Of a stretch of 64,000 nt of DNA, positions 1 through 64,000 are shown piece by piece. Positions within the stretch are counted from its first letter, which is position 1; every line of letters begins with the position of its first letter. Source of the DNA: Bdellovibrio sp. ArHS. Its GTDB lineage: Bacteria; Bdellovibrionota; Bdellovibrionia; Bdellovibrionales; Bdellovibrionaceae. The notes beneath the pieces are model-generated. The model searched no databases. It had not been told where the DNA came from and was given only the letters and a program-made list of their open reading frames with translations. The stretch is from contig NZ_JTEV01000020.1 of the NCBI RefSeq assembly GCF_000786105.1, forward strand, positions 1 to 64,000. Direction: 5' to 3'. Position numbers and translations under genes: made by a program.

Positions 1-1
1 T

Positions 2-43
2 AACGGGAATAACGGGAATAACGGGAATAACGGGAATAACGGA
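2..43 (+). repeat. 9-bp in-frame tandem repeat (Asn-Gly-Asn)
   Basis: Four perfect copies of aacgggaat run from base 2 to 37, followed by a decaying copy. The array continues off the left edge, so its true length is unknown. It is in frame with the downstream coding region and encodes repeated Asn-Gly-Asn. A perfect 9-bp array inside a gene can gain or lose units without a frameshift. Confidence 0.85.
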
Positions 44-2092
44 AACAACGGCCATAAAGGGAACCACGGTACAACCACTTACGGTCCAACTGTAACCACG
101 ACGGCAGGCCCTGACACTACGGTCACAACAACAGCCGGTCCTGATACAACTACTTATGGCCCAGACACCACGGTCACCACGACATCGGGTGAACCGACAG
201 TGACGACGACGGCAGGTGATGATACCACCTCCACAACGACGGCGGGCGACGACACAAGTTCGACGACCTCTTCAGCGTCAACAACAGGAACGACCGGTTT
301 TGATGAAGAAGAAGAAAACGAGTTGAAGGCCAAGTTGAAACCTCTTTTCCACTTGAGTTTTGACTATGGTTCTTACATCGTGAACTTGACTCCGCACTTC
401 AGAGATGTGCAGCCGAAATCAATTGTAAAATACGACTATCGCCCTAGCTCAGACACTTTGATCTATGGAGATTACACTGACGGTTTCCAAAAAACAGTCT
501 ATGGCTCTATTGAGGTCGGTATTGGTGCGCAAGTACGATTCTGGTTCGACAATGCTTCGGGACTTCGTCAGCACTTCTGGGGTTACGTCGGCGTATTACC
601 TATTGTCGGTAAGCAGACTGAGTCTGTTCGCTATGTCAGCACGCTCGACCGCGCTTATGCAATGGGTGGACGTTGGCAGGTGCCTAAAGAGGCGTCAGAT
701 CTTGACGCTTGGGATACGGGCGACAGTATTACGTACCTAGGAAGCGGGGGACTTATCTTCTCTGCAGGTGCAGGATTCGGCCCTGTTGGCGCAGGAGTTG
801 CGAAACTTGCGAGTGGTACTTGGGAAACCTATGTTGAGAAAGTGGACTCGGAAAAAGTTTACGTGAAGATCACTCGCGGTAAATTGAACAGCTTCTCGAT
901 GTTTACAAATGTGGCAATCCTGACTTTGAGTGTGAATGACTTCAAGTATTCTGACGACGGATTCTCATTCCTATTCGATATGACGACAGAAACAGGTCGA
1001 AAAGCTTACGAAGACGTGATTCGCGGAAACGTGTTGGCGTCAGAAAACTTTGCGACGAATCCGCCGGCGAACTTGGTCGAACGTGCCCCTGTTCTTAAAG
1101 TGGAGACATTCAGAACAGTTTCCACAGGACGTGTGGCAAGCAAATCACTTTCTATTCCAATTATCTGGAATAAAACATACAGTGAAGGACGCGTGAACTC
1201 ATTCACGACTTCAGACTTGCACATTGATCGTAACACCGCTCAAGTTCACTACGGTATCTACTCAGATTCAGAAGATTCTCGTTTCTGGTTCAAACACAAA
1301 GAAACAGACTTCATGTTCTATGGTGCTAAATATGCCGTGGAAAACTGGGATACAAAAGAGCGCATGGAAAGCATGTTCGGTACATACTCTTATGCCTTCC
1401 GTCATGAAAGTTCTAATGGAGCTCGCTTGCGCAAAGGGATTTACGACCTTGTCAAAAAGACAGGTTTAAATATCCTGATGGTCGGTGTTCCTGATCGTGA
1501 TCTTGGATATAGTGGTGTTGAATTCAACGTCAACTTCAGTGAAGAGAACACAATGAGATTGATGGCTGCCGCACAAAGTATGACTCAAGATCAATTCATC
1601 GATTTATCGACGGATCAGATCTATGACTACTTCCGCACAAACGGCGACCCGTATGACTACTGCATGATTGATGCAAGCGGTCCGGGTTCTTGTGTAACTC
1701 GTACTAGCAAACGCACTGCCGGCGCAGCCAGCAAGATGTATTTCGCCTTGAAAGCTATGTCGAAATATATGAACTCGGATGCAAAAGCTTTTGCCGCCGC
1801 TTACGGTAAGTTCGGTGAAGGCATGGCGGAAAACTTGTTCACATTCCGTACAGCGATGAAGTTGGCGGGTTCGGGCGCTACCATTGACTACTTGGTTGAA
1901 GGTACGCACACCAGCATGTACTTCCGTGAATGGGTTGTGGACGATAAAGGACGTTGGGTTCCAGCGATGGCATCGCCTAAATACAAAGGCCTGCCATTCA
2001 GCCCAGCCTCTCGTCACTCACGAGTGCGTGGCATGATCATTGGAAATTCTGATGCGGCAAAACTGCCACATATGACTCCGGTGACATTCTAA
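2..2092 (+). CDS. Repeat-stalked putative surface protein, 5' truncated by window edge
   Basis: The reading frame is open from base 2, so the GTG at base 200 is not the real start and the N-terminus lies outside the window. Visible order: an Asn-Gly-Asn repeat tract, a Thr-rich stalk with repeated TTTAGPDTT and TTTAGDDTT units to about base 295, an acidic stretch (DEEEENELK), then about 580 residues of globular sequence rich in aromatic residues with alternating polar and hydrophobic segments. I do not recognise the globular part. The Thr/Gly/Pro stalk resembles linkers of cell-surface or secreted proteins, so an envelope or exported role is inferred. Two cysteines near the C-terminus (DYCMIDASGPGSC) could form a disulfide. 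The gene ends in TAA followed by a strong terminator. Confidence 0.8.
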   Translation, partial: NGNNGNNGNNGNNGNNGHKGNHGTTTYGPTVTTTAGPDTTVTTTAGPDTTTYGPDTTVTTTSGEPTVTTTAGDDTTSTTTAGDDTSSTTSSASTTGTTGFDEEEENELKAKLKPLFHLSFDYGSYIVNLTPHFRDVQPKSIVKYDYRPSSDTLIYGDYTDGFQKTVYGSIEVGIGAQVRFWFDNASGLRQHFWGYVGVLPIVGKQTESVRYVSTLDRAYAMGGRWQVPKEASDLDAWDTGDSITYLGSGGLIFSAGAGFGPVGAGVAKLASGTWETYVEKVDSEKVYVKITRGKLNSFSMFTNVAILTLSVNDFKYSDDGFSFLFDMTTETGRKAYEDVIRGNVLASENFATNPPANLVERAPVLKVETFRTVSTGRVASKSLSIPIIWNKTYSEGRVNSFTTSDLHIDRNTAQVHYGIYSDSEDSRFWFKHKETDFMFYGAKYAVENWDTKERMESMFGTYSYAFRHESSNGARLRKGIYDLVKKTGLNILMVGVPDRDLGYSGVEFNVNFSEENTMRLMAAAQSMTQDQFIDLSTDQIYDYFRTNGDPYDYCMIDASGPGSCVTRTSKRTAGAASKMYFALKAMSKYMNSDAKAFAAAYGKFGEGMAENLFTFRTAMKLAGSGATIDYLVEGTHTSMYFREWVVDDKGRWVPAMASPKYKGLPFSPASRHSRVRGMIIGNSDAAKLPHMTPVTF

Positions 2093-2120
2093 AAAACTCA
2101 CAAAAAAGGCTTGTGAATCT

Positions 2121-2156
2121 AAGGCCGTTGGTGAAAACCAGCGGCCTTTATTTTTT
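2121..2156 (+). terminator. Rho-independent terminator
   Basis: A 12-bp stem (aaggccgttggt paired with accagcggcctt, one G-T wobble) with a GAAA-type loop is followed by a T-rich run. It lies 29 bases after the stop of the repeat-stalked protein gene. Confidence 0.85.
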
Positions 2157-2171
2157 CTTCTGTGTTATGCT

Positions 2172-2855
2172 ATGGCGATGATCGACTCTTGTGGGCTCTA
2201 TGTTCAGGCTGATGGAAGTAACGGGGACTCGGCGCATCGGACGGGGCTTGTGTGTTCTTTATTAGCTCTTCTGGGAAGACGGTCTGAGGCCGAGGCTTTA
2301 GGTCGCCTCCTCATTCAAAATTTTCAGGTTTTACCCGGGGTCTATCGGCGATCTCCCTATGGTGATCTTTGGGACACCCATCCGCGCTGTTTTAGTCGTG
2401 ATCAAGCCAGTCGATTGATTTTGGCGTTGGCGCTTTTGGGGTGGAAAAGCGAGATTCGAAAATGGCTTAGGGCCATGGGGCGAAGGGGCTTCTTTCATCA
2501 GAACAATCTCGATGAAAAAAAATTACGCTTTAAATTTCCCGATGTGATGGGGTTGGGGGAGTGGTCTAACGTGATTCGCGGGCTGAGCTGGTGGTGGCTT
2601 TACCCTTTGTTAGTCATTTTGGATTTGAACTATCTGGGAATGGTCTTTCTAAGAAAGCCCTGGGATGGCGTCAGTCTTTATGTTCCTGATCTTAAATATG
2701 CCTTGCAGAAATATTGGACGCCGACCGCGTGGCTGGCCAACAGGCTCAATGAGACGACTCCCTGGTTGGAGGAGGCTTTAAATAATCACTCTTCTCGGAA
2801 TAACGGTTGCGAGGAACTGTGCGGTTTATTTATCGCCTTGAAGGAGCTGAAATAG
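2172..2855 (+). CDS. Conserved-looking protein of unknown function
   Basis: A 227-residue protein with no signal peptide that I do not recognise. The N-terminal third carries a run of polar residues that looks like an active-site face: DGSNGDSAHRTG at about residues 14-25, then YRRSP and HPRCFSRDQASRL. The middle has a Trp-rich hydrophobic patch (GLSWWWLYPLLVIL) that could be a membrane-facing helix. The helical periodicity would suit an alpha/alpha-barrel, but this is a guess. ATG at 2172 or 2178 could start it, and neither has a clear ribosome site. It is a lone gene between a terminator and tRNA-Leu. Confidence 0.65.
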   Translation: MAMIDSCGLYVQADGSNGDSAHRTGLVCSLLALLGRRSEAEALGRLLIQNFQVLPGVYRRSPYGDLWDTHPRCFSRDQASRLILALALLGWKSEIRKWLRAMGRRGFFHQNNLDEKKLRFKFPDVMGLGEWSNVIRGLSWWWLYPLLVILDLNYLGMVFLRKPWDGVSLYVPDLKYALQKYWTPTAWLANRLNETTPWLEEALNNHSSRNNGCEELCGLFIALKELK

Positions 2856-2938
2856 GGCTTTCCGCCCTTGGATTCTTTCAAGTCATCCTATTTATTAAGC
2901 AAACTTCAAAATTATCGGGTAACTCAGAGGGTCTGTTA

Positions 2939-2967
2939 TTGACGTTTATAGCCAGAAATGGTTCGAT
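2939..2967 (+). promoter_or_regulatory. Possible promoter of tRNA-Leu
   Basis: TTGACG at 2939-2944 is followed after 17 bases by ttcgat at 2962-2967. The tRNA begins 12 bases later, which suits the spacing. The -35 is good and the -10 is poor. Confidence 0.4.
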
Positions 2968-2979
2968 TGTCTTTCGCGT

Positions 2980-3071
2980 GCCCCGGTGGCGAAATTGGTA
3001 GACGCACAGGACTTAAAATCCTGGGCTTCCTTTACAGGGGCGTGCCGGTTCAATTCCGGCCCGGGGCACCA
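2980..3071 (+). tRNA. tRNA-Leu(UAA)
   Basis: The acceptor stem is GCCCCGG paired with CCGGGGC, then discriminator A and an encoded CCA at 3069-3071. The anticodon loop cttaaaa gives anticodon UAA, reading UUA. A long variable arm (gggcttcctttacaggggc), typical of class II leucine tRNAs, is present. The T arm is GCCGG-ttcaatt-CCGGC. The last six bases also form the start of the left arm of an inverted repeat. Confidence 0.97.
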
Positions 3072-3211
3072 CTTCCTCTTCTTTTGCTTCAGACAGTCCT
3101 CGCTCGGACTACTTCACTTAATTAAGTTAGTTTTTTGGCTCGATGAATTTGTTTTGCCTTCGTGGTGTCTACTGAGGCCTGCGGAACTCGCAAAAGAAGA
3201 GGAAGTGGTGC
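3066..3211 (+). repeat. Inverted-repeat element, copy 1 (tRNA-linked)
   Basis: Perfect 22-bp inverted arms lie at 3066-3087 and 3190-3211 around a 102-base centre. The left arm starts inside the tRNA 3' end (GCACCA). The centre carries GACAGTCCTCGC at 3092-3103 and CTGCGGAACTCGC at 3179-3191. Both motifs recur, in the same order, in an element at 38891-39018 whose arms are unrelated in sequence. A decayed copy of the right half lies at 4585-4659. So the internal motifs are conserved while the arms differ between copies but pair within each copy. No open reading frame here looks real. Confidence 0.8.
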
Positions 3212-3230
3212 TTGGTGTTTTGGACTTGCT

Positions 3231-3255
3231 GGCCCCTTTGGGGCTCGCTTTTTAG
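3231..3255 (+). terminator. Weak terminator downstream of tRNA-Leu
   Basis: A short hairpin, ggcccc-ttt-ggggct, is followed by cgctttttag. It could end transcription from the tRNA, but the stem is only six pairs with one wobble and the T-run is short. Confidence 0.4.
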
Positions 3256-3529
3256 TGGGATTCGATAGTTAACTTTGGAAGCTCACAAGTGGATAATGAT
3301 TTATTTCTTTACCGCGTTCGTATCGTTAAGAAACTTGAAGCACCCCGGGGGCGGCTTCTCACGTAACTGTTGATAAGTTCAAAAACCCCCAAAAAGGTTC
3401 TCTAATTCGAGGATATGAATTTTAAAAATTTAGGCGATCTTGTTCACTCGCTGCCTTCCTCAGTGATTCAGGTCTCTTTCTACTACCAGCCTTAATTTAT
3501 CTAAGTTATTCTTATAATAAAGAGGGCCC
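3256..3529. other. Intergenic stretch with dyads and one tiny frame
   Basis: Together with the element's right arm this leaves over 300 bases without a convincing gene. It holds a dyad (gaagc and gcttc around ccccggggg, near 3339-3360) and a 26-codon frame at 3415-3495 preceded by cgagga. The composition is AT-rich and resembles the next two genes more than the rest of the window. Confidence 0.4.
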
Positions 3530-4075
3530 ATGCACAAAAAACTCATTCTACTATCGACAGCGATAATAGTGATGGCATTGCCAGCAATCGGTGATGATTG
3601 TTTAGACTGGTTCAAAGGCACTGGAATTAAGCCTGCAAAAGACATTTGCTTAGTTGATTGCTCCATTGCTCCCGTGGACATGGGAGATTTCATGTGCAGA
3701 GATAGGTGCGATGAGTTTTGCAAAGTATCTCAGGCAAAAGAAACATTATTTAAATTATCCGATCTTTATCCAGGTTTAACTTCAGCAGAAAGAGCCTTAG
3801 CTGCTGAGGATCCTGCTAAGGCACTTGGCGCATATCGCCTTTCATGGAAGGCCGAAGAACTTTGTCATAATTTATACGCTAAAAGTAAAACAAATGATGC
3901 AAGTGATGCCTGCCGACATTTCATATGGGCAGGACTTCTTACAAATTCCTATGGAAAAGATTATGCTCTTAAAATCTTAAATGCACATGAACAAGATCTC
4001 TTGCAGCCGAAAGAGAGTTTGCCATGGACAACGCCAACAATAGGCTTGGTATATTACGTTCTGAAACTCTCATAA
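3530..4075 (+). CDS. Exported DUF6973-like protein, apparently frameshifted near its C-terminus
   Basis: The 181-residue frame has a signal peptide (residues 1-21, cut near AIG-DD) and a Cys-rich N-terminal part. It then carries DACRHFIWAG and AHEQD, which I associate with the DUF6973-type domain. That domain normally continues with MDxxNNxxG. Here MDNANNRLGI is present but in the next reading frame (ATG at 4024), and that frame runs to a stop at 4159-4161, just before the next gene. One missing T in the agttt at 4016-4020 would restore a single frame of about 210 residues. Either the gene is broken, the base is a sequencing error, or slippage makes the full product. Codon use is AT-rich; three 60-base lines I counted average about 38% GC. 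Confidence 0.7.
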   Translation: MHKKLILLSTAIIVMALPAIGDDCLDWFKGTGIKPAKDICLVDCSIAPVDMGDFMCRDRCDEFCKVSQAKETLFKLSDLYPGLTSAERALAAEDPAKALGAYRLSWKAEELCHNLYAKSKTNDASDACRHFIWAGLLTNSYGKDYALKILNAHEQDLLQPKESLPWTTPTIGLVYYVLKLS

Positions 4076-4161
4076 AAAACAAAAACTTCTCCGACGAATC
4101 CATTTTAGAATCCTTCAAAGAAGCTTTAAAGAAATCAGAGCTCGCCAAACTAAAGGAGTAA
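4024..4161 (+). other. Out-of-frame C-terminal part of the DUF6973-like protein
   Basis: This frame encodes MDNANNRLGI followed by about 35 residues of charged helix and ends at TAA 4159-4161. It completes the domain motif begun in the 3530 gene and is one frame out. Its last codons contain the ribosome site (aaaggag) of the next gene, as expected for the original gene end. Confidence 0.65.
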
Positions 4162-4163
4162 GT

Positions 4164-4571
4164 GTGAAAAAATATATCTATATACCTTTACTGGTTATGA
4201 CCTTATGTGGGATCGCTTTTGCCAGCGTAAAGCATTTCTGGCGCGGCGAAACTATGAGCTTAAAACAAGCCGAAAAAAGATGGGGGTCAGAAAGTTTTGA
4301 TGCCCAAAAGTTTAAATCTTCTGCGACCAATGATCGCTCAAAAATGGTGGTTTCCATAATTAAAACCAAAGCCCTCGTTGGCAAAAACAGATTAGAAATC
4401 AGAGAAATGTTGGGCTCGCAGGATGGATATTATTTTACCGATATGTACCCGGCCTACATTGTCTTTGAGGACCCTAAGTCAAATGGCGAAACATGGCAGA
4501 TCGTGGGACTTCTTGATAAAGATTATAAAGTTAAAGAGGTTATTATTCATAAGAACTGTTGTGATAAGTAG
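4164..4571 (+). CDS. Small exported or anchored protein, possible partner of the upstream gene
   Basis: A 135-residue protein starting at GTG 4164, seven bases after an aaaggag site. Residues 1-20 are a hydrophobic signal or anchor. The C-terminal half (VGKNRLEIREMLG, then YYFTDMYPAYIV, WQIVGLLD and a final KNCC) recalls the small alpha/beta fold of SmpA/BamE-like proteins, in which a helix with a GKxxxEVxxxLG pattern precedes beta strands. The similarity is weak. It sits directly behind the DUF6973-like gene with the same AT-rich composition, so the two probably form one transcription unit. An effector plus partner or immunity pair is a possible reading that the sequence does not prove. Confidence 0.65.
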   Translation: MKKYIYIPLLVMTLCGIAFASVKHFWRGETMSLKQAEKRWGSESFDAQKFKSSATNDRSKMVVSIIKTKALVGKNRLEIREMLGSQDGYYFTDMYPAYIVFEDPKSNGETWQIVGLLDKDYKVKEVIIHKNCCDK

Positions 4572-4584
4572 AGCCGTAGTGAGT

Positions 4585-4659
4585 GTTTTAGCTGGCTTGA
4601 ATTTGTCCAACATAGTGACTCTCGCAGGTCTACGGAGCTTGCAAAAGAGGACTGGTGCC
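4585..4659 (+). repeat. Decayed copy of the right half of the inverted-repeat element
   Basis: The stretch aligns with 3130-3211. Shared blocks are gtttt, gaatttgt, a CGGA core (ctacggagcttgc against ctgcggaactcgc), gcaaaaga and tggtgc, in the same order and spacing. It follows the 4164-4571 gene by 13 bases. With copy 1 it brackets the two-gene module in direct orientation. Confidence 0.55.
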
Positions 4660-4679
4660 TGGGTTGGGATCGTGGTTTT

Positions 4680-5357
4680 TTAGGAGAGTTGTTGTTCCAT
4701 TTGTTGGAAGTCTTTGGGGAGTGGGCATTCTATTTTTATGGAGATTTTTGTGAATGGGTGGATGAACTCTAGGCTGAGGGCGTGCAGCATCAGTCTGGGG
4801 GCGGTGGGGTTTTTTGGGGCGGGGTAGATGTCGTCGCCGAAAATTCCTAAACCTTGTTCGGCCAGGTGGACGCGAATTTGGTGCATTCGTCCTGACTGAG
4901 GTTGGGCTTCGATCAAATGGCCTTTTTTGAAGGTCTTGAGTTTGCGAAATAGTGTGTGGGCTTTGTCGCCGCCGGAATGCACGGACTTCATTTTTATTTT
5001 CTTTAAGACGGGATCGCGGACTTCCGTGAGATGGTTTTTTATCTCCCACTGATCGGGACATTTTTTGGGAGCAGTCAGGCAGAGGTAGGTCTTCTGAATG
5101 AGGTGCTTTTTAAACATCTCGGCCAGGGGTTCGTTGGCGATTTTATTCTTTGTGAAAATCATCACACCGGAAGTGTCGCGGTCTAAACGGTGGTGCAGGC
5201 CTAAGTAAAAGTCGGTGCCGCGTTCATCTTTGAGTTGTTTTTTTAAACTTGTGAAGAAGTCGGGGCGGCGTTTATCGACGGTCGGCTGGGACGGCAGCCC
5301 GGCTGGTTTTTCAGCTGCGAGGAAGTAGTCGTCCTCGAAGAGAATATTATAGATCAT
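4680..5357 (-). CDS. RluA-family pseudouridine synthase
   Basis: This 225-residue protein converts uridine to pseudouridine in rRNA or tRNA. The family motif LHHRLDRDTSG is at about residues 53-63 with the catalytic Asp in RLD, followed by FTKN. GRMHQIRVHLAEQG later in the chain is the conserved second motif. No S4 domain precedes the catalytic domain, which fits the short RluA/TruC-like subgroup. The exact target base cannot be read from sequence. The start ATG overlaps the stop of the upstream nuclease gene by four bases (ATGA), so the two are translationally coupled. Confidence 0.9.
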   Translation of the reverse strand: MIYNILFEDDYFLAAEKPAGLPSQPTVDKRRPDFFTSLKKQLKDERGTDFYLGLHHRLDRDTSGVMIFTKNKIANEPLAEMFKKHLIQKTYLCLTAPKKCPDQWEIKNHLTEVRDPVLKKIKMKSVHSGGDKAHTLFRKLKTFKKGHLIEAQPQSGRMHQIRVHLAEQGLGIFGDDIYPAPKNPTAPRLMLHALSLEFIHPFTKISIKIECPLPKDFQQMEQQLS

Positions 5358-6259
5358 CTTTTATTGATCATACAGAACTCGATATTATCCTGAATGTGCT
5401 GGCGTTGCTCATCGAGTTGTTCTTTGGTCAGACGGAAATCTGCAGGCCGACAGCCATAGTTCGTAAAGATTTCGTGAATGGCCTGAACTTCATTGGCATT
5501 CATGTTTAATCGCCAAATGAACTTCACGGTCAACCAGTCTTTAATGTACTGGCAGCGGTATTGGAGATTTGGTGGCATGTACCCTTCAGGGCCACGGTCG
5601 CCCTTCGACATGTTTTCGCGGGCACCAGCGGGAATCAAATGATTCTGGTAACCCATGTAATTAGCGTACAGGCAGCGCGTTTTATAATCCCATCTATAGG
5701 CCCCGGAAACATAGGCGTTCTTTAGAGGAACCATGTGATCAATTTGAATTTGTCGAGAAGACGTGACTTGCTCGCCCGTGTACGGATCATCCCACAGGCC
5801 ATCTTCTACGACGCAATTTCTTTCGTTTCTATAAGTGACATCCTGAAGGCTGTCGCGAACCAGAACCTTCGCGCGGGTATTCATGCAGGTGTCATCCGTA
5901 GGATCGTTGATCCAGCGGCCGAAGTGGAGTTTGCGAATATAACCCTCTTCCGGTGTGGGGCGATCCTCACTGTGCAGAGTCCATTGTAGAAGGCTATAAA
6001 TGAGCTTTTTTGCCGCCATCATAATGAATTGATGAGGCCCTAACTCTTCAGTCAGTTGAGAGAAGTCCCTTGAATCGTAAGCCGCTTTTGTGCCGCCGCC
6101 GAGCTCAGAGGTTTTTTCATTTATTGTGTAGTATTCGCGAAAAACGGCTTGTGGTTTTGTGGCGGAGCTGGAGGCTTGCGCGTAGGGAACCGTGGACTCT
6201 GCTTTGGCTGTAAACGCCAAAAACATTGTCAGTAATAATGTTCCCCTAGTGAAATTCAT
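5354..6259 (-). CDS. Secreted HNH-type nuclease (DUF1524-like)
   Basis: A longer frame opens at 6316, but the ATG at 6259 is the likely start because it has a GGAGGG site and begins a clean signal peptide (MNFTRGTLLLTMFLAFTAKA). The mature protein carries QIDHMVPL at about residues 172-179, the His-containing catalytic segment of the DUF1524/GmrSD-type HNH nucleases. Downstream NHLIPAGARENMSKGDRGP is where the domain's second conserved block (N and K/R residues) sits. Several Cys (TDDTC, ERNC, TRC, YRC) could form disulfides, which suits an exported enzyme. An extracellular or periplasmic DNase/RNase role is inferred, plausibly digestion of prey nucleic acid. Confidence 0.85.
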   Translation of the reverse strand: MNFTRGTLLLTMFLAFTAKAESTVPYAQASSSATKPQAVFREYYTINEKTSELGGGTKAAYDSRDFSQLTEELGPHQFIMMAAKKLIYSLLQWTLHSEDRPTPEEGYIRKLHFGRWINDPTDDTCMNTRAKVLVRDSLQDVTYRNERNCVVEDGLWDDPYTGEQVTSSRQIQIDHMVPLKNAYVSGAYRWDYKTRCLYANYMGYQNHLIPAGARENMSKGDRGPEGYMPPNLQYRCQYIKDWLTVKFIWRLNMNANEVQAIHEIFTNYGCRPADFRLTKEQLDEQRQHIQDNIEFCMINKR

Positions 6260-6530
6260 CGGGCCCCCTCCGCGAATCGGATTTATTAAGCCCCAGTTCG
6301 CAGACAGATTCAACAAAACAATGTGTTAGGGTTTTGTTGAAATTACACACTGTGCATCAAGTCCCATATAAGAGGAGGATTTGCATCTTTTTCGTGCAAA
6401 ATTACGGAGATTTTAAGCCTCAAAGCGGCATTTTCATGAAGAATCTATACGGTCGGTGGAGATTTGTTTGTTCTTGTACACACAAAACATTTGGTTCAAG
6501 CTTAAGAATGAACAACATAGGAGTACTTCA

Positions 6531-6728
6531 ATGAATCTTAAAATGATCTTGTTATCTTCCGCTGTGGCTATGATGTTGGGCGCTTGCGCTCACACAAAAT
6601 CTCATCACCACGGAGACTGCGCTTGTGGTCGCAAAGCCGAAGCCAAAAAAGAGTGCGCTGGCTCTGAATGTCCTTTGGATAAAAAGTGTGACGACTGTAA
6701 AAAAGGCGAAGCTGCACCTGCTAAATAG
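6531..6728 (+). CDS. Small Cys/His-rich lipoprotein
   Basis: The ATG at 6531 follows a taggag site by about eight bases, so it is preferred over an upstream start at 6456. The 65-residue product has a lipoprotein signal with lipobox LGAC (Cys19). After it come a His cluster (SHHHGDC) and six Cys (30, 32, 42, 47, 53, 56) spaced as CxC and CxxC pairs in a Lys-rich background. Metal binding in the periplasm is inferred from these residues. I do not know a named family. It is a single gene closed by a strong terminator. Confidence 0.75.
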   Translation: MNLKMILLSSAVAMMLGACAHTKSHHHGDCACGRKAEAKKECAGSECPLDKKCDDCKKGEAAPAK

Positions 6729-6753
6729 GTTTTTGTTCAGTTGAAATCATATA

Positions 6754-6786
6754 AAAACCCTTGGAATTCCAAGGGTTTTTTGTTTT
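6754..6786 (+). terminator. Rho-independent terminator
   Basis: A perfect 11-bp stem, aaaacccttgg and ccaagggtttt, surrounds an aatt loop and is followed by more T. It lies 25 bases behind the small lipoprotein gene. Confidence 0.9.
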
Positions 6787-6812
6787 CACCAGTCTGTCAG
6801 TAAAGCCCTTTC

Positions 6813-6838
6813 AATCATTTGATTAAATCATTTGATTT
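6813..6838 (+). promoter_or_regulatory. Tandem palindromes, likely TetR operator
   Basis: Two adjacent dyads, aatca-tt-tgatt (6813-6824) and aaatca-tt-tgattt (6825-6838), lie about 30 bases upstream of the TetR-family gene. Twelve-base spacing puts them one helical turn apart, as expected for two repressor dimers. Autoregulation of the efflux operon is inferred. Confidence 0.55.
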
Positions 6839-6868
6839 AAACCGAGGGATTCATTACCTTTAATTTCC

Positions 6869-7516
6869 ATGAATCTCATCAAAGATGTCGCAGCTGACGA
6901 GCTGGGTCCTCGTCAAAAAATCATGGAAGCCGCTACGGTGCTCTTCGCTAACGAAGGTTTGCACGGCACCAGCACACGCGACATCGCCCGAGAATCCGGA
7001 CTTAATTTAAGTTTGATCAGCTATTATTTTGGCGGCAAAGAAGGCCTTTATAAGACGGTGATCCAAGAATTCGTGCAAAAAATTTTCCTGCAAATTGATA
7101 GTGTCGTAAACGACTTTGAACAACAGGAAGTTTCCGAAAAAACTTTGCGCAAGGCCATTGTGTCTTTGGTGAATGCCATTATTGATATGCGGGCAGCGAA
7201 CCCTTTGATGGCAAAAATCATGACGCGTGAAAAGCTTTCGGGAATGCCATTTTCCCGGGAAATTCACGAAAGCATGATGATCAGCTCGGGGGAAAAAATT
7301 GAAACCATTATTTTAAAAGGACAAAGAGCGGGGATCGTCAATAAGAAGGTCAATCCGCGTTTCTTCATTGTCTGTCTTGTTGAGGGTATTTTGGGCTATT
7401 TTAATATGCTCGATTGCAAGTGCTCGTGGAATGATGGGCTTTACGAAATGCCCGAGCAGCGCCAACAATTTATTGATCAGATTTCGATGATTTTCTTAGA
7501 AGGGATTTTTAAATGA
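6869..7516 (+). CDS. TetR/AcrR-family transcriptional repressor
   Basis: This 215-residue regulator has the TetR N-terminal helix-turn-helix: RQKIMEAATVLFANEGLHGTS, then TRDIARESGLNLSLISYYFGGKEGLY at about residues 35-60, which contains the recognition helix and the conserved YYFGGKE. The C-terminal ligand domain is helical and resembles TetR members that control efflux or fatty-acid genes. The stop overlaps the start of the TolC gene by four bases, so it is the first gene of the efflux operon and likely senses a pump substrate. Tandem palindromes upstream are its probable operator. Confidence 0.9.
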   Translation: MNLIKDVAADELGPRQKIMEAATVLFANEGLHGTSTRDIARESGLNLSLISYYFGGKEGLYKTVIQEFVQKIFLQIDSVVNDFEQQEVSEKTLRKAIVSLVNAIIDMRAANPLMAKIMTREKLSGMPFSREIHESMMISSGEKIETIILKGQRAGIVNKKVNPRFFIVCLVEGILGYFNMLDCKCSWNDGLYEMPEQRQQFIDQISMIFLEGIFK

Positions 7517-8943
7517 AAAAGGGAGCCGTCGTAGGTTTACTGCTGTGTCTGTGGCAACCGCAAACTTTTGCAATGAATCTGCAAGAGTATTTGAAAACAG
7601 TCGAGACCAAACACAAAGGTCTGCAATCTTATCAATCCAGCCAAGAGGCGGCCCAAGATCGCCGCGAAGCCGCGGATATGGAATTGGTTCCGCAACTGAC
7701 TGCTGGCGTCGGATATCTAAGTGACAAGAGTCCGCTAGGTCAGTTCGCGCAATTGGGAGGAACTCAAACAACAGCGAAGGATTTGCGTCTGGGCCTAGGA
7801 AAGAAGTTTTCCACGGGAACTTCTGTTGCCATCTCTGCGACCGCCAGTGAAATTGAAAACGAAGGCACGTTGTTGAACCCGATGTTTGGTAAGTTCTCTT
7901 ATGGCTCGTTGGGAGTGTCCCTTAATCAATCCTTGTGGCGAGATTCCTTCGGACGCGCAACCCGTTTGCGTTGGCAGCGCCAGGATGCCGCTACCGAGGC
8001 TGAAGTGGGACGCTATGACTTGCAGAAAAAGGTCCTGCTCGTCGAAGCAGAGGCCGCTTATTGGGATTATATCTATCAGACGGAAAATCTAAAAATCGGC
8101 CGGGCTTCTTTGGAGCGGGCTAAGCGCATCGAAAGCTGGACGCGTCGTCGCGTGAATGACGGGATCAGTGATCGTGCGGATCTGCTTTCCACGCAGGCTT
8201 TGGTGGCCGCTCGCCAGTTGACGTTGATTTCTGCGGAAGATGACTTGGCGGCAGCCAAAAGAAAAATCCGCGACTTTTTGGAGCTGACGGATGCCGAGGC
8301 ATTTCCTGAAATTACCGGCGACATTGCGCAAAAACGTTCTTTGAACTCAATGGTGGATGGCAAAGACGGTAAGGTGGTGGCTCTGGACGCATATTTGGCT
8401 TCGTTGAATGCCAAAGCTATGTCTTTAGTCGCTCGCGAGACCGAGGACGCCTACAGACCCGATCTTGTGTTGTCGGGTGCATACAATACAAATAATTTTC
8501 AGCCGAACAAAGGTATTTCTGATGCCACGGGTAAGTGGACAGACACGGATTTACCGACATGGAAGGCCGGTTTAAATCTGGTTTATCTTTTCGACACGGA
8601 TGTAAAAACATCGGCGCAGTCGGCGGCTCGCAAAGAGGCTTTAGCAGCCAAGCTGCAAAGTGAAAGAAAGATGCTGGATAGTGAAAGCTCTTGGATCGAA
8701 TTGAATCGCCGTTATGTTGAGATGACAAAACGCGTGGACTCGGCAACGCAAATTTCTTCATTGCAGATGCAGGCGGCAAAAGCCCAGGCGGATCTTTTCA
8801 ATAAGGGTCGTTCTATCACCGCGAACGTGATCACGGCCGAGCAAGACGCCGAAGAAGCCGAACTGGCGTTGACGAAATTGAAATCAGAACAAAGAAAAAT
8901 GGAGGCTCAAGGACGTTTATTTATCGTCGTTGAGGAGAAATAA
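7513..8943 (+). CDS. TolC-family outer-membrane efflux channel
   Basis: The 476-residue protein has a signal peptide (cut after about residue 20, QTFA-MN). Long helical segments of two related halves are typical of the TolC/OEP family, which forms the outer-membrane barrel and periplasmic tunnel of tripartite pumps. The helical stretches around residues 120-240 and 360-460 are Ala/Glu/Leu-rich coiled coils. It lies between the TetR gene (4-base overlap) and the RND pump gene (2-base gap), so it belongs to that pump. Confidence 0.9.
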   Translation: MKKGAVVGLLLCLWQPQTFAMNLQEYLKTVETKHKGLQSYQSSQEAAQDRREAADMELVPQLTAGVGYLSDKSPLGQFAQLGGTQTTAKDLRLGLGKKFSTGTSVAISATASEIENEGTLLNPMFGKFSYGSLGVSLNQSLWRDSFGRATRLRWQRQDAATEAEVGRYDLQKKVLLVEAEAAYWDYIYQTENLKIGRASLERAKRIESWTRRRVNDGISDRADLLSTQALVAARQLTLISAEDDLAAAKRKIRDFLELTDAEAFPEITGDIAQKRSLNSMVDGKDGKVVALDAYLASLNAKAMSLVARETEDAYRPDLVLSGAYNTNNFQPNKGISDATGKWTDTDLPTWKAGLNLVYLFDTDVKTSAQSAARKEALAAKLQSERKMLDSESSWIELNRRYVEMTKRVDSATQISSLQMQAAKAQADLFNKGRSITANVITAEQDAEEAELALTKLKSEQRKMEAQGRLFIVVEEK

Positions 8944-8945
8944 GA

Positions 8946-11900
8946 ATGAACTTACCTAGTTTATCCATTCGCAGGCCCATCTTTATTTCCTGTATCGTCA
9001 TCTTGATGCTGATTCTGGGGGCGTTTTCTTTAAAACGCATGCCTGTGGATATGTTTCCGGATGTGACGTTCCCGGTTCTTTTCGTACAAGTAACTTATCC
9101 GGGGGCCTCGCCTCTGGATTTGGAAAAGCAAGTTTCGAAATTGATCGAAGATGAGGTGGGGAGTATTTCCGGTCTTAAGACTTTGACTTCGAACAATCTG
9201 GACGGTGTGGCCATTGTCGTTCTGGAGTTCCAGTTAGGCACGGATATCAAAGAAGTAGAGCAAGAGGTGAGGAACCGCCTGGGTAATATTCGTCGGGATT
9301 TACCTGCGGATATTTATGAGCCGGTAATTCGCCGTTTTGACCCCGCCGATCAGCCGATTGTGGTCTTGGCGGTGACGTCGGATCTTCCTGAAGGTCAGGC
9401 TTTCGATTTGGCGAATGAGATTATCAAACCTCAGTTTGAGCGTCTGAAGGACGTAGGACAAGTGGATATCTTCGGTGGTCGGAAGCAGGAAATTCACGTT
9501 ATCGTGGATAAGAACAAGCTTCAGGAGCGTAAGATTTCCATGCTGCAGGTATCTCAGCGTATCCTAGATACTTCAAAAGACACACCGATCGGAAAAATCG
9601 AAAATCCTCAAAGTGAAACAACCCTGAGAACTTCGGGCGAGTTTGACGCTTTAAAACAGATTGCCGAAGTGAACGTGAACTTTATCGGTTCTGACCGCGC
9701 AGTGCTGGTTCAGGATATCGGTAAGGTCGTGCGCAGTTTGGAAGACCAAAAAACTATTGGTCGCATCAAAGGCCGTTCAGCGCTTTTGATGAATATCTAT
9801 AAGCAGCGGGGAGCAAACACCGTCGCTGTTGCCGAAAACGTGAACAAAAATATTGCCAAGATCAATGCGCTCTTAAAAGAACGCAAGATCAGCGGCGAGG
9901 TGTCTTTGGTTCGCGACACTTCTCGTCCTATTCAGTTGAATGTGTATGACGTTAAAGAATCGATCATTATTGGTATCATTCTTTGTGTGATCGTTGTGTT
10001 CTTCTTCTTGGGGTCCGCGCGCTCCACTTTCATCACGGCGATGGCCTTGCCGAACTCCCTTTTGGGAGGCTTTGTTATCATGTATGCCATGGGCTTTACG
10101 ATCAACTTGATGACGTTGCTAGCGCTTTCATTGGCGGTGGGATTATTGATTGATGATGCCATCGTGGTCCGGGAAAACATCTTCCGTCACTTGGAAATGG
10201 GCAAGAAACCAAAAGACGCCGCTCTGGATGGAACCAAAGAAGTGGCTATGGCCGTGATTGCAACTACACTTGTGGTGATTGCCGTATTCGGTCCGATTTC
10301 ATTCTTACAAGGGATTGTAGGACAATTTTTTAAGCAGTTCGGTTTGACGGTCGTCTTCACGATGCTGATTTCTCTGTTTGACGCGTTCACCGTGGCGCCG
10401 ATGCTTTCAGCCTATATGGCGCATCCCAACGAGCATCATAAAGGAACAGGTCTTATTGGACGAATGTTGGCTGGCTTTGACCGCTTTCAAACTCGGCTTG
10501 AGGATATCTATGAAAAAGGTCTGAAGTACACGCTGGCGAATCCTAAAAAGATCCTGTTGGCGGGGACGTTGATTTTCTTCGGGTCCCTGGTCTCTATCGC
10601 CTTCATTCCTAAAACCTTCCTGCCTTCGCCGGATAACGGCGAGTTTAACGTGAATATCGAGATGCCAGTCGGATCTTCTTTGATGGCGACGAGTGCTTTC
10701 ACGGAAAAAGTCGAAAAGATTTTTGAGAATGATGCCGCAGTCGATATGGTTTTAACGGTGGTTGGTAATACCAATAATGAATCCAATAAAGCCATGTTGT
10801 TTGTGCGTCTGGTAGAGCGAAAAAAGCGTTCTATGTCGACGACGGACTACAAGGAAGAAGTGCGTAAAAAGCTTACGCAGTTTAACAAGGAAGCCATTGT
10901 TTCGTTGGGCGATATCGATGCCGTGAACTCGGGGCAAAAGCCTTTGAACGTGAATATTCAAGGGGAAAACCTGGAAGATCTGAATGCTTACGCCGTGAAG
11001 TTGGTGGAGCGCATGAAGAAGATCCCGGGCCTTGTGGATGTGGATACAAACTTCCGTTCAGGAAAACCGGAATTCCATGTGGTCTTTGATCGCGCTAAAT
11101 CTGAAGCTCTGGGTGTGTCGACCGTGACGGCCGGTGCAGAACTTCGTAATCGCACCGAAGGAAATGAACAGGCGATCTTCCGTGAAAACGGTATCGACTA
11201 TAAAATCCGAGTGCGTTTTGAAGAGGTGTTCCGCGATTTAAGAACGCAGTTTTCGACAACTCTAGTGCCGAATTCGAACTTTAACATGATCCCTCTTTCA
11301 CGCATCGCTAAGGGTGAAGAGACTTTCGGTTATTCTCAGATTAATCGTCAGAACAAAGGCCGTTACATTCAGATTTCAGGAAACTTGGCCAAGGGCGGGG
11401 CTCTGGGGACCATTTCCGCTGAAATCGAAAAAATCATCAAAACCGAACTGCCACCACCTCCGGGCGTTGATTATAAATTCCAAGGACAGGCGGATGACTT
11501 TAAAGAGCTGATTGAAAACATGCTTCTGGCAATTTTCTTGGGTGTGACCTTCATCTATCTTGTTCTGGCAAGTTTGTATGAAAGTTTCATCACGCCGTTT
11601 TCAATTCTTCTGGCGTTGCCTTTGGCAATGACCGGCGCATTCTTGGCACTTTTGATTTTCGGCAAGACGATCGATATCTTCTCGTTGATTGGTATTGTTC
11701 TTCTTTTAGGGGTCGTGGCTAAGAACTCGATCTTGCTAGTCGACTATACGAATCAGTTGATTCACGAAGGTCTTGAGCGTAACACGGCTTTGCTAAAAGC
11801 ATGTCGCACGCGTCTTCGTCCGATCCTGATGACGTCATTGGCTTTGATTGCCGGGATGATTCCTATCGCGATTGGTCTGAACGAGGCCTCTGCGATGCGA

Positions 11901-12050
11901 ACCTCTATGGGGATTGCGATTATCGGTGGTCTGGTCAGTTCGACGTTGCTGACACTTCTTATTGTGCCAGCGGCTTTCGGATTCATTGAGGATTTCAAAA
12001 TGTGGTTCCGCCACAAGCTGGCGAAACTGACGGGATATCAAGGTTCGTAG
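8946..12050 (+). CDS. RND-family efflux pump, inner-membrane subunit (HAE1-like)
   Basis: At 1034 residues this has the normal length for AcrB-like proton-driven pumps. The N-terminus (SIRRPIFISCIVILMLILG) is the first membrane helix. Two large periplasmic loops each precede a block of membrane helices, near residues 330-520 and 850-1010. The fourth-helix motif GLLIDDAIVVRENI contains the paired Asp residues of the proton relay. The sequence fits the hydrophobe/amphiphile class better than the metal (CzcA) class. Unusually, the operon has no membrane-fusion adaptor gene, so the adaptor must be encoded elsewhere. Its 3' end overlaps the convergent selO gene by 13 bases. Confidence 0.93.
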   Translation: MNLPSLSIRRPIFISCIVILMLILGAFSLKRMPVDMFPDVTFPVLFVQVTYPGASPLDLEKQVSKLIEDEVGSISGLKTLTSNNLDGVAIVVLEFQLGTDIKEVEQEVRNRLGNIRRDLPADIYEPVIRRFDPADQPIVVLAVTSDLPEGQAFDLANEIIKPQFERLKDVGQVDIFGGRKQEIHVIVDKNKLQERKISMLQVSQRILDTSKDTPIGKIENPQSETTLRTSGEFDALKQIAEVNVNFIGSDRAVLVQDIGKVVRSLEDQKTIGRIKGRSALLMNIYKQRGANTVAVAENVNKNIAKINALLKERKISGEVSLVRDTSRPIQLNVYDVKESIIIGIILCVIVVFFFLGSARSTFITAMALPNSLLGGFVIMYAMGFTINLMTLLALSLAVGLLIDDAIVVRENIFRHLEMGKKPKDAALDGTKEVAMAVIATTLVVIAVFGPISFLQGIVGQFFKQFGLTVVFTMLISLFDAFTVAPMLSAYMAHPNEHHKGTGLIGRMLAGFDRFQTRLEDIYEKGLKYTLANPKKILLAGTLIFFGSLVSIAFIPKTFLPSPDNGEFNVNIEMPVGSSLMATSAFTEKVEKIFENDAAVDMVLTVVGNTNNESNKAMLFVRLVERKKRSMSTTDYKEEVRKKLTQFNKEAIVSLGDIDAVNSGQKPLNVNIQGENLEDLNAYAVKLVERMKKIPGLVDVDTNFRSGKPEFHVVFDRAKSEALGVSTVTAGAELRNRTEGNEQAIFRENGIDYKIRVRFEEVFRDLRTQFSTTLVPNSNFNMIPLSRIAKGEETFGYSQINRQNKGRYIQISGNLAKGGALGTISAEIEKIIKTELPPPPGVDYKFQGQADDFKELIENMLLAIFLGVTFIYLVLASLYESFITPFSILLALPLAMTGAFLALLIFGKTIDIFSLIGIVLLLGVVAKNSILLVDYTNQLIHEGLERNTALLKACRTRLRPILMTSLALIAGMIPIAIGLNEASAMRTSMGIAIIGGLVSSTLLTLLIVPAAFGFIEDFKMWFRHKLAKLTGYQGS

Positions 12051-13453
12051 ACGCCACGGAAGCTGCGGATATCCTGCAGCTTCTTCGTAAAAGCAGTCCA
12101 GTCGTCACTTTCGGCGATGGGCTGCCAGATGGATTCCAACTCATCTATCAACAAAGAACAGGCCTGACTTCCCAAGAAGTAAGGATGCTGTTCTTTTTCA
12201 ATTGATTCAGTCTCGAAGGCTTCCAGCATTGCTCGCAAGTTTTTAAAAGACTCTTTTTTATAAAGATTTTTGAGCGGTGATCTTGCAAGGCGTTCTTCCG
12301 AGCCGCCTGAATGCAAATCAAACAAGGTCTGTTCGAACAAAGCTTTTTCCTGATCCATGAACTGAAATAAATTTGCGACTAGCTCAGAGTTAAGCTCGGC
12401 AGCGCCTTGAGGATCTAAAAGAGGATTTTTTAAGTTCAGTCGTCGCAAAAGTCTTTGATGGACATGGAAGTTGAAGACATCCGCATAATCTTCCAAAACA
12501 TCTTCAATAGGAAGCTCCGGATAGGCCACGCGCAAAGAGCTGCCAAGTTGATACAGGCTCCATAAGACACTTGCGGGTTGACGGCCGTAACAATACAGGC
12601 CTGATTGATCGAAATAGGCCGCCGTGAAGGACGGATCATAGTGAGGGAGAAAACGATAAGGACCGTAATCGAAGCTTTCACCTGTGATATTCATGTTGTC
12701 CGTGTTTAACACGCCATGAACAAATCCTGCCATCATCCAGGAGGCGCAAGTTTCCGCCAGAGCATGGGAAACGGCTTTTAGAAACGCCGCCGCCAGCTCT
12801 GCGCCCGCATGAGATTGTAAATCGGGGTAATAGTGTCGCACGCAGTAGTGCAGCAGTTTGCTGATATTGTCCTTTTGTTGAAGATAGGCCAGTCGCTGAA
12901 AAGTTCCAATGCGGATATGGCTGTGGCTCATGCGCACCAAAACTCCGGAACGGGTGGGGGACGGTTCATCTTGTCGGTCTAGGCTTTCACCGGTTTCAAA
13001 AACAGAAAAGGTTTTGCTCGTGTTCACGCCATAGGATTCCAGCAATTCGGTGGCCAAGATTTCGCGAAAGGCGCCCTTGAGAGTTAAGCGTCCGTCTCCG
13101 TTGCGAGAGTAGGGCGTTTGGCCACTGCCCTTGGTGCCCAAGTCGTAAAGTTTGTTTCCCGCAAAAACCTGCGCAAACAGAAAGCCCCGGCCATCACCCA
13201 GTTGAGGATTGTAAACTTGGAATTGATGGCCGTGATAGCGCAAGGCCAGCGGTTTTTTGATATTGTCAGGCAAAGCATCAAAGGACCAAAAATGCTTTTT
13301 CCACTGTACATCGTCGAGCTGATCCAAACCCAGAATGCGTGCGGCCTGCTGGTTGCGATATCTTAAAATTCCCTGGGGAAAGGCGGCCGCCTGAACCTCG
13401 TCATAAAAATCAGGGCCTAGCTCATAAATCGGGGGAGTTTGCGTCACTGACAT
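12038..13453 (-). CDS. selO: SelO-family protein adenylyltransferase (YdiU)
   Basis: The 471-residue pseudokinase-fold enzyme transfers AMP from ATP to protein Ser/Thr/Tyr. Family landmarks are present in order: YHGHQFQVYNPQLGDGRG, LGTKGSGQTPYSR with the nucleotide-binding Lys, GRLTLKGAFREIL, SHSHIRIGTF, and HGVLNTDNMNITGESFDYGP with the catalytic and metal-binding Asn/Asp. The C-terminal Cys-containing redox tail of some SelO proteins is not obvious: the chain ends FRGVYEP. It stands alone and converges on the RND gene. Confidence 0.93.
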   Translation of the reverse strand: MSVTQTPPIYELGPDFYDEVQAAAFPQGILRYRNQQAARILGLDQLDDVQWKKHFWSFDALPDNIKKPLALRYHGHQFQVYNPQLGDGRGFLFAQVFAGNKLYDLGTKGSGQTPYSRNGDGRLTLKGAFREILATELLESYGVNTSKTFSVFETGESLDRQDEPSPTRSGVLVRMSHSHIRIGTFQRLAYLQQKDNISKLLHYCVRHYYPDLQSHAGAELAAAFLKAVSHALAETCASWMMAGFVHGVLNTDNMNITGESFDYGPYRFLPHYDPSFTAAYFDQSGLYCYGRQPASVLWSLYQLGSSLRVAYPELPIEDVLEDYADVFNFHVHQRLLRRLNLKNPLLDPQGAAELNSELVANLFQFMDQEKALFEQTLFDLHSGGSEERLARSPLKNLYKKESFKNLRAMLEAFETESIEKEQHPYFLGSQACSLLIDELESIWQPIAESDDWTAFTKKLQDIRSFRGVYEP

Positions 13454-13502
13454 GTACCTTCTTCATCTTTCTAAATTGAAATGCCCCGCATGGCAGATCC
13501 AG

Positions 13503-13540
13503 TTGACAGTAACTTGCATTTAGGTCAAAAGTAAATGACC
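13503..13540 (+). promoter_or_regulatory. -35-like hexamer and GGTCA/TGACC dyad upstream of the merC-like gene
   Basis: TTGACA at 13503-13508 is a perfect -35 hexamer. A dyad GGTCA-8-TGACC (13523-13527 and 13536-13540) lies where the -10 region would be. No clear -10 can be chosen. The arrangement suits a repressor site over a promoter, possibly metal-responsive given the downstream gene. Confidence 0.35.
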
Positions 13541-13554
13541 AAAGGCGGTCTGAA

Positions 13555-14016
13555 GTGGATGAACAAATCACCCTTGATAAATCTATAAAAATTGATTCGT
13601 GTTGTGAAGTAGATCACTCTCAGCATGCATCATTTGAAGAAAAAACAGATCGCTGGGATAAGCTGGGAATCTTTCTTTCAAGTCTTTGTGCCCTTCACTG
13701 TTTAGTCACACCCTTGTTAGTCCTGTCTTTGCCGGTTTTAGGCGAGTTCTTTCACCAGGAATGGGTGCATTTGGTCATGGCTTTATTTGTCGTGCCTGTT
13801 GGTCTTTTTGCTTTTTGGTCTGGTTATAAGCACCACCAGCAAGGCAAGGTCTTTGCTTTGGGGGTTTTGGGGCTTGCGATGGTGGGTGGGGCTTCCTTGG
13901 TGCCGCATGAGTGGGTGGAAATCCACGAGCATGATGTGGTGACGATTCTAGGAAGTATCTTTTTGATCACGGCCCATATTCTCAACCGCCGCGCCTGCCT
14001 TTGTCATAAGCACTAA
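13555..14016 (+). CDS. MerC-domain membrane protein
   Basis: This 153-residue protein begins at GTG 13555, since no in-frame ATG is available. The N-terminal 35 residues are soluble and metal-ligand-rich (SCCEVDHSQH). The MerC landmark SLCALHCLVTPLL follows, with Cys-x-x-x-Cys in the first membrane helix. Four hydrophobic helices come next, ending in a Cys/His tail (RRACLCHKH). MerC proteins move mercuric or other soft metal ions through the inner membrane. There is no mer operon here, so transport of another metal (zinc, copper) is equally possible. Confidence 0.8.
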   Translation: MDEQITLDKSIKIDSCCEVDHSQHASFEEKTDRWDKLGIFLSSLCALHCLVTPLLVLSLPVLGEFFHQEWVHLVMALFVVPVGLFAFWSGYKHHQQGKVFALGVLGLAMVGGASLVPHEWVEIHEHDVVTILGSIFLITAHILNRRACLCHKH

Positions 14017-14115
14017 AAGTCCATCCTGGATTCTCGAGCCTCCTCGACCTCTGTCAACTGAAGGCGCGACCTTCTTAAGAGTGTGCAACATTATGTGGCG
14101 CACGGCGCATAGGTG

Positions 14116-14143
14116 TTGAAAACCAAATGAAAGCTAATATGAT
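14116..14143 (+). promoter_or_regulatory. Probable promoter of the HiPIP gene
   Basis: TTGAAA at 14116-14121 and TATGAT at 14138-14143 are separated by 16 bases and lie about 30 bases before the start codon. Both hexamers are close to the sigma-70 consensus. Confidence 0.5.
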
Positions 14144-14173
14144 TGGATATTGCAAACCCCAATCGGAGGCAAC

Positions 14174-14551
14174 ATGATCGAGAACAAAATGAATCGTCGC
14201 GGTTTCTTTTCAACACTTATTAAAGTCACAGGTGTCGCAGTCATTGCACCTACAGTTTTGAATTCTGTTTTCTCTTCTGCAGCTCAGGCTCAGAAAAAAC
14301 GTGGTGGCGCAGCTCCAGCCGCAGGTGGCGGTATGCCGATGCTAGATCCAAATGATTCTGTCGCTAAGGCAGTTAAATACGTCGAGGACTACAGAAAAGC
14401 TCCTGAAGCCAAAGGCAACCACTGTGCGACTTGCTCATTCTATGCGAAAAAAGAAACGAAAAATGGTAAAGAAGCCGGCACTTGCACTATCTTCGCAGGT
14501 AAACTTGTTTACGGAGAAGCATGGTGTGCTTCTTGGAATAAAAAAGCTTAG
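14174..14551 (+). CDS. High-potential iron-sulfur protein, Tat-exported
   Basis: The ATG at 14174 follows a GGAGG site and is preferred over the TTG at 14150. The 125-residue product opens with a twin-arginine signal (NRRGFFSTL, residues 7-15, then a hydrophobic core and AQA). This fits export of a protein already holding its iron-sulfur cluster. Four Cys (84, 87, 104, 118) in the pattern CxxC...C...C, with a conserved Trp/Tyr environment, match the HiPIP 4Fe-4S fold. HiPIPs carry electrons in the periplasm between the bc1 complex and terminal oxidases. Single gene with its own promoter and terminator. Confidence 0.92.
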   Translation: MIENKMNRRGFFSTLIKVTGVAVIAPTVLNSVFSSAAQAQKKRGGAAPAAGGGMPMLDPNDSVAKAVKYVEDYRKAPEAKGNHCATCSFYAKKETKNGKEAGTCTIFAGKLVYGEAWCASWNKKA

Positions 14552-14576
14552 TTTTTAGCTGAAAGATTCCTAAATA

Positions 14577-14606
14577 AAAAAGGCCGACAATGTCGGCCTT
14601 TTTTAT
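14577..14606 (+). terminator. Bidirectional rho-independent terminator
   Basis: Stem aaaggccgaca / tgtcggccttt with A-run on one side and T-run on the other. It ends the HiPIP gene on the + strand and the fadD gene on the - strand. Confidence 0.9.
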
Positions 14607-14621
14607 TTTTGCAAGAGCTTC

Positions 14622-16289
14622 TTAGGCTTTCACGGTATCGCGAAGCGCTCGGCGCAGAATTTTGCCGACGTTGGTTTTTGGAAGTTCGGTTCTGAATTCA
14701 ACCAAACGGGGAGTTTTATAACCGGTCAGGCTTTTGCGAGCATGGGCGATCACTTCCTCTGCGGTAAGATTCGGATCTTTTTTCACGACGACTGCTTTGA
14801 CGATTTCGCCCGAATGTTCATCAGGAACCCCGATCGCCGCCACTTCCAACACTCCGGGATGTGACGCAATCGCCTCTTCCACTTCATTCGGATAAACGTT
14901 GAAGCCGGAAACCAAAATCATGTCTTTCTTGCGGTCGACGATTTTAAAGAAACCTTGCTCATCCACGGTGGCGACATCGCCTGTACGTAGCCAGCCGTCG
15001 TTAAGAACTTTTTCAGTCTCTTCAGGTTTGTTCCAATATCCCGCCATCACTTGCGGGCCTTTGCAGCACAGCTCACCAGGTTCGCCCATGGCGACTTCCT
15101 GATCGTCATCATTTAAAAGCTTGATGTCCGTGCTAGGGAAGGGAAGACCGATGGTGCCGACCCTGTCTGTGCCGTCAATAGGGTTGCAGCACACAACCGG
15201 TGAAGCTTCTGTTAAGCCGTATCCTTCGACAATCACGGACTTGGTCAGTTCCATCCATTTTTCCGCTACGGCTTTTTGTAAAGTCATGGCGCCCGCGACA
15301 CTGATTTTTACCTTTGAAAAATCAATCGTTGTGAACGCGGGATTATTCATCAAAGCGTTGAACAAGGTGTTAACACCGGCCAAGACGGTGAAAGGACTTT
15401 TTTTCATTTCTTTGATGAAGGCCGGGATGTCACGAGGATTTGTGATCAGGATGTTTTCCGCGCCATAACGCAGAAGTCCCAAACAGTTCAGAGTCAAAGC
15501 GAAGATGTGATACAGAGGAAGAGCGGCAACGGCGATCTCTTCGCCTTCGCGCAACTTCGGTTTCATCCAGTCACGGATTTGCAGAACGTTGGCAAGTACG
15601 TTGCGGTGAAGAAGCATCGCTCCTTTAGCCACACCTGTGGTGCCACCGGTGTACTGAAGGAAAGCGATGTCATCCAATGTTGTCGCGACTCTTTGAGAAG
15701 GTTTCATGGCCCCTAGTTCCAGCGCCTGGCGGAAGGTGTAAGCCTGAGGCAGATTGTAAGCGGGCACCATTTTTTTAATATACTTCACAACCGAGTTAAC
15801 CAGAATTCTTTTGGGCGCCGGAAACATGTCGCCGATCTCGGTCACAACAACACTTTCAATCTGCGTGTCTCTCAGAATCTGTTCAAGTTGGCTTGCGTAG
15901 TTTGCAAGAATAACGACCGCCTTCGCCCCAGAGTCCTTGAACTGATGTTGCATTTCTTTTGCTGTGTAGAGAGGGTTTGTATTCACAATGGTAAGACCAG
16001 AGCGTAACGCGGCAAAAGCGATGACTGGAAATTGCAGAACATTGGGCATTTGAATGGCGATGCGATCGCCTTTTTTTAACTTCAATTCATTTTGCAGGAA
16101 TGAAGCGAAAATCTGCACTTGGCGATCGAGTTCGGAAAAGGTGAGGCTGACTCCCATGTTGGTGAAAGCTTTCTTTTGGGAAAACAGGCGAATGGACTCT
16201 TCGTAAAGATCGAAAAGAGACGAATACTTCGTCACGTCGACTTCCGTAGAGACTTCTTTAGGGTAGTTTTTAAGCCAGATCTTTTCCAT
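14622..16289 (-). CDS. fadD: Long-chain fatty acid-CoA ligase
   Basis: This 555-residue adenylate-forming enzyme activates free fatty acids with ATP and CoA. The AMP-binding P-loop YTGGTTGVAKGA is at about residues 213-224. The second signature VEGYGLTEASPV and the hinge region GWLRTGDVATVDEQGFFKIVDRKKDMILVSGFNVYP are intact, and the C-terminal catalytic Lys lies in PKTNVGKILRR. Length and motifs match FadD. The ATG at 16289 has a good ribosome site (aaggaggaaaga, reading the minus strand). It supplies acyl-CoA to the beta-oxidation genes at 37.5-41.3 kb. Confidence 0.95.
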   Translation of the reverse strand: MEKIWLKNYPKEVSTEVDVTKYSSLFDLYEESIRLFSQKKAFTNMGVSLTFSELDRQVQIFASFLQNELKLKKGDRIAIQMPNVLQFPVIAFAALRSGLTIVNTNPLYTAKEMQHQFKDSGAKAVVILANYASQLEQILRDTQIESVVVTEIGDMFPAPKRILVNSVVKYIKKMVPAYNLPQAYTFRQALELGAMKPSQRVATTLDDIAFLQYTGGTTGVAKGAMLLHRNVLANVLQIRDWMKPKLREGEEIAVAALPLYHIFALTLNCLGLLRYGAENILITNPRDIPAFIKEMKKSPFTVLAGVNTLFNALMNNPAFTTIDFSKVKISVAGAMTLQKAVAEKWMELTKSVIVEGYGLTEASPVVCCNPIDGTDRVGTIGLPFPSTDIKLLNDDDQEVAMGEPGELCCKGPQVMAGYWNKPEETEKVLNDGWLRTGDVATVDEQGFFKIVDRKKDMILVSGFNVYPNEVEEAIASHPGVLEVAAIGVPDEHSGEIVKAVVVKKDPNLTAEEVIAHARKSLTGYKTPRLVEFRTELPKTNVGKILRRALRDTVKA

Positions 16290-16465
16290 CTTTCCTCCAA
16301 GTTGCTAACAAGTCATTTCAAAACATCCAGAGTTTCCGCGGAGGTTTGACTCTGCAGGTTTTGAACTAACTTGTTTAAATGTGATCTTTCAAAGGATAGA
16401 GTAAAGATTCGAGATGGGTAAAGTAAATTCTTGTTTTCACTCGGCCTATTTGCAAAACTTAAATC

Positions 16466-17617
16466 ATGCGCCTGGTTCGCTCATTGGCCCTTGGGGTCCT
16501 TTTTTTGGGTCTGGTTTCTTGTTTTTCCCGAGAGGAAAAGCCCGTCGCTGTAGTGCCTGCTGTTTCGGCTCCTCCGCAGAGAATGAAACCTACCAAAGTC
16601 GAAGAGACGAAGGATAAAAGCGTCCACGTATTTGCGCGTTATTTCGAGCAGGCAGACGCGATTCATCGGGAAGCTTGGTGGGTCCTCAACGATGAGCGCC
16701 GCCCGGTTGGTAAGTCGCCCTTTGGAAAGGTTCAAAGGGCTCTCTTGTCCTCACAAAACATCAAACTTTCAAATAAGTCCCTTTTCAGTTGCGACCGTTA
16801 TTTAGTCCAGCGCGACGTTTTAGGTTTGAATGGTTTTCCCCAGAAGGCCGAAATTTTTGAAAAGTGCAGCGAGAAAGCACCGGCAAAGCGCATCGCCCAA
16901 TTCTCAGCCCCGCATGACAAAGAGATTCAAGTCACTTTCTATCCGGAAAATCTGCAAGAAATTTTAGGAATTGGCTCGGCCATCTTAAACAAACCTATTC
17001 AATGCACCTTGCGTGGCAATGATAAAGAGCAACTGATTTCTTTGCACTGCAAGGAGTGGGCTCAGGATCGCAGCAAAGAGCAAATGGTGCGTCTGGATGT
17101 CTATGACTACCAAAAAGAAGGCCGCGATTTGATCAAGCTGCGAGGCAAGGTTTTCGAGAATCTTCGCGATATTCGAAAAATTGTCGCTGATATACCTATG
17201 GCAGGTAAGATTGAAGTCACCGAGACCGAGCTCTATGCCCCACCTGTAGAACCCACTCCCGTTCCTACACCGACGCCTTCGCCAGCGAAGACGCCCGTTA
17301 AGGCAGAACGTCCTGCCAATGCGCCCCCGCTAGAGCTTCCGCCGGAGGGAGAAGAGCCGGTGCATGTTCAAGAAAATGGCGAGCCCGTGGCGGACCCGCA
17401 AGAGCCAGCGGCGTTAACGCCGTTGCCCGGATCGCCAGAGCAACCGGTCTTCGCAGTTCCGGCAGCGCGAGAGGTGGTGGACCCGGACGTCATGATGCAA
17501 AGAGAAGTGCATCAACAGGGCGGGCCTGTTATGGATGTAGAACCTCATCCTGAAAACCCGACAGAGTCGGAAAATGTGGAAGGTGTAGAGCCTCAAGGAG
17601 TGCCCCATGGCCGCTAA
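16466..17617 (+). CDS. Proline-rich lipoprotein of unknown function
   Basis: The 383-residue protein has a lipoprotein signal (FLGLVSC, Cys19). About 220 residues of globular domain follow with five Cys, then from about residue 265 a long Pro/Glu-rich tail (PTPVPTPTPSP and repeated PP and EEPV blocks) ending in GVPHGR. Such tails act as flexible spanners of the periplasm. The globular part is not one I recognise. The 3' end overlaps the bcp start by 11 bases, so the two are cotranscribed, which may only be convenience. Confidence 0.75.
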   Translation: MRLVRSLALGVLFLGLVSCFSREEKPVAVVPAVSAPPQRMKPTKVEETKDKSVHVFARYFEQADAIHREAWWVLNDERRPVGKSPFGKVQRALLSSQNIKLSNKSLFSCDRYLVQRDVLGLNGFPQKAEIFEKCSEKAPAKRIAQFSAPHDKEIQVTFYPENLQEILGIGSAILNKPIQCTLRGNDKEQLISLHCKEWAQDRSKEQMVRLDVYDYQKEGRDLIKLRGKVFENLRDIRKIVADIPMAGKIEVTETELYAPPVEPTPVPTPTPSPAKTPVKAERPANAPPLELPPEGEEPVHVQENGEPVADPQEPAALTPLPGSPEQPVFAVPAAREVVDPDVMMQREVHQQGGPVMDVEPHPENPTESENVEGVEPQGVPHGR

Positions 17618-18077
17618 AGTTCAAATGGGAAAAAAAGTTCCCAATTTTAAAATTCCTTCTTCCAACGGAGAAGTACTATCCTTTTCCAGTTTGAAAGGAA
17701 AAAAAGTTGTCCTTTATTTTTATCCGAAAGACAGCACACCAGGTTGCACGACTGAGGGCATTGAATTTAATGAACTTTTGCCTCAGTTTAAAAAACAAAA
17801 TGCCGTTGTTTTTGGTGTTTCCCGCGACAGCTTAAAGTCACATGATAAGTTTATCTGTAAATACGATTTTAAGTTCGATCTTCTTTCTGATGAAAATGAA
17901 GAGATCTGTCAGCTTTTTGATGTGATCAAAGAAAAGAACATGTACGGAAAAAAAGTCATGGGAATTGAGCGCAGCACTTTTGTGATCGACGAAGAACAAA
18001 AATTGGTCGGTGAATTTCGCAAGATCAAGGCGCAAGGTCACGCGGCTGAAATGTTAAAGTTTATTAAAGAACTGTAA
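17607..18077 (+). CDS. bcp: Thioredoxin-dependent peroxiredoxin (Bcp/PrxQ)
   Basis: This 156-residue thiol peroxidase reduces hydrogen and lipid peroxides. The peroxidatic motif PKDSTPGCTTEG is at about residues 40-51. The resolving Cys five residues later, as in E. coli Bcp, is absent (TTEGIEFNE). Other Cys (KFICKYD, EEICQLF) could serve instead. RDSLKSHDKF and ERSTFVID are typical of the family. A terminator follows. Confidence 0.92.
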   Translation: MAAKVQMGKKVPNFKIPSSNGEVLSFSSLKGKKVVLYFYPKDSTPGCTTEGIEFNELLPQFKKQNAVVFGVSRDSLKSHDKFICKYDFKFDLLSDENEEICQLFDVIKEKNMYGKKVMGIERSTFVIDEEQKLVGEFRKIKAQGHAAEMLKFIKEL

Positions 18078-18099
18078 ACGGATTCAGCCATAAATACAT

Positions 18100-18129
18100 A
18101 AAAAGAGGCGATGGTTTCGCCTCTTTTTT
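18100..18129. terminator. Bidirectional rho-independent terminator
   Basis: Stem aaaagaggcga / tcgcctctttt with a tggtt loop. It is flanked by A on the left and T on the right, so it can end bcp on the + strand and the dioxygenase operon on the - strand. Confidence 0.9.
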
Positions 18130-18135
18130 TATTTC

Positions 18136-19215
18136 TTAATAATGAAAGTTCATTCGGTCCGCCATGGATTGCGGCAGTGGTGGAACTTTTGAACGAGGAA
18201 TAAAGAAGGTTGTAAGATTGAAGAAGTCGCCGAAGATCTTGTGCTTCGCCGTCGCGTCTGCCAGATATTTATGTCCCGTAGATCCGCCAGTTCCGATTTT
18301 TTGTCCCAGCATTCGCATCGCCATTAAAGCGTGACGATAGCGCCAGGTTGTCATGGTCTCGTCAATATCCAACAGGGCCCGAATGATGCGGAAAGGAGTC
18401 TGCAGGGCGGGTTGATCGCGATAAATCTGTATCAATAAAGCAGCATGCATTCCTTTGTAGCTCAGGCGGAATTGGCCTTCTTTGCGAAGCTGCTCAAAGG
18501 CCGTTTCGTCAAACAAAGCATCAAAGCTTTTGAGCGCGGCTTGCAAGCCTTCCAGATTTTTCTTTTTGTCTTCTTCGCTCAGGCGAGTGTTGTTTTTTAC
18601 CGTTTCCATGTCTTCCTGAAACATGGTTGCAACCGCTTGTTTATAAGAATCCCAAAAGTTGAAGTTTTCCCCTTGAAGAAAGGGTGTTCTTTCCAGCCAT
18701 TTTTCGACGGCATCGTATAAAGAAGGTTGGCTTAAAACATTCTGCATTTCGGCCTGTTGCGATTCATTCAAGGATTTGTAAAACGGGGCCTGATTGTAAG
18801 AAAGACGGTCGTCCATACGCAGGCCCAGCTTGGTCTCTAAAAGGCGCCATTGGAAGCTTTGAAAGCCTGAAGCCGGGTACAGCATGTCGCGGAAATCCAG
18901 AAAATCCAAAGGCGTCATGGTTTCCAGAATGTCGACGTGGCCGATGATCATTTTCAAGATAGCGACGGATCTTTCCAGACGGGCACTCATAAGTCCCATA
19001 TCGGTTTCAGCGACTTTGGATTTTTTGAAAATTTCCAAGACGGAATCCAATTCAAAAAGCACCTGTTTGAACCACAATTCATAAGCTTGGTGAGTGATGA
19101 TGAAAAGCATTTCATCGTGTGCGGGCTTCCCGTACTCTTCACTTTTGCGGTGTTGAGAGGACAAAAGAGGATCCAGACCTAAATAGCCATGATAGTGCAC
19201 CGGTGGGTATTTCAT
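18136..19215 (-). CDS. kynA: Tryptophan 2,3-dioxygenase
   Basis: The ATG at 19215, with an aaggagc site, starts the protein at MKYPPVHYHGYL. A longer frame to 19293 is unlikely. The heme enzyme opens the indole ring of L-tryptophan to N-formylkynurenine with O2. Landmarks are HDEMLFIITHQAYELWFKQ near residue 35 (distal His and substrate-binding residues), RLSYKGMHAALLIQIYRDQP, and TTWRYRHALMAMRMLGQKIGTGGSTG with the proximal heme His and substrate loop. Its start overlaps the PLP-enzyme stop by four bases (ATGA). It is the last gene of a four-gene operon. No kynurenine formamidase or kynureninase of the usual families is nearby. Confidence 0.95.
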   Translation of the reverse strand: MKYPPVHYHGYLGLDPLLSSQHRKSEEYGKPAHDEMLFIITHQAYELWFKQVLFELDSVLEIFKKSKVAETDMGLMSARLERSVAILKMIIGHVDILETMTPLDFLDFRDMLYPASGFQSFQWRLLETKLGLRMDDRLSYNQAPFYKSLNESQQAEMQNVLSQPSLYDAVEKWLERTPFLQGENFNFWDSYKQAVATMFQEDMETVKNNTRLSEEDKKKNLEGLQAALKSFDALFDETAFEQLRKEGQFRLSYKGMHAALLIQIYRDQPALQTPFRIIRALLDIDETMTTWRYRHALMAMRMLGQKIGTGGSTGHKYLADATAKHKIFGDFFNLTTFFIPRSKVPPLPQSMADRMNFHY

Positions 19216-20237
19216 TTCGCAAGCTCCTTTAAAAGTTCTACAAAACCGTCGATATCTTCTTTTTGCGTATCCCAGGACGTCATCCAACGACATTCAAACG
19301 TGTTTTCGTCCCACACGTAGAAGAAATACTTTTCGCGCAGGGGTTTGACCCAAGTGCTGGGGATCGTCGCAAAGACCGCATTACTTTGGGGGATCTCGCG
19401 CACCCGAACTTGGGGGATGTTACGAACGGACTCGTAGAGATACAAGGCCATATTGTACGAGTGCTCGGCAATATCTTTCCACAAGTTGTCGTTGAGATAA
19501 GTCTGAAACTGACAGGCGATGAAGCGTGTCTTTGAGGGCAGTTGCATGCTTTGTTTGCGCAGATACTTGAAGTCTTGCGCTAGATCCTTGTTGAGGAACA
19601 CGACCGCTTCACCCATCATCAGGCCATTTTTTGTGCCGCCGAAAGAAACCACGTCCACACCTAAATCTGTCGTGAATTCTTTAAAGGATTTATTTAAATA
19701 AGCGGCAGCATTGGCAATGCGCGCCCCATCCATATGGACGTAGAGTTTTTTATTTTTTGCCCACGCAATTAAAACTCGCAGTTCATCCAGGCTGTAGGTG
19801 GTACCTAATTCCGTAGGCTGAGTAATACTAAGTACCTGCGCTTGCGAAAAATGTTGATCCCCGCGACGAATGAAAGCCTTGTCTAAATTTTCGACTTTCA
19901 TCTTTCCATTTTCTGTCGGAATCGGAATCAGCTTGGCGCCGGTCAGCAGTTCCGGAGCCCCGCACTCATCCACATTGATGTGCGACACATCGGCACATAA
20001 GACAGAGTGATAGGGCCGAGTCAGCGCGCGCAGAGCTGTGACGTTGGCGGCTGTGCCATTGAAAACGAAAAAAACTTGGCTGTCTTTTCCGAAATGCTGA
20101 CGGAAGCTGTTGTTGGCCTGCTCGGTCCACTCGTCAGTTCCATAAGAAGGGGCGTGCTCGGAATTAGCTTTTATTAAAGATTCAAAAATCCGCGGATGAA
20201 TGCCGGCGTGGTTATCACTGCCAAAACCGCGTTTCAT
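19212..20237 (-). CDS. Threonine-aldolase-like PLP enzyme
   Basis: This 341-residue fold-type I PLP enzyme belongs to the beta-eliminating lyase / low-specificity L-threonine aldolase group. The opening GFGSDNHAGIHP matches the substrate-binding start. VFNGTAANVTALRA is the cofactor phosphate region, HMDGARIANAA carries the PLP-contacting Asp, and VSFGGTKNG has the Schiff-base Lys. It would cleave threonine or allo-threonine to glycine and acetaldehyde. Placement in an operon with tryptophan dioxygenase raises the possibility of a different beta-carbon cleavage, such as a kynurenine-type substrate, but no residue proves that. It lies 3 bases after the ureohydrolase gene. Confidence 0.85.
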   Translation of the reverse strand: MKRGFGSDNHAGIHPRIFESLIKANSEHAPSYGTDEWTEQANNSFRQHFGKDSQVFFVFNGTAANVTALRALTRPYHSVLCADVSHINVDECGAPELLTGAKLIPIPTENGKMKVENLDKAFIRRGDQHFSQAQVLSITQPTELGTTYSLDELRVLIAWAKNKKLYVHMDGARIANAAAYLNKSFKEFTTDLGVDVVSFGGTKNGLMMGEAVVFLNKDLAQDFKYLRKQSMQLPSKTRFIACQFQTYLNDNLWKDIAEHSYNMALYLYESVRNIPQVRVREIPQSNAVFATIPSTWVKPLREKYFFYVWDENTFECRWMTSWDTQKEDIDGFVELLKELAK

Positions 20238-20240
20238 AAG

Positions 20241-21200
20241 TTACGCCTTTTGCAGAGTCGCAAAAATAAAATTATGAATTAACAACGCTGCTAGTTTGCT
20301 AGTCCGGTTGTCCTGATCCAAAGGGGGAGAGACTTCGTAAATGCCGATGCCACAGACTTGAAACTCGCGGATCAAATAAAGAAAGCTCTCTAAAAAATCT
20401 TTCGTGAAAAGCCCTGTGGTCCAAGACTGACTGCATCCCGGCGCTTCATTGGACGTGAAGGCGTCGATGTCGATGCTTAGAAAGACTTTCTTTTTCTCTT
20501 TGCCTTTCATAAAGCTTTGCAGAACAGGTTGCAGGCCTTGTTGATTAATTTGGTCCAACGTGAAAACGGCGGCCCCTTTGTCCTGAGCCCAGCGAATGTG
20601 TGCCTGGCTGTTGCATTGATTTTGAATGCCGACTTCCGCAAAGTCTACGTGTCCGGAGAACTCAGAAAGTACACGATGAAAAGGGGTGCCAGAGTTGAAG
20701 CCTTTATCTGTCGGGCGCACATCCATATGAGCGTCGAAATTAATCAGAACGGCATTGTCTTTATGAGCATCCAGAAAGCCGGCGCCGTCGCAGTAGCCAT
20801 AGTCGTGACCACCGCCCAACGAAATCCACGGTTTGTTGTTTTCAGCTAAAAAGCGGGTTGTTTGGCGGGCTTTTTCATGGCGTTCGGCCAAGGGTTTTTC
20901 CTTGTCGACCAGGTCACCCAAATCGAGAATTTTTGGCAGGCGAGAACTGCTCAGGTGAGGAGTCATTTTATAAAGGTAGGAGCGCACCAGAGTCGGCGCG
21001 ACCTGCGCCCCTGGACGGCCACCATTTAAAGCAATGCCTTCATCATCCGGATATCCCAGAATGGCAAAATCATAGTCTAATGAGGAAATCTCTTGCAGTG
21101 GGCCTTTGGGGAAAAGCTGGACGCATTCGCCAAGACGTGGATCTTCTTTATCATTTTTCGTGAAAAGAAGATGTTTGTCGATGGAATGGAACCAGCTCAT
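20241..21200 (-). CDS. Arginase-family ureohydrolase (formimidoylglutamase-like)
   Basis: A 319-residue binuclear-manganese hydrolase. All metal-binding blocks are visible: GGGHDYG, NFDAHMDVR and SIDIDAF. The family includes arginase, agmatinase, guanidinobutyrase and formimidoylglutamase (HutG). Spacing and the C-terminal EVSPPLDQDNRTSKLAA region fit the HutG-like branch best. Classic arginine-binding residues cannot be assigned by eye. No hut genes are nearby; the operon instead holds tryptophan dioxygenase and a PLP lyase. Activity on the N-formyl group of formylkynurenine is speculation. Its ATG overlaps the upstream stop by one base. Confidence 0.85.
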   Translation of the reverse strand: MSWFHSIDKHLLFTKNDKEDPRLGECVQLFPKGPLQEISSLDYDFAILGYPDDEGIALNGGRPGAQVAPTLVRSYLYKMTPHLSSSRLPKILDLGDLVDKEKPLAERHEKARQTTRFLAENNKPWISLGGGHDYGYCDGAGFLDAHKDNAVLINFDAHMDVRPTDKGFNSGTPFHRVLSEFSGHVDFAEVGIQNQCNSQAHIRWAQDKGAAVFTLDQINQQGLQPVLQSFMKGKEKKKVFLSIDIDAFTSNEAPGCSQSWTTGLFTKDFLESFLYLIREFQVCGIGIYEVSPPLDQDNRTSKLAALLIHNFIFATLQKA

Positions 21201-21790
21201 TATTTCAGTTTACCCCATTTGGAAAGGCGTAGGGTTTTGACGATATCGCCATTTTCAGAATCATAGATTCTCATCGTCGCATTGTTCTTGTTGAAAAAGA
21301 TCGTCGCAAACAAGGTGCTGGTGCTATCAGAAAGGAAAAGAACCCACTCTTTCCCATCAGAAGGTGTCAGGCTATAACGGTAAGTGATCGGATCTATCTG
21401 AGACAAATCTTTTCCGTTTTGGAAATCCTTCATGTTGATCGGATAAAAGCTGAGCGAATTAAAATCACTGACGGTGATGATGCCTTCTTGAGTGTACCAG
21501 TAGCCAAGAAGTTTTTTAAGCCCAACGTAGTCAACGCTTTCAATGCTGGCAATGCAGGTCTCAGTATCAAGCAGACCCGACGCCGTTAAAGTGTCGCCAG
21601 TGGAAAGCTTGCGCACGCTCATTGCCGCATCTTCAGATTTAGTTTCAACAGTGAATACCTTGCATTTTTGATCTGTGTTTACAGATAAGTAAACACCCGT
21701 GGAATCTCGATAGACAGTTCCACCGATAGGTTGAACTGCAAGAGCCAAAGAGGTGGCAGCAAGGCTGAGGACGAAAAGCAAAAATCTCAT
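21200..21790 (-). CDS. Exported protein of unknown function, first gene of the dioxygenase operon
   Basis: The ATG at 21790 has an aaggtgg site and begins a signal peptide (MRFLLFVLSLAATSLALA), so it is preferred over the frame start at 21826. The mature part of about 177 residues is beta-rich, with two Cys (DQKC, ETC) that could pair. I do not recognise it. Its last base is shared with the ureohydrolase start, so it is the first gene of the operon, yet it is exported while the three enzymes are cytoplasmic. Confidence 0.7.
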   Translation of the reverse strand: MRFLLFVLSLAATSLALAVQPIGGTVYRDSTGVYLSVNTDQKCKVFTVETKSEDAAMSVRKLSTGDTLTASGLLDTETCIASIESVDYVGLKKLLGYWYTQEGIITVSDFNSLSFYPINMKDFQNGKDLSQIDPITYRYSLTPSDGKEWVLFLSDSTSTLFATIFFNKNNATMRIYDSENGDIVKTLRLSKWGKLK

Positions 21791-21945
21791 GCCCCACCTT
21801 GTTTCATGGCTCGAAAACTCGGTCAATAGTATTCCGACTCCAGTTATTGACCAGTTGAGTCAAATGCCTATTTGAAAAGCAATTTTCAGGATTTAGGCGG
21901 GCGGAAAACTTGCCCCTATGATCTTAGACACATAAGATAATATTA

Positions 21946-22782
21946 ATGTCTAAAGAAACCACACCTGAGATTCTTAGTTTCCCCTTGCGCGGTGAATGGC
22001 CGAAGGACGAAATTCTGTTCATTCGGGATGTGGATGTTGTGGGGGTGGGGGCCGTTCGTCGCCATCAATTAGAGGAATTGCAGAAAGTAAAAAAGCTTAT
22101 TCTGCAAACTTACGAAAACCGTATCCCTTCCTCTGTTCATTCAATTTATCAAGCTGAACTTTTAAGAACTTTGCAATGGCTTCGTCCGCTGAAAACGGAA
22201 GCGGGGACTGCATTTGATTTTCTTAAAGAACAAGAAGCTCTTTTTTCGCGACTGTTCCCCTTAACCAAGCAGAGCCTGGGGATGACAGCGGCTCGGGTGT
22301 GCAAGAATTATCTGGAAGAGATGGAGTGGAGCAGTTGGCTGTTGCAGGATCACTGGCGCTATTTTGTCGGCTTCCTGAAACAGAAATTTCCGGAGCAAAA
22401 AGAATTGGGCGAGGTCGCGCATTGGGAGTGGGTGCAAGCTTGGATTGAAATTCAGCCCTTCGAGCTGAGTGGCATGGAACCTGGCGTGATTGCGGTGAAT
22501 CCCAGTCTGCAAACGGTGACGCTGACGCAATTTAATTCCGTCTTACAGCGCGATTCTGGTGTTTATGCTTTTGTCTTTAGCGCGTCGCAGAGTGTGGTGC
22601 GTGAAAGGCGCCTTGATATTTATGAGGCTCAGCTTATTGATCTTTTGCACGAGGACCGAAAGTTTTCCCGCGCTCAGCTGGTGCAGATGGCGTCCCTCAG
22701 TGCGGTGTCTCCGCCGCTATCGCCCCAAGAATGGGAAACAAAAGTCTCTGCTCTTGCCGATAGCGACGTTATCATACTTTGA
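21946..22782 (+). CDS. Protein of unknown function
   Basis: This 278-residue cytoplasmic protein has no signal peptide. It is helical and Trp-rich, with a central segment (GEVAHWEWVQAWIEI) followed by a beta-like stretch (GVIAVNPSLQTVTL). That layout faintly recalls the second domain of DUF2063/HvfC-type proteins, but the match is too weak to name it. It is flanked by an opposing operon upstream and converges on the HD-GYP-like gene with a 4-base gap. Confidence 0.65.
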   Translation: MSKETTPEILSFPLRGEWPKDEILFIRDVDVVGVGAVRRHQLEELQKVKKLILQTYENRIPSSVHSIYQAELLRTLQWLRPLKTEAGTAFDFLKEQEALFSRLFPLTKQSLGMTAARVCKNYLEEMEWSSWLLQDHWRYFVGFLKQKFPEQKELGEVAHWEWVQAWIEIQPFELSGMEPGVIAVNPSLQTVTLTQFNSVLQRDSGVYAFVFSASQSVVRERRLDIYEAQLIDLLHEDRKFSRAQLVQMASLSAVSPPLSPQEWETKVSALADSDVIIL

Positions 22783-22786
22783 TAGT

Positions 22787-23713
22787 CTATAAGCCTCGCA
22801 AAATATCATTCAACATCTGCAAGTGTTGAAGCGGATGTTTGCCCACGTGGTCGATCATCAATTTTTTAGCAGCTTCGGCCTTGGGAACGCCTTCAAAAGT
22901 GATCAGGCGATCCATGGCATTCGCGGAAGAGACGATGACCGCCAACGGGTCCATCTCTTTTTCGCGCATTCCTTTGGGGCCTGCGCCGTTAATGGTTTCT
23001 TCATGTTGCGCGATGATATTAATCACCGTTTGATCGAAGTGCTTCTTGTCCTGAACTTTCTGAGCACCTTCCGTCGGGTGTCGATTCCAAAGATTTTTAT
23101 CTTCGGCACTCATTTTATCCAAAGGCTGATTCAGGTTCAGAGGCGAGTTGTGATGGCCATAATCATGCAACAAAGCTCCTAAGGTTAGAAGCTGCGTCTT
23201 TTTGGGGTCGTTGACGCCTAGCTTTTGTGCCAAAGCAATGGAAAGCGTAGATACCGTCACACCGTGATGGGCAATGTTTTTATCCGTGTTTTCCATGTTC
23301 ATGATCGTTTGGGTTGCATGGGCATTGCTCATAATGAAATTGACATACTTGCCGGCGGCGTCCTTGGCGTAATTATAAGATTCCACGTTGTCGGGATTTT
23401 CAAAAACCTCTTCCGTGTTGCTCTGTTGTGAGCCCTGAATGATCTCCGCCCGGGTTTGAATGTCTTTATTAGAGGAATTGTCATAAGCCATCTCAATATT
23501 TTTTTGCAGATAGCTGCGATAAGAGATTTCTTCGTCGGTTAAAATGTACATTTTACGAAGCTTCTTGTCCTTGAGTCGCTGCAGACGGTCCCCTTCGAAG
23601 CTGTCACCACGACGAAGGTAGAGAATCATCTTGTCATTGATTTTAACGTAAGCGTTGAAATCGATCTTTTGATCACCGCGCAGGGTGCTTACGCGAATAG
23701 AAACATAATCCAT
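22787..23713 (-). CDS. HD-GYP-family protein lacking the GYP tyrosine
   Basis: The 308-residue protein has an N-terminal domain of about 80 residues (FNAYVKIND through YRSYLQKNI) and a C-terminal HD domain. Catalytic elements are LLHDYGHH (HD intact), HPTEGAQKV, and QHEETINGAGPKG in place of HHExxDGxGYP, so the Tyr is missing. This pattern and length fit the unconventional Bdellovibrio HD-GYP protein Bd1817, whose structure showed a di-iron site; that identification is from memory. The expected role is cyclic-di-GMP hydrolysis or sensing. The same N-terminal domain recurs in the 27209-28588 gene. It is divergent from the CheZ-tailed gene with 34 bases between starts. Confidence 0.85.
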   Translation of the reverse strand: MDYVSIRVSTLRGDQKIDFNAYVKINDKMILYLRRGDSFEGDRLQRLKDKKLRKMYILTDEEISYRSYLQKNIEMAYDNSSNKDIQTRAEIIQGSQQSNTEEVFENPDNVESYNYAKDAAGKYVNFIMSNAHATQTIMNMENTDKNIAHHGVTVSTLSIALAQKLGVNDPKKTQLLTLGALLHDYGHHNSPLNLNQPLDKMSAEDKNLWNRHPTEGAQKVQDKKHFDQTVINIIAQHEETINGAGPKGMREKEMDPLAVIVSSANAMDRLITFEGVPKAEAAKKLMIDHVGKHPLQHLQMLNDILRGL

Positions 23714-23747
23714 TGCCTCTGTATCCTTCGATTGTTATCGTGAGTTG

Positions 23748-24263
23748 ATGTCGATTGATAAAGAAATTGTAGAAGATTTTGTTGGCGAGTCAAAGACCTT
23801 GATTGAAGAGTTGTTAGACCTTCTCGAAAGTATTGAAGGTGACTTTTCGCAAGTGACAAAACTGGCCGATTACGGAAACAACGTGGACCGCATCATGGGT
23901 GGGGCAAAGAGTTTGGCGATGATGGTACCTTCAGATCATCCGCTGCACATGATTTCTGACTATGCCGCGCTTTGCAAAGCAGTCGGCTATAAGGCTTCGC
24001 AAATCACCGACAACGAACAGTTTTTCGATGTCTGCGTGGCGCTGTTGTTGGACGCCACAGAAACTCTGGAAACTCTTCTAGAGAATATTTTTGAAGACGG
24101 AAAAACGGTGCGGGAAAAAATCCCACCGGCTTTCATCGAGCGCCTGCGTTGGGTGTCTAATCAGTTCAGCGAAGAATATTCTATGAGCGTAGGCACGGGC
24201 ATGGCGGAAAAGAAACTAAAACAGACAGAAATCGACGATCTTTTAAAGAAACTAGGTCTTTGA
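23748..24263 (+). CDS. Hpt-like helical protein with a CheZ-like C-terminal peptide
   Basis: The ATG at 23748 is preferred over the TTG just before it. The 171-residue protein is all helical and acidic (DKEIVEDFVGESKTLIEELLDLLESIEGD), resembling the start of histidine-phosphotransfer bundles, but no convincing phosphorylatable HxxKG motif follows. The last residues, KQTEIDDLLKKLGL, closely resemble the C-terminal peptide with which CheZ binds CheY (VDDLLDSLGF in E. coli) and the N-terminal CheY-binding peptide of FliM. Binding to a CheY-type receiver is therefore inferred. It shares a short divergent promoter region with the HD-GYP-like gene. Confidence 0.7.
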   Translation: MSIDKEIVEDFVGESKTLIEELLDLLESIEGDFSQVTKLADYGNNVDRIMGGAKSLAMMVPSDHPLHMISDYAALCKAVGYKASQITDNEQFFDVCVALLLDATETLETLLENIFEDGKTVREKIPPAFIERLRWVSNQFSEEYSMSVGTGMAEKKLKQTEIDDLLKKLGL

Positions 24264-24283
24264 TTCGAGGATCACTTCAATCT

Positions 24284-25342
24284 TCAATTGGAAGTTAAAC
24301 AACTCAGAGTCCAGGCGGCCAGTTCCCCCAGTTTTTCATGGGCTAAAAGTTCACTCACTTCAGGCTTCAGTTGCGCCAGTTTGCGATTGGCAGCCACGAT
24401 CAGGGCATTTCTTTTTAAACCAAAAGAACCCGCTCGAGCCAGCGGCGTTCCCAGAAAATCTTTCGTCAGTTTTTTTCCAGAGCTGGTTAAAATATAACGT
24501 AAATCCTCAATGAGAGCCTCGGTTTGCGAGGCGTCCAAATTCAAACTGGTTTCGATCTGCAATTCTCCTTTGAAAACCTTTTGATTCCAGGGGCAAACAG
24601 TTTGGCAAAGGTCGCAGCCGAAGAACCAGTCGCCGATTTTTTCCCGCAGTTCGGGAGCCGGCACCTGGCGCGACTCGATCGTCAGATAGGAAATGCATTT
24701 TCGCGCATCCATCTTGCGCGGCTCAAGAAGAGCCTGAGTGGGGCAGATGTCGATGCAGCGGCGGCATTTGCCACAAAAATCCGGCAAGGGTTCGATGGCG
24801 GTTTTTAGGGCGAGAGATGTGTATATTTCCCCGATAAAAAACAAGCTGCCTTTTTTAGGGTGAATCAGGCAGGTATTTTTGCCGACCCAACCCAGGCCCG
24901 CTCGTTGGGCTAAATCTCTTTCTAAAACGGGACTGCTGTCGGTGAACGGTAAAAATTCTTCATCAGGAAAAACCTCCTGAAGTTTTTTGCACAGTTCGGC
25001 CATGCGGGCCTTGAACCAAAAATGATAATCCATTCCTTGCGCATACAGACTGACCCGAGCTTGGCGCAACGGGAAGTCCGTTTTCTTTTCGGGGTGAGGG
25101 TAATAGGGAATGGCAAAGACCAGGGCACTGCGGGCTCGGGGCCATTTCGTGGTGGGGATTTCTTTGATCGGAGCATGATCTTCAAGGTATTTCATGTCGC
25201 CATGAAGACCCTCTTTCAGCCATTCCAGATAATAGTCAAAACTTAAAGGTTTGCTTAAAGACGTGAAGCCGAAATGGGAAAATCCCAATTCTTGCAACGT
25301 TCCTTCAATTAGCGAGGTCATCTCCTGTGGCGTCACGAACAA
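24284..25342 (-). CDS. queG: Epoxyqueuosine reductase
   Basis: This cobalamin-dependent iron-sulfur enzyme makes the last step of the queuosine modification in tRNA wobble position 34. The chain has PIKEIPTTKWPRARSALVFAIPYY at the N-terminal part and GLGWVGKNTCLI in the middle. Two 4Fe-4S motifs follow: CGKCRRCIDICPTQAL, and GCDLCQTVCPWN with an earlier Cys (KCISYLTIES). The C-terminal HEAT-like extension of longer QueG proteins is short. Starts at 25342 (TTG), 25336 (GTG with an aaagag site) or 25321 (ATG) are all possible. QueD is encoded at about 60 kb. Confidence 0.93.
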   Translation of the reverse strand: MFVTPQEMTSLIEGTLQELGFSHFGFTSLSKPLSFDYYLEWLKEGLHGDMKYLEDHAPIKEIPTTKWPRARSALVFAIPYYPHPEKKTDFPLRQARVSLYAQGMDYHFWFKARMAELCKKLQEVFPDEEFLPFTDSSPVLERDLAQRAGLGWVGKNTCLIHPKKGSLFFIGEIYTSLALKTAIEPLPDFCGKCRRCIDICPTQALLEPRKMDARKCISYLTIESRQVPAPELREKIGDWFFGCDLCQTVCPWNQKVFKGELQIETSLNLDASQTEALIEDLRYILTSSGKKLTKDFLGTPLARAGSFGLKRNALIVAANRKLAQLKPEVSELLAHEKLGELAAWTLSCLTSN

Positions 25343-25382
25343 ACTCTTTCTTTCAAGGGCTTCTTTCCTTTACACTATCCCA

Positions 25383-26588
25383 ATGTCGCAAGTTCAGCTT
25401 CAGTTGGAATCTCATCCCCATTGGCCCGCAGTGAATGCAATTTATCACAAGTTGCAGTCGGCTGGCTACAAAGCCTTTTTGGCGGGTGGCTGTGTTCGGG
25501 ACGCTCTTTTGGGGGTTCCGGCCAATGATTTGGATGTGGCCACGAATGCGACTCCGGATCAAATCGAAGTTCTTTTTGATAAAACCGTGAATGTGGGAAA
25601 GGCCTTCGGGGTGATGCGAGTGCTTGTCGCTGGGGCTGACATTGAGGTCGCGACCTTCCGTACTGACGGCGATTACGGGGATGGGCGTCGTCCTGATTAT
25701 GTGCAATTTTCTTCGCCTCAAGAAGACGCGCAACGCCGGGATTTTACCGTCAACGCACTTTTTTATGATTTAGTAGCCCAGAAAGTTTTGGACTTTGTCG
25801 AGGGTGAAAAAGATTTGCGGCTACGAGTGATCCGCACGGTCGGCGATGCGGAAAAACGTTTTCAAGAAGATCATTTAAGATTGCTTCGTGCGGCTCGATT
25901 TGTGGCGCAACTGGATTTTTCTTTGGATTCAAAGACCTCAGCGGCCATTGAAAAAATGGCGCCTCTTGTGAAAACTGTCAGTGGTGAGCGTTTGCGGGAT
26001 GAGATGGGGAAGCTGCTAAAATCCCCAGCCGCCAGCAAGGGATTGCAAATCATGCAAACCACGGGACTCTTGCAAGAACTCTTTCCCTTCAGGTTGCGGG
26101 ACAACTCTTGGGTGCATAACTACGAAGCCAAAGACGCCTGGCAATTGTTAGCTCTTTTTCTGCGTAAAGCCCCGCGCGAAGATTTAGGCCGAGCTATTCA
26201 GCTTTTGCGTCTTTCTGTTAAGGAACAACGAGCTATTCAAAAAGCCTGGGAACTGTGGCAAAGCCCAGAGTTGTTTTTTAAAAGAAGACGAGGTGAGCAG
26301 CTGCAATCCTTGGTCGAACCCGGGAATTTATTTGCTTTAAAAGTTTTATTGACCGAGCAGAAGTTGGCCGAAGAAATTCAAAGCCTTTTGAATGATTGGG
26401 GGGCTTGGAACTTTACGTTGCCGAAACCCTTTCTTAATGGGGAAGATTTGTTAGGAAAGCTTTCTGGAAAACATATCGGACTGTGTTTGGCCGAAGCTTT
26501 TAATGAACAACTTGAGCGCCAGTTGGAGTCCCGTGACAAGGCTTTGCTCTGGCTACAGAACTATTTGCAACGAAACGCTAAAGGATAA
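25383..26588 (+). CDS. cca: CCA-adding / poly(A) polymerase-type tRNA nucleotidyltransferase
   Basis: The start at ATG 25383 gives about 401 residues. The frame extends upstream, but that part overlaps the divergent queG. Class II nucleotidyltransferase head: FLAGGCVRDALLGVPANDLDVATNATP, with the GGxVRD motif and the DxD metal site (DLDV). Then ATFRTDGDYGDGRRPDYVQFS, RRDFTVNAL and the ERLRDE neck helix. It adds or repairs the tRNA 3' CCA. tRNA-Leu at 2980 encodes its own CCA, so a repair role is plausible. A PcnB-like function cannot be excluded by eye. Confidence 0.9.
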   Translation: MSQVQLQLESHPHWPAVNAIYHKLQSAGYKAFLAGGCVRDALLGVPANDLDVATNATPDQIEVLFDKTVNVGKAFGVMRVLVAGADIEVATFRTDGDYGDGRRPDYVQFSSPQEDAQRRDFTVNALFYDLVAQKVLDFVEGEKDLRLRVIRTVGDAEKRFQEDHLRLLRAARFVAQLDFSLDSKTSAAIEKMAPLVKTVSGERLRDEMGKLLKSPAASKGLQIMQTTGLLQELFPFRLRDNSWVHNYEAKDAWQLLALFLRKAPREDLGRAIQLLRLSVKEQRAIQKAWELWQSPELFFKRRRGEQLQSLVEPGNLFALKVLLTEQKLAEEIQSLLNDWGAWNFTLPKPFLNGEDLLGKLSGKHIGLCLAEAFNEQLERQLESRDKALLWLQNYLQRNAKG

Positions 26589-26590
26589 TC

Positions 26591-27208
26591 ATGGACAGTG
26601 TTTATGTGCCAAGTACCATTCGCCGTTTGATCGCGCATGCGATTGATCAAGTCGTGCGGTTGATTTTCTATATTCCCTTTTTAAAGCCGTTCTTTTTATT
26701 GATTTTTACCGACGATCAGGTGCCGGTCTCTTTCTTTACTCTGGCTCTTTTGTTTCTTATTCCGGCGATCTATGAATTTATTTTTTTAGTAGTCATGCAG
26801 GCGACCCCGGGTAAGTGGTTCATGGGTTTGAAGGTCGTGCCTTTTTCCAATCCGAAAGAAGCTTTGGATTGGCGCCAGTGTGTGCTTCGTCCTTTGACCG
26901 AGCGCCTGACATTCTTTTTTTCCTGGGCCCTTTATGCGCTCGCGTTTTTCCGCTACGATCGCACGCATTTGGCGGATTGGGTGGCCGAGACCCGCGTGGT
27001 GCAATTTAAGCCCCGCGTGACTCGCGCTCAGATTCGTTGGATAACGGGAAGTCTTTTGGTGTTCCTTTATGTCTATGAGGGGTTGGTGTCCTCTGCCGCC
27101 GTTTTGCGCGTGATGGATTGGCAGAATAAGCGGGTAGATCTGCGCGATATCGTCGCTACTGAATACATGGAAGACATGACCGACTATATGCCCGAGCCCG
27201 AGGAATAG
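26591..27208 (+). CDS. RDD-family membrane protein
   Basis: This 205-residue protein has the RDD layout. An Arg near the start of helix 1 (IRRLIAHAID), helix 2 followed by ATPGKWFMGLKV, then a third helix followed by RTHLADWVAETRVV, in which an Asp is placed as in the family. A fourth hydrophobic stretch lies near residues 150-175. RDD proteins are small inner-membrane proteins of unclear, possibly transport, function. It follows cca by 2 bases and is likely cotranscribed. Confidence 0.85.
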   Translation: MDSVYVPSTIRRLIAHAIDQVVRLIFYIPFLKPFFLLIFTDDQVPVSFFTLALLFLIPAIYEFIFLVVMQATPGKWFMGLKVVPFSNPKEALDWRQCVLRPLTERLTFFFSWALYALAFFRYDRTHLADWVAETRVVQFKPRVTRAQIRWITGSLLVFLYVYEGLVSSAAVLRVMDWQNKRVDLRDIVATEYMEDMTDYMPEPEE

Positions 27209-28588
27209 TTAGCCTTTAAATTTTTTGAAAATCGATGTGGTCATTAATAAATCCAGGTCGCCGTTGCCACTCAGAGCGTTTTCTTTGAGCTGGGCAATTG
27301 CCTGGAGTGGAGTCGTCCCCTGGCGATTCTCCAGGAGCGAAGTCATCTCGTGAAAACGATAGGCCAATGCCATCAGTTTTCCGAAGTCTGAAATGTCTTC
27401 GGCTTTGAGTTTTTTGGGGAAGCCAGTGCCGGCACTGTTTTCGCGGTGCTGGCCAATAGCCTCTGAAATTTCTTGAGGCAAAGGAACTTTTTTTGCCTTC
27501 ACCATATTCACCGAACGTTCGGGATAAAAGCGATAGGCTTGAAGTTCTTCGTCAGAGTAGGCTTTCACAGGTTTGTCGCCAACAGTGGGGGGCAGTTGCG
27601 ACAGGCCGATATTATGCAATAGACCGGCGATGGCGGCGCTTTCTCTTTTTTCCACCGACCAACCCAGCAGTTGAGCGAAATAAGCAGCATAGGCCGATAG
27701 GCAGATACAGTCATGATAAAGGGTTCTGTTGTTCCCCGTAAAACGAAAGATTTCGTCGAAGATCGCCGAGGCTTCGAGATCTTTCGTCAGTTCGAAATCC
27801 GCGATGATGGCTCGGCATCTTTCAAGAATCATTTTGCCTTCAGAATAATCTGTCGGCGCGCCATTTAAAAATTGCGCCATGATTTCATAAATAGCTCTTT
27901 TTGAGCGATGAAACTTTTCTGTCATTGACACTGGAAAGGGGACATTGCGCAAGCTCATGACCGTGCGGGCATATTCAAAGAACGCCTTCATCTGGGTCTT
28001 TTTAATATACATTTGCTGTTTTAGAGCTTTGAATTTTTCCAGGTGTTTTTCGTCGACCACATCTCCCGCGCGGCGCATGCAGACAGAGCGATGGTTGGCG
28101 GGAAGGTGGACGTAAACGTCGAAATTAATATTCACGTCCGCTTCCATGTCGCGCAAATCCACCGGCATCAAAGAGGTGATGGGGATGTTTTCGCCGTCCA
28201 TTTCGACCGGGGCTAGGCGCAAAATAACGTCGGAAATAAACTCGCGGTCAAAATTGATGTGCATGATTTCATCGGCGCCATTCTTTTTGACGATATTGAA
28301 ATCCAAAGGTGCCGCAGATGAATGCAAAACAATCACCTGGCTGTCAGGGTAATTCATTTTTGTGGATTGCACCCACTCATTGGTTTTTGCAGTGCCATCT
28401 TGTCCATCGATCAACGCCAAGACGGGTGTGAAGGTGTCGGAGGTGGTCTCTAAGGCTTCATCAATACTGCGAAAGTGTTTGAGCTGGTAAGGGTAGTAAC
28501 CTTTCAGGATTGTTTTTACTGTTTCCCAGAAGGAGTCGCGGGGACTCCCTATGAGAACATCAACAGTAGAACCTGAATTGGGTTTCAT
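27209..28588 (-). CDS. Degenerate HD-GYP protein with receiver-like N-terminus
   Basis: Three parts are visible in 459 residues. Residues 10-130 look like a response-regulator receiver (VDVLIGSPRDSFW, PVLALIDGQDG, SQVIVLHSS), with the phosphorylatable Asp uncertain. Residues 145-215 repeat the domain found in the 22787-23713 protein (INFDVYVHLP, MRRAGDVVDEKHLEKFKALKQQMYI). Residues 270-459 form an HD domain whose catalytic residues are altered: LLHNIGLSQLP (HN for HD), FYPERS (YP for HP) and GQHRENSAGTGFPK. Loss of hydrolysis and a signal-binding or scaffolding role are inferred. The start shares one base with the cheX stop. Confidence 0.85.
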   Translation of the reverse strand: MKPNSGSTVDVLIGSPRDSFWETVKTILKGYYPYQLKHFRSIDEALETTSDTFTPVLALIDGQDGTAKTNEWVQSTKMNYPDSQVIVLHSSAAPLDFNIVKKNGADEIMHINFDREFISDVILRLAPVEMDGENIPITSLMPVDLRDMEADVNINFDVYVHLPANHRSVCMRRAGDVVDEKHLEKFKALKQQMYIKKTQMKAFFEYARTVMSLRNVPFPVSMTEKFHRSKRAIYEIMAQFLNGAPTDYSEGKMILERCRAIIADFELTKDLEASAIFDEIFRFTGNNRTLYHDCICLSAYAAYFAQLLGWSVEKRESAAIAGLLHNIGLSQLPPTVGDKPVKAYSDEELQAYRFYPERSVNMVKAKKVPLPQEISEAIGQHRENSAGTGFPKKLKAEDISDFGKLMALAYRFHEMTSLLENRQGTTPLQAIAQLKENALSGNGDLDLLMTTSIFKKFKG

Positions 28589-29088
28589 TATTGAACCGTT
28601 ATCTCCACATAGAATGTAGAGCCGTTGGTGAGGTTAAAAGGAATCACCAGGGTCGCGCCTTTGTCAGCGTGACTGATTTTAAAGTCTCCGGAGATGACCG
28701 TCGGAATCGCCATTTCGAAGTTGTATCCCAACTGGTTCAACGTCGTCTTCGCCGATCCATAAATCATGTTCGTCATCTCACCGACAGCGTCAGACACTTC
28801 GCCGTTAATCGCCGTGTACTTTTCGCCCAGCATGTTTTCCAGGATGTGGAAGATGCTGTCTTTGCCGTAAGAGATAAGAAGCGTTCCTTTAAGAGGAGGA
28901 GCGACCATGCCCACCATACCTGCAATTTCACCTTTCAATACGAACTGGGGTTCGATGAAGGGTTTGCCAGGAGTGGCGTCTGTTTGGGCCATGGTTTTTA
29001 GAGTTTTAATAACCCCATCCACAAACGCATTGATAAGACGTTTGTCGAAAAGGGGATTGAGTGTTTCCACTTTGGGTGCTGCCGACAT
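28588..29088 (-). CDS. cheX: CheX-like phosphatase domain protein
   Basis: The 166-residue protein matches the CheC/CheX/FliY phosphatase fold. The active helix EVSDAVGEMTNMIYGSAKTTLN, about residues 97-118, carries the Glu and Asn of the E-x-x-N dephosphorylation motif. The rest alternates strands and helices as in CheX (GTLLISYG, FKISHADKG, TLVIPFNL). CheX removes phosphate from CheY-P. It lies 15 bases downstream of cheY and one base upstream of a degenerate HD-GYP gene, so all three probably act in one pathway. Confidence 0.9.
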   Translation of the reverse strand: MSAAPKVETLNPLFDKRLINAFVDGVIKTLKTMAQTDATPGKPFIEPQFVLKGEIAGMVGMVAPPLKGTLLISYGKDSIFHILENMLGEKYTAINGEVSDAVGEMTNMIYGSAKTTLNQLGYNFEMAIPTVISGDFKISHADKGATLVIPFNLTNGSTFYVEITVQ

Positions 29089-29103
29089 TTAATTCTCCAA
29101 CTC

Positions 29104-29529
29104 TTAGGAAGCTTTCGCTTGTGAAGAAGGGTTGTGTTTCGCCCAAACGCGTTCCATCTTGCCTTTAAGAGTCGCTGAGTTGAAAGGTTTTACAACGTAA
29201 TCAGACACGCCTGCTTTGGCAGCTTCCAGGATGTGCTTTTGTTCAGACTCTGCGGTGACTAGCATGAAGGGGGTCGACTTAAAGCGAGGATCTGCTTTGC
29301 AGGCCTTCAAAAGGTCGATGCCTTGCATACCTGGCATATTCCAGTCAGAGATAATGAAGCCATAAGGCTGTCCCGCATCATTTGCGGCCTGGATCATTGG
29401 CAGGGCTGTTTTACCATCGTCGGCTTCCTCGACGTTTGTGTAACCTAGCTCATTTAGCACTTTTTTAATGATTTTTCGCATAGTTGCGAAGTCATCGACG
29501 ACCAAAAACTTTGTATTTGTGGGAAACAT
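29104..29529 (-). CDS. cheY: CheY-type single-domain response regulator
   Basis: The ATG at 29529 with a GGAG site gives 141 residues, preferred over the frame start at 29568. Receiver landmarks are complete: acidic pair DD at 12-13, phospho-acceptor Asp62 in FIISDWNMPG, Thr in MLVTAES, and Lys in YVVKPFN. No output domain. It leads the operon cheY-cheX-HD-GYP on the minus strand. The sequence resembles chemotaxis CheY more than transcription regulators. Confidence 0.93.
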   Translation of the reverse strand: MFPTNTKFLVVDDFATMRKIIKKVLNELGYTNVEEADDGKTALPMIQAANDAGQPYGFIISDWNMPGMQGIDLLKACKADPRFKSTPFMLVTAESEQKHILEAAKAGVSDYVVKPFNSATLKGKMERVWAKHNPSSQAKAS

Positions 29530-29662
29530 AATATCTCCTGAAAAGGTGAAACCCTGTAAAATCACCATACATATCGGTCTAGTTTTTTAAAACTAGAGTC
29601 CAAACCTATTGCGAATTCTAAAATTTGTTGTCAGACTTTATTACAGGTGGTCGTGCTACTTT

Positions 29663-29691
29663 TTGGACATGAGTCCTGGGTAGCGTAAAAG
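29663..29691 (+). promoter_or_regulatory. Possible promoter of the LuxR-type gene
   Basis: TTGGAC (29663-29668) and TAAAAG (29686-29691) are separated by 17 bases, 42 bases before the ATG. Both hexamers are imperfect. A strong GGGAGGG ribosome site follows at about 29719-29725. Confidence 0.3.
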
Positions 29692-29733
29692 GTTTAGACG
29701 GATTTAAAAACAATTTAGCGGGAGGGAGCAAGG

Positions 29734-30126
29734 ATGCTCAGAGATGTCCTCATTCAAAAAGGTCTTTCAAACAGAGAGGCAGAAGTTGCTGAACTTGTTT
29801 CAAAGGGCTTGTCCAACAAGGAAGTTGCGAATCAGCTTTTTGTTACTGAAAAAACAGTAAAATTTCACCTCACAAACATTTATAAAAAAATGAATGTTAA
29901 GTCTCGTGCACAGTTGATCGTATGGTGCTTACCTCACCTTGGTTTTGTTGAGAGCGAAGTTCGCGCTGAAAGCAATAACCAAAGTGCAGCTGCAGCGACT
30001 GCATTCAATAACAATGCAACTCAAACGATCCCAGCAGGATCTGCGACAGTTGCAGGTACTACAACTCTTCCAGGTGGCGGATTGAACCGTGGTGGTAATT
30101 CCGACATCGGTATGGGTGGAATCTAA
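29734..30126 (+). CDS. Single-domain LuxR/FixJ-type DNA-binding protein
   Basis: The helix-turn-helix begins almost at the N-terminus: LSNREAEVAELVSKGLSNKEVA, then FVTEKTVKFHLTNIYKKMNVKSRAQLI, covering about residues 11-62. This is the whole LuxR/NarL output domain without any receiver or ligand domain before it. The C-terminal half is low-complexity, Ala/Asn/Thr then Gly-rich (PGGGLNRGGNSDIGMGGI). Regulation must be through level, partner proteins or that tail. It lies divergent from cheY with about 200 bases between, has a strong ribosome site and ends in its own terminator. Confidence 0.88.
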   Translation: MLRDVLIQKGLSNREAEVAELVSKGLSNKEVANQLFVTEKTVKFHLTNIYKKMNVKSRAQLIVWCLPHLGFVESEVRAESNNQSAAAATAFNNNATQTIPAGSATVAGTTTLPGGGLNRGGNSDIGMGGI

Positions 30127-30145
30127 TCTTAATTGATTAGGATTT

Positions 30146-30202
30146 CAAAGAGCGCAGGGGGTAAGGACGTTTGTCTGGACCGACCTGCGCTTTGTTTTTT
30201 TT
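30146..30202 (+). terminator. Rho-independent terminator of the LuxR-type gene
   Basis: agcgcagg (30151-30158) pairs with cctgcgct (30184-30191), extended by caaag and ctttg around a two-base bulge, and followed by eight T. It falls inside the upstream extension of the next frame, which argues that the next gene starts further down. Confidence 0.75.
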
Positions 30203-30219
30203 CAGAAGGGAACTTTGCT

Positions 30220-30690
30220 TTGAAAAATGCCAAACCCGTTTCCGCTTCACAAGTCATCATGACTCAACTCGTTTTACCTCAACATACAAATTCTTTAGGG
30301 ACTATCTTTGGTGGTACGATCATGTCTTGGATCGACATCGCTGCAGCAATCGCAGCGCAAAGACATTCTAATAAAGAAGTTGTGACCGCCAGTATTGATC
30401 GCCTGGATTTTGTTGCGCCCGTCTATAAAGGCTGGGTTGTGAATTTGAAAGCAAGTGTCAACTACACCTCAAGAACCTCTATGGAGGTGGGCGTGCGGGT
30501 GGATGCGGAAAATCCCAAAACGGGCGAAACCTTTCACACAGCTTCGGCCTATTGCACTTTCGTGGCGTTGGGTTCAAATGGCAAGCCGACGGAAATTCCG
30601 GCTCTGACCTTAGAGACAGACGAAGATCGCCGCCGTTTCGAGGCCGCTCAAAGCCGTCGTGAGTATCGCTTAAAGCAAAAGGTGAACTAA
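30220..30690 (+). CDS. Hotdog-fold acyl-CoA thioesterase (YciA/ACOT-like)
   Basis: A TTG start at 30220 with an aaggga site is chosen. The frame extends to 30133, but that part spans the preceding terminator. The 156-residue product has VLPQHTNSLGTIFGGTIMSWIDIAAAIAAQRHS, the N-terminal hotdog helix with the catalytic Asp (MSWID). VVTASIDRLDFVAPVYKGWVV and TFHTASAYCTFVAL follow, typical of the acyl-CoA thioester hydrolase (BFIT/YciA) group. It hydrolyses acyl-CoA to free acid and CoA. The 3' end overlaps the convergent exported-protein gene by four bases. Confidence 0.9.
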   Translation: MKNAKPVSASQVIMTQLVLPQHTNSLGTIFGGTIMSWIDIAAAIAAQRHSNKEVVTASIDRLDFVAPVYKGWVVNLKASVNYTSRTSMEVGVRVDAENPKTGETFHTASAYCTFVALGSNGKPTEIPALTLETDEDRRRFEAAQSRREYRLKQKVN

Positions 30691-31121
30691 TTTTTCGAAT
30701 TCTTGCAAAGAACGTCAATCCAGCGCAAGGCTTCTTGCGCTGTTTTTGTTTGCGGAGAGCTCTCGGGACGTCCCAGGCTGTCGCCCGTAAGAACGAATTG
30801 TCTTTTTAGGTCGCACTCTTTTGCACGTACAGATTTTTTATTGAGCAATTCAAAGGCGGGCTCCAGGGTGCTAAAAAGCAGCGAGACTTCTTTTTCGTCA
30901 GTCTTTGCTTCCGCCGGATTTTCCTTTTCGTACTGATCCAGTGAGGCTTGAAAAGAGCTCTGTAAGTTCTTTAAATATTTTTGTTTTTCCGTGAAATTGG
31001 CAGCTGCAGTGGCCTTTTTTAGAAGCGCCTCTGACTCGGCATAAAAATCCGCGGTGCTTTTGTTTTTTGCAAAAGCAGAGAATGACAGAGTCCAAGTCAG
31101 CAGAAGGATTATTCGACGCAT
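30687..31121 (-). CDS. Small exported helical protein of unknown function
   Basis: A 144-residue product with a signal peptide (RIILLLTWTLSFSAFA) and a helical, Lys/Glu-rich mature part. Two Cys (AKECD, VLCKN) could form a disulfide. It is not one I recognise. Its start lies 13 bases inside the end of the lysozyme-fold gene, so it is the second gene of a two-gene unit and may assist that protein. Confidence 0.7.
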   Translation of the reverse strand: MRRIILLLTWTLSFSAFAKNKSTADFYAESEALLKKATAAANFTEKQKYLKNLQSSFQASLDQYEKENPAEAKTDEKEVSLLFSTLEPAFELLNKKSVRAKECDLKRQFVLTGDSLGRPESSPQTKTAQEALRWIDVLCKNSKN

Positions 31122-32248
31122 GTGTTGCCTTTCTTGTCATGATTGCTGTAGGGCTCTTCTTTGAGATGGCCTAACAGCTCAAGCATCTTTTCTTCTGTCT
31201 GATTGACATAGCCACTGTTTTTTAAAATTTTAGTTTTCACATCTTCGGGATTGGATTTGTCGGAAAGTCGGAAGTTCCTGAGCATTGCCAAAGACTGCGC
31301 CGGGCCTCCGGGGCCGTAGGCGACCAAAGTGAAATAGTTCAACAGATCGTTGTTCTTGGCCATCACAGGAGAGCGTTTTTCCATGGCAGGGCGAATGACG
31401 TCGTCTCGCATATAAACGTAGTAACCCAGGGCATAGATAAGGTTGCGAGCAAGGCCTTCACCAGGACTGACCCACGTGCAGTAGTTTTTCGGTGAGCCTG
31501 GCAACGGTGGCGCCGTTTCATCTTCGTTTTTTAGGATTTCGGCAAACGGGGCGCAGGACGGATTTGAACTATTTAAAACACCTTCAAGAATATGTTTGGC
31601 ATTTCCTTCGTGCAGAGTTTTGCCTTTTTTCCAGCCGGCGATTTCTTTGACCGGATCAGAAGTGAGTTGACCAATACCCACGCCGCCGCTGTAGGCGACA
31701 AAAAAATTGAAGGCCGTTTCATTGTTGATCTTTTTCAGAATAAAGCGGCTGTCGATGGGGTCGCGACCGGTCGACATGCAATTGATGGCTTTATTTAAGG
31801 CGAACTGAAGGAAGTTAACCACCTTTTGATTTAAACAAGGAGCTGAGGCGCCGGAGTTTTCGAAAGCTTCTTTTTTTGTTCCATTGCAGGTGTAACCTGT
31901 ATTGCCGACGTCTCTTTGCAGGGAAGCCTCAATGCAAGAGCGTTTGATCTTTTGCGTCTTGGTGGCTTCCGCCACGACTTGTTGTATCTGATTGGTTAGT
32001 GCTTCCACCTGACCAGGTTTGGCGCTGGCGCAACGAGCGCAATAGCCGGCCATACTCGCGTTCGGAAAACCGTTGGTGCTCGCCAGATAGTCTAAAGTGA
32101 GAGGGTCCTTGGCCTTTTCAAAGGCGTTATTGATAGTCTGGCTTTGTGCCCCTTTAATTCCTTGTTTATCATTGATGCACGCTTGCTGGGCAAAGGTCTT
32201 GCCAGTAAAGAAAATCATCATGAAGAGGAAATAGAAGAAAGGTCTCAC
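31109..32248 (-). CDS. Exported lysozyme-fold (SLT-like) putative murein hydrolase
   Basis: The 379-residue protein has a signal peptide (PFFYFLFMMIFFTGKTFA). The segment KINNETAFNFF...SGGVGIGQLTSDPV, about residues 173-200, has the form of the lytic-transglycosylase fold. Glu177 is in the catalytic position, followed by a G-x-GxxQLT motif equivalent to GLMQLMP. Later YALGYYVYMRDDV and LVAYGPGGPAQSLAMLRNF fit the remaining helices and the A-Y-GGP motif of the fold. About ten Cys suggest an extracytoplasmic protein with disulfides. Action on peptidoglycan, of self or prey, is inferred from fold only. Confidence 0.75.
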   Translation of the reverse strand: MRPFFYFLFMMIFFTGKTFAQQACINDKQGIKGAQSQTINNAFEKAKDPLTLDYLASTNGFPNASMAGYCARCASAKPGQVEALTNQIQQVVAEATKTQKIKRSCIEASLQRDVGNTGYTCNGTKKEAFENSGASAPCLNQKVVNFLQFALNKAINCMSTGRDPIDSRFILKKINNETAFNFFVAYSGGVGIGQLTSDPVKEIAGWKKGKTLHEGNAKHILEGVLNSSNPSCAPFAEILKNEDETAPPLPGSPKNYCTWVSPGEGLARNLIYALGYYVYMRDDVIRPAMEKRSPVMAKNNDLLNYFTLVAYGPGGPAQSLAMLRNFRLSDKSNPEDVKTKILKNSGYVNQTEEKMLELLGHLKEEPYSNHDKKGNTCVE

Positions 32249-32367
32249 CTTGGCCTTATCGGTGAGACTCCCTGAATATTAAGAAAAAAGTGAGGCGACG
32301 CAAAGGCTCTTGGTCTAGGCGTTGGCTCTATTTGCTCCGGGAGTTTCTCCGTAAAAAAAAGCCAAGC

Positions 32368-33633
32368 CTATTTTACCAGGTATTCCTTCCAGCGGTTCAG
32401 GAGTGAAGGAGTCAGTTGCGTGTAACAAACCGTTCCCTCGGTTGCGGTCTCTTTACGAGTGATCTGAGCTTCGCGTCCCAAATCAAAGATCTTGTATTCC
32501 TCTGAGCGAGGGAAGTACAGCTGCACATCTGTTTGCATCTCGCTGACAGTTTGGGCCATCAATTTTTTCAGTTGTTCAATGCCTTGACCTGTCAGTGCGC
32601 TGACGAAAACACGAGGGTAGTGTTTTACTCTAAACTGTCGCTCTAAAGGGGCGACATCGCACTTGTTATAGACGTGGATGATTTTTTTATCTTGCCAGTT
32701 GAACTCTTTAACCAGGGCTTCCACGACCTCAATCTGCCTTTCCATGTTTGGCGAAGAAAGATCGATGACGTGAAGTAGAACATCAGCGTCAGAAGACTCT
32801 TCAAGTGTTGCTTTAAAAGCCTCAATCAATTGAGTTGGCAGTTTGCGAATAAATCCCACCGTGTCGGTCACAACACCAGGAGGTCCATCCGGCAAAAAGA
32901 TTTTGCGGGTCGTGGGGTCCAAAGTGGCAAACACCTGATTTTTCGCCATGACCTGCGCACCGGTTAAACGATTTAGCAAAGAGCTTTTGCCAGAGTTCGT
33001 GTAACCGATAAGCGCAAAAGAGGGGATCTCATGTCGACGTCGGGATTGTCTGTGTTGGGCACGATTTTTCCGGACGCCTTCCAGTTTCTTCTTGATGATG
33101 GCCACACGTTCGCGGATGCGACGGCGGTCGTTTTCCAGAGCCGTTTCACCAGGACCTCGAGTTCCGATACCACCGCCTTGACGTGATAAGGATTCCAACC
33201 AGGCGCCGACCATGCGGGGCATCTGATCTAGCAACTGTGCAAGCTCCACTTGAAGTTTTCCTTCGAAGGTTTGCGCACGTTGAGCAAAGATATCCAGAAT
33301 CAATTGATTGCGATCAATCACCCGGGCCTTCATCACTTGGGCTAAGTTACGCTGTTGCACGCCGGAAAGCTGATGATCCATGACGACGATATTGGCGCGA
33401 CTGTCGCGCACCATTTCGGCCACTTCCTCGACCTTACCGGAACCGATCAGCGTCGCGGGATTCCATTGTGGCAGGACTTGAATAATAGAACCTACGACTT
33501 CACCACCAGCGGCTGAAACCAGTTCCTCAAGTTCCAATAGATTTTCTTTAATTTCACTAAGAGGTTCGGTCTTTAAGCCGACACCGATGACGATAACTCT
33601 ATCTTGGGCAGAGACATGGGCTTGATTAGTCAA
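32368..33633 (-). CDS. hflX: HflX GTPase
   Basis: The 421-residue ribosome-associated GTPase rescues or splits stalled ribosomes under stress. The N-terminal HflX domain has IGSGKVEEVAE and VMDHQLSGVQQRNL, then DRNQLILDIFAQRA and the GGIGTRGPGETALE linker. G motifs follow: GYTNSGKSSLLN (G1, about residue 207), DTVGFI (G3) and VYNKCD (G4). It is complete and of normal length. The hfq gene, its neighbour in many proteobacteria, is not here. Confidence 0.95.
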   Translation of the reverse strand: MTNQAHVSAQDRVIVIGVGLKTEPLSEIKENLLELEELVSAAGGEVVGSIIQVLPQWNPATLIGSGKVEEVAEMVRDSRANIVVMDHQLSGVQQRNLAQVMKARVIDRNQLILDIFAQRAQTFEGKLQVELAQLLDQMPRMVGAWLESLSRQGGGIGTRGPGETALENDRRRIRERVAIIKKKLEGVRKNRAQHRQSRRRHEIPSFALIGYTNSGKSSLLNRLTGAQVMAKNQVFATLDPTTRKIFLPDGPPGVVTDTVGFIRKLPTQLIEAFKATLEESSDADVLLHVIDLSSPNMERQIEVVEALVKEFNWQDKKIIHVYNKCDVAPLERQFRVKHYPRVFVSALTGQGIEQLKKLMAQTVSEMQTDVQLYFPRSEEYKIFDLGREAQITRKETATEGTVCYTQLTPSLLNRWKEYLVK

Positions 33634-33718
33634 TTAAAACAATCCTCCCTGAAGTATGTCACTCCTGTTCCTGGAGTTCCTAGACTTAAGAGTAGCATAT
33701 TCATCACTGCCGACAAAG

Positions 33719-34822
33719 TTAAATTTTGCTGAAAAAATAGGATAAAGATCCGCCCAACAAAATAAAAACCGGGCTGGGTATTTTAGTTTTGGTAAGAGCA
33801 AGAAAGCCCGCGAAGGCAAGCAGGGTAAGTGAAACACTCGTAAAAACATCTCGACTAAGGACTATCAAGGTGTGAGTGAGAAGGCCCAGCGAACCCACCA
33901 CAACACCGTTCAGAATCAGGCGTAAAGTGAGGGAAGACTGAAGCTTCGAATAAAAGGGAATGGTTAGTGCGACAAAGAAAAAGGCGGGAAGAAAAATCCC
34001 GATTGTCGCCACCACCGCGCCGGAAAAGCCATCCGTCAGATATCCCAGAAAGGTGGCGGTCGTGAAGACCGGGCCCGGAGTAAATTGGCCGACCAGGATT
34101 CCATCCAGCAATTGCGTTTCCGTGATCCAGCCGCGTTTTTCGATCAGCTCGGTTTTCAGAAAACTCAGCAAGACGTAGCCGCTGCCAAAAAGAACTGAAC
34201 CTATTTTTAGAAACACCCAAAAAAGACTGCCAAGTTCATGGCTGTGAAAAGAGGGACGACGAGAGATAAAAAGAGAGATAAGGCCACAATTGAAGAGGAT
34301 CAGGATTTCCGAGAAACCGCGCGTTCTCATGTACAAAGCGGCAATAAAAATAAAAGCAAGTAGGACGTGATTCTTTTCTTTCCAAAAAGCCGCGGTGAAA
34401 AAATCCGTTCCCTTTTCAAGGGCGAAAGTGCTTTTTAAAAAACGCAGAAGTGCCAGAAATATAACAGAAATAACAATGGATTTAGCGCCTAAAAGAAAGC
34501 TCTGCAGATCCGGAAGGTTTGAATACTTCTGATAAAGAAACGCCAATGACAGGACGATGAGAAAGGCGGGAAGAATGAAGCAAAAGCCCGCAATAAAGAA
34601 ACCTTTCCATCCCGCACGAGAATAGCCGATATGAATTGCCATTTCGGTTGAGTTGGGACCCGGAATAAGTTGCGTCAGTCCCAGCAGATCCAAAAAGTTT
34701 TCGCGGGTCAGCCATTGGCGACGATGGACGAATTCCTCTTCCATCATCGCAATGTGTGCAGCGGGACCACCAAAGGAGGTGGCCCCTAAGCGCAGGAAAA
34801 GCCAGACTAAGCTATTTGCCAC
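33719..34822 (-). CDS. chrA: Chromate transporter-family (CHR) membrane protein
   Basis: The 367-residue protein is a two-domain CHR transporter. Each half starts with the family motif: LRLGATSFGGPAAHIAMME near residue 10 and LKIGSVLFGSGYVLLSFL near residue 210. Each is followed by LTQLIPGPN or VGQFTPGPVFTTATFLGY. About ten hydrophobic helices are present. It exports chromate or related oxyanions. Its start lies 11 bases inside the malic-enzyme gene, so cotranscription with maeB is likely, and actual chromate transport is unproven. Confidence 0.92.
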   Translation of the reverse strand: MANSLVWLFLRLGATSFGGPAAHIAMMEEEFVHRRQWLTRENFLDLLGLTQLIPGPNSTEMAIHIGYSRAGWKGFFIAGFCFILPAFLIVLSLAFLYQKYSNLPDLQSFLLGAKSIVISVIFLALLRFLKSTFALEKGTDFFTAAFWKEKNHVLLAFIFIAALYMRTRGFSEILILFNCGLISLFISRRPSFHSHELGSLFWVFLKIGSVLFGSGYVLLSFLKTELIEKRGWITETQLLDGILVGQFTPGPVFTTATFLGYLTDGFSGAVVATIGIFLPAFFFVALTIPFYSKLQSSLTLRLILNGVVVGSLGLLTHTLIVLSRDVFTSVSLTLLAFAGFLALTKTKIPSPVFILLGGSLSYFFSKI

Positions 34823-37139
34823 GAGTCTTTAGAACTTCTTTGATGAACTGGGCTTCCAAAGCCGTGAAGACCACGGAGTTGACGATGCCATCCACTGTTG
34901 TTGTTCTTTGTAATACGTTGGCAGAACGTCGGATGCCCGTCAGGAAAGGTCCAATCACTTCCACTTTGCCCACCTGTTGGATCAACTTGTAAGCGATGTT
35001 TGAAGATTCCAAATTCGGGAAGACTAGAACGTTGGCGCCGCCTTTTAAATCAGAGAATGGGAAAAGTCTTTCCATGATCTCGGGATTCACAGCGGTGTCT
35101 GCTTGCATGTCCCCATCCACCATGATGCCAGGGCGTAGTTTTTTTACTAAAGCCGCCGCTTGTTTCATCTTGTTCGGCGATCCCGCAGAGCCACTGAAAT
35201 TCGAGTAGCTTAGCATGGCGACGCGAGGTTCAATACCGAAGTATTCAACGATTTTCGCTGCCTGAATCGCAATCTGTGCACATTGTTCGGCCGTAGGGTC
35301 CAGATTTACGGTGGTGTCGGCTAGAACTAAAAACTTATCTTCTAGCAGAATAAAATTCAAGCCCGCTGGGACGCCATTTTGGAAGACACCGATGGTCTGC
35401 AAGATCGGACGAACGGCGTCGGCATAATTGATCGACGCTCCGGTGACCATGCCGTCGGCATCACCCATGTGCACCATCATCGCAGCAAAGTAATTAGGTT
35501 CCGCCATTAGGCGTTCAGCCTCGCGCAGATTGATGCCTTTACGTTGTCTTAGAGCATAAAGCTTTTCCACATAAGCATAATATTTTGGATAGCTTGAAGG
35601 ATGAATGACCGGCACGTTTTTCAATGCCGGGATGTCCAAGGCGCTAATCTTTTCTTTCACGCGCTCGGGGTAACCCAAAAGAATCGGTTGGCAGATTTTT
35701 TCTTCCACCAGTACTGACAAGGCTTTTAATACTTTTGAGCTTGTGCCCTCAGGGAATACGATTTTTGGAAGCTCTCCTCCCGCGGCCGCTGTATTTTGAT
35801 GAACGCGGTTGATCGCTGAACGAATGAAAATTTTCGAAGGGCCTTGAAGAGCCTCAAGGGAATTGCGGTATTCATCCCAATCTTCAATGTTTTTCGTTGC
35901 GACACCTGTGTCCATCGCTGCTTTTGCCACTTGCGGAGCCACCCACAACAATACCCGCGTATCAAAAGGTTTTGGAATCAGGTATTCACGACCGAATTTG
36001 AAGCTCTTACCGCCATAAGTGGCAGAGACATTATCAGGTACATCTTCACGTGCAAGTTTCGCCAGCGCATGGACCGCCGCTAACTTCATAGCCTCATTAA
36101 TCTGAGTTGAACGTGTATCTAAAGCGCCCCGGAAAATAGAGGGGAAGCCTAAAACGTTATTCACCTGATTAGGATAGTCAGAGCGTCCGGTTGCGATGAT
36201 CGCATCGGGACGAGCCAAGCGGGCTTTGTCTGGTGTGATTTCGGGCTCTGGATTGGCCATGGCGAAGATAATAGGATCTTTGGCCATGTCTTTGAGCATT
36301 TCAGGAGTCAAGGCGCCAGCGACAGAAAGGCCGACAACAACGTCAGCTCCTTTAAGTGCTTCGCTCAGGGTGCGTGCTTCTGTTTCAGAGGCGAAAAATT
36401 CTTTATATTTGTTCATGCCATTGGTGCGACCTTTGTAGATCACACCTTGAGAGTCACACATGATGATGTTTTCGCGACGGGCCCCCAGGGCGATAAAGAT
36501 CTTCGCGCAAGAGTTTGCTGAAGCGCCCGCGCCGTTAACGACGATGCGGATGTCTTGCATTTTCCGACCCGTGATTTCACAGGCATTGAGAAGCGCGGCT
36601 CCCGACACAATCGCCGTTCCGTGCTGGTCATCATGGAACACGGGGATTTTCATTTCTTTTTTCAGGCGCTCTTCGATTTCAAAACACTCTGGGGCTTTGA
36701 TGTCCTCAAGATTGATACCGCCGAAAGTGGGTTCCAAAACGCGAATGGCGTTGCAGAATTCGTTCACATCTTTGGTATTCACTTCGATATCAAAAACATC
36801 GATGCCGGCAAATTGTTTAAACAGAATTCCTTTGCCTTCCATGACGGGTTTTCCCGCCAAGGGACCGATGTCCCCAAGACCCAAAACAGCAGTGCCGTTG
36901 GAAATCACCGCGACCAGATTTCCTTTCGCGGTGTAGTCGTAAACCTTAGCAGGATCTTTGGCGATGGCTTTACAGGGGGCTGCAACACCCGGAGAGTAGG
37001 CCAGGGACAAATCTTTTTCGGTCATGCAGGGTTTTGAAGAAATGACTTCAATTTTACCTGGCTTCCCCATCTGATGATAATGAAGGGCTTCCTGATCCAA
37101 GTTGTTGGTGTTGGCCTTTGTTTCTGTTTTTGTATCCAA
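34812..37139 (-). CDS. maeB: NADP-malic enzyme with C-terminal phosphotransacetylase-like domain
   Basis: TTG at 37139, preceded by aaaggaag, is the likely start. The frame to 37205 is an extension. The chain of about 775 residues has the malic-enzyme half (LAYSPGVAAPC, IPVFHDDQHGTA with the metal site, VVNGAGASANSCAK NADP-binding, FAMANPEPEI). From about residue 440 comes a Pta-like half (KIVFPEG, GDADGMVTGASINYADAVRP, LADTTVNLDPTAEQCAQIA). This hybrid is MaeB. It decarboxylates malate to pyruvate with NADPH formation; the Pta-like part is regulatory, not catalytic. It supplies NADPH and acetyl units during growth on acids. Confidence 0.95.
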   Translation of the reverse strand: MDTKTETKANTNNLDQEALHYHQMGKPGKIEVISSKPCMTEKDLSLAYSPGVAAPCKAIAKDPAKVYDYTAKGNLVAVISNGTAVLGLGDIGPLAGKPVMEGKGILFKQFAGIDVFDIEVNTKDVNEFCNAIRVLEPTFGGINLEDIKAPECFEIEERLKKEMKIPVFHDDQHGTAIVSGAALLNACEITGRKMQDIRIVVNGAGASANSCAKIFIALGARRENIIMCDSQGVIYKGRTNGMNKYKEFFASETEARTLSEALKGADVVVGLSVAGALTPEMLKDMAKDPIIFAMANPEPEITPDKARLARPDAIIATGRSDYPNQVNNVLGFPSIFRGALDTRSTQINEAMKLAAVHALAKLAREDVPDNVSATYGGKSFKFGREYLIPKPFDTRVLLWVAPQVAKAAMDTGVATKNIEDWDEYRNSLEALQGPSKIFIRSAINRVHQNTAAAGGELPKIVFPEGTSSKVLKALSVLVEEKICQPILLGYPERVKEKISALDIPALKNVPVIHPSSYPKYYAYVEKLYALRQRKGINLREAERLMAEPNYFAAMMVHMGDADGMVTGASINYADAVRPILQTIGVFQNGVPAGLNFILLEDKFLVLADTTVNLDPTAEQCAQIAIQAAKIVEYFGIEPRVAMLSYSNFSGSAGSPNKMKQAAALVKKLRPGIMVDGDMQADTAVNPEIMERLFPFSDLKGGANVLVFPNLESSNIAYKLIQQVGKVEVIGPFLTGIRRSANVLQRTTTVDGIVNSVVFTALEAQFIKEVLKTRGK

Positions 37140-37473
37140 AGATACTTCCTTTCCTGCCTGTGTATAGCTGTTAAGCAGGAGCTTTCTTTTTCGAAAATTT
37201 ATCAACCCTTTTCAAGGGTTAGAGAAAGTCCTGCGACAAGTGCCATTACTCTACAGAGGGGGGTGGGAAGGGTCAATGTATCGAGGCTTTGGCGCATGGG
37301 GTAATCCCCGCCGCAGAGGCCCGATCTTTTTGGTCCAGATGATCTTTCCTCATCTTTAGAGCTTCAGGTCTATTTCTATTCTCTTTTTCAAGCTGGGTAA
37401 GGATTTGCGGATGTGACCGCCTCAAGAAACAGCGCGGCAGGTCCAGACTGCCTCATTTTCTTGCTATTTATAT
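37140..37473. other. Divergent intergenic region between maeB and the thiolase gene
   Basis: About 390 bases separate the two starts. I see the maeB ribosome site, a dyad aacccttttcaagggtt at about 37204-37220, and the thiolase promoter at its right end. No frame here looks coding. Confidence 0.5.
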
Positions 37474-37502
37474 TTGGTGGAACAACCGAAAAGGCATATG
37501 AT
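37474..37502 (+). promoter_or_regulatory. Probable promoter of the thiolase/fadJ unit
   Basis: TTGGTG (37474-37479) and TATGAT (37497-37502) with 17-base spacing lie 31 bases before the start codon. Five of six -10 bases match consensus. Confidence 0.5.
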
Positions 37503-37533
37503 TTTAATGGCTTATACAATTAAGGAGAATTGC

Positions 37534-38877
37534 ATGAAATCACCACGTGATGTGGTTCTTGTCGAAGGTGTTCGTACACCGTTTGCAAAAGCAGGGACAA
37601 AACTTAAAAAAGTTCATCCGGCAGAACTTGGAAAAACTGCCCTCAAACAACTTATCGCCAAAACTAATTTGGATGTAAATAGCGTTGACGAGGTGATCAT
37701 CGGTAACACGGGGAATCCCGCCGATGCGGTGAATATTTCCCGCGTCGTAGCCTTGAATGCCGGCGTTCCATTGAAGACTTCGGCGTACACCGTGCACAGA
37801 AACTGTGCCTCTGCCTTAGAGTCGATTTCAAATGGTTATGAAAAAATCAAATCAGGAACAATGGATGTCGTTCTGGCAGGCGGGACTGAAAGCATGTCGC
37901 AAATGCCCACTTTGCTGCCAAAAAAATTCCAGGACATCTATGACAGCCTTTTTGCTGCGAAAGGTCCAAAACAGGCGCTGCCGTTGTTGTGGAAGCTTTT
38001 CAAAGCCGACATGAATCAAATCAAAGCCTTGTTGCAAGGAAATATGCGTGACGAATACTTCCCACAGATTTCCGTGATGCTGGGACTGACCGATCCTTTT
38101 GTTGGCATCAACATGGGACAGACCGCCGAGATCCTTGCCAAAGAGTGGGGTTTGTCGCGTGAAATGCAGGATCAGTACGCTTTGCGGTCTCACTTAAAAG
38201 CTTCGCAAGCCATGAAAGAGGGTCGCCTGAAAGAGGAAATCACTCCGGTGTATCTGGCGCCTGAATACAAAGAAGTTGTCGCTGAGGATATCGGACCTCG
38301 TGAATCGCAAACGATCGAGGCTTTGGCGAAGCTGAAACCTTTCTTTGATAAAGCGACCGGTTCAATCACCGCGGGGAACTCTTGCCCCATCACAGATGGT
38401 GCCGCGATGGTGCTTCTGATGTCGCGTGAACGAGCCGAAGCTCTGGGGTATAAACCGCTGGCGACGATTCGCTCTTACGGTTTTGCCGGTCTAGAGCCTG
38501 AGCGCATGGGCTTGGGGCCTGCGTACTCCACGCCGCTAGCTTTGAAACGTGCGGGTCTTTCTTTAAAAGATATCGGACTTGTTGAGTTGAATGAAGCCTT
38601 CGCGGCGCAAGTGATGGCCTGCCAAAAGGCTTTGGATTCTGACAAATTTGCTCAAGAAAAATTAGGCTTCACTTCCAAAGTGGGTGAAATTCGTGATGAC
38701 ATCTTGAATGTCAACGGCGGAGCGATTGCCTTCGGTCATCCTGTGGGAGCGACGGGAACGCGAATTGTTTTAACTTTGGCAAAAGAGATGAAGCGCCGAA
38801 ATGTGCAGTATGGTCTTGCGACACTTTGTATCGGTGGGGGCCAAGGCGGATCAATGATTCTTGAGAACGAGGGGTAG
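37534..38877 (+). CDS. fadI: Acetyl-CoA acyltransferase (thiolase)
   Basis: The ATG at 37534 has a perfect aaggag site, so the upstream frame from 37474 is dropped. The 447-residue enzyme cleaves 3-ketoacyl-CoA with CoA. Catalytic Cys lies in VHRNCASALES at about residue 90, with AGGTESMSQMP after it. NVNGGAIAFGHPVGATG carries the catalytic His and LCIGGGQGGSMI the second Cys. Length and the inserted segment around residues 130-190 fit the FadI/trifunctional-beta type. It precedes a FadJ-type gene, separated by an inverted-repeat element. Confidence 0.93.
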   Translation: MKSPRDVVLVEGVRTPFAKAGTKLKKVHPAELGKTALKQLIAKTNLDVNSVDEVIIGNTGNPADAVNISRVVALNAGVPLKTSAYTVHRNCASALESISNGYEKIKSGTMDVVLAGGTESMSQMPTLLPKKFQDIYDSLFAAKGPKQALPLLWKLFKADMNQIKALLQGNMRDEYFPQISVMLGLTDPFVGINMGQTAEILAKEWGLSREMQDQYALRSHLKASQAMKEGRLKEEITPVYLAPEYKEVVAEDIGPRESQTIEALAKLKPFFDKATGSITAGNSCPITDGAAMVLLMSRERAEALGYKPLATIRSYGFAGLEPERMGLGPAYSTPLALKRAGLSLKDIGLVELNEAFAAQVMACQKALDSDKFAQEKLGFTSKVGEIRDDILNVNGGAIAFGHPVGATGTRIVLTLAKEMKRRNVQYGLATLCIGGGQGGSMILENEG

Positions 38878-38890
38878 GTTGATCTCGGTG

Positions 38891-39018
38891 CTTTGCCGCC
38901 AGCTCTGTGCTGACCTCTATACTCATTGGCTCGGACAGTCCTCGCGGACGTGCCCTTTGGGCTACTGCTGCGGAACTCGCCACTGAGTACAGAGGTCAGC
39001 ACAGAGCTGGCGGCAAAG
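38891..39018 (+). repeat. Inverted-repeat element, copy 2
   Basis: Arms of 35 bases at 38891-38925 and 38984-39018 pair with one mismatch around a 58-base centre. The centre holds GACAGTCCTCGC (38934-38945) and CTGCGGAACTCGC (38968-38980), identical to the two motifs in copy 1 at 3066-3211. The preceding ctactg is also shared. The arms bear no resemblance to the arms of copy 1. It begins 13 bases after the thiolase stop and sits between two genes that are normally cotranscribed. Confidence 0.85.
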
Positions 39019-39126
39019 AACGTGTTCATTTCTCGTTTCAAGGATGGGTATTGGTTTCGTGTTTTTTTTGCGCTGATTTTTTGATTTTTTAGTTTTTTGT
39101 TTTTTTGCAACTTAGGAGTTTTCAGA

Positions 39127-41277
39127 ATGTCTATTCAAGAGAGTATCAAGATCGTTCCTCAGGGTGAGATTGCGGTCGTTGTTTTTGATTTGGTTGGAGA
39201 AAAGGTTAATAAGTTTTCTACGCCGGTTATGATGAGACTTAAGGAAGTTCTTGAAGAGCTTAAGAAGTCTTCTTACAAAGCGGTGATCTTTAAGTCTGCC
39301 AAGCCTAAGATTTTTATTGCGGGCGCGGATATTGAAGAAATTAAAAGCATGACGACGAAAGAGCAATTTGAGGCGGCTGTGAAGGGTGGTCAGGACATCA
39401 TGAATATGGTGGAAGATCTGCCGATGCCGACGATGGCTGCCGTCAACGGTGCTTGCATGGGCGGCGGTTGTGAGTTCATTCTTTCTTGTGATTACCGGAT
39501 TGCTTCGGAGGACTCTTCAACGAAAATTGGTCTTCCGGAGATTCAACTGGGTATCTTGCCGGGTTTCGGCGGGACTCAGCGTATGCCTCGCGTGATGGGT
39601 TTGCAGGCGGCTTTGGATATCATCCTGGCGGGTAAATCTGTGAATTCAAAAAAGGCCTTGAAGTCAGGTCTTGTCGATAAAGTCGTGCATCCAAATCTTT
39701 TGGATGAACAGGCGATCAAATGGGCCAAAGAGATTATCGCCGGTGGCGCGAAAAAGCGTCGCAAGAAATTCCAACCACAAGGCGCGGTGAATAAGGTTCT
39801 TGAAGGCGCTTTGGGACGCGGTATCGTTTTCAAAAAAGCTCGTGAGGGTGTTTTGAAGGCGACCAAGGGTCACTATCCAGCGCCGCTGAAGGCTTTGGAA
39901 GTGATTCAAAAAACTTATGGGATGAGTGATCGGGAAGCCGGAATGCGCATTGAGCGTGAAGGTTTCTGCGAGTTGGGTATCACGGATATTTCTAAAAATC
40001 TGATTCATGTTTTCTATTTGACCGAGATGGTTAAAAAACAAAACGGGGTTCCGGGGGTGGATGTTAAGCCTCGCGACGTGAAAAGCATGGGAATTCTGGG
40101 CGCGGGAACTATGGGGGGCGGTATCGCCTACGTTGCGGCCGACAAGGGTGTTCAAGTTCGCATGAAAGACTTGAATACGGATGCTTTGGGTAAAGGGCTT
40201 AAGCACGCGTCGGATTTGTGGATGAAGCTTTTAAAACGCAAATCCATCGATAAATATCAATATCAACAAAAGATGGACATGGTGTCAGTCACGACCGACT
40301 ATTCTGGCTTTAAAAATCTGGATGTCGTGGTTGAAGCCATCGTTGAAGACATGGGTATCAAGCAAAAAGTCATCGGCGAATGTGCCGGACAAATGCGTCC
40401 TGACGCGATTATCGCCACGAATACAAGTTCGTTGTCGGTGACGGAAATGTCGAAAGGTCATCCTCGGCCCGAGTATTTTGCCGGCATGCACTTCTTCAAT
40501 CCCGTGAACAAAATGCCTTTAGTGGAAGTTATTCGCGGCGAAAAAACATCTGACGAAACCATCGCCACGATCTTTGAGCTGACGAAGAAAATGGGCAAAA
40601 TGCCAGTGGTTGTAAAAGACGGCCCTGGCTTCCTGGTGAATCGTCTTCTTCTTCCCTATATGGGCGAAGCGGCGTTCTTGTTGCAAGAAGGCATGAGCAT
40701 TGAAACGGTGGATAAGGCGTACGTCAAAGAATTTGGTATGCCGATGGGACCTTTTGAACTGATGGACGAAGTGGGTCTTGATGTGTGTATCAAAGTTCTT
40801 AAGATCTTTAAGAAGTCTTTCGGAGAGCGCATTGAAATGGCTGCTTGTATGGAAGCGCTGGAAAAATCCGGTCGTTTGGGACGTAAAAACGGTAAAGGTT
40901 TTTATCACTATTCTGAAGACGGTAAGCGCGGTGATGTCGATCAAAGTATTTACGGAGCTTTGGGCTTGGGGCAACCCACGAATCCTTATGACTCCAAAGA
41001 GTGCATTGAGCGGGGAGTGTTCGCGATGGTGAACGAATGTTCTTTGGCTTTGGTCGAAGATCGCATCGTGGAAACACCTCACGAAGTGGATCTGGCGATG
41101 ATCATGGGAACAGGCTTCCCGCCGTTCCGCGGTGGCCTATTGAAGTACACAGACACCGTCGGTACTCAATATGTGGCCGACCAATTGGCGATGTACGCGT
41201 CGTCGCGCAAGGCAGCTCGTCTGAAGCCATCGACGCCATTGACTAATATGGCGAAGACAAATCGTAAGTTTTATTAA
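39127..41277 (+). CDS. fadJ: Multifunctional enoyl-CoA hydratase / 3-hydroxyacyl-CoA dehydrogenase
   Basis: The ATG at 39127 follows an AGGAG site. The 716-residue enzyme performs the middle steps of beta-oxidation. Residues 1-190 are crotonase: IFIAGADIEEIKSM, then NGACMGGGCEFILSCDYRIA with the oxyanion hole and the catalytic Glu region, and LPEIQLGILPGFGGTQR. Near residue 320 comes the NAD Rossmann motif GILGAGTMGGGIAYVAADKG, then MHFFNPVNKMPLVEV with the catalytic His and DGPGFLVNRLLLPYMGEA. It forms the trifunctional complex with the thiolase upstream. Confidence 0.95.
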   Translation: MSIQESIKIVPQGEIAVVVFDLVGEKVNKFSTPVMMRLKEVLEELKKSSYKAVIFKSAKPKIFIAGADIEEIKSMTTKEQFEAAVKGGQDIMNMVEDLPMPTMAAVNGACMGGGCEFILSCDYRIASEDSSTKIGLPEIQLGILPGFGGTQRMPRVMGLQAALDIILAGKSVNSKKALKSGLVDKVVHPNLLDEQAIKWAKEIIAGGAKKRRKKFQPQGAVNKVLEGALGRGIVFKKAREGVLKATKGHYPAPLKALEVIQKTYGMSDREAGMRIEREGFCELGITDISKNLIHVFYLTEMVKKQNGVPGVDVKPRDVKSMGILGAGTMGGGIAYVAADKGVQVRMKDLNTDALGKGLKHASDLWMKLLKRKSIDKYQYQQKMDMVSVTTDYSGFKNLDVVVEAIVEDMGIKQKVIGECAGQMRPDAIIATNTSSLSVTEMSKGHPRPEYFAGMHFFNPVNKMPLVEVIRGEKTSDETIATIFELTKKMGKMPVVVKDGPGFLVNRLLLPYMGEAAFLLQEGMSIETVDKAYVKEFGMPMGPFELMDEVGLDVCIKVLKIFKKSFGERIEMAACMEALEKSGRLGRKNGKGFYHYSEDGKRGDVDQSIYGALGLGQPTNPYDSKECIERGVFAMVNECSLALVEDRIVETPHEVDLAMIMGTGFPPFRGGLLKYTDTVGTQYVADQLAMYASSRKAARLKPSTPLTNMAKTNRKFY

Positions 41278-41282
41278 TTCTC

Positions 41283-41312
41283 AAGGGGCCTGGTCTTAGG
41301 CGGGCCCCTTTT
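41283..41312 (+). terminator. Rho-independent terminator after fadJ
   Basis: aaggggcc (41283-41290) pairs with ggcccctt (41303-41310) around a 12-base loop, followed by a short T/A run. It touches the stop of the converging zinc-ribbon gene. Confidence 0.65.
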
Positions 41313-41526
41313 AAAAAATGGGGTCAATTCGCATCTCATCGAAGTCGCCCCCTTGTCCCACACGCAGGCGAAAGCGCTCATGATCCGCGTCCCAGTGGGC
41401 CTGGATATCTATGGGACGACAACATATTTCGCAATCCCAAATGAACTCCTGATCCTCACCCTCTTCGCGGAAAACCTGAATCGAGAATTTTTCTCGGCAA
41501 TACGGGCACTGAATTTTACATTCCAT
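41311..41526 (-). CDS. CPXCG-motif zinc-ribbon protein
   Basis: This 71-residue protein has two Cys pairs, CPYC at about residues 7-10 and CEIC at about 32-35, separated by acidic strands (FREEGEDQEFIWD). This is the layout of the small CPXCG-type cysteine-rich family. In this copy the second pair reads CEICC, not CPxCG. It probably folds as a zinc ribbon of unknown function. Single gene converging on fadJ. Confidence 0.8.
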   Translation of the reverse strand: MECKIQCPYCREKFSIQVFREEGEDQEFIWDCEICCRPIDIQAHWDADHERFRLRVGQGGDFDEMRIDPIF

Positions 41527-41755
41527 GGAAACCTCATCTGTAGGTCTATTGTCTTAAGGCCTTTCGGAGCCCTCAAGGTCCGATGCTGAAATACAGAAAT
41601 GCGGCAGGGAAAGGCGATAGAAAGAGCCTAAAGCGCTTCTGAGAGTCGTCATTCTGTCTATTTTGTCAACATTTCACACTTTTTTTCAGACATCTTTTGA
41701 TTCGGGGATTTCTTTGGCATAAGGATGTCCTGAATAGTTTTTTGGGGGTTCCACC

Positions 41756-44419
41756 ATGGTTTCGAATCAACGCATTGTGCTTCTCGGTTTGGCTTTTTCA
41801 ACGCTGCTTCTTTCTGCGTGTACGAAAGAAACAGTGATCGAAAAGCAGGCGCCGAACAACATGCTTGAGTCGTTCACAACAAGCACTGTGGATGCCTGTA
41901 CCAACAAATCCTGTATCACCATTCAAAAAGCCTCTTTAGGCAAAGTTTTCCTGTTGATTTCGTCTGGAAAAACAGCGGGCTCTACACCGCAGTGGTATGA
42001 TCTTAAACCACAGGTTGTGACATTCGATAAGTCGGGCGGTCGTATTGCCTTGCTCGCGCAAAACTACAATAGCATCTACAAAGAAATTCAAACGGTGAAT
42101 CTGCTTCAGACCTTTGAGGTGATCTCTGAAGACGCCACCTCGATCACTTTTGACTGGGGGCAGGGGTTAAAAAGCTTTGTCCAGCAGCGTTCTTACGACA
42201 CGGATATGCCGCGCGGGAACAGTGATGACTTGACGGAAAGTTCGTTGCCTTCATTGGTGGTCGAAGATTCTTTTGTCCGCGGTATCAAGTTCGATGAAAA
42301 GAACATCGAGCTTGAACAAATCATCAAAATCCGTTCGGACTTAGTCAAATCGGGCCCTGATCGCAGTACTTCGACGGTCGAAAATCGGGAAGAAACTGTC
42401 GCCATGAATGTGCAAATCCGCGCCTACAATCTGACGCCGGATTTTCGCCCTAAAGAATACGACAAAACCCGTCGCGTGGGATTCTTCGTCACGAAAATTG
42501 GTAAAAAGGAACACAGCAAAGATATCATTAATTTGATCACTAAATGGGATCTGTCAGAAAAAAAAGGTCCCATCGTCGTGCGCATTTCTGATGCTGTGCC
42601 GGAACAATACCTGGAAGCGGTAAAAGAAGGCGCTCTTTACTGGAATAAAGTTTTTGGGCGCGAAGTGATTGCGGTAAAAGCTCACATAGACCCGCAAGCA
42701 GGGCCAGAAGATCGCAGTATCATGATTCGCTGGATTCCCTGGGAGGATTCGGGGGCAGCCTATGCCATGGGCCAATCAGACCCATTGACTGGTGAAGTTT
42801 TACGCGCGCAGGTTTTTATGCCTTCGGTATTTACGAAGGTGGGCTCTGCGGATTTGGTGCATTTGAATAATGACACACCGGTGGCTCCCGGTGCGATCGC
42901 CTGCGATTTGACTCAAACCTTGGCCGATTTGAATGAGATCGCCAAGGAAGCTAACGACTCACAAAGACTGCGCCTGGCGCAGGACGGTGTGCGCGCGACT
43001 GTGGCCCACGAACTGGGTCATGCTCTGGGACTTCGTCATAATTTCGCAGGTTCTTTTTCTGCTAAAGTTTCGGCCAAGGATATTGAGTCCGCCGCGAAAA
43101 ACTATCTAAAAGATCCCCAGCATCAAGGTCTTGAAACTTCGACCAGTATCATGGACTACGTCAGTGGCATTGACGATGTCTTGATGTCGGCGCGGCTGAA
43201 GTATGCACCGCTGTCCTATGATAAGATGGCGATGGATTGGGCTTATTCATTGGATCACTCGGCACTTGACGAAAAGATCTCTCGTTACTGTACGGATGAT
43301 GATATCGCGTTAGCCGCCAGTCAGTCGTTGCAGATTTATGGTTGCGAACGATTTGATGCCGGAAACAATCCTCTGTTACGCAAGTATCTTGATACGAAGT
43401 ACGAAAAAGAAAATTTCGTAAAGGTTTTATTTGCCTCCATCATCGGCCGTCTTTATCCCGCCGATCAGCCAACTGTTGTGAATGATCTGGACAGTGTTCT
43501 TCAGGATACGGTCAAGTGGGGTAAGGTCAATCTGGAGACCTTGAAGTTTGTCAGCCAGGTTCTTTTTGATCGCACAGTGAACTCTATGCCTGCTGCGGTC
43601 TTTGCTTCCATTGAAAGTGTAAAGTCGGGACAAATTCATTATTACAAAGCCGGTATGGATGAGGCTTTGGCGCGAGAACGCAATCGTTCCCTAGTCGAAG
43701 CGGGTGGTTACTCTGCGATTTTGAATGATCTTTGGAGAAACAGTGACGCCTCTATTGCCAAAGACTTTATCGAAAGACAGATCGTTGAATTGGCCAGCAG
43801 TCCCTATTTTGTCCAAGGAAAAACTTTGGGGGGACGCGAGTACGTTTTGACGACGGAACAACAAAATCGCATTCTGGCCTTCCTTCAGCAGTTGGTGCTT
43901 TTAAATAAGAAAACACTGGCGTCGGGTCTTGCGACGATGTTGCCGAAGATCGATGAAAGCGAAACGGATCAAAGGGGAGCGCCTTCTATCGTCAGTCAGA
44001 TTTTGCCTCGGAATCTGGTGACGGCGCACGATGCGGATGTCCTGGCAACTCTTTACCTTGATCTTACGGCTGTCGACAACGGTGAACAAACACTGCGCGT
44101 TGGTGCTGGATTGACGAAAGAATTGAAAGTCCCTCGTGCTTATCTTTCCGCGGAAGAGCGCACGAAGTGGATGAATTTGCTGTCGTCTCGCGGATTGAGA
44201 TTTGATGTTGAGATGAGAAAGTCTTTGGTGCGCAGTGAGCAATTCAATAAAGTGACAGCGGTACTTAAAGAGGTCGATCCTAATTTAGATCTTCAGACCG
44301 TAAAAAAACCGGCCGAACTTGCAGCTCAGCTTCTTAATCAGGGGTTGGTGGATTCTGCCGGTTCTGTTTGGCTTGCCGGCGAAATTAACGTCTTATTGGC
44401 GCTGGATAAACTGCGCTAA
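41756..44419 (+). CDS. Lipoprotein zinc metalloprotease
   Basis: The 887-residue protein has a lipoprotein signal with lipobox LLSAC (Cys22). The zinc site HELGHALGLRHNFAG begins at residue 418 (HExxHxxGxxH), and STSIMDYVSG about 40 residues later forms the Met-turn. The catalytic domain resembles the large zinc-dependent metalloprotease group with DUF4953/DUF5117-like parts. The N-terminal 250 residues and C-terminal 400 helical residues are accessory. A membrane-anchored protease in the periplasm or on the outer surface is inferred. About 340 bases separate it from the preceding gene on this strand. Confidence 0.88.
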   Translation: MVSNQRIVLLGLAFSTLLLSACTKETVIEKQAPNNMLESFTTSTVDACTNKSCITIQKASLGKVFLLISSGKTAGSTPQWYDLKPQVVTFDKSGGRIALLAQNYNSIYKEIQTVNLLQTFEVISEDATSITFDWGQGLKSFVQQRSYDTDMPRGNSDDLTESSLPSLVVEDSFVRGIKFDEKNIELEQIIKIRSDLVKSGPDRSTSTVENREETVAMNVQIRAYNLTPDFRPKEYDKTRRVGFFVTKIGKKEHSKDIINLITKWDLSEKKGPIVVRISDAVPEQYLEAVKEGALYWNKVFGREVIAVKAHIDPQAGPEDRSIMIRWIPWEDSGAAYAMGQSDPLTGEVLRAQVFMPSVFTKVGSADLVHLNNDTPVAPGAIACDLTQTLADLNEIAKEANDSQRLRLAQDGVRATVAHELGHALGLRHNFAGSFSAKVSAKDIESAAKNYLKDPQHQGLETSTSIMDYVSGIDDVLMSARLKYAPLSYDKMAMDWAYSLDHSALDEKISRYCTDDDIALAASQSLQIYGCERFDAGNNPLLRKYLDTKYEKENFVKVLFASIIGRLYPADQPTVVNDLDSVLQDTVKWGKVNLETLKFVSQVLFDRTVNSMPAAVFASIESVKSGQIHYYKAGMDEALARERNRSLVEAGGYSAILNDLWRNSDASIAKDFIERQIVELASSPYFVQGKTLGGREYVLTTEQQNRILAFLQQLVLLNKKTLASGLATMLPKIDESETDQRGAPSIVSQILPRNLVTAHDADVLATLYLDLTAVDNGEQTLRVGAGLTKELKVPRAYLSAEERTKWMNLLSSRGLRFDVEMRKSLVRSEQFNKVTAVLKEVDPNLDLQTVKKPAELAAQLLNQGLVDSAGSVWLAGEINVLLALDKLR

Positions 44420-44568
44420 AGTTTTGTCTAAACTTTAATCACCCGCTCACTCAAAACGTCGCTTTTAAGCAGGGCGTTTCAGGGTGAGACGGGATTCCCC
44501 TCTCAAGTCGCATATAACTCAGTCCTGCTGGTCCGCCTCTTGCCTCTCTATCTGGCATGGAGGCTTTT

Positions 44569-45225
44569 ATGAAAACATCTTTCTTTAACAAATCAGTGAT
44601 GGGAATCTTGGTCCTCGCGGCTTTGTCCTTGTCCGCTTGTGCGAAGAAAGAATCCAGTGCAACTCGCGTTGCAGGTCGCAGCAACACTCCGGCGGTCACT
44701 CAGCCTAATGCCGTGAACAACTGTGGCAATGCCTCTATGAATGTCGGAAAGATTTACGACTACTATAACTCTGCAAATTTTGAATCACAGGTGAAGAGTT
44801 TTGTATCAGCCACTTTGGATCCACAAACTTTAGGTACGATCAGCGGTAACATCAATGATAAAACGGGCATCGATTTTTTAGGCGCTTTCAAGTTTGACTC
44901 CAGCGGTAATTTGATTGCGGGCTCTTCCAGCGTGACTATTAAGATTTTCGACTCTTATGTGGGGCAGTCTTATAACGGACAGGTGATTCAGCCCTATCAG
45001 GTTGAGTTCGCCGCGGCGTCTTCAGGAACTATCAACCGCAACACGCGTCAATTCACTGTCAAGTTCAGCGATTCTTATGGTGACATCGTATTCCAAGGTC
45101 AGTACGACGGAACTTTAGCGCAGGGGAATGTGACTTATCAAAACCGCACAGCGGTCAATGGATATTCTCCAGCTTCAGGCACTTTGGGGCAGTTCAAAGC
45201 CTACACTTGTTCACTGATCCAATAA
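44569..45225 (+). CDS. Lipoprotein of unknown function
   Basis: The ATG at 44569 with a GGAGG site is preferred over 44557. The 218-residue protein has a lipoprotein signal (LSLSAC) and a mature part with strands and Asn/Gly turns (GKIYDYYNSANF, SSVTIKIFDSY, NRNTRQFTVKF, GDIVFQGQYDGTL). The pattern suggests a beta-sandwich or small barrel. Cys near both ends of the mature part (NNCGNA and YTCSLIQ) could form a disulfide. I do not recognise the family. Confidence 0.7.
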   Translation: MKTSFFNKSVMGILVLAALSLSACAKKESSATRVAGRSNTPAVTQPNAVNNCGNASMNVGKIYDYYNSANFESQVKSFVSATLDPQTLGTISGNINDKTGIDFLGAFKFDSSGNLIAGSSSVTIKIFDSYVGQSYNGQVIQPYQVEFAAASSGTINRNTRQFTVKFSDSYGDIVFQGQYDGTLAQGNVTYQNRTAVNGYSPASGTLGQFKAYTCSLIQ

Positions 45226-45273
45226 TAAGCGCTGCGTCTTGCTTCACCCCCTGTCGAGTTTAAAGATAGGGGA

Positions 45274-46380
45274 ATGCCTCAACGTTTCATCTTTGATTCT
45301 GCCATGCTTAATTCTGTTGTCGGTGGTCATTCAGCCATCGAGATTCCCAGACTCAATATTCATTCTGTCGAGGCCGCCAGTTCTTTTCTGTTAAGCTATG
45401 GTTTTGATGTCACCCAAGAAAGTGATCTTGAAAAACTTTGGTATTATCATCGCCGGGCCTTAGTTCTGATGCTGGAAAAATTGGGCTTTGAAGAAAAAGA
45501 ACTTCCTGAAATTTTCCGGGATCGTCGCCAACTGGGGGATATTCGGCAGCTTCTGATTTACGCAAGTTCGCAGGACCCCCAGAATGTTCAACTGCAGCGC
45601 TGGGCCTGTGCGATCATTCGCTGCATGCATGTCTTTGTTCACGCCGAAAATGATTTATTCAGTTCTTTTTCTGAAGAAATTCAGTCGCAGATTCTATCGC
45701 CTTTTCAGGAATGCATCCGCTACGATGGCACGACTCACCGAACCTTTCTGCAAAGTTCCTCAGGCTCGGAACAAATTTTGGCTCCGATTGAGCTTTTGGG
45801 ATTCGAGGTCAAACCTTTCAAGACGTCTTCTAGTACGGTGATCAAACTTTTAGCTAAGCCGGATGCTTTAGCGATGAAAATTTTTGATAAGTTGGGTGTC
45901 CGTTTTATCACAAGAAATCTTTTCGACACCTTTCAGGTGGTGCGGTTCCTGGTTAAAGAAAATGTGATCAGCTTTCCGCATATCATGCCGGATCAAAGTT
46001 CTAACAATCTTTATCCGGTGAATGCCTTTATGGAAGTCTGCGACGATTTAGCCCACCGTCTGGATACGTTGGATGAACAGAGCATTCAGGCGGCCTTTGA
46101 TCAAAAGCTTTCTGAACTGGGCGACAATGTTCAATATCTGCGCAAGGAAAATTTCTTTTCCGGCGCGGATTATAAGTTTATTAAATTTATTTCGCGCAAG
46201 CTGATTCATATCAAACCGCAAGGAAGTAAAGAGGCTTTCAGCTTCTTCTATCCATTTGAAGTGCAGATCATGGATCAAGCCGCTCATGAGAAAATCTTAT
46301 CGGGTCCCTCAGAGCATCAAGCGTACAAAGAAAGACAGCGAACAGCGGCAAGAAAACGTTTGTTCCCTGAGATGAGTTAA
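45274..46380 (+). CDS. TIGR04552-like protein with a possible RelA/SpoT-type fold
   Basis: This 368-residue cytoplasmic protein resembles the family I know as TIGR04552, found in myxobacteria and Bdellovibrio. The segment IKLLAKPDALAMKIFDKLGVRFITRNLFDTFQVV, about residues 188-222, reads like the helix-plus-strand of RelA/SpoT synthetase domains (KIYDLLGIRIIV...D.Y.V). FSFFYPFEVQIMD near residue 325 resembles the EIQIR-type strand. This is a remote likeness, not an identification. It is followed after one base by plsC, so the two are cotranscribed. Confidence 0.75.
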   Translation: MPQRFIFDSAMLNSVVGGHSAIEIPRLNIHSVEAASSFLLSYGFDVTQESDLEKLWYYHRRALVLMLEKLGFEEKELPEIFRDRRQLGDIRQLLIYASSQDPQNVQLQRWACAIIRCMHVFVHAENDLFSSFSEEIQSQILSPFQECIRYDGTTHRTFLQSSSGSEQILAPIELLGFEVKPFKTSSSTVIKLLAKPDALAMKIFDKLGVRFITRNLFDTFQVVRFLVKENVISFPHIMPDQSSNNLYPVNAFMEVCDDLAHRLDTLDEQSIQAAFDQKLSELGDNVQYLRKENFFSGADYKFIKFISRKLIHIKPQGSKEAFSFFYPFEVQIMDQAAHEKILSGPSEHQAYKERQRTAARKRLFPEMS

Positions 46381-46381
46381 T

Positions 46382-47119
46382 ATGTTTTGGAAGTTGCTTT
46401 CATATCCGCGTTCAATCCTAGGCCTTATTTATTTTCCGATTCACACAGCACTGTGTTCGACCGCGTTGATCATTGTGAATTTGACGATGAACAAGAGATC
46501 TCTTGAAGATAAAATTGTCGTTCTCTGGACTCGTGGCGCGTGCTGGATGTTCGGTGTGGATGTCGTTGTCAAGGGTCTTGAAAATCAGCCTTCGGGCGGA
46601 TTTATCTACGTCTTCAATCACACCAGTTTCTTCGATATTTTTGCCATGAATGGTTATTTGGAAAGTTTTCGTTTCGGCGCTAAGATCGAACTTTTCCGCA
46701 TTCCTGTTTTTGGCCCAGCGATGCGTCGCGCGGGGATCTTGCCGATTGCGCGGGATCGTCGCGAAGAAGTTTTCAAGGTTTATAAAGAAGCCGAAACAAG
46801 AATCAAGGCCGGGGAGCGTTTTGCCTTAGCGCCTGAAGGAACCCGTCAGGTTACCGAAACCTTGGGCTCTTTTAAGTCCGGACCTTTCATCTTTGCGATC
46901 AATGCCAAGTCGCCGATTGTGCCCGTCGTTGTTAAAGGAGCCGCGGCCATTTTGCCGAAAGGTCATCTTATCCCCAATTGGGGAGTGTGGAAACGCACGG
47001 TCACGTTGCACGTGTTGCCACCAGTGGATGCAACTCAATACGCTCTAGAAAACCGCCCGCAACTGCAAGAGAAAGTGCGCCACATGATGGCACCGTACTT
47101 TCCCGAGGCGCAATTATAA
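46382..47119 (+). CDS. plsC: 1-acyl-sn-glycerol-3-phosphate acyltransferase
   Basis: The 245-residue membrane enzyme makes phosphatidic acid from lysophosphatidic acid. Conserved acyltransferase blocks are FNHTSFFDIF (HX4D, about residues 79-84), the substrate region GAKIELFRIPVFGPAMRRAGILPI, and APEGTRQ (EGTR). A membrane helix lies near residues 8-35. It follows the TIGR04552-like gene by one base and precedes a DUF962 gene by 16 bases. Confidence 0.93.
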   Translation: MFWKLLSYPRSILGLIYFPIHTALCSTALIIVNLTMNKRSLEDKIVVLWTRGACWMFGVDVVVKGLENQPSGGFIYVFNHTSFFDIFAMNGYLESFRFGAKIELFRIPVFGPAMRRAGILPIARDRREEVFKVYKEAETRIKAGERFALAPEGTRQVTETLGSFKSGPFIFAINAKSPIVPVVVKGAAAILPKGHLIPNWGVWKRTVTLHVLPPVDATQYALENRPQLQEKVRHMMAPYFPEAQL

Positions 47120-47135
47120 AATCAACGGAGTGCCC

Positions 47136-47429
47136 ATGAAAAACTTCGCAGAGTTTTGGCCGTTTTATTTACAAGAGCATGCAAAGCCTTTGAATCGTCG
47201 ACTGCATTTTGTCGGAACTTTTTTTGTGCACATCGTTTTTATTTACGCGATCTTTGCGCAGGCGTGGCTGGCTTTGTGGCTGTTACCAGTGATCGGATAC
47301 GGTTTTGCCTGGGTGGGGCATTTCGTCGTTGAAAGAAATCGCCCGGCGACCTTTAAGTATCCGCTCTGGTCTTTGCGGGGCGATTTTAAAATGTTCTATT
47401 TGATGTGCCGGGGAAAGCTCTGGACGTAG
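47136..47429 (+). CDS. DUF962/Mpo1-like membrane protein
   Basis: The ATG at 47136 has a GGAG site; GTG at 47130 is an alternative. The protein has 97 residues with two hydrophobic helices. The family landmarks are FWPFYLQEHAKPLNRRLHFVGT at the N-terminus and FAWVGHFVVERNRPATFKYPLWSLRGDFKMF. The conserved His residues (EH, LH, GH) are those needed for Fe-dependent oxidation of 2-hydroxy fatty acids in yeast Mpo1. That activity for this copy is inferred. Linkage to plsC suggests a lipid role. Confidence 0.85.
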   Translation: MKNFAEFWPFYLQEHAKPLNRRLHFVGTFFVHIVFIYAIFAQAWLALWLLPVIGYGFAWVGHFVVERNRPATFKYPLWSLRGDFKMFYLMCRGKLWT

Positions 47430-47434
47430 GCTGT

Positions 47435-48808
47435 TCAGTTTTTAATGACGTCCCAATGAAGGTTGCCGATAGAGCTGCGCAGTTTTACCTGGCTGCTGCC
47501 AGTATCCACGTGAATTTGCACTTTCGAATTCGGTAACGGCTCAATTTGCGTTAAACGTAAAATCTTGGGATTGCGGTGATAAGCCGCTTCGATAGCTTCG
47601 GCAATGTTGTCCCAGCGAATGAAAGGCTCAAAACTTTTTCCCTGATTCGTGCTTTTAAATGCGCCCACAAACCAGGTGCCGTCAGGATGAATGCTGACCG
47701 GGTAAGTTTGTTTGCCAAATTGGGGAATCAGCGTCCAGGTCAGACCGTCTTCAGTGCGATAAACTCCCTCTGAAGAAACCAGGCCACGCACGGAATTTTT
47801 ATTTTCAAAGGCGATCGAGTAAATTTCTCTTTTCATCAAAGCATCTGTCGAAATCGTCAGTGATGAAGGACTTTCTTTTTCTTCGACCAACAGATTTTTT
47901 CTTTTCCACCAAACTTCGCCGTGGCCATCTAATTTACTGATGCCCCAGATGTGCGCTTCCGGTTTTAAAATCTCAACCCGTGCGCGCAGTGGCGGCCCGT
48001 AAGACGACGACTCGGGACGAATCACGATGCCACGATGAGAGTTCGTCACGTAGCCGAGGATTTCCTTTAAAGGCACCGTTTCGCCTTTTTGCGAGATCAG
48101 CACATCGTTATTGCGATAAAGGGCGGCCATCCAGTTTTTCTTCGGATGATAGGCTAAATTGGCAAAATCCGCTCGGGAAACAAAGTGAGTGATATCGACG
48201 TAGCCGACATTGCTTGCATACTGAATCTTAAGAAAGCTTTTACTGATCTCGACAGGAACGATGCGCTGAAGGCGGGGAAGTGTCGTGATCACGCGGCCAT
48301 TGCTGCTGGCTTCTTTGCGCACATAAGTGTCTATCAGGTTCACGTAAACGCCCAGATCGTCATGGCGGGCCTGTAAAAGGTGCAAAGGTAAATAACCCAT
48401 GACGGTCCCGGATCTTTCTTTCACCTTTGCCCAGTAATCGTCGGTCGAAAGAATCTCGAGGGCTGTTTTGGCTGAAACCGTTTTCACCGCAGGGGCGTCG
48501 CTGCGATCCGCACTTAAAAGAACGGCCGAAGATTTGGTGTCTGCGTAGCGCGAAACATGGATGTCGCGAAGGATTTGACCTGCCTGAAGAACGTATTCTT
48601 TTTTATCCCAAGTAGTGCGATAGGCGATTTCAGTTTCCGTGCGCAAGAGTTTCCCGTCGAGGGTGTTTCGACTCACCTGGCCAGAGGGAAAAAGACTGTT
48701 TTTACTGCGAAAGAACGAAATTGCCGCATTCGCATCGGTCGCCAGAGCAGCCCATGAGTTCGAGGATAGAAATAGAAACGCCAATGTCTTTGATACTACG
48801 GACCGCAT
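47435..48808 (-). CDS. Exported SH3-like repeat protein
   Basis: The 457-residue protein has a signal peptide (KTLAFLFLSSNSWA). Residues 70-210 contain SH3-like segments (LQAGQILRDIHVSRYADTKSS, YWAKVKERSGTVMGYLPLHLL, VYVNLIDTYVRKEASSNGRVI, LKIQYASNVGYVDI), the pattern of bacterial SH3 domains that bind cell wall. Residues 330-420 look like a sialidase/BNR-type repeat (SSEGVYRTEDGLTWTLIP, STNQGKSFEPF). A wall-associated role is inferred. It stands alone, with its 3' end 5 bases from the DUF962 gene. Confidence 0.75.
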   Translation of the reverse strand: MRSVVSKTLAFLFLSSNSWAALATDANAAISFFRSKNSLFPSGQVSRNTLDGKLLRTETEIAYRTTWDKKEYVLQAGQILRDIHVSRYADTKSSAVLLSADRSDAPAVKTVSAKTALEILSTDDYWAKVKERSGTVMGYLPLHLLQARHDDLGVYVNLIDTYVRKEASSNGRVITTLPRLQRIVPVEISKSFLKIQYASNVGYVDITHFVSRADFANLAYHPKKNWMAALYRNNDVLISQKGETVPLKEILGYVTNSHRGIVIRPESSSYGPPLRARVEILKPEAHIWGISKLDGHGEVWWKRKNLLVEEKESPSSLTISTDALMKREIYSIAFENKNSVRGLVSSEGVYRTEDGLTWTLIPQFGKQTYPVSIHPDGTWFVGAFKSTNQGKSFEPFIRWDNIAEAIEAAYHRNPKILRLTQIEPLPNSKVQIHVDTGSSQVKLRSSIGNLHWDVIKN

Positions 48809-48925
48809 CTCTCTATTTTGCGGCTTTAGGCTCTGCGCTCAAGACCAGAACTTTTGACCTCCAGACCAAAGTGAAGTACTGGTAAACAGTTCGATTTTCA
48901 ACAGTATTTTAACGCGGAGTGATAA

Positions 48926-49786
48926 ATGGATATCAAAACAATTGGCGTCGTCGGCGCTGGGCAAATGGGGAATGGGATTGCACAGGTGGCAGCGAATTTT
49001 GGATTCAATGTCATCATGATGGACGTAAGTGGTGCGGCCTTGGAAAAAGGGATCGCAACAATTTCTGGTTCTTGTGATCGCATCATCAAAAAAGGCGCAA
49101 TGACTGAGGCGGACAAAGCGACGTTGTTGGGTCGTATTAAAACAGCGCAAGAAGCGGCGGCTTTGCAAGATTGTGATATCGTCATTGAAGCGGCGACAGA
49201 AAATATTGATTTGAAGTTGAAGATCTTTAAAGACCTGGACGCGGCTGTGAAGCCAGAGGCTTTGTTGGTTTCCAACACGTCCTCGATCTCGATCACTAAA
49301 ATTGCGGCGGTGACAAAACGTCCGACCAAAGTTGCGGGAATGCATTTTATGAATCCCGTTCCATTGATGAAACTTGTCGAAGGCATTCGCGGTCTGCAAA
49401 CTTCCGATGAAACTTTTGCGACAGTGAAAGCGTTGGCCGAAAAAATGGACAAAGTTTTTGTTGAATCCGTCAAAGATATGCCCGGCTTTATTGTGAATCG
49501 CATTTTGATGCCAATGATCAATGAGGCGGTTTACACGCTTCACGAGGGCATTGCCTCTGTGGAATCTATCGATGCGGCGATGAAATTGGGAACAAATCAA
49601 CCGATGGGTCCGTTGACTTTGGCCGACTTCATTGGCCTTGATACCTGCCTGGCTATTATGAACGTACTGCATGATGGTTTGGGAGACTCTAAATACCGTC
49701 CTTGTCCGCTTCTTGTAAAGTATGTCGAAGCTGGTTGGTTGGGACGTAAATCAGGTCGTGGTTTCTACGACTATTCAGCGAAATAG
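48926..49786 (+). CDS. hbd: 3-hydroxybutyryl-CoA dehydrogenase
   Basis: A 286-residue NAD(P)-dependent enzyme. The Rossmann motif GVVGAGQMGNGIAQVAANFG is at residues 7-26. MHFMNPVPLMKLVEG holds the catalytic His, DMPGFIVNRILMPMINEA the Glu/Asn region, and GWLGRKSGRGFYDY closes the protein. It oxidises short 3-hydroxyacyl-CoA to acetoacetyl-CoA or runs in reverse. First gene of a unit with crotonase (10-base gap) and icmF (5-base gap), pointing to C4 acyl-CoA metabolism. Confidence 0.95.
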   Translation: MDIKTIGVVGAGQMGNGIAQVAANFGFNVIMMDVSGAALEKGIATISGSCDRIIKKGAMTEADKATLLGRIKTAQEAAALQDCDIVIEAATENIDLKLKIFKDLDAAVKPEALLVSNTSSISITKIAAVTKRPTKVAGMHFMNPVPLMKLVEGIRGLQTSDETFATVKALAEKMDKVFVESVKDMPGFIVNRILMPMINEAVYTLHEGIASVESIDAAMKLGTNQPMGPLTLADFIGLDTCLAIMNVLHDGLGDSKYRPCPLLVKYVEAGWLGRKSGRGFYDYSAK

Positions 49787-49796
49787 GTTTAAGACA

Positions 49797-50597
49797 ATGG
49801 CAAGTTTCACATATAAAACAATTCTGGTTGAACAAAAACCTCATGGCGTGTGGGTGATGACCATCAATCGTCCCGAGTCTTTGAATGCTTTAAATTCCAT
49901 GGTGCTGAACGAGATGGGCGAAGCTCTTCGTCAGATCGGTGAAATGCACTATGACGACGCGCGCGCCCTGATCATTACCGGAGCCGGTGAAAAAGCTTTC
50001 GTGGCCGGAGCAGACATCAAAGAAATTCACGAATTGGATCAGGAAAAAGCCTTAAGTTTTGCGCAACGTGGACAAAGTATTTTCCACGAACTCACTCTTT
50101 TAAAAATCCCTGTGATCGCGGCGGTGAACGGCTTTGCTTTAGGTGGCGGCTGTGAATTGGCGTTGGGTTGCGATTTTATCTACGCTTCTGAAAACGCTAA
50201 GTTCGGTCTTCCTGAAGTCAGTCTGGGACTTATTCCCGGTTTTGGCGGCACAGTTCGCATGGCGCGAGCTATCGGTCAACGTCGGGCGCGCGAACTGACT
50301 TACACAGGTGGCATGCTCACGGCGGCGGAAGCTCACGTTATGGGTCTGGTGAACAAAGTCGTTCCTCAAGCCGAACTCATGAATACCGTGATGAAAACGG
50401 TGGACGCTATTTTAGCGAAAGCTCCGATTGCCGTTGGTTCTGCGAAGAAATCCATCAACCAAGCTTGGGATATGGATGTGGAAGAAGCGCAAAGAAACGA
50501 AGCGAAGATCTTCGCGGATCTTTTCGACTCTGAAGATGTGAAAGAGGGAACAGCTGCTTTCATCGAAAAACGTAAGGCGAACTTTAAAGGTCAATAG
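49797..50597 (+). CDS. Enoyl-CoA hydratase (crotonase)
   Basis: The ATG at 49797 is used; the frame extends upstream into hbd. The 266-residue enzyme hydrates short enoyl-CoA. Motifs: VMTINRPESLNALN, AFVAGADIKEI, NGFALGGGCELALGCDFIYAS with the oxyanion hole, and LPEVSLGLIPGFGGTVRMAR with the catalytic Glu. With hbd it interconverts crotonyl- and acetoacetyl-CoA; with IcmF downstream it takes butyryl-type carbon into that route. Confidence 0.93.
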   Translation: MASFTYKTILVEQKPHGVWVMTINRPESLNALNSMVLNEMGEALRQIGEMHYDDARALIITGAGEKAFVAGADIKEIHELDQEKALSFAQRGQSIFHELTLLKIPVIAAVNGFALGGGCELALGCDFIYASENAKFGLPEVSLGLIPGFGGTVRMARAIGQRRARELTYTGGMLTAAEAHVMGLVNKVVPQAELMNTVMKTVDAILAKAPIAVGSAKKSINQAWDMDVEEAQRNEAKIFADLFDSEDVKEGTAAFIEKRKANFKGQ

Positions 50598-50602
50598 TCC
50601 AA

Positions 50603-53600
50603 ATGGCATATACACTTAAGAATCCTATTCGTATCGTAACGGCCGCCGCACTTTTCGACGGCCATGACGCCAGCATCAACATCATGCGCCGTATTCTTCA
50701 AGATATGGGCGCTGAGGTCATACACTTGGGTCACAACCGCTCGGTCAGTGATGTGGTGAAAGCCGTTTTGCAAGAAGGGGCGCAAGGGGTCTGCATCAGC
50801 TCTTACCAGGGCGGTCACATGGAGTACTTCAAGTACATGAAGGATCTTCTGGACGAAGCCGGCGCGGGTTACGTACGAATTTATGGCGGGGGCGGAGGCG
50901 TGATTGTTCACGAAGAAAAGCGTGAACTTGAAGCCTATGGAATTGCCCAGATCTTCCATCCTGAGGACGGTCGTAAGTTGGGTCTTGAAGGTATGATCGA
51001 ACAAGTCATTCGTGGCTGCGATTTCGACATTCTTGAAAAACAAAAAGAATATAAAACTAAAAAGAATATCTTTGCTGGCGACACGATTCCTTCTGTGGAA
51101 CTCGGTGTGGCTTTGACCGCGATCGAAAACGGTTACAAAGACTCTTCCTTGGAAAACTTTGGCTTGCAGTCTTTCAAAGCCAAAGACGGCGACCCGTTGG
51201 TTTTAGGTATCACGGGAACGGGTGGCGCAGGGAAATCGTCATTAATCGATGAACTTGTGCAAAGATTTCTGAATGCTTATCCAAATAAAAAAATCGGCGT
51301 GGTCTGCGTGGACCCTTCGAAGCGCAAAACGGGAGGCTCTTTATTGGGCGACCGTATTCGCATGAATTCACTGTCACGCAGTCATGTCTTTATGCGCTCG
51401 GTGGCGTCACGAGGCTCAGGGCGGGAAATCGCCTCCTCTTTGCCGGATATCTTGAAATTCATTCGTCAGTTGGATTTTGATTTTATCATCGCGGAAACTT
51501 CTGGCATCGGGCAGGGCAACATGGCGATCACAGAAGTCAGTGATCTATCGATGTACGTGATGACTTCTGATTTCGGTGCTCAGTCGCAGCTTGAAAAAAT
51601 CGACATGATTGATTTTGCAGATTTGATTGCCGTAAATAAGGCGGATCGTCGCGGGGCTTTAGACGCTCTTCGCGATGTGACGAAGCAATACAAACGCTCA
51701 CGTAAAATCTTTGATGAAAAGGTGCAGGTTCCTGTGTTTCTGACTCAGGCCTCACAATTCAATGATGGTGGCGTGAATAAGCTTTTCTTCCAGATTGCCG
51801 ACCTTTTAGAGTCCCGTCAGGGTGGTCGTTGGCAGGTGGACCCTAAGTTTAAAGCCAATATTCTTTCGGCCGAAGAGCATGTGATTATTCCGGCGGATCG
51901 ACAAAACTATCTTGCCGAAATCGTCGGCACGGTTCACAAGTATAAAAAACGCACCGAGACCTTGGCTGAAAAAGCATCCCAGTTGGGCGGCCTTAAAAAG
52001 GTGGCCCCCCTTTTGGGAGCCAATCCGGAAACGGTCAAAAAGGTCGAAGCTGAACTTTCTTCCGACTTCACTCAAGAGGAAATCGAACAACTTCAAGGTT
52101 ATGAAAATCTGATTGAAACCTATTCGGGCGACGAGTTGATTTTCAAAGTTCGCGATAAAGAGATCCGTCAGCCCTTAGTGCGAGAATCACTTTCGGGCAC
52201 GAAGATCCGCCGTGTGGTGGTTCCCAAATTCAAAGATTGGGGCGATCGCTTCAGATATTTGAAGCTGGAAAATGTTCCTGGTGAATTTCCTTACACGGCC
52301 GGTGTCTTCCAGTTAAAACGTGCGGATGAAGATCCAAAGCGCATGTTTGCGGGGGAAGGAACTCCGGAACGAACCAATCGTCGTTTCCATTATCTAACCA
52401 AGGGCGAAACAGCGCACCGCTTGTCGACGGCCTTTGACTCTGTCACCTTGTACGGTCAGGACCCTGATCAGCGTCCTGATATTTTCGGAAAAGTCGGCGA
52501 GTCCGGCGTCAGCATTTGTACTTTGGCGGATATGAAAAAGCTCTATGCAGGCTTTGACCTTATCAACCCCAATACGTCCGTGAGCATGACCATCAACGGC
52601 CCGGCCCCGATGATTTTGGCCTTCTATTTCAACACCGCGATTGATCAGCAGGTTGAAAAGAAAGAAAGTGAATTGGGTCGTAAACTCACGCCGGAAGAGT
52701 GGAGTGACGTTGCTAACTGGACATTGCAGCAAGTGCGCGGCACCGTTCAAGCTGACATTCTGAAGGAAGATCAAGGTCAGAATACCTGTATTTTCTCTAT
52801 CAACTTCGCTTTGAAGATGATGGGCGATATTCAAGAGTACTTTGTTAAGAGCAAGATCAGAAACTTCTATTCTGTCAGTATTTCGGGTTATCACATTGCG
52901 GAAGCGGGTGCGAATCCGATTTCTCAGTTGGCCTTCACACTTTCTAATGGCTTTACCTTTGTTGAATACTATTTGGCTCGCGGTCTGAAAGTCGACGACT
53001 TCGCACCGAACTTGAGCTTTTTCTTTAGCAATGGTCTAGATCCTGAGTACTCCGTTCTTGGCCGAGTGGCGCGCCGTATTTGGGCGGTGGCGATGCGCGA
53101 CCTTTACAAAGGCAACGATCGTTCGCAAAAACTGAAGTATCATATTCAAACTTCGGGTCGTTCTTTGCACGCGCAGGAAATCGACTTTAATGACATTCGC
53201 ACCACGCTGCAGGCCTTGATCGCTCTTTATGATAACTGCAACAGCTTGCACACGAACGCCTACGACGAAGCGATCACAACGCCCACCGAAGAATCTGTTC
53301 GCCGGGCCATGGCGATTCAGCTTATCATCAACCGCGAATTTGGCATGACGAAGAATGAGAATCCGATGCAGGGTTCTTACTTCATCGAAGAGCTGACGGA
53401 TCTGGTGGAAGAAGCGGTTCTCAATGAGTTTAAAAAGATCAACGAACGTGGCGGTGTTTTAGGTGCGATGGAGACTCAATACCAGCGCTCTAAGATCCAA
53501 GAAGAGTCTTTATACTATGAAAGACTTAAACACGACGGCACTTTACCGATAATTGGGGTGAACACGTTCATCGATCCTAAAACCATGGCGGCGGACTATG

Positions 53601-53845
53601 TGCCGCCGAAGATCGAGCTGGCTCGCGCCTCTTACGACGAAAAGAATGCGCAGCTAAGTAATGTGCAGAAGTACCAAAAGGATCATCAGACCGAAGGTGA
53701 ACGTCAGTTGCAAAACTTGAAAGACACGGTTCTGAATGGCGGTAATATCTTTGCGGCTTTAATGACAGCGGCTAGACATTGCAGCTTGTATCAAATGACT
53801 CAAGCACTTTATGAAGTGGGTGGTCAGTACAGAAGAAATCTGTAG
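50603..53845 (+). CDS. icmF: Fused isobutyryl-CoA mutase (IcmF)
   Basis: The 1080-residue protein joins three parts. Residues 10-140 are the cobalamin domain with DGHDASI, where His21 is the lower cobalt ligand, and GGGGG near residue 95. Residues 198-420 are the MeaB-like GTPase chaperone, with P-loop GTGGAGKS at 205-212 and NKAD for guanine. From about 560 to the end lies the mutase barrel (RRFHYLTKG, SVSMTINGPAPMILAF, EAGANPISQLAF, NSLHTNAYDEAITTP). This order is specific to IcmF, not to two-subunit methylmalonyl-CoA mutase. It interconverts isobutyryl- and n-butyryl-CoA using adenosylcobalamin, and the chaperone loads cofactor. No cobalamin riboswitch precedes the operon. Confidence 0.95.
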   Translation: MAYTLKNPIRIVTAAALFDGHDASINIMRRILQDMGAEVIHLGHNRSVSDVVKAVLQEGAQGVCISSYQGGHMEYFKYMKDLLDEAGAGYVRIYGGGGGVIVHEEKRELEAYGIAQIFHPEDGRKLGLEGMIEQVIRGCDFDILEKQKEYKTKKNIFAGDTIPSVELGVALTAIENGYKDSSLENFGLQSFKAKDGDPLVLGITGTGGAGKSSLIDELVQRFLNAYPNKKIGVVCVDPSKRKTGGSLLGDRIRMNSLSRSHVFMRSVASRGSGREIASSLPDILKFIRQLDFDFIIAETSGIGQGNMAITEVSDLSMYVMTSDFGAQSQLEKIDMIDFADLIAVNKADRRGALDALRDVTKQYKRSRKIFDEKVQVPVFLTQASQFNDGGVNKLFFQIADLLESRQGGRWQVDPKFKANILSAEEHVIIPADRQNYLAEIVGTVHKYKKRTETLAEKASQLGGLKKVAPLLGANPETVKKVEAELSSDFTQEEIEQLQGYENLIETYSGDELIFKVRDKEIRQPLVRESLSGTKIRRVVVPKFKDWGDRFRYLKLENVPGEFPYTAGVFQLKRADEDPKRMFAGEGTPERTNRRFHYLTKGETAHRLSTAFDSVTLYGQDPDQRPDIFGKVGESGVSICTLADMKKLYAGFDLINPNTSVSMTINGPAPMILAFYFNTAIDQQVEKKESELGRKLTPEEWSDVANWTLQQVRGTVQADILKEDQGQNTCIFSINFALKMMGDIQEYFVKSKIRNFYSVSISGYHIAEAGANPISQLAFTLSNGFTFVEYYLARGLKVDDFAPNLSFFFSNGLDPEYSVLGRVARRIWAVAMRDLYKGNDRSQKLKYHIQTSGRSLHAQEIDFNDIRTTLQALIALYDNCNSLHTNAYDEAITTPTEESVRRAMAIQLIINREFGMTKNENPMQGSYFIEELTDLVEEAVLNEFKKINERGGVLGAMETQYQRSKIQEESLYYERLKHDGTLPIIGVNTFIDPKTMAADYVPPKIELARASYDEKNAQLSNVQKYQKDHQTEGERQLQNLKDTVLNGGNIFAALMTAARHCSLYQMTQALYEVGGQYRRNL

Positions 53846-53911
53846 GTTCTTCAGTTTAGAGCGTTCGATAGAATGAGATTAACCTGAGTGGCGCTGGCAA
53901 GACCGGCGCAC

Positions 53912-53947
53912 AAAAAAGGCACCTTGAAAGAAGTGCCTTTTTTTATT
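53912..53947 (+). terminator. Rho-independent terminator after icmF
   Basis: Stem aaaaaaggcac(c)tt pairs with aagtgcctttttt with one bulge and a gaaag loop, and ends in seven T. It closes the hbd-crotonase-icmF unit. Confidence 0.88.
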
Positions 53948-53999
53948 TAAGACGTTGCAGACGTCAGTGCGAAAACACCCTCGCTTGTTTGCTCTTGAT

Positions 54000-54245
54000 C
54001 TATCTTTTGACCAAAAGACGCGCGAAGAACAACACAATCATCGCGCCGACCACGGACGCTAGAAAGCCCGCTTGTTCACCAACTTCGTACCATCCCAAGG
54101 CGCTTCCCAAGTAAGTTCCAACCACCGCGCCCACGACACCCAGAATTGTGGTCATGATAAAACCCAGCTTATCTTTTCCGGGCATTAAGAATCGGGCAAT
54201 CAGGCCCGCGACAAAACCAATGACAATGGTTCCGATAATACCCAT
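54000..54245 (-). CDS. GlsB/YeaQ/YmgE-family stress membrane protein
   Basis: This 81-residue protein is nearly all membrane-embedded, with three helices. The start GIIGTIVIGFVAGLIARFLMPG and the middle TTILGVVGAVVGTYLG are the family signature (formerly transglycosylase-associated). Members respond to general stress; the molecular role is unknown. ATG at 54245 has an aaggagac site. Single gene. Confidence 0.93.
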   Translation of the reverse strand: MGIIGTIVIGFVAGLIARFLMPGKDKLGFIMTTILGVVGAVVGTYLGSALGWYEVGEQAGFLASVVGAMIVLFFARLLVKR

Positions 54246-54492
54246 AAAGTCTCCTTCGTCTGGTTGGGATTCATTTTAATAAGAATGCAGTGGCAAGCAC
54301 GGAAGTTTCCGCTCGCGTGTTGAAATGCAATCAGAAAAGATGTCTGACAAAGACTCCAGAGCCATTAACGCTATTGAAAGTTGACCGCCACGGTGGCGGC
54401 AAGCAGTCGCGTTATCTTCTGCCTATTTAGAGAGGGTCTCTTGGCGCGAGACTTGGGTGCAAGTGCGAATTTAAAAAAAGAACCATTACAGT
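54246..54492. other. Non-coding gap upstream of the GlsB-type gene
   Basis: I see the GlsB ribosome site, a hairpin ccgcc-acggt-ggcgg near 54389-54403 with no T-run, and no convincing frame above 20 codons. The GlsB promoter should lie here on the minus strand. Confidence 0.4.
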
Positions 54493-54525
54493 AAAAAAAC
54501 GGCCCTGCCTTGGGGAGCAGGGCCG
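54493..54525 (-). terminator. Rho-independent terminator of the repeat-rich exported protein
   Basis: Read on the minus strand, cggccctgc pairs with gcagggccg around an 8-base loop and is followed by seven T. It lies 36 bases after the stop at 54561. Confidence 0.88.
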
Positions 54526-54560
54526 AAATCAACAAACCAGAAGGTCTGCCGATTTTTTAA

Positions 54561-56246
54561 TTAAAACGTTTTATTCACGATAAATTGCACCCGAGTCGGC
54601 AAGTGCTGCGCACTTTCACGTCGTACCACCAAGTCCATGTAAAGCTTGATGCTCGAAGAGGGATTCAAGCCGATGTCCTTTAAGGCAATGCCCAAATTTC
54701 CATCCAGGCGTTGAATCGCTTCGCGCGGGAAGTTCTTTTCGCCCAGCCATTCGATCTTGCCGTTTGAAAGCTTCTTCCAAACCACAAGTTTGTAAGTCGA
54801 CTGAACTTCATCCACATGCGGAGTATTATCACGAACAGTCACCACGCGCTCTGCGCCCGCGCCCTCCATGCCGGTGATCACCACTTGTTTGGAGTCGCTG
54901 AGCAGGCTGATTTCCTCTTCTGCAAGACCTTTTTTCTCATAAAGGGCCGTCTGGGCGAATTGGATGACGCCGCCAGTGACGTTTTGACCTCGACGCTCGA
55001 CTTGCAAACTGAGAGTGTATTTTCCTTCGCGTGCCAATCCCGGAGTTGCGATTTCAACGACTTTTGCTTGCGTATTCTCAATACGGCTAGCAAAAACCAA
55101 GGCCTGACTTTGTTCATCCCGGATTTCCACAAGATAAGTCGTTTGCAAACGAGCTCCGGCGACGGTTTCCACGAAGGAAATCTTTCCTTCTCCTTTGCTG
55201 AAGGCCAACTTGAAACCTTGAATAGTTGTGGTTCCAGCATTTTCAACTGTCCATTTCGGAGTCACGGCCAGAACAAAAACTTTTTCGCGGCCTTCTTGGC
55301 GAGTTTCCGCAACGGTGTACGCGAACACATCCGATGTGACCGAGACGGTAACATCGGGAGCAGACTCGGTTCCTGAAAATACGAACTTCACAGATTCTGT
55401 TTCATTTGCCAAAAGTTCTGAACCGACAGGGAAAATGACAGAAGCAGGTTGTGTGAATTGGTGATCAAAGACATCTTTATAGCGAGTCACACAACAACGC
55501 GTTTCTTCACGATATCTTGTGACCGTGCGAGTGCGTTCTTCCTTACGATATTTTGTCACTGTGCGTGTGCGTTGCTCTTGACGGTACTTGGTAACCGTAC
55601 GAGTGCGCTGCTCAGGACGATAGTGTGTTTCTTCGCGATAGCGAGTGACCGGGCGGGTTTTACGAACACGTTCGTAACCACATTCGCGGTCGCTGTAAGG
55701 CACTTGACGGCATTGGCGAATATCGCGGCATTCGCGGGGGCCGTCTTCACAGACCTTGCGGGTTTTACAAATGCGTTGGCCATGGGCGTTGGTGCCGCAC
55801 TCTTCAACATTGCGGCAGATATTACGACCGGGTTCACAGACTCTTTCGCTGGAACATTCTTCGCGATATCTTGTGACGTTTCGACAGACATACTCATTGT
55901 CATAGTATTCTTCGTAGTCAGTGTAAGGAACACGTTCTGTGTAGGGGACATTTTCCCAATACGTTTCCTGTTCATAATAAGGAACGTTTTCGTAGTAGGT
56001 CTCGGTTGTTTGATAGGGCACATCGACGTAATAGGTCTCTTCAGCCTGATAGGGCACGCGCTCTGTGTAGGTGTCCTGATAAGGTTCAGAGCGCATGACA
56101 TTCAGTGAAAGTTCAGTGCGAACAGAAAGTTCGCCATTCGCGGTCCGGGTGATGATATCTTGTTTTTTCTCTTGAGGAGTTGCCGCCAAAGACGAAGCAC
56201 CCAAGAAAAGAGTCAGAATGACTCCGATAAGTGGTTTTGTAGACAT
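54561..56246 (-). CDS. Exported Tyr/Arg/Cys-rich protein with two tandem-repeat regions
   Basis: The ATG at 56246 with a GGAGG site is preferred over 56285. The 561-residue protein has a signal peptide (KPLIGVILTLFLGASSLA). Residues 55-115 hold degenerate repeats of about 11 residues with ETYYxxVPY. Residues 120-190 hold 14 Cys in short spacings (VCRNV, ECSSERVC, ICRNVEEC). Residues 195-250 hold repeats of 12 residues around QRTRTVTKYR. From residue 260 a beta-rich domain begins (SVKFVFSG, GRNVTGGVIQFAQTALY) that resembles immunoglobulin-like folds. Repeats rich in YxVPY and RTRTV also occur in exported proteins of planctomycetes and myxobacteria. No function is known to me. Highly basic and aromatic repeats could bind polysaccharide or nucleic acid. 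Confidence 0.8.
   Translation of the reverse strand: MSTKPLIGVILTLFLGASSLAATPQEKKQDIITRTANGELSVRTELSLNVMRSEPYQDTYTERVPYQAEETYYVDVPYQTTETYYENVPYYEQETYWENVPYTERVPYTDYEEYYDNEYVCRNVTRYREECSSERVCEPGRNICRNVEECGTNAHGQRICKTRKVCEDGPRECRDIRQCRQVPYSDRECGYERVRKTRPVTRYREETHYRPEQRTRTVTKYRQEQRTRTVTKYRKEERTRTVTRYREETRCCVTRYKDVFDHQFTQPASVIFPVGSELLANETESVKFVFSGTESAPDVTVSVTSDVFAYTVAETRQEGREKVFVLAVTPKWTVENAGTTTIQGFKLAFSKGEGKISFVETVAGARLQTTYLVEIRDEQSQALVFASRIENTQAKVVEIATPGLAREGKYTLSLQVERRGQNVTGGVIQFAQTALYEKKGLAEEEISLLSDSKQVVITGMEGAGAERVVTVRDNTPHVDEVQSTYKLVVWKKLSNGKIEWLGEKNFPREAIQRLDGNLGIALKDIGLNPSSSIKLYMDLVVRRESAQHLPTRVQFIVNKTF
55497..55628 (-). repeat. 36-bp-period repeat coding for QRTRTVTKYR units
   Basis: Three to four tandem units of 12 codons (EQRTRTVTKYRQ and variants) sit at residues 207-250 of the exported protein. 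Third-codon positions differ between units, so the array is old or has been diversified. Confidence 0.8.
55902..56087 (-). repeat. Degenerate repeat coding for ETYYxxVPY units
   Basis: Five to six units of 10-12 codons with VPY or VPYxxxETY at residues 54-115 of the exported protein. Unit length varies, unlike in the other array. Confidence 0.75.
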
Positions 56247-56326
56247 GTTTTCTCCTCCCAAAGATACATTGAGGAGAAATTGCAAGGTCTAGGCCAAAAA
56301 ATGTCGGTGGAAAAATGAAACCACCT

Positions 56327-57919
56327 CTAAAGTTGTTCGATGATTTTTTCTGCGATGCGTATGCCGTCGCAGGCGGCTGAGGTGATGCCACCCGCATAAC
56401 CCGCACCTTCACCCGCGGGATATAAACCTTGATGCGAAATACTTTCTAGACTTTCATTGTCGCGGGTGATTCGCACGGGGCAGCTGGTACGCGACTCGAC
56501 ACCATAGACTTGGGCGTCCTCTGTTAAAAAGCCTTTCATGTTACCTTGGAACTTCTCAAAGCCTTCGCGCAAACGATCGCGCATACTTTTCGGCAGAAGT
56601 TCATCCAAGCGAACAGCGATGGCGCCCGAAGGTGAAGAACCGGCCCGCAAAGCGCGAGGCCCTGTCTTTGTGTTTGTGCCATATAAAAAGTCCAAAAGGT
56701 TTTGCGCTGGAAGTTCCCGAGTACCCCCGGCATTTAAGACGGATTGATAGGCGCGGGTTTCTAAATCACGACGCATTTTCATTCCACCAAAAACGTCGTT
56801 CCCGAAATTTTTGTCGTGGTCGATACTGACGACGATGGCGGCATTGGCAAAAGGCGAGTTGCGGTTGTAGTTGCTCATCCCATTGCAGACGATGCCGTCG
56901 GCCTCGGTCCCAGATGACAGGACATAGCCCCCCGGGCACATACAAAAGGAATAAACACCGATGCCGGTTTTGTCATTGTGATGCGCCAGCTTGTAGTTCG
57001 CCGCTCCCAGTTTGGGATGTTCGGAAAACTGACGATACTGAATCTTATTGATCGAGGCTTGAGAGTGCTCCACGCGTAAACCCATGGCGAAAGACTTCCC
57101 ATCCAGATGCACGCCGATGTCGCGCAAATGATTGATCATGTCTTCGGCCGAGTGACCTGTTGCCAGCACCACATGCGGGGAGCGGAATTCAGTGCCATGC
57201 TCAGTGCGCACACCCACCACTTGCGTGCCTTCAAGAAGAATTTCGGTGACCTGGGTGTTGAAATGTATTTCACAGCCGTTGGCTTTTAAGAATTCGCGCA
57301 TCTTGGGAATGACCCGACGGATGCGATCTGATCCCACATGAGGGTTTGAAAGCCACTGGATTTCCTCCGGAGCGCCGAATTTCACCAGGCGATTCATCAC
57401 GTAAGGAATATGCGGCGACTTAATTCGAGTGATCAGTTTGCCGTCGGAATAAAGACCAGCGCCGCCTTCGCCGAAGCAGACATTGTTGCGGGGGTCGAGT
57501 TTGCCATAGCGCCAGTATTGGTTGATGCCCTTGATGCGTTCGCCACTGTCAGAGCCTCGCTCAAAAAGCACACAAGGAACGCCTCTTTCGACGAAGCGCA
57601 AAGCCGCAAAAAGTCCCGCGGGCCCGGTGCCGACGATGAGTGGTTTTTCTTTGGCATTGGCCACTTTTTCTAATTCAAATTGTGGAATCTGAAGAGTTTC
57701 GCCTTTTTCCGCCACTTCGATTGAGTAAACAAAATGCGGGGAATGAGAGCGTCTGGCATCGACGCTTTGACGAAGAATGCGATAAGGACCGTGGTCAGGG
57801 ACCAACCATTGCAACTTTTCTTCTAAATCGGCATCAATAGGAATTTCGATATTTTGAAATATCTTCGACACGGCTCGGCTCCTGGGACGCTTGTTAAGCA
57901 TCAAAAAGGTTTCCCACAT
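56327..57919 (-). CDS. FAD-dependent dehydrogenase (COG2509-like)
   Basis: The 530-residue flavoprotein has an N-terminal segment of about 95 residues, then the FAD-binding motif IVGTGPAGLFAALRFVERG. CFGEGGAGLYSDGKL, VVLATGHSAEDM and the C-terminal GLYPAGEGAGYAGGITSAACDG follow, which matches the widespread NAD(P)/FAD-dependent oxidoreductase group of unknown substrate. CMCPGGYV with two Cys is conserved in the group. The start may be 57919 or 57901, and neither has a strong ribosome site. Single gene. Confidence 0.88.
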   Translation of the reverse strand: MWETFLMLNKRPRSRAVSKIFQNIEIPIDADLEEKLQWLVPDHGPYRILRQSVDARRSHSPHFVYSIEVAEKGETLQIPQFELEKVANAKEKPLIVGTGPAGLFAALRFVERGVPCVLFERGSDSGERIKGINQYWRYGKLDPRNNVCFGEGGAGLYSDGKLITRIKSPHIPYVMNRLVKFGAPEEIQWLSNPHVGSDRIRRVIPKMREFLKANGCEIHFNTQVTEILLEGTQVVGVRTEHGTEFRSPHVVLATGHSAEDMINHLRDIGVHLDGKSFAMGLRVEHSQASINKIQYRQFSEHPKLGAANYKLAHHNDKTGIGVYSFCMCPGGYVLSSGTEADGIVCNGMSNYNRNSPFANAAIVVSIDHDKNFGNDVFGGMKMRRDLETRAYQSVLNAGGTRELPAQNLLDFLYGTNTKTGPRALRAGSSPSGAIAVRLDELLPKSMRDRLREGFEKFQGNMKGFLTEDAQVYGVESRTSCPVRITRDNESLESISHQGLYPAGEGAGYAGGITSAACDGIRIAEKIIEQL

Positions 57920-57974
57920 CTTAGCGGAATGCTCTTAAGGTGACAAACGGCTGCGAGTCAGATATAAATATTTT

Positions 57975-58802
57975 ATGTCTGCAATTACAAGAATACTTCC
58001 AAAACGTCGTTTAAGCCGCTGGATCGGTCATCTTATGCATTGGGAAGGCCCGCAGTGGCTTATGCACCTAAGCATTAAGGCTTTTGCCCGCTTTTATAAC
58101 ATCAATTTGGAAGAGGCAGAAATGCCTTACACCTCTTATAAATCCATCGGGGACTTCTTTGTTCGCCGCCTCAAACCGAATCTGCGTCCTATTGCCAGCA
58201 CCTGGGCTGTGCACCCGGCAGACAGCCGAATCACTCAAGCTTATCCGATCGATGGGGGAACCTTGATTCAAGCCAAGGGACTTTCCTACAAACTGGATGA
58301 GTTCACTCAAGATCCTGAATGCCAAAAGAAATGGGCCGGGGGCTTTTTCCTGACTTATTATCTTTGCCCTACGGACTATCACCGCGTGCATTCTCCTGTT
58401 GAAGGGAATATCACCAATGTTCGTTACATGCCTGGACAGCTATGGCCAGTGAACGAATGGAGCACCACGAATATTCCGAATCTTTTTTCGGTGAATGAAC
58501 GAGTTCTTGTCGAAATTGAAACGGATCTGGGCCCAGTCGGGGTTGTTTTCGTCGGTGCCACCAATGTGGGACACATCGTTTTAAGTTTTGATGATAAAGT
58601 GCGCGGCAATCAAAAAGGGCCGCATATTTTCACTCACAAAAACTACAGTCCCGAGATCCCGGTGCATAAAGGCTCAGAGCTAGGAATGTTTCGCATGGGT
58701 TCGACGGTGGTCATGCTTTACCCACCCGGCTTCCGTCAGAAGTTTGAAGGGCATTTAGATCTAGGCCCGGCTGTGAAGGTCAATGCGCCGTTGATTGTTT
58801 AG
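57975..58802 (+). CDS. psd: Phosphatidylserine decarboxylase
   Basis: The 275-residue proenzyme makes phosphatidylethanolamine. It cleaves itself at the GST motif (FRMGSTVVML, about residues 238-247), where the Ser becomes the pyruvoyl group. The family has LGST; here it is MGST. The catalytic Asp/His region DYHRVHSPVEG lies near residue 135. Earlier SIGDFFVRRLKPN and AVHPADSR are typical. It overlaps the convergent exported-protein gene by four bases. Confidence 0.93.
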   Translation: MSAITRILPKRRLSRWIGHLMHWEGPQWLMHLSIKAFARFYNINLEEAEMPYTSYKSIGDFFVRRLKPNLRPIASTWAVHPADSRITQAYPIDGGTLIQAKGLSYKLDEFTQDPECQKKWAGGFFLTYYLCPTDYHRVHSPVEGNITNVRYMPGQLWPVNEWSTTNIPNLFSVNERVLVEIETDLGPVGVVFVGATNVGHIVLSFDDKVRGNQKGPHIFTHKNYSPEIPVHKGSELGMFRMGSTVVMLYPPGFRQKFEGHLDLGPAVKVNAPLIV

Positions 58803-59824
58803 CGGCACACAGAAAAGTTCCGACATTCTCGGGAAGAGTGATCCAAAACCTCTTCCTGAGTCAAAAGGCGTTCGCGATTCTTCAGATGATAAGAAACTGT
58901 TTTATCCAAAACCGCGCGTCGGTACTGAAAGAAATAAGACTCGGGGGTCGGATAACCGCGCGCGTCCCAGATCAGCTTTGCATAGGGACTTCCAGAGTCT
59001 TTTTCAACCCGCATATAAGCGGGAAGCTGGGACTGATTTGCGACCATGGCCGCGTGCCACTGAAACATTCTTTCCGGGTCCCAAAAATCCACCACGATAT
59101 GTTTTTCCGACGGCTTGGCCCACGCGCGATCTTTACCACGCAAAAAACCGATGCTTCCTATTCGGGCTCTCCGTTCAGAGTTGCTTAGAAGTTCTAAGGG
59201 GATGTACAGACGTCGTTGCCAATACTCGTCGATTTCCGGGGGAAATAAATCCAATATTTGCAGAAAACTCACCGCAAAGGCAGAGCAACCAGCGCCCTCT
59301 CCTTGCAAAGGTAAAGAACGCAATCCGCCGTATAAGTTTTGCAGCTCGAGGCTTTCATACATCTTAAGATAACGTTCGGCCCGAGCACATTGGGACTCAT
59401 TCAAGAGAATTTTAAAACTCCGGACATAACCGCGGGCTTTCAGGCGCGGCAGCCAGTCTAAGATTTCTTCTTTCGTGTAGAAGCGTCCTTTGACGTTAAT
59501 CAAGAGTGTGTCCAAGGATTTTCCCTCAACCAGGAAGTCCCACAAATAAGAGACGTTGGATTTTTTCGAAGTCATGCCTCGGTATACGGAGGGTTTGTCT
59601 GCGCATTGCAGGCGGACGTTGACATGCGAAATGCCGTGCGGATAGGTCTTGCCAGCGACTTTTGCATTCAGATTTTTAAAAGTGCTGCGAACTAAGTTTC
59701 CCGGCGAAGTCCAATTCAACGGGGAGGGAGCTCGGTAAAAGAGCAGTTCCAATTCGTTTGCTGCAACGGTCGGAACCGCCAAGAAGAATAAAGCCGCTAA
59801 GAGGCACTTCGAAAATCCACGCAT
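58799..59824 (-). CDS. Exported protein with a possible Cys-hydrolase motif
   Basis: The 341-residue protein has a signal peptide (FSKCLLAALFFLAVPTVAA). GAGCSAFAVSFLQ, about residues 187-199, has the form of the Cys-containing helix of NlpC/P60- or papain-like hydrolases, and an earlier HGISHVNVRL and later HIVVDFWD could supply His and Asp. The order of residues does not fit a named family and I cannot confirm catalysis. Two Cys at the end (RECRNFSVC) could pair. A terminal murein or peptide hydrolase role would suit the organism but is inference. Confidence 0.7.
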   Translation of the reverse strand: MRGFSKCLLAALFFLAVPTVAANELELLFYRAPSPLNWTSPGNLVRSTFKNLNAKVAGKTYPHGISHVNVRLQCADKPSVYRGMTSKKSNVSYLWDFLVEGKSLDTLLINVKGRFYTKEEILDWLPRLKARGYVRSFKILLNESQCARAERYLKMYESLELQNLYGGLRSLPLQGEGAGCSAFAVSFLQILDLFPPEIDEYWQRRLYIPLELLSNSERRARIGSIGFLRGKDRAWAKPSEKHIVVDFWDPERMFQWHAAMVANQSQLPAYMRVEKDSGSPYAKLIWDARGYPTPESYFFQYRRAVLDKTVSYHLKNRERLLTQEEVLDHSSRECRNFSVCR

Positions 59825-59896
59825 GAACCGAGTATTGACGAGGGCCTCGGTCCGCGAAAGGCTGTCTGTTAAAGATCAACCCGAGCTTACGTTCTT

Positions 59897-60256
59897 TTAA
59901 GCAGGGTAAGAGCACTCGGTCGAAGGGGTCTCTAAAATAGAAACGCGCGTTAACAGGGGTAAAGAGGGGAGTGCGCGGTCATAAACCCATTTTGCTAAAA
60001 GTTCCGAAGTGGGATTTTCCAAACCTTCGACTTCATTCAGTACGCGATGATCTATTTTTTCTAAAAGAGGTTTCATACGTGATTGAATGTCGTTGTAGTC
60101 AATCACCCAGCCAATTTTAGGATCGAGAGAGCCCACCAGTGTAAGAATGATTTTAAAGCTGTGCCCATGCAGGCGCGAACAAGGATGTTCGGCAGGAAGG
60201 TGAGGTAAGAAACGGGCGGATTCAATTTGAAAATGCTGCTTCAGTTCGAATTTCAT
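59897..60256 (-). CDS. queD: QueD-type 6-carboxy-tetrahydropterin synthase
   Basis: The ATG at 60256 gives 119 residues, preferred over a frame to 60301 that invades the divergent paralogue. Zinc ligands are His19 and HGH (His30, His32), and the catalytic Cys26 lies in CSRLHGH, the CxxxHGH pattern of QueD/PTPS-I. WVIDYNDI and HRVLNEVEGLENPTSE with the conserved Asn-Pro-Thr-x-Glu are present. It converts dihydroneopterin triphosphate toward queuosine. QueG at 24.3 kb supports a queuosine pathway. Confidence 0.9.
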   Translation of the reverse strand: MKFELKQHFQIESARFLPHLPAEHPCSRLHGHSFKIILTLVGSLDPKIGWVIDYNDIQSRMKPLLEKIDHRVLNEVEGLENPTSELLAKWVYDRALPSLPLLTRVSILETPSTECSYPA

Positions 60257-60285
60257 GTTATTGATATAAGCACTTTGAGGTGAAC

Positions 60286-60780
60286 ATGTCCACGACCACA
60301 TTGCATTTGGCGAAGCAGAATTTCAAATTTTCAGCGGCCCACTTCCTCATTTTCGATGAAACTCATGCGGAACGTCTGCATGGTCACAATTATCAGGTTC
60401 GTGTCGATATCAAAACGCCCGCCGAAGCCGAACTGCATGCGGAAGGTTATTTTCTCGATTTCAATGTCTTCAAAAAGTATATCAAAGCGCGCCTGGATCA
60501 GTGGGACGAAATTGTTCTGTTGCCCCAAAAGCATCCGGATATGAAATTTAAGCAAGTCGGCCCTTCCTTGGAAGTGACCTTTCGCGACCGCTTCTATGTA
60601 TTTCCATCTAATGAAGTGATTCTTTTGCCGGTGACAAACACCAGTGTCGAACAGCTGTCCCGTCTTCTTGCCGAGGATTTCTATTCTGAGTTCAAACAAT
60701 ACGGCGTTAGCAAAGTGCGCGTTTACGTGGAAGAAACGCGCGGGCAAGGGGCAGCTACGGTCGTCCCTGGGCCGGCGTAA
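60286..60780 (+). CDS. PTPS paralogue with ExxHGH active site (PTPS-III-like)
   Basis: The ATG at 60286 has a gaggtg site. The 164-residue protein keeps the zinc His19 and HGH (His32, His34), but the catalytic Cys is Ala28 and Glu29 stands in ERLHGH, the ExxHGH pattern. The chain is longer than QueD, with an insertion of about 30 residues (VLLPQKHPDMKFKQVGPSLEVTF). NTSVEQLSRLLAE replaces NPTSE. PTPS-III enzymes cut dihydroneopterin triphosphate to 6-hydroxymethyl-dihydropterin and replace FolB in folate synthesis, which I infer here. It is divergent from queD with 29 bases between starts. Confidence 0.82.
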   Translation: MSTTTLHLAKQNFKFSAAHFLIFDETHAERLHGHNYQVRVDIKTPAEAELHAEGYFLDFNVFKKYIKARLDQWDEIVLLPQKHPDMKFKQVGPSLEVTFRDRFYVFPSNEVILLPVTNTSVEQLSRLLAEDFYSEFKQYGVSKVRVYVEETRGQGAATVVPGPA

Positions 60781-61825
60781 GTTTTCCGCTGCGGACCTCT
60801 TCATAAGTCAGCTCGCGCACAATACGATAGCGCCAAAAGCAAATGCGGCCCCCTTCATTGAGCTTTGACATCAAACGCTCTTCCGTCAGGTCGGGGCTGC
60901 CATCACAATCGATATGGGCAAAGTCCGCGAAAGCATCCACTCTGTTTACGGACCACGAATAAGGAGCTTTGTCTTTGCCATAAAAGGCACGGTTGAAGCC
61001 GCCGTGCCCAAGTTCGATACCGGCCACCAGGATTTTTTCAAGCGAGGGATTTTGAATCTGTTCACGTGCGGTTTTAATTTGTGACTGGTCGGTAAAACCC
61101 ACCACGAAGGCTTCGTCGGCGCGGGCGTCTTTTGTCGATACCAAGAAATAGGTCTGTTGCGGCGGGGGCTCCAAAATGACCGGCGTCAGGCTGACGGACG
61201 GACTGGATTTTTCAGTGCCGTTGGCATCATAAAGAAGCAAAGAGTGAAGGCGTTCGGCAGCTTTGATTTCGATGCGCACCACGGGTTGAGAAAAGCTCCA
61301 CTTGAAGCTTTCCGTATCATAATAGTTTTCAAATAGAAGGGACTTTTCGTCGACCAAAGTTCCCGCTTTATTAAAAGCCTTAAGTTGAACTGAATTGGAC
61401 CTCAAGAAAAGGTTTAACAAATGCATTTTCACGGATTTAGTGTTGGCCGGCAAATAATGCGTTGCTAGCGGTGAGACTGTGGAAGTTAAAGGAATGCTTG
61501 GACTGCCTTCACAGGACGAGGTCACTTGCAGGCTTTTAGAAAAATACTTAAAAGAAGCGGCCATTTTAGTAGGCAGAAATTCACTTCCACGAATTTTAAT
61601 TTGAGAACGCGCTTCAACATCATAGTGAAGCTCTTGGATTTCTTGTTCGAATCGTGTCTGAGCCCATAGTCTTTCAGGCTCGAAGGACTTATTGGTGACA
61701 AAAACAGTGAGGCGTTCGGGCTCACAGTAAGCCGGAAGGTAAACCACTTCCGAGGCGTGGGCAGAAAGGCCAAAAACTAAGATCCAAGCGCTGAGAGTCA
61801 ATGAAGTCTTAATACCTAAATCCAT
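60755..61825 (-). CDS. Exported protein with BP74-like C-terminal domain
   Basis: The 356-residue protein has a signal peptide (TSLTLSAWILVFGLSAHA). Residues 20-215 are beta-rich and unrecognised. Residues 225-345 resemble the BP74-type domain: FLVSTKDARADEAFVVGFTD, then AREQIQN, VAGIELGHGGFN, YSWSV, FADFAHIDCDGSP and GGRICFWRYRIVREL. That domain occurs in secreted bacterial proteins and slime-mould proteins. Its function is uncertain, possibly calcium or calmodulin related. The 3' end overlaps the convergent PTPS paralogue by 26 bases. Confidence 0.75.
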   Translation of the reverse strand: MDLGIKTSLTLSAWILVFGLSAHASEVVYLPAYCEPERLTVFVTNKSFEPERLWAQTRFEQEIQELHYDVEARSQIKIRGSEFLPTKMAASFKYFSKSLQVTSSCEGSPSIPLTSTVSPLATHYLPANTKSVKMHLLNLFLRSNSVQLKAFNKAGTLVDEKSLLFENYYDTESFKWSFSQPVVRIEIKAAERLHSLLLYDANGTEKSSPSVSLTPVILEPPPQQTYFLVSTKDARADEAFVVGFTDQSQIKTAREQIQNPSLEKILVAGIELGHGGFNRAFYGKDKAPYSWSVNRVDAFADFAHIDCDGSPDLTEERLMSKLNEGGRICFWRYRIVRELTYEEVRSGKLTPAQGRP

Positions 61826-61865
61826 ATAGACTTCAGATCGGTCTTGCTCCCGGGAACTTAACCTT

Positions 61866-61885
61866 TGGTCCTAAAATCAGGACCA
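61866..61885 (+). promoter_or_regulatory. Perfect dyad upstream of the feo genes
   Basis: tggtcct and aggacca pair perfectly around a six-base centre. It lies between the divergent exported-protein gene and feoA, so it could be an operator for either. It does not look like a Fur box. Confidence 0.35.
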
Positions 61886-61923
61886 TGGTAGGGCTCACAT
61901 TTCCTCTTCCTAGGGTGGGGGAA

Positions 61924-61989
61924 ATGATCTTGGTTCTCATTTTGTTTTCAGTTGCCTGTCACACACCTAAAGAACTTCCTTTTGTCTGA
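61924..61989 (+). CDS. Possible 21-residue lipoprotein
   Basis: The frame from ATG 61924 to TGA 61989 encodes a hydrophobic stretch ending in a lipobox (LFSVAC) and a nine-residue tail. A gtggggg site precedes the ATG closely. Very small lipoproteins of the entericidin kind look like this. It lies directly upstream of feoA on the same strand. With so short a frame, chance is a real alternative. Confidence 0.4.
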   Translation: MILVLILFSVACHTPKELPFV

Positions 61990-62031
61990 GGGAGCCCTTA
62001 ACTAAGAAGCTGACTGATTCAGGGAAACTCT

Positions 62032-62262
62032 ATGAACTTACTCGATAAATCATTAAGGCCGGGCCAGAAGGTGGAAATCACGGGGTTTGCGGCAGACAAT
62101 GTCTTTCGTGAACGTCTGCATGAAATGGGACTAAGGGTCGGAATGCTAGTGACCATTCTCGGTCGCGCTCCTTTTGGGGGGCCGCTTTTGATCCGCTTTA
62201 ACACGAGTTTTCTGGCTTTGCGAAATGAGGAAGCGGCATGCGCGCGAGTGAAACTGAACTAG
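62032..62262 (+). CDS. feoA: FeoA-family ferrous iron uptake protein
   Basis: The 76-residue protein has the FeoA SH3-like fold: SLRPGQKVEITGF, RERLHEMGLRVGMLVTIL, LLIRFNTSFLALRNEEA. FeoA supports the FeoB transporter. Its 3' end overlaps feoB by 25 bases, so the pair is coupled. Confidence 0.92.
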   Translation: MNLLDKSLRPGQKVEITGFAADNVFRERLHEMGLRVGMLVTILGRAPFGGPLLIRFNTSFLALRNEEAACARVKLN

Positions 62263-64000
62263 CAATCGAACAAAAGTCCATCGCGCTGGTGGGCGCCCCA
62301 AATTCTGGTAAAACTACCCTATACAACTGGTTGACGGGATCGCGCTTTAAAACCGTGAACTATCCCGGCGCGACGGTTGAGTTTTCTTTAGGTCATTTGG
62401 CGTCGCATTTGGGCGAGTCCCACATGATGGTCATGGATACTCCCGGCACTTACAGTCTGCACCCGAAAAGTGCCGACGAGTGGGTGACATTAAAATCTAT
62501 TTATGAAAATCCGAAAGTTAAAAGGATCGATGGGATTATTGTCGTCGTCGATGGGACGCAGATTTCTCGCCACCTGCAACTGGTGATGCAGTTGCGCGAA
62601 ACGGGATTTCCGATGATGGTGGTTATCACAATGTCGGATTTGCTGCGCAAAGAAGGTATCGAGATTGATCTTCCTTATCTGCAAAAGACCCTGGGTTGTT
62701 CCGTTTTGCAATTTGATGGTTTGTTAGCTGGCGGCCTTAAAGAAATCGTCGCCGAAGCCAAGAATCTTCATTGGAACAAAGAGCCTTCGCGCCCGGTTCC
62801 GTGGAGTTTTGAAATCCAGGAAACAAAACTGGCGCAATGTGAGCAGATTGCCAAAGAGGCTTTGACCCACAAGACGGATCACGCGCAAGAGCGTCTGAAC
62901 CGCATCGTCGCCACGACTGAAAAGATCGATCGCATCCTTCTACACCCGGTTCTGGGGTTTGCCCTGTTTATCGTGATCATGGGGGCGTTGTTTTCGAGCG
63001 TTTACTGGATGGCGACGCCTTTCATGGATCTGATTGATGGATGGTTCACGATGGCCAACGAGTGGGTGACGGCCTTGGCTCCGGGCGCTCTTTGGACGGA
63101 CTTTTTGGCAAATGGAGTCATCACAAGCTTTGCGGCCTTCATGGTTTTCGTGCCACAGATTTTTATTTTATTTCTGGGAATTGGAATCTTGGAAAGCACG
63201 GGGTATTTAGCCCGGGCAGCGACTTTGATTGACCGACCTTTTTCCGCGTTAGGAATGAGCGGTCGTTCCTTTGTGCCTCTTCTTTCCGGCTTTGCCTGTG
63301 CCGTTCCGGCGATTATCGCCACTCGCAATATTCCTTCCACGAAGGATCGTTTAATCACGGCTTTTGTCATTCCCTTGATGAGCTGTTCCGCGCGTCTGCC
63401 GGTTTATGCTTTATGTATCGCCTTTTTGTTTCACGGCGAATCTTCAATGAAAGCGGGCTTTGCCTTGGCGGCTCTTTACATCGGTTCGATGTTCTTGGGA
63501 GCCTTGGCGGCAGGGGTGGTCAGTAAATTCATTCCTCGTTCGGAACCTTCATTGTTTATGATGGAGCTTCCTATCTATCGTCGACCCAAAATCCGCGTTC
63601 TTGTTCGTCATGCATGGACCCGAACTCTGTCTTATGTGAAGCGCGCCGGGCCTTTGATTTTTGCTTTTGCTGTGGTGATTTGGGTGGGGTCGACCTTTCC
63701 GAACTACAAGACGGAAGATGCGCATCAGAAGTTGGAAGAAAGTTACGTGGGTCAGATGGGGAAATTCATTGAACCCGTAGTGGCTCCGATGGGTGTTGAT
63801 TGGCGCGTGGGCGTAGGACTTATTTCGGCTTTTGCCGCCCGTGAAGTTTTTGTGTCCTCGATGGCAGTGACATTTAATATCACAGACACCGATGAAGACT
63901 CCCAGCAGGAGGCGCTGTTGACGCAAATGAGTCAGGCGACGAACTCGCAAGGGGAAAAGATCTTCACGGTCAGTTCCGTGATAGGCCTGATGGTGTTCTT
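62238..64000 (+). CDS. feoB: FeoB ferrous iron transporter, 3' truncated by window edge
   Basis: The frame starts at ATG 62238 (gaggaag site) and is open to the end of the window, about 587 codons. The cytoplasmic G domain has GAPNSGKTT (G1, about residues 19-27), then the switch NYPGATVEF and DTPGTYSL (G3). The G4 NxxD reads TMSD (ITMSDLL), so specificity may be altered. Membrane helices begin near residue 237. The Cys-containing GFACAVPAIIATR and CSARLPVYAL are the typical gate motifs. It carries ferrous iron across the inner membrane. Confidence 0.95.
   Translation, partial: MRASETELAIEQKSIALVGAPNSGKTTLYNWLTGSRFKTVNYPGATVEFSLGHLASHLGESHMMVMDTPGTYSLHPKSADEWVTLKSIYENPKVKRIDGIIVVVDGTQISRHLQLVMQLRETGFPMMVVITMSDLLRKEGIEIDLPYLQKTLGCSVLQFDGLLAGGLKEIVAEAKNLHWNKEPSRPVPWSFEIQETKLAQCEQIAKEALTHKTDHAQERLNRIVATTEKIDRILLHPVLGFALFIVIMGALFSSVYWMATPFMDLIDGWFTMANEWVTALAPGALWTDFLANGVITSFAAFMVFVPQIFILFLGIGILESTGYLARAATLIDRPFSALGMSGRSFVPLLSGFACAVPAIIATRNIPSTKDRLITAFVIPLMSCSARLPVYALCIAFLFHGESSMKAGFALAALYIGSMFLGALAAGVVSKFIPRSEPSLFMMELPIYRRPKIRVLVRHAWTRTLSYVKRAGPLIFAFAVVIWVGSTFPNYKTEDAHQKLEESYVGQMGKFIEPVVAPMGVDWRVGVGLISAFAAREVFVSSMAVTFNITDTDEDSQQEALLTQMSQATNSQGEKIFTVSSVIGLMVF

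What the first reader, a model, noticed from the sequence alone, without database searches (positions are those of the whole stretch)
3066..3211. Inverted-repeat element family with conserved core motifs and non-conserved, self-paired arms
Elements at 3066-3211 and 38891-39018 share GACAGTCCTCGC and CTGCGGAACTCGC in the same order. Their outer arms (22 and 35 bp) are unrelated between copies yet pair almost perfectly within each copy. Ordinary transposon ends are conserved between copies; here the core is conserved and the arms are copied from local sequence. In copy 1 the left arm even includes the tRNA 3' end. This suggests a process that inserts a core and makes an inverted copy of flanking DNA, or strong selection for a long hairpin. 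I know no named family with this design.
Basis: seen in the sequence. Interest (0 to 1): 0.72.

Follow-up and report, generated by a model that had tools for sequence, protein, structure and literature searches.

The report
Hairpin repeats with host-copied arms
Scattered through every examined Bdellovibrio genome, and found in distant bacteria too, is a small DNA element whose core is fixed but whose long hairpin arms consist of the neighbouring gene's end and an inverted copy of it, so each copy carries a different hairpin; this looks like an undescribed way of building a dispersed element.

Summary
The core occurs in all 24 genomes searched of the window's genus (2-16 copies; reversed-pattern control 0-1). 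All 127 distinct copies extracted have self-paired arms, mostly unrelated between sites. The same core occurs in Coriobacteria, Omnitrophota, Planctomycetes, Myxococcales and a Clostridia genome, and, with its two strands permuted, in Beta/Gammaproteobacteria and Nitrospirota, but in only 6 of 223 sampled relatives outside the genus, so it probably spreads horizontally.

The left arm is native sequence: the end of the upstream gene (stop codon, last codons) or of a tRNA. The right arm is its inverted copy. Inverted similarity extends beyond the perfect arms to about 100 nt, often into the upstream coding sequence, and fades there, while the inner 20-45 bp stay paired. The core lies 18-63 nt after many stop codons and 20-31 nt after five different tRNA genes, in sense orientation.

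Between species, arms change on both sides together, often in bursts, while core and flanks stay put. Best reading: a non-autonomous element that landed near transcript ends with an inverted copy of upstream DNA, the hairpin then being kept by selection or arm-to-arm template switching. The enzyme is unknown.

The parts
2980..3071 (+). tRNA-Leu (taa), the upstream gene whose 3' end forms the start of the left arm of copy 1
   Evidence: ARAGORN; Rfam tRNA
3066..3087 (+). copy 1, left arm GCACCACTTCCTCTTCTTTTGC (native sequence: tRNA end plus trailer)
   Evidence: orthologous sites
3092..3103 (+). copy 1, core strand 1 GACAGTCCTCGC
3104..3178 (+). copy 1, internal loop (72-78 nt class, T/G-rich on this strand)
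3179..3191 (+). copy 1, core strand 2 CTGCGGAACTCGC (last GC overlaps the right arm)
3190..3211 (+). copy 1, right arm GCAAAAGAAGAGGAAGTGGTGC, inverted copy of the left arm including the tRNA end
   Evidence: pairing 22/22
3230..3254 (+). terminator-like hairpin plus T run (TGGCCCCTTTGGGGCTCGCTTTTT) beyond copy 1; a similar hairpin lies there in G013, G015 and G017
   Evidence: seen in sequence
38891..38930 (+). copy 2, left arm, about 13 nt after the stop codon of a thiolase-like gene
38934..38945 (+). copy 2, core strand 1 GACAGTCCTCGC
38946..38967 (+). copy 2, short loop with small inner hairpin (23-30 nt class)
38968..38980 (+). copy 2, core strand 2 CTGCGGAACTCGC
38979..39018 (+). copy 2, right arm, inverted copy of the left arm
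   Evidence: orthologous sites

Best explanation
The two loci belong to a dispersed, non-autonomous, horizontally spread hairpin element. Its fixed part is a two-strand internal-loop core (strand 1 TCRGACAGTCCTCGC, strand 2 CTGCGGAACTY); everything paired around the core is free in sequence. Inferred origin of a copy: the core becomes joined to DNA 18-60 nt downstream of a gene or tRNA 3' end, in sense orientation. The growing strand then folds back through the core and copies 50-100 nt of the upstream DNA, so the core is bracketed by native sequence and its inverted copy. Afterwards the inner 20-45 bp are kept complementary, by selection for the hairpin and/or hairpin-templated (template-switch) arm-to-arm correction, while the distal part of the copy decays. 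Shown here: the family, its orientation and site preference, the native origin of the left arm, the decaying inverted copy, and paired turnover of the arms. Inferred: mobility, fold-back copying as the insertion step, and single-strand folding of the bottom strand as the recognised form. Unknown: the enzyme.
For: Family: core 1 in 24/24 genus genomes and 127 copies with paired arms. Left arm native: at three tRNA-Leu genes the arm includes or abuts the tRNA CCA end. In about 20 copies the alignable arm reaches into the upstream CDS with its stop codon, and the right flank carries its inverted copy; L317 aligns 40 nt of CDS with 30 paired; L349, L317 and L367 keep species-specific versions of the last codons in both arms. 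Two copies outside the genus genome set, L160 (a Bdellovibrio MAG) and L073 (a Clostridia MAG), show the same. Fading copy: copies above the 99th percentile of mismatched pairs number 25/127 at 45-75 nt, 28 at 60-90, 17 at 75-105, 7 at 90-120, then chance. Site without the element: G001 L429 has an intact lipoprotein start, MKHLVGAS...LTGCG, where G004/G007/G008 have the element and their left arm begins with the related ATGAAGCG..TTGG. Polarity: stop-to-core distances cluster at 34-63 nt on the left only; five tRNA sites (Leu taa/gag/caa, Arg cct/tct) all lie upstream at 20-31 nt in sense. Turnover: in G001/G004/G007 core identity is 1.00, left flank about .95, loop about .9, arms either .92 or more or .58-.77 for most pairs; 356 paired against 78 one-sided pairwise changes, half of the paired ones transversions or flips. 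Horizontal spread: 6 of 223 relatives outside the genus sample but distant phyla positive.
Against: No fresh insertion with a sister-strain empty site was found. The one element-free site (G001) may be a loss, since the outgroup G008 carries the element. The bursts of arm replacement are not explained by simple fold-back copying of the left flank, because outer flanks stay the same. No mobilising enzyme was identified: no Y1 transposase lies next to elements and three carrier genomes have none; reverse transcriptase is found in 4 of 24. In Coriobacteria no inverted similarity shows beyond about 40 nt.
Confidence: 0.62

Rival explanations
1. A structured RNA (or 3'-end RNA element) under selection: the hairpin works in 3' untranslated regions, arms have no sequence requirement and evolve by compensatory mutation; copies spread by ordinary recombination.
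For: Sense-orientated position after stop codons and tRNAs; conserved junction strands with all helices variable, including optional extra helices inserted in the core; paired changes far outnumber one-sided ones.
Against: In the arms A.C mismatches exceed G.T on the sense strand (59 against 19 at 8-31 bp from the core), the reverse of what a folded sense RNA should tolerate; half of paired changes are transversions or flips, not G.U-mediated transitions; it does not predict decaying inverted copies of the upstream CDS; no Rfam match. Copy 2 lies between two co-directional genes with only a short gap in several species lacking it.
Confidence: 0.2
2. The core inserts alone and the arms arise later and independently by replication template switching, as in known template-switch hairpins.
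For: Template switching is known to make and maintain perfect stems in one step (PMC8794818); bursts of multi-base paired change fit it.
Against: All 127 copies have arms, so arm formation would have to be near-obligatory; copying runs from the gene side wherever the direction can be read. Otherwise this shades into the best explanation.
Confidence: 0.2
3. The core inserts into the loop of hairpins that already exist at gene ends, such as intrinsic terminators, so the arms are old terminator stems.
For: Position after gene ends; arms unique per site.
Against: Arms of 20-60 bp are far longer than terminator stems; at tRNA-Leu(taa) a separate terminator-like hairpin lies beyond the element in G000, G013, G015 and G017; arms include tRNA and coding bases not expected to be part of a terminator stem; no T run directly after the right arm in the copies inspected.
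Confidence: 0.05
4. A REP-like repeat mobilised by a resident Y1 (TnpA-REP) transposase.
For: Dispersed, after stop codons, sometimes in convergent pairs; Y1 proteins present in 21/24 genus genomes.
Against: No core motif within 1.5 kb of 30 Y1 genes; 3 carrier genomes lack Y1; REP stems are conserved in sequence within a genome, these are not.
Confidence: 0.08

Closest known systems
REP/BIME elements with TnpA-REP (RAYT) transposases (PMC2817692, PMC3733652, PMC8266576)
   Same: short dispersed intergenic palindromes, often after stop codons, sometimes in inverted pairs, found in many bacteria
   Different: REP stems are conserved in sequence and carry a GTAG or CGTC-type tag; here the arms are not conserved in Bdellovibrio, a central two-strand core is, and no RAYT is linked
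Template-switch-made hairpins (Monttinen and Loytynoja 2022, PMC8794818) and quasipalindrome correction
   Same: perfect stems from an inverted copy of adjacent DNA; multi-base paired changes
   Different: those are single mutations without an inserted, conserved, repeated core
Mobile hairpin elements of mitochondria: repetitive hairpin-forming elements of sponges (PMC2800124); double-hairpin elements of fungi (known to me by name)
   Same: small mobile hairpins in intergenic DNA without genes
   Different: no report known to me of arms copied from the insertion site; only listings of these papers were read
Integron attC sites
   Same: folded single strand (bottom strand in attC; bottom strand suggested here), located after genes, with variable stem
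   Different: attC keeps conserved recombinase boxes at its outer end; here the outer arms are unconserved and the conserved part is central (comparison from general knowledge)

Membership tests
REP/RAYT | stem sequence conserved among copies of a genome | tested here: not met
   arms unrelated between sites; 15-mer search of about 660 kb of genus sequence found almost no shared arm words outside orthologous sites
REP/RAYT | conserved GTAG/CGTC-type tag at the foot of the hairpin | tested here: inconclusive
   no conserved columns outside the core in the alignment of 28 copies with 20-24 nt of each arm; the feet of longer arms were not aligned separately
REP/RAYT | linked or co-occurring TnpA-REP gene | tested here: not met
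   no motif near 30 Y1 genes; G002, G011, G014 lack Y1 but carry elements
MITE / IS-derived element | terminal inverted repeats conserved between copies | tested here: not met
   outer arms differ between sites
MITE / IS-derived element | target-site duplication | not testable with these tools
   no fresh insertion with a near-identical empty site was found
Integron attC | conserved outer recombinase boxes and an integrase | tested here: not met
   no conserved bases in the outer arms; integrase not searched
Known RNA family (Rfam 15) | covariance-model match | tested here: not met
   only the tRNA matched at gathering thresholds; weak sub-threshold hits only
Intrinsic terminator | T run directly after the stem | tested here: inconclusive
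   absent in the copies read by eye; no systematic scan was run
Template-switch hairpin | one arm is an inverted copy of adjacent native sequence | tested here: met
Template-switch hairpin | no inserted repeated core | tested here: not met
   core conserved across genus and phyla
Retroelement using a resident reverse transcriptase | RT gene in carriers | tested here: not met
   RVT_1 in 4 of 24 carrier genomes

The most novel reading that the evidence does not exclude
A new class of mobile hairpin element that carries only a folded core and makes its stems from the host: on insertion near a transcript end it copies 50-100 nt of the upstream sequence in inverted form, and its arms later turn over in paired bursts.
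Probability: 0.5. Interest if true: 0.88.

Novelty: categorically new. Interest (0 to 1): 0.78.

Why it matters
If right, there is a class of dispersed bacterial element whose inverted repeats are not inherited with the element but templated from the landing site, and whose arms then evolve in concert. That would link mobile elements with replication template switching, offer a natural system for measuring arm-to-arm correction in hairpins, and explain why such repeats could escape repeat finders: most of each copy is unique. The core spans several phyla, so the responsible enzyme should be findable.

Tried and rejected
Rfam at gathering and E-value thresholds: nothing but the tRNA. Paper searches for the motifs in the held open-access library: none relevant. 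Y1/RAYT linkage in the genus: none; a tblastn of poorly extracted Y1 frames against the named contigs found nothing but was a weak test. Autonomous versions with a gene between the cores: none in held loci. Source of new arm sequence elsewhere in the genome: one replaced arm (G003) had no second copy, and shared arm words were almost absent elsewhere in about 660 kb. Hairpin-ribozyme substrate resemblance of GACAGUCC, recalled from memory: dropped, because the partner strand does not fit. Reverse-transcriptase-made arm (cDNA of the upstream transcript): considered because the right arm is antisense to the gene, but RT genes are missing from most carriers.

Full report
WHAT WAS CHECKED. Both elements are present as described. 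Copy 1 (3066-3211) has 22/22 paired arms that begin with the last six bases of tRNA-Leu(taa). Copy 2 (38891-39018) has arms of about 40 nt with a few mismatches and lies between a thiolase-like and an enoyl-CoA-hydratase-like gene (my reading of the translated ends). Both carry GACAGTCCTCGC and CTGCGGAACTCGC in that order.

A FAMILY, NOT A COINCIDENCE. Core 1 occurs 5 times in the own genome and 2-16 times in each of 24 genomes of the genus, with 0-1 reversed-pattern controls. I extracted 127 distinct copies; every one has self-paired arms. Loops fall into classes of 23-30, 38-46 and 72-78 nt, with two near-loopless copies. Arms of non-orthologous copies share almost nothing: 15-mer words of arms hardly occur elsewhere in about 660 kb of genus sequence.

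RANGE. The 15-mer TCRGACAGTCCTCGC is found in named genomes of several phyla. Three Adlercreutzia genomes (Coriobacteria) have 15-32 copies of core 1 with the same order of parts. Omnitrophota, a Deltaproteobacterium, a Myxococcales genome, a Planctomycete and a Clostridia genome have single examples with site-specific arms. Beta- and Gammaproteobacteria and Nitrospirota have a permuted form, CTGCGGAACTCG - variable hairpin - TCRGACAGTCCTCGC, so the two core strands are kept while the helix that closes them is swapped. This argues that a folded two-strand motif is what is recognised. In a phylum-wide sample, 18 of 18 genomes of the genus but only 6 of 223 others carry the exact motif. Patchy presence together with distant carriers suggests horizontal spread. 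Many of the viral-contig hits and some genome hits of the 15-mer lack the second core and are probably chance.

WHERE IT SITS. The core often follows the 3' end of a gene in sense orientation: stop-to-core distances cluster at 34-63 nt on the left side and not on the right. Five tRNA genes (Leu taa, gag, caa; Arg cct, tct) have it 20-31 nt downstream, always in sense. Inverted pairs of elements occur in G001, G003 and Adlercreutzia, as expected if each of two convergent genes has one. Some ortholog groups lie between divergent genes, so the rule is not absolute. 59 of 84 copies in complete genomes are co-directional with replication if contigs start at the origin, which I did not verify.

ARMS COME FROM THE HOST. 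At tRNA-Leu(taa) the left arm contains the tRNA end, which must be native. In about 20 copies the alignable arm reaches into the upstream coding sequence, including its stop codon. In the group L317/L349/L367 the gene ends ...GGC CAC GGC TAG...GGC CAC GGT TAG or ...GGA CAT GGT TAA, and the right arm carries the inverted copy of these bases, with species-specific changes present in both arms apart from one base in L317. Beyond the perfect part, the right flank is a decayed inverted copy of the gene end: L317 aligns 40 coding nt, 30 paired; L373, L031, L359, L309 and others are similar. Across all 127 copies, inverted similarity exceeds the 99th percentile of mismatched pairs in 127, 60, 25, 28, 17 and 7 copies in windows at 10-30, 30-50, 45-75, 60-90, 75-105 and 90-120 nt, and is near chance level beyond. 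Orthologous copies are not independent, so the counts by group are smaller (44, 19, 8, 6, 4, 1 of 44 groups). Two loci from other assemblies, L160 (a Bdellovibrio MAG) and L073 (a Clostridia MAG), show the same overlap with an upstream reading frame.

AN ELEMENT-FREE SITE. G001 lacks the element where G004, G007 and G008 have it. There the downstream gene starts ATGAAACACTTGGTTGGTGCATCC... (a lipoprotein signal). In the carriers the left arm begins with the related ATGAAGCG..TTGG and the right arm is its inverted copy. Because G008 is the more distant genome of the four, G001 may have lost the element by recombination, so this is support, not proof.

WHAT HAPPENS AFTERWARDS. Orthologous copies keep core and position while arms change. 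In the trio G001/G004/G007 the core is identical, the left flank about 95% and loops about 90% identical, but arm identity is 0.92 or more at some sites and 0.58-0.77 at most others, random being 0.56. For example L313/L019 share outer and inner arm parts but differ at 8 of 18 middle positions, on both sides (read). Alignable orthologous arms show 356 paired changes against 78 one-sided ones, of which 173 are transitions and 183 transversions or flips (pairwise counts, not independent events). This does not look like slow drift through G.U pairs. Elements can also die: G000's L001 has decayed arms, G007 lost the core at the copy-2 site but kept a hairpin, and G021 kept only the left arm at tRNA-Leu. 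In G005 an older right half lies beyond the present element at tRNA-Leu, which suggests repeated events at one site.

WHICH STRAND. In arms, A.C mismatches exceed G.T on the sense strand (59 against 19 at 8-31 bp from the core), and Coriobacteria show the same bias (62 against 5, largely one conserved position). Loops are T/G-rich on the sense strand, hence A/C-rich on the other. Both point to the bottom strand as the one that folds, as DNA or as an antisense RNA. This is an inference.

MECHANISM. The simplest account is insertion of a folded core near a transcript end, followed by fold-back copying of the upstream strand, and later maintenance of the inner stem by selection and/or template-switch correction, a process already argued to create and maintain stems (PMC8794818). 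The insertion step, the enzyme and the cause of the arm bursts are not shown. Resident Y1 transposases and reverse transcriptases do not track the element.

NOVELTY. No matching RNA family or paper was found, but the paper library holds open-licence articles only. REP elements are the nearest known kind; the host-templated, non-conserved arms around a conserved core set this apart. Hence 'categorically new', with the caution that mobility is inferred.

Noticed in passing
L252, L260, L261 (thiolase-hydratase intergene of G023, G012, G013): A different hairpin family occupies the same intergene: conserved pieces like TCGACTGCGTTGTCGGG, CTCCGACGTG, ACGCCTGCGCTGCGG, CCCTCCGCCTTGCGCTCGG with variable paired stretches between them. 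It may be a second family of the same design.
   Followed up: no
L434 (G004) and L426 (G001): Longer forms in which core 1 is split as GGACAG^TCCTCGC by about 65 bp: TGT-hairpin-ATCCTTCGGACTTCGCG-hairpin, with unrelated hairpin sequences but the same junction strands.
   Followed up: partly
L286 and L297 (G011), L171 (viral contig): About 42.6 kb separates the intact tRNA-Leu(taa) from a second partial tRNA end followed by the element, which looks like a prophage or other integrative element inserted at the tRNA 3' end; the viral contig L171 carries the same junction.
   Followed up: partly
L281, L282 (G006, G003 tRNA-Leu) and L021 (G006): Assembly gaps (runs of N) fall exactly inside the hairpins, so copy counts in draft genomes are probably low.
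   Followed up: no
L326 (G004), L332 (G007): Loops shrunk to 5-7 nt while cores and arms remain, a natural near-minimal form.
   Followed up: no
tRNA sites of the genus: Of five tRNA genes with the element, three are leucine (taa, gag, caa) and two arginine; whether this is preference or a prophage hot-spot effect is open.
   Followed up: partly
window 1-60: The window opens with a short tandem repeat (AACGGGAAT units).
   Followed up: no
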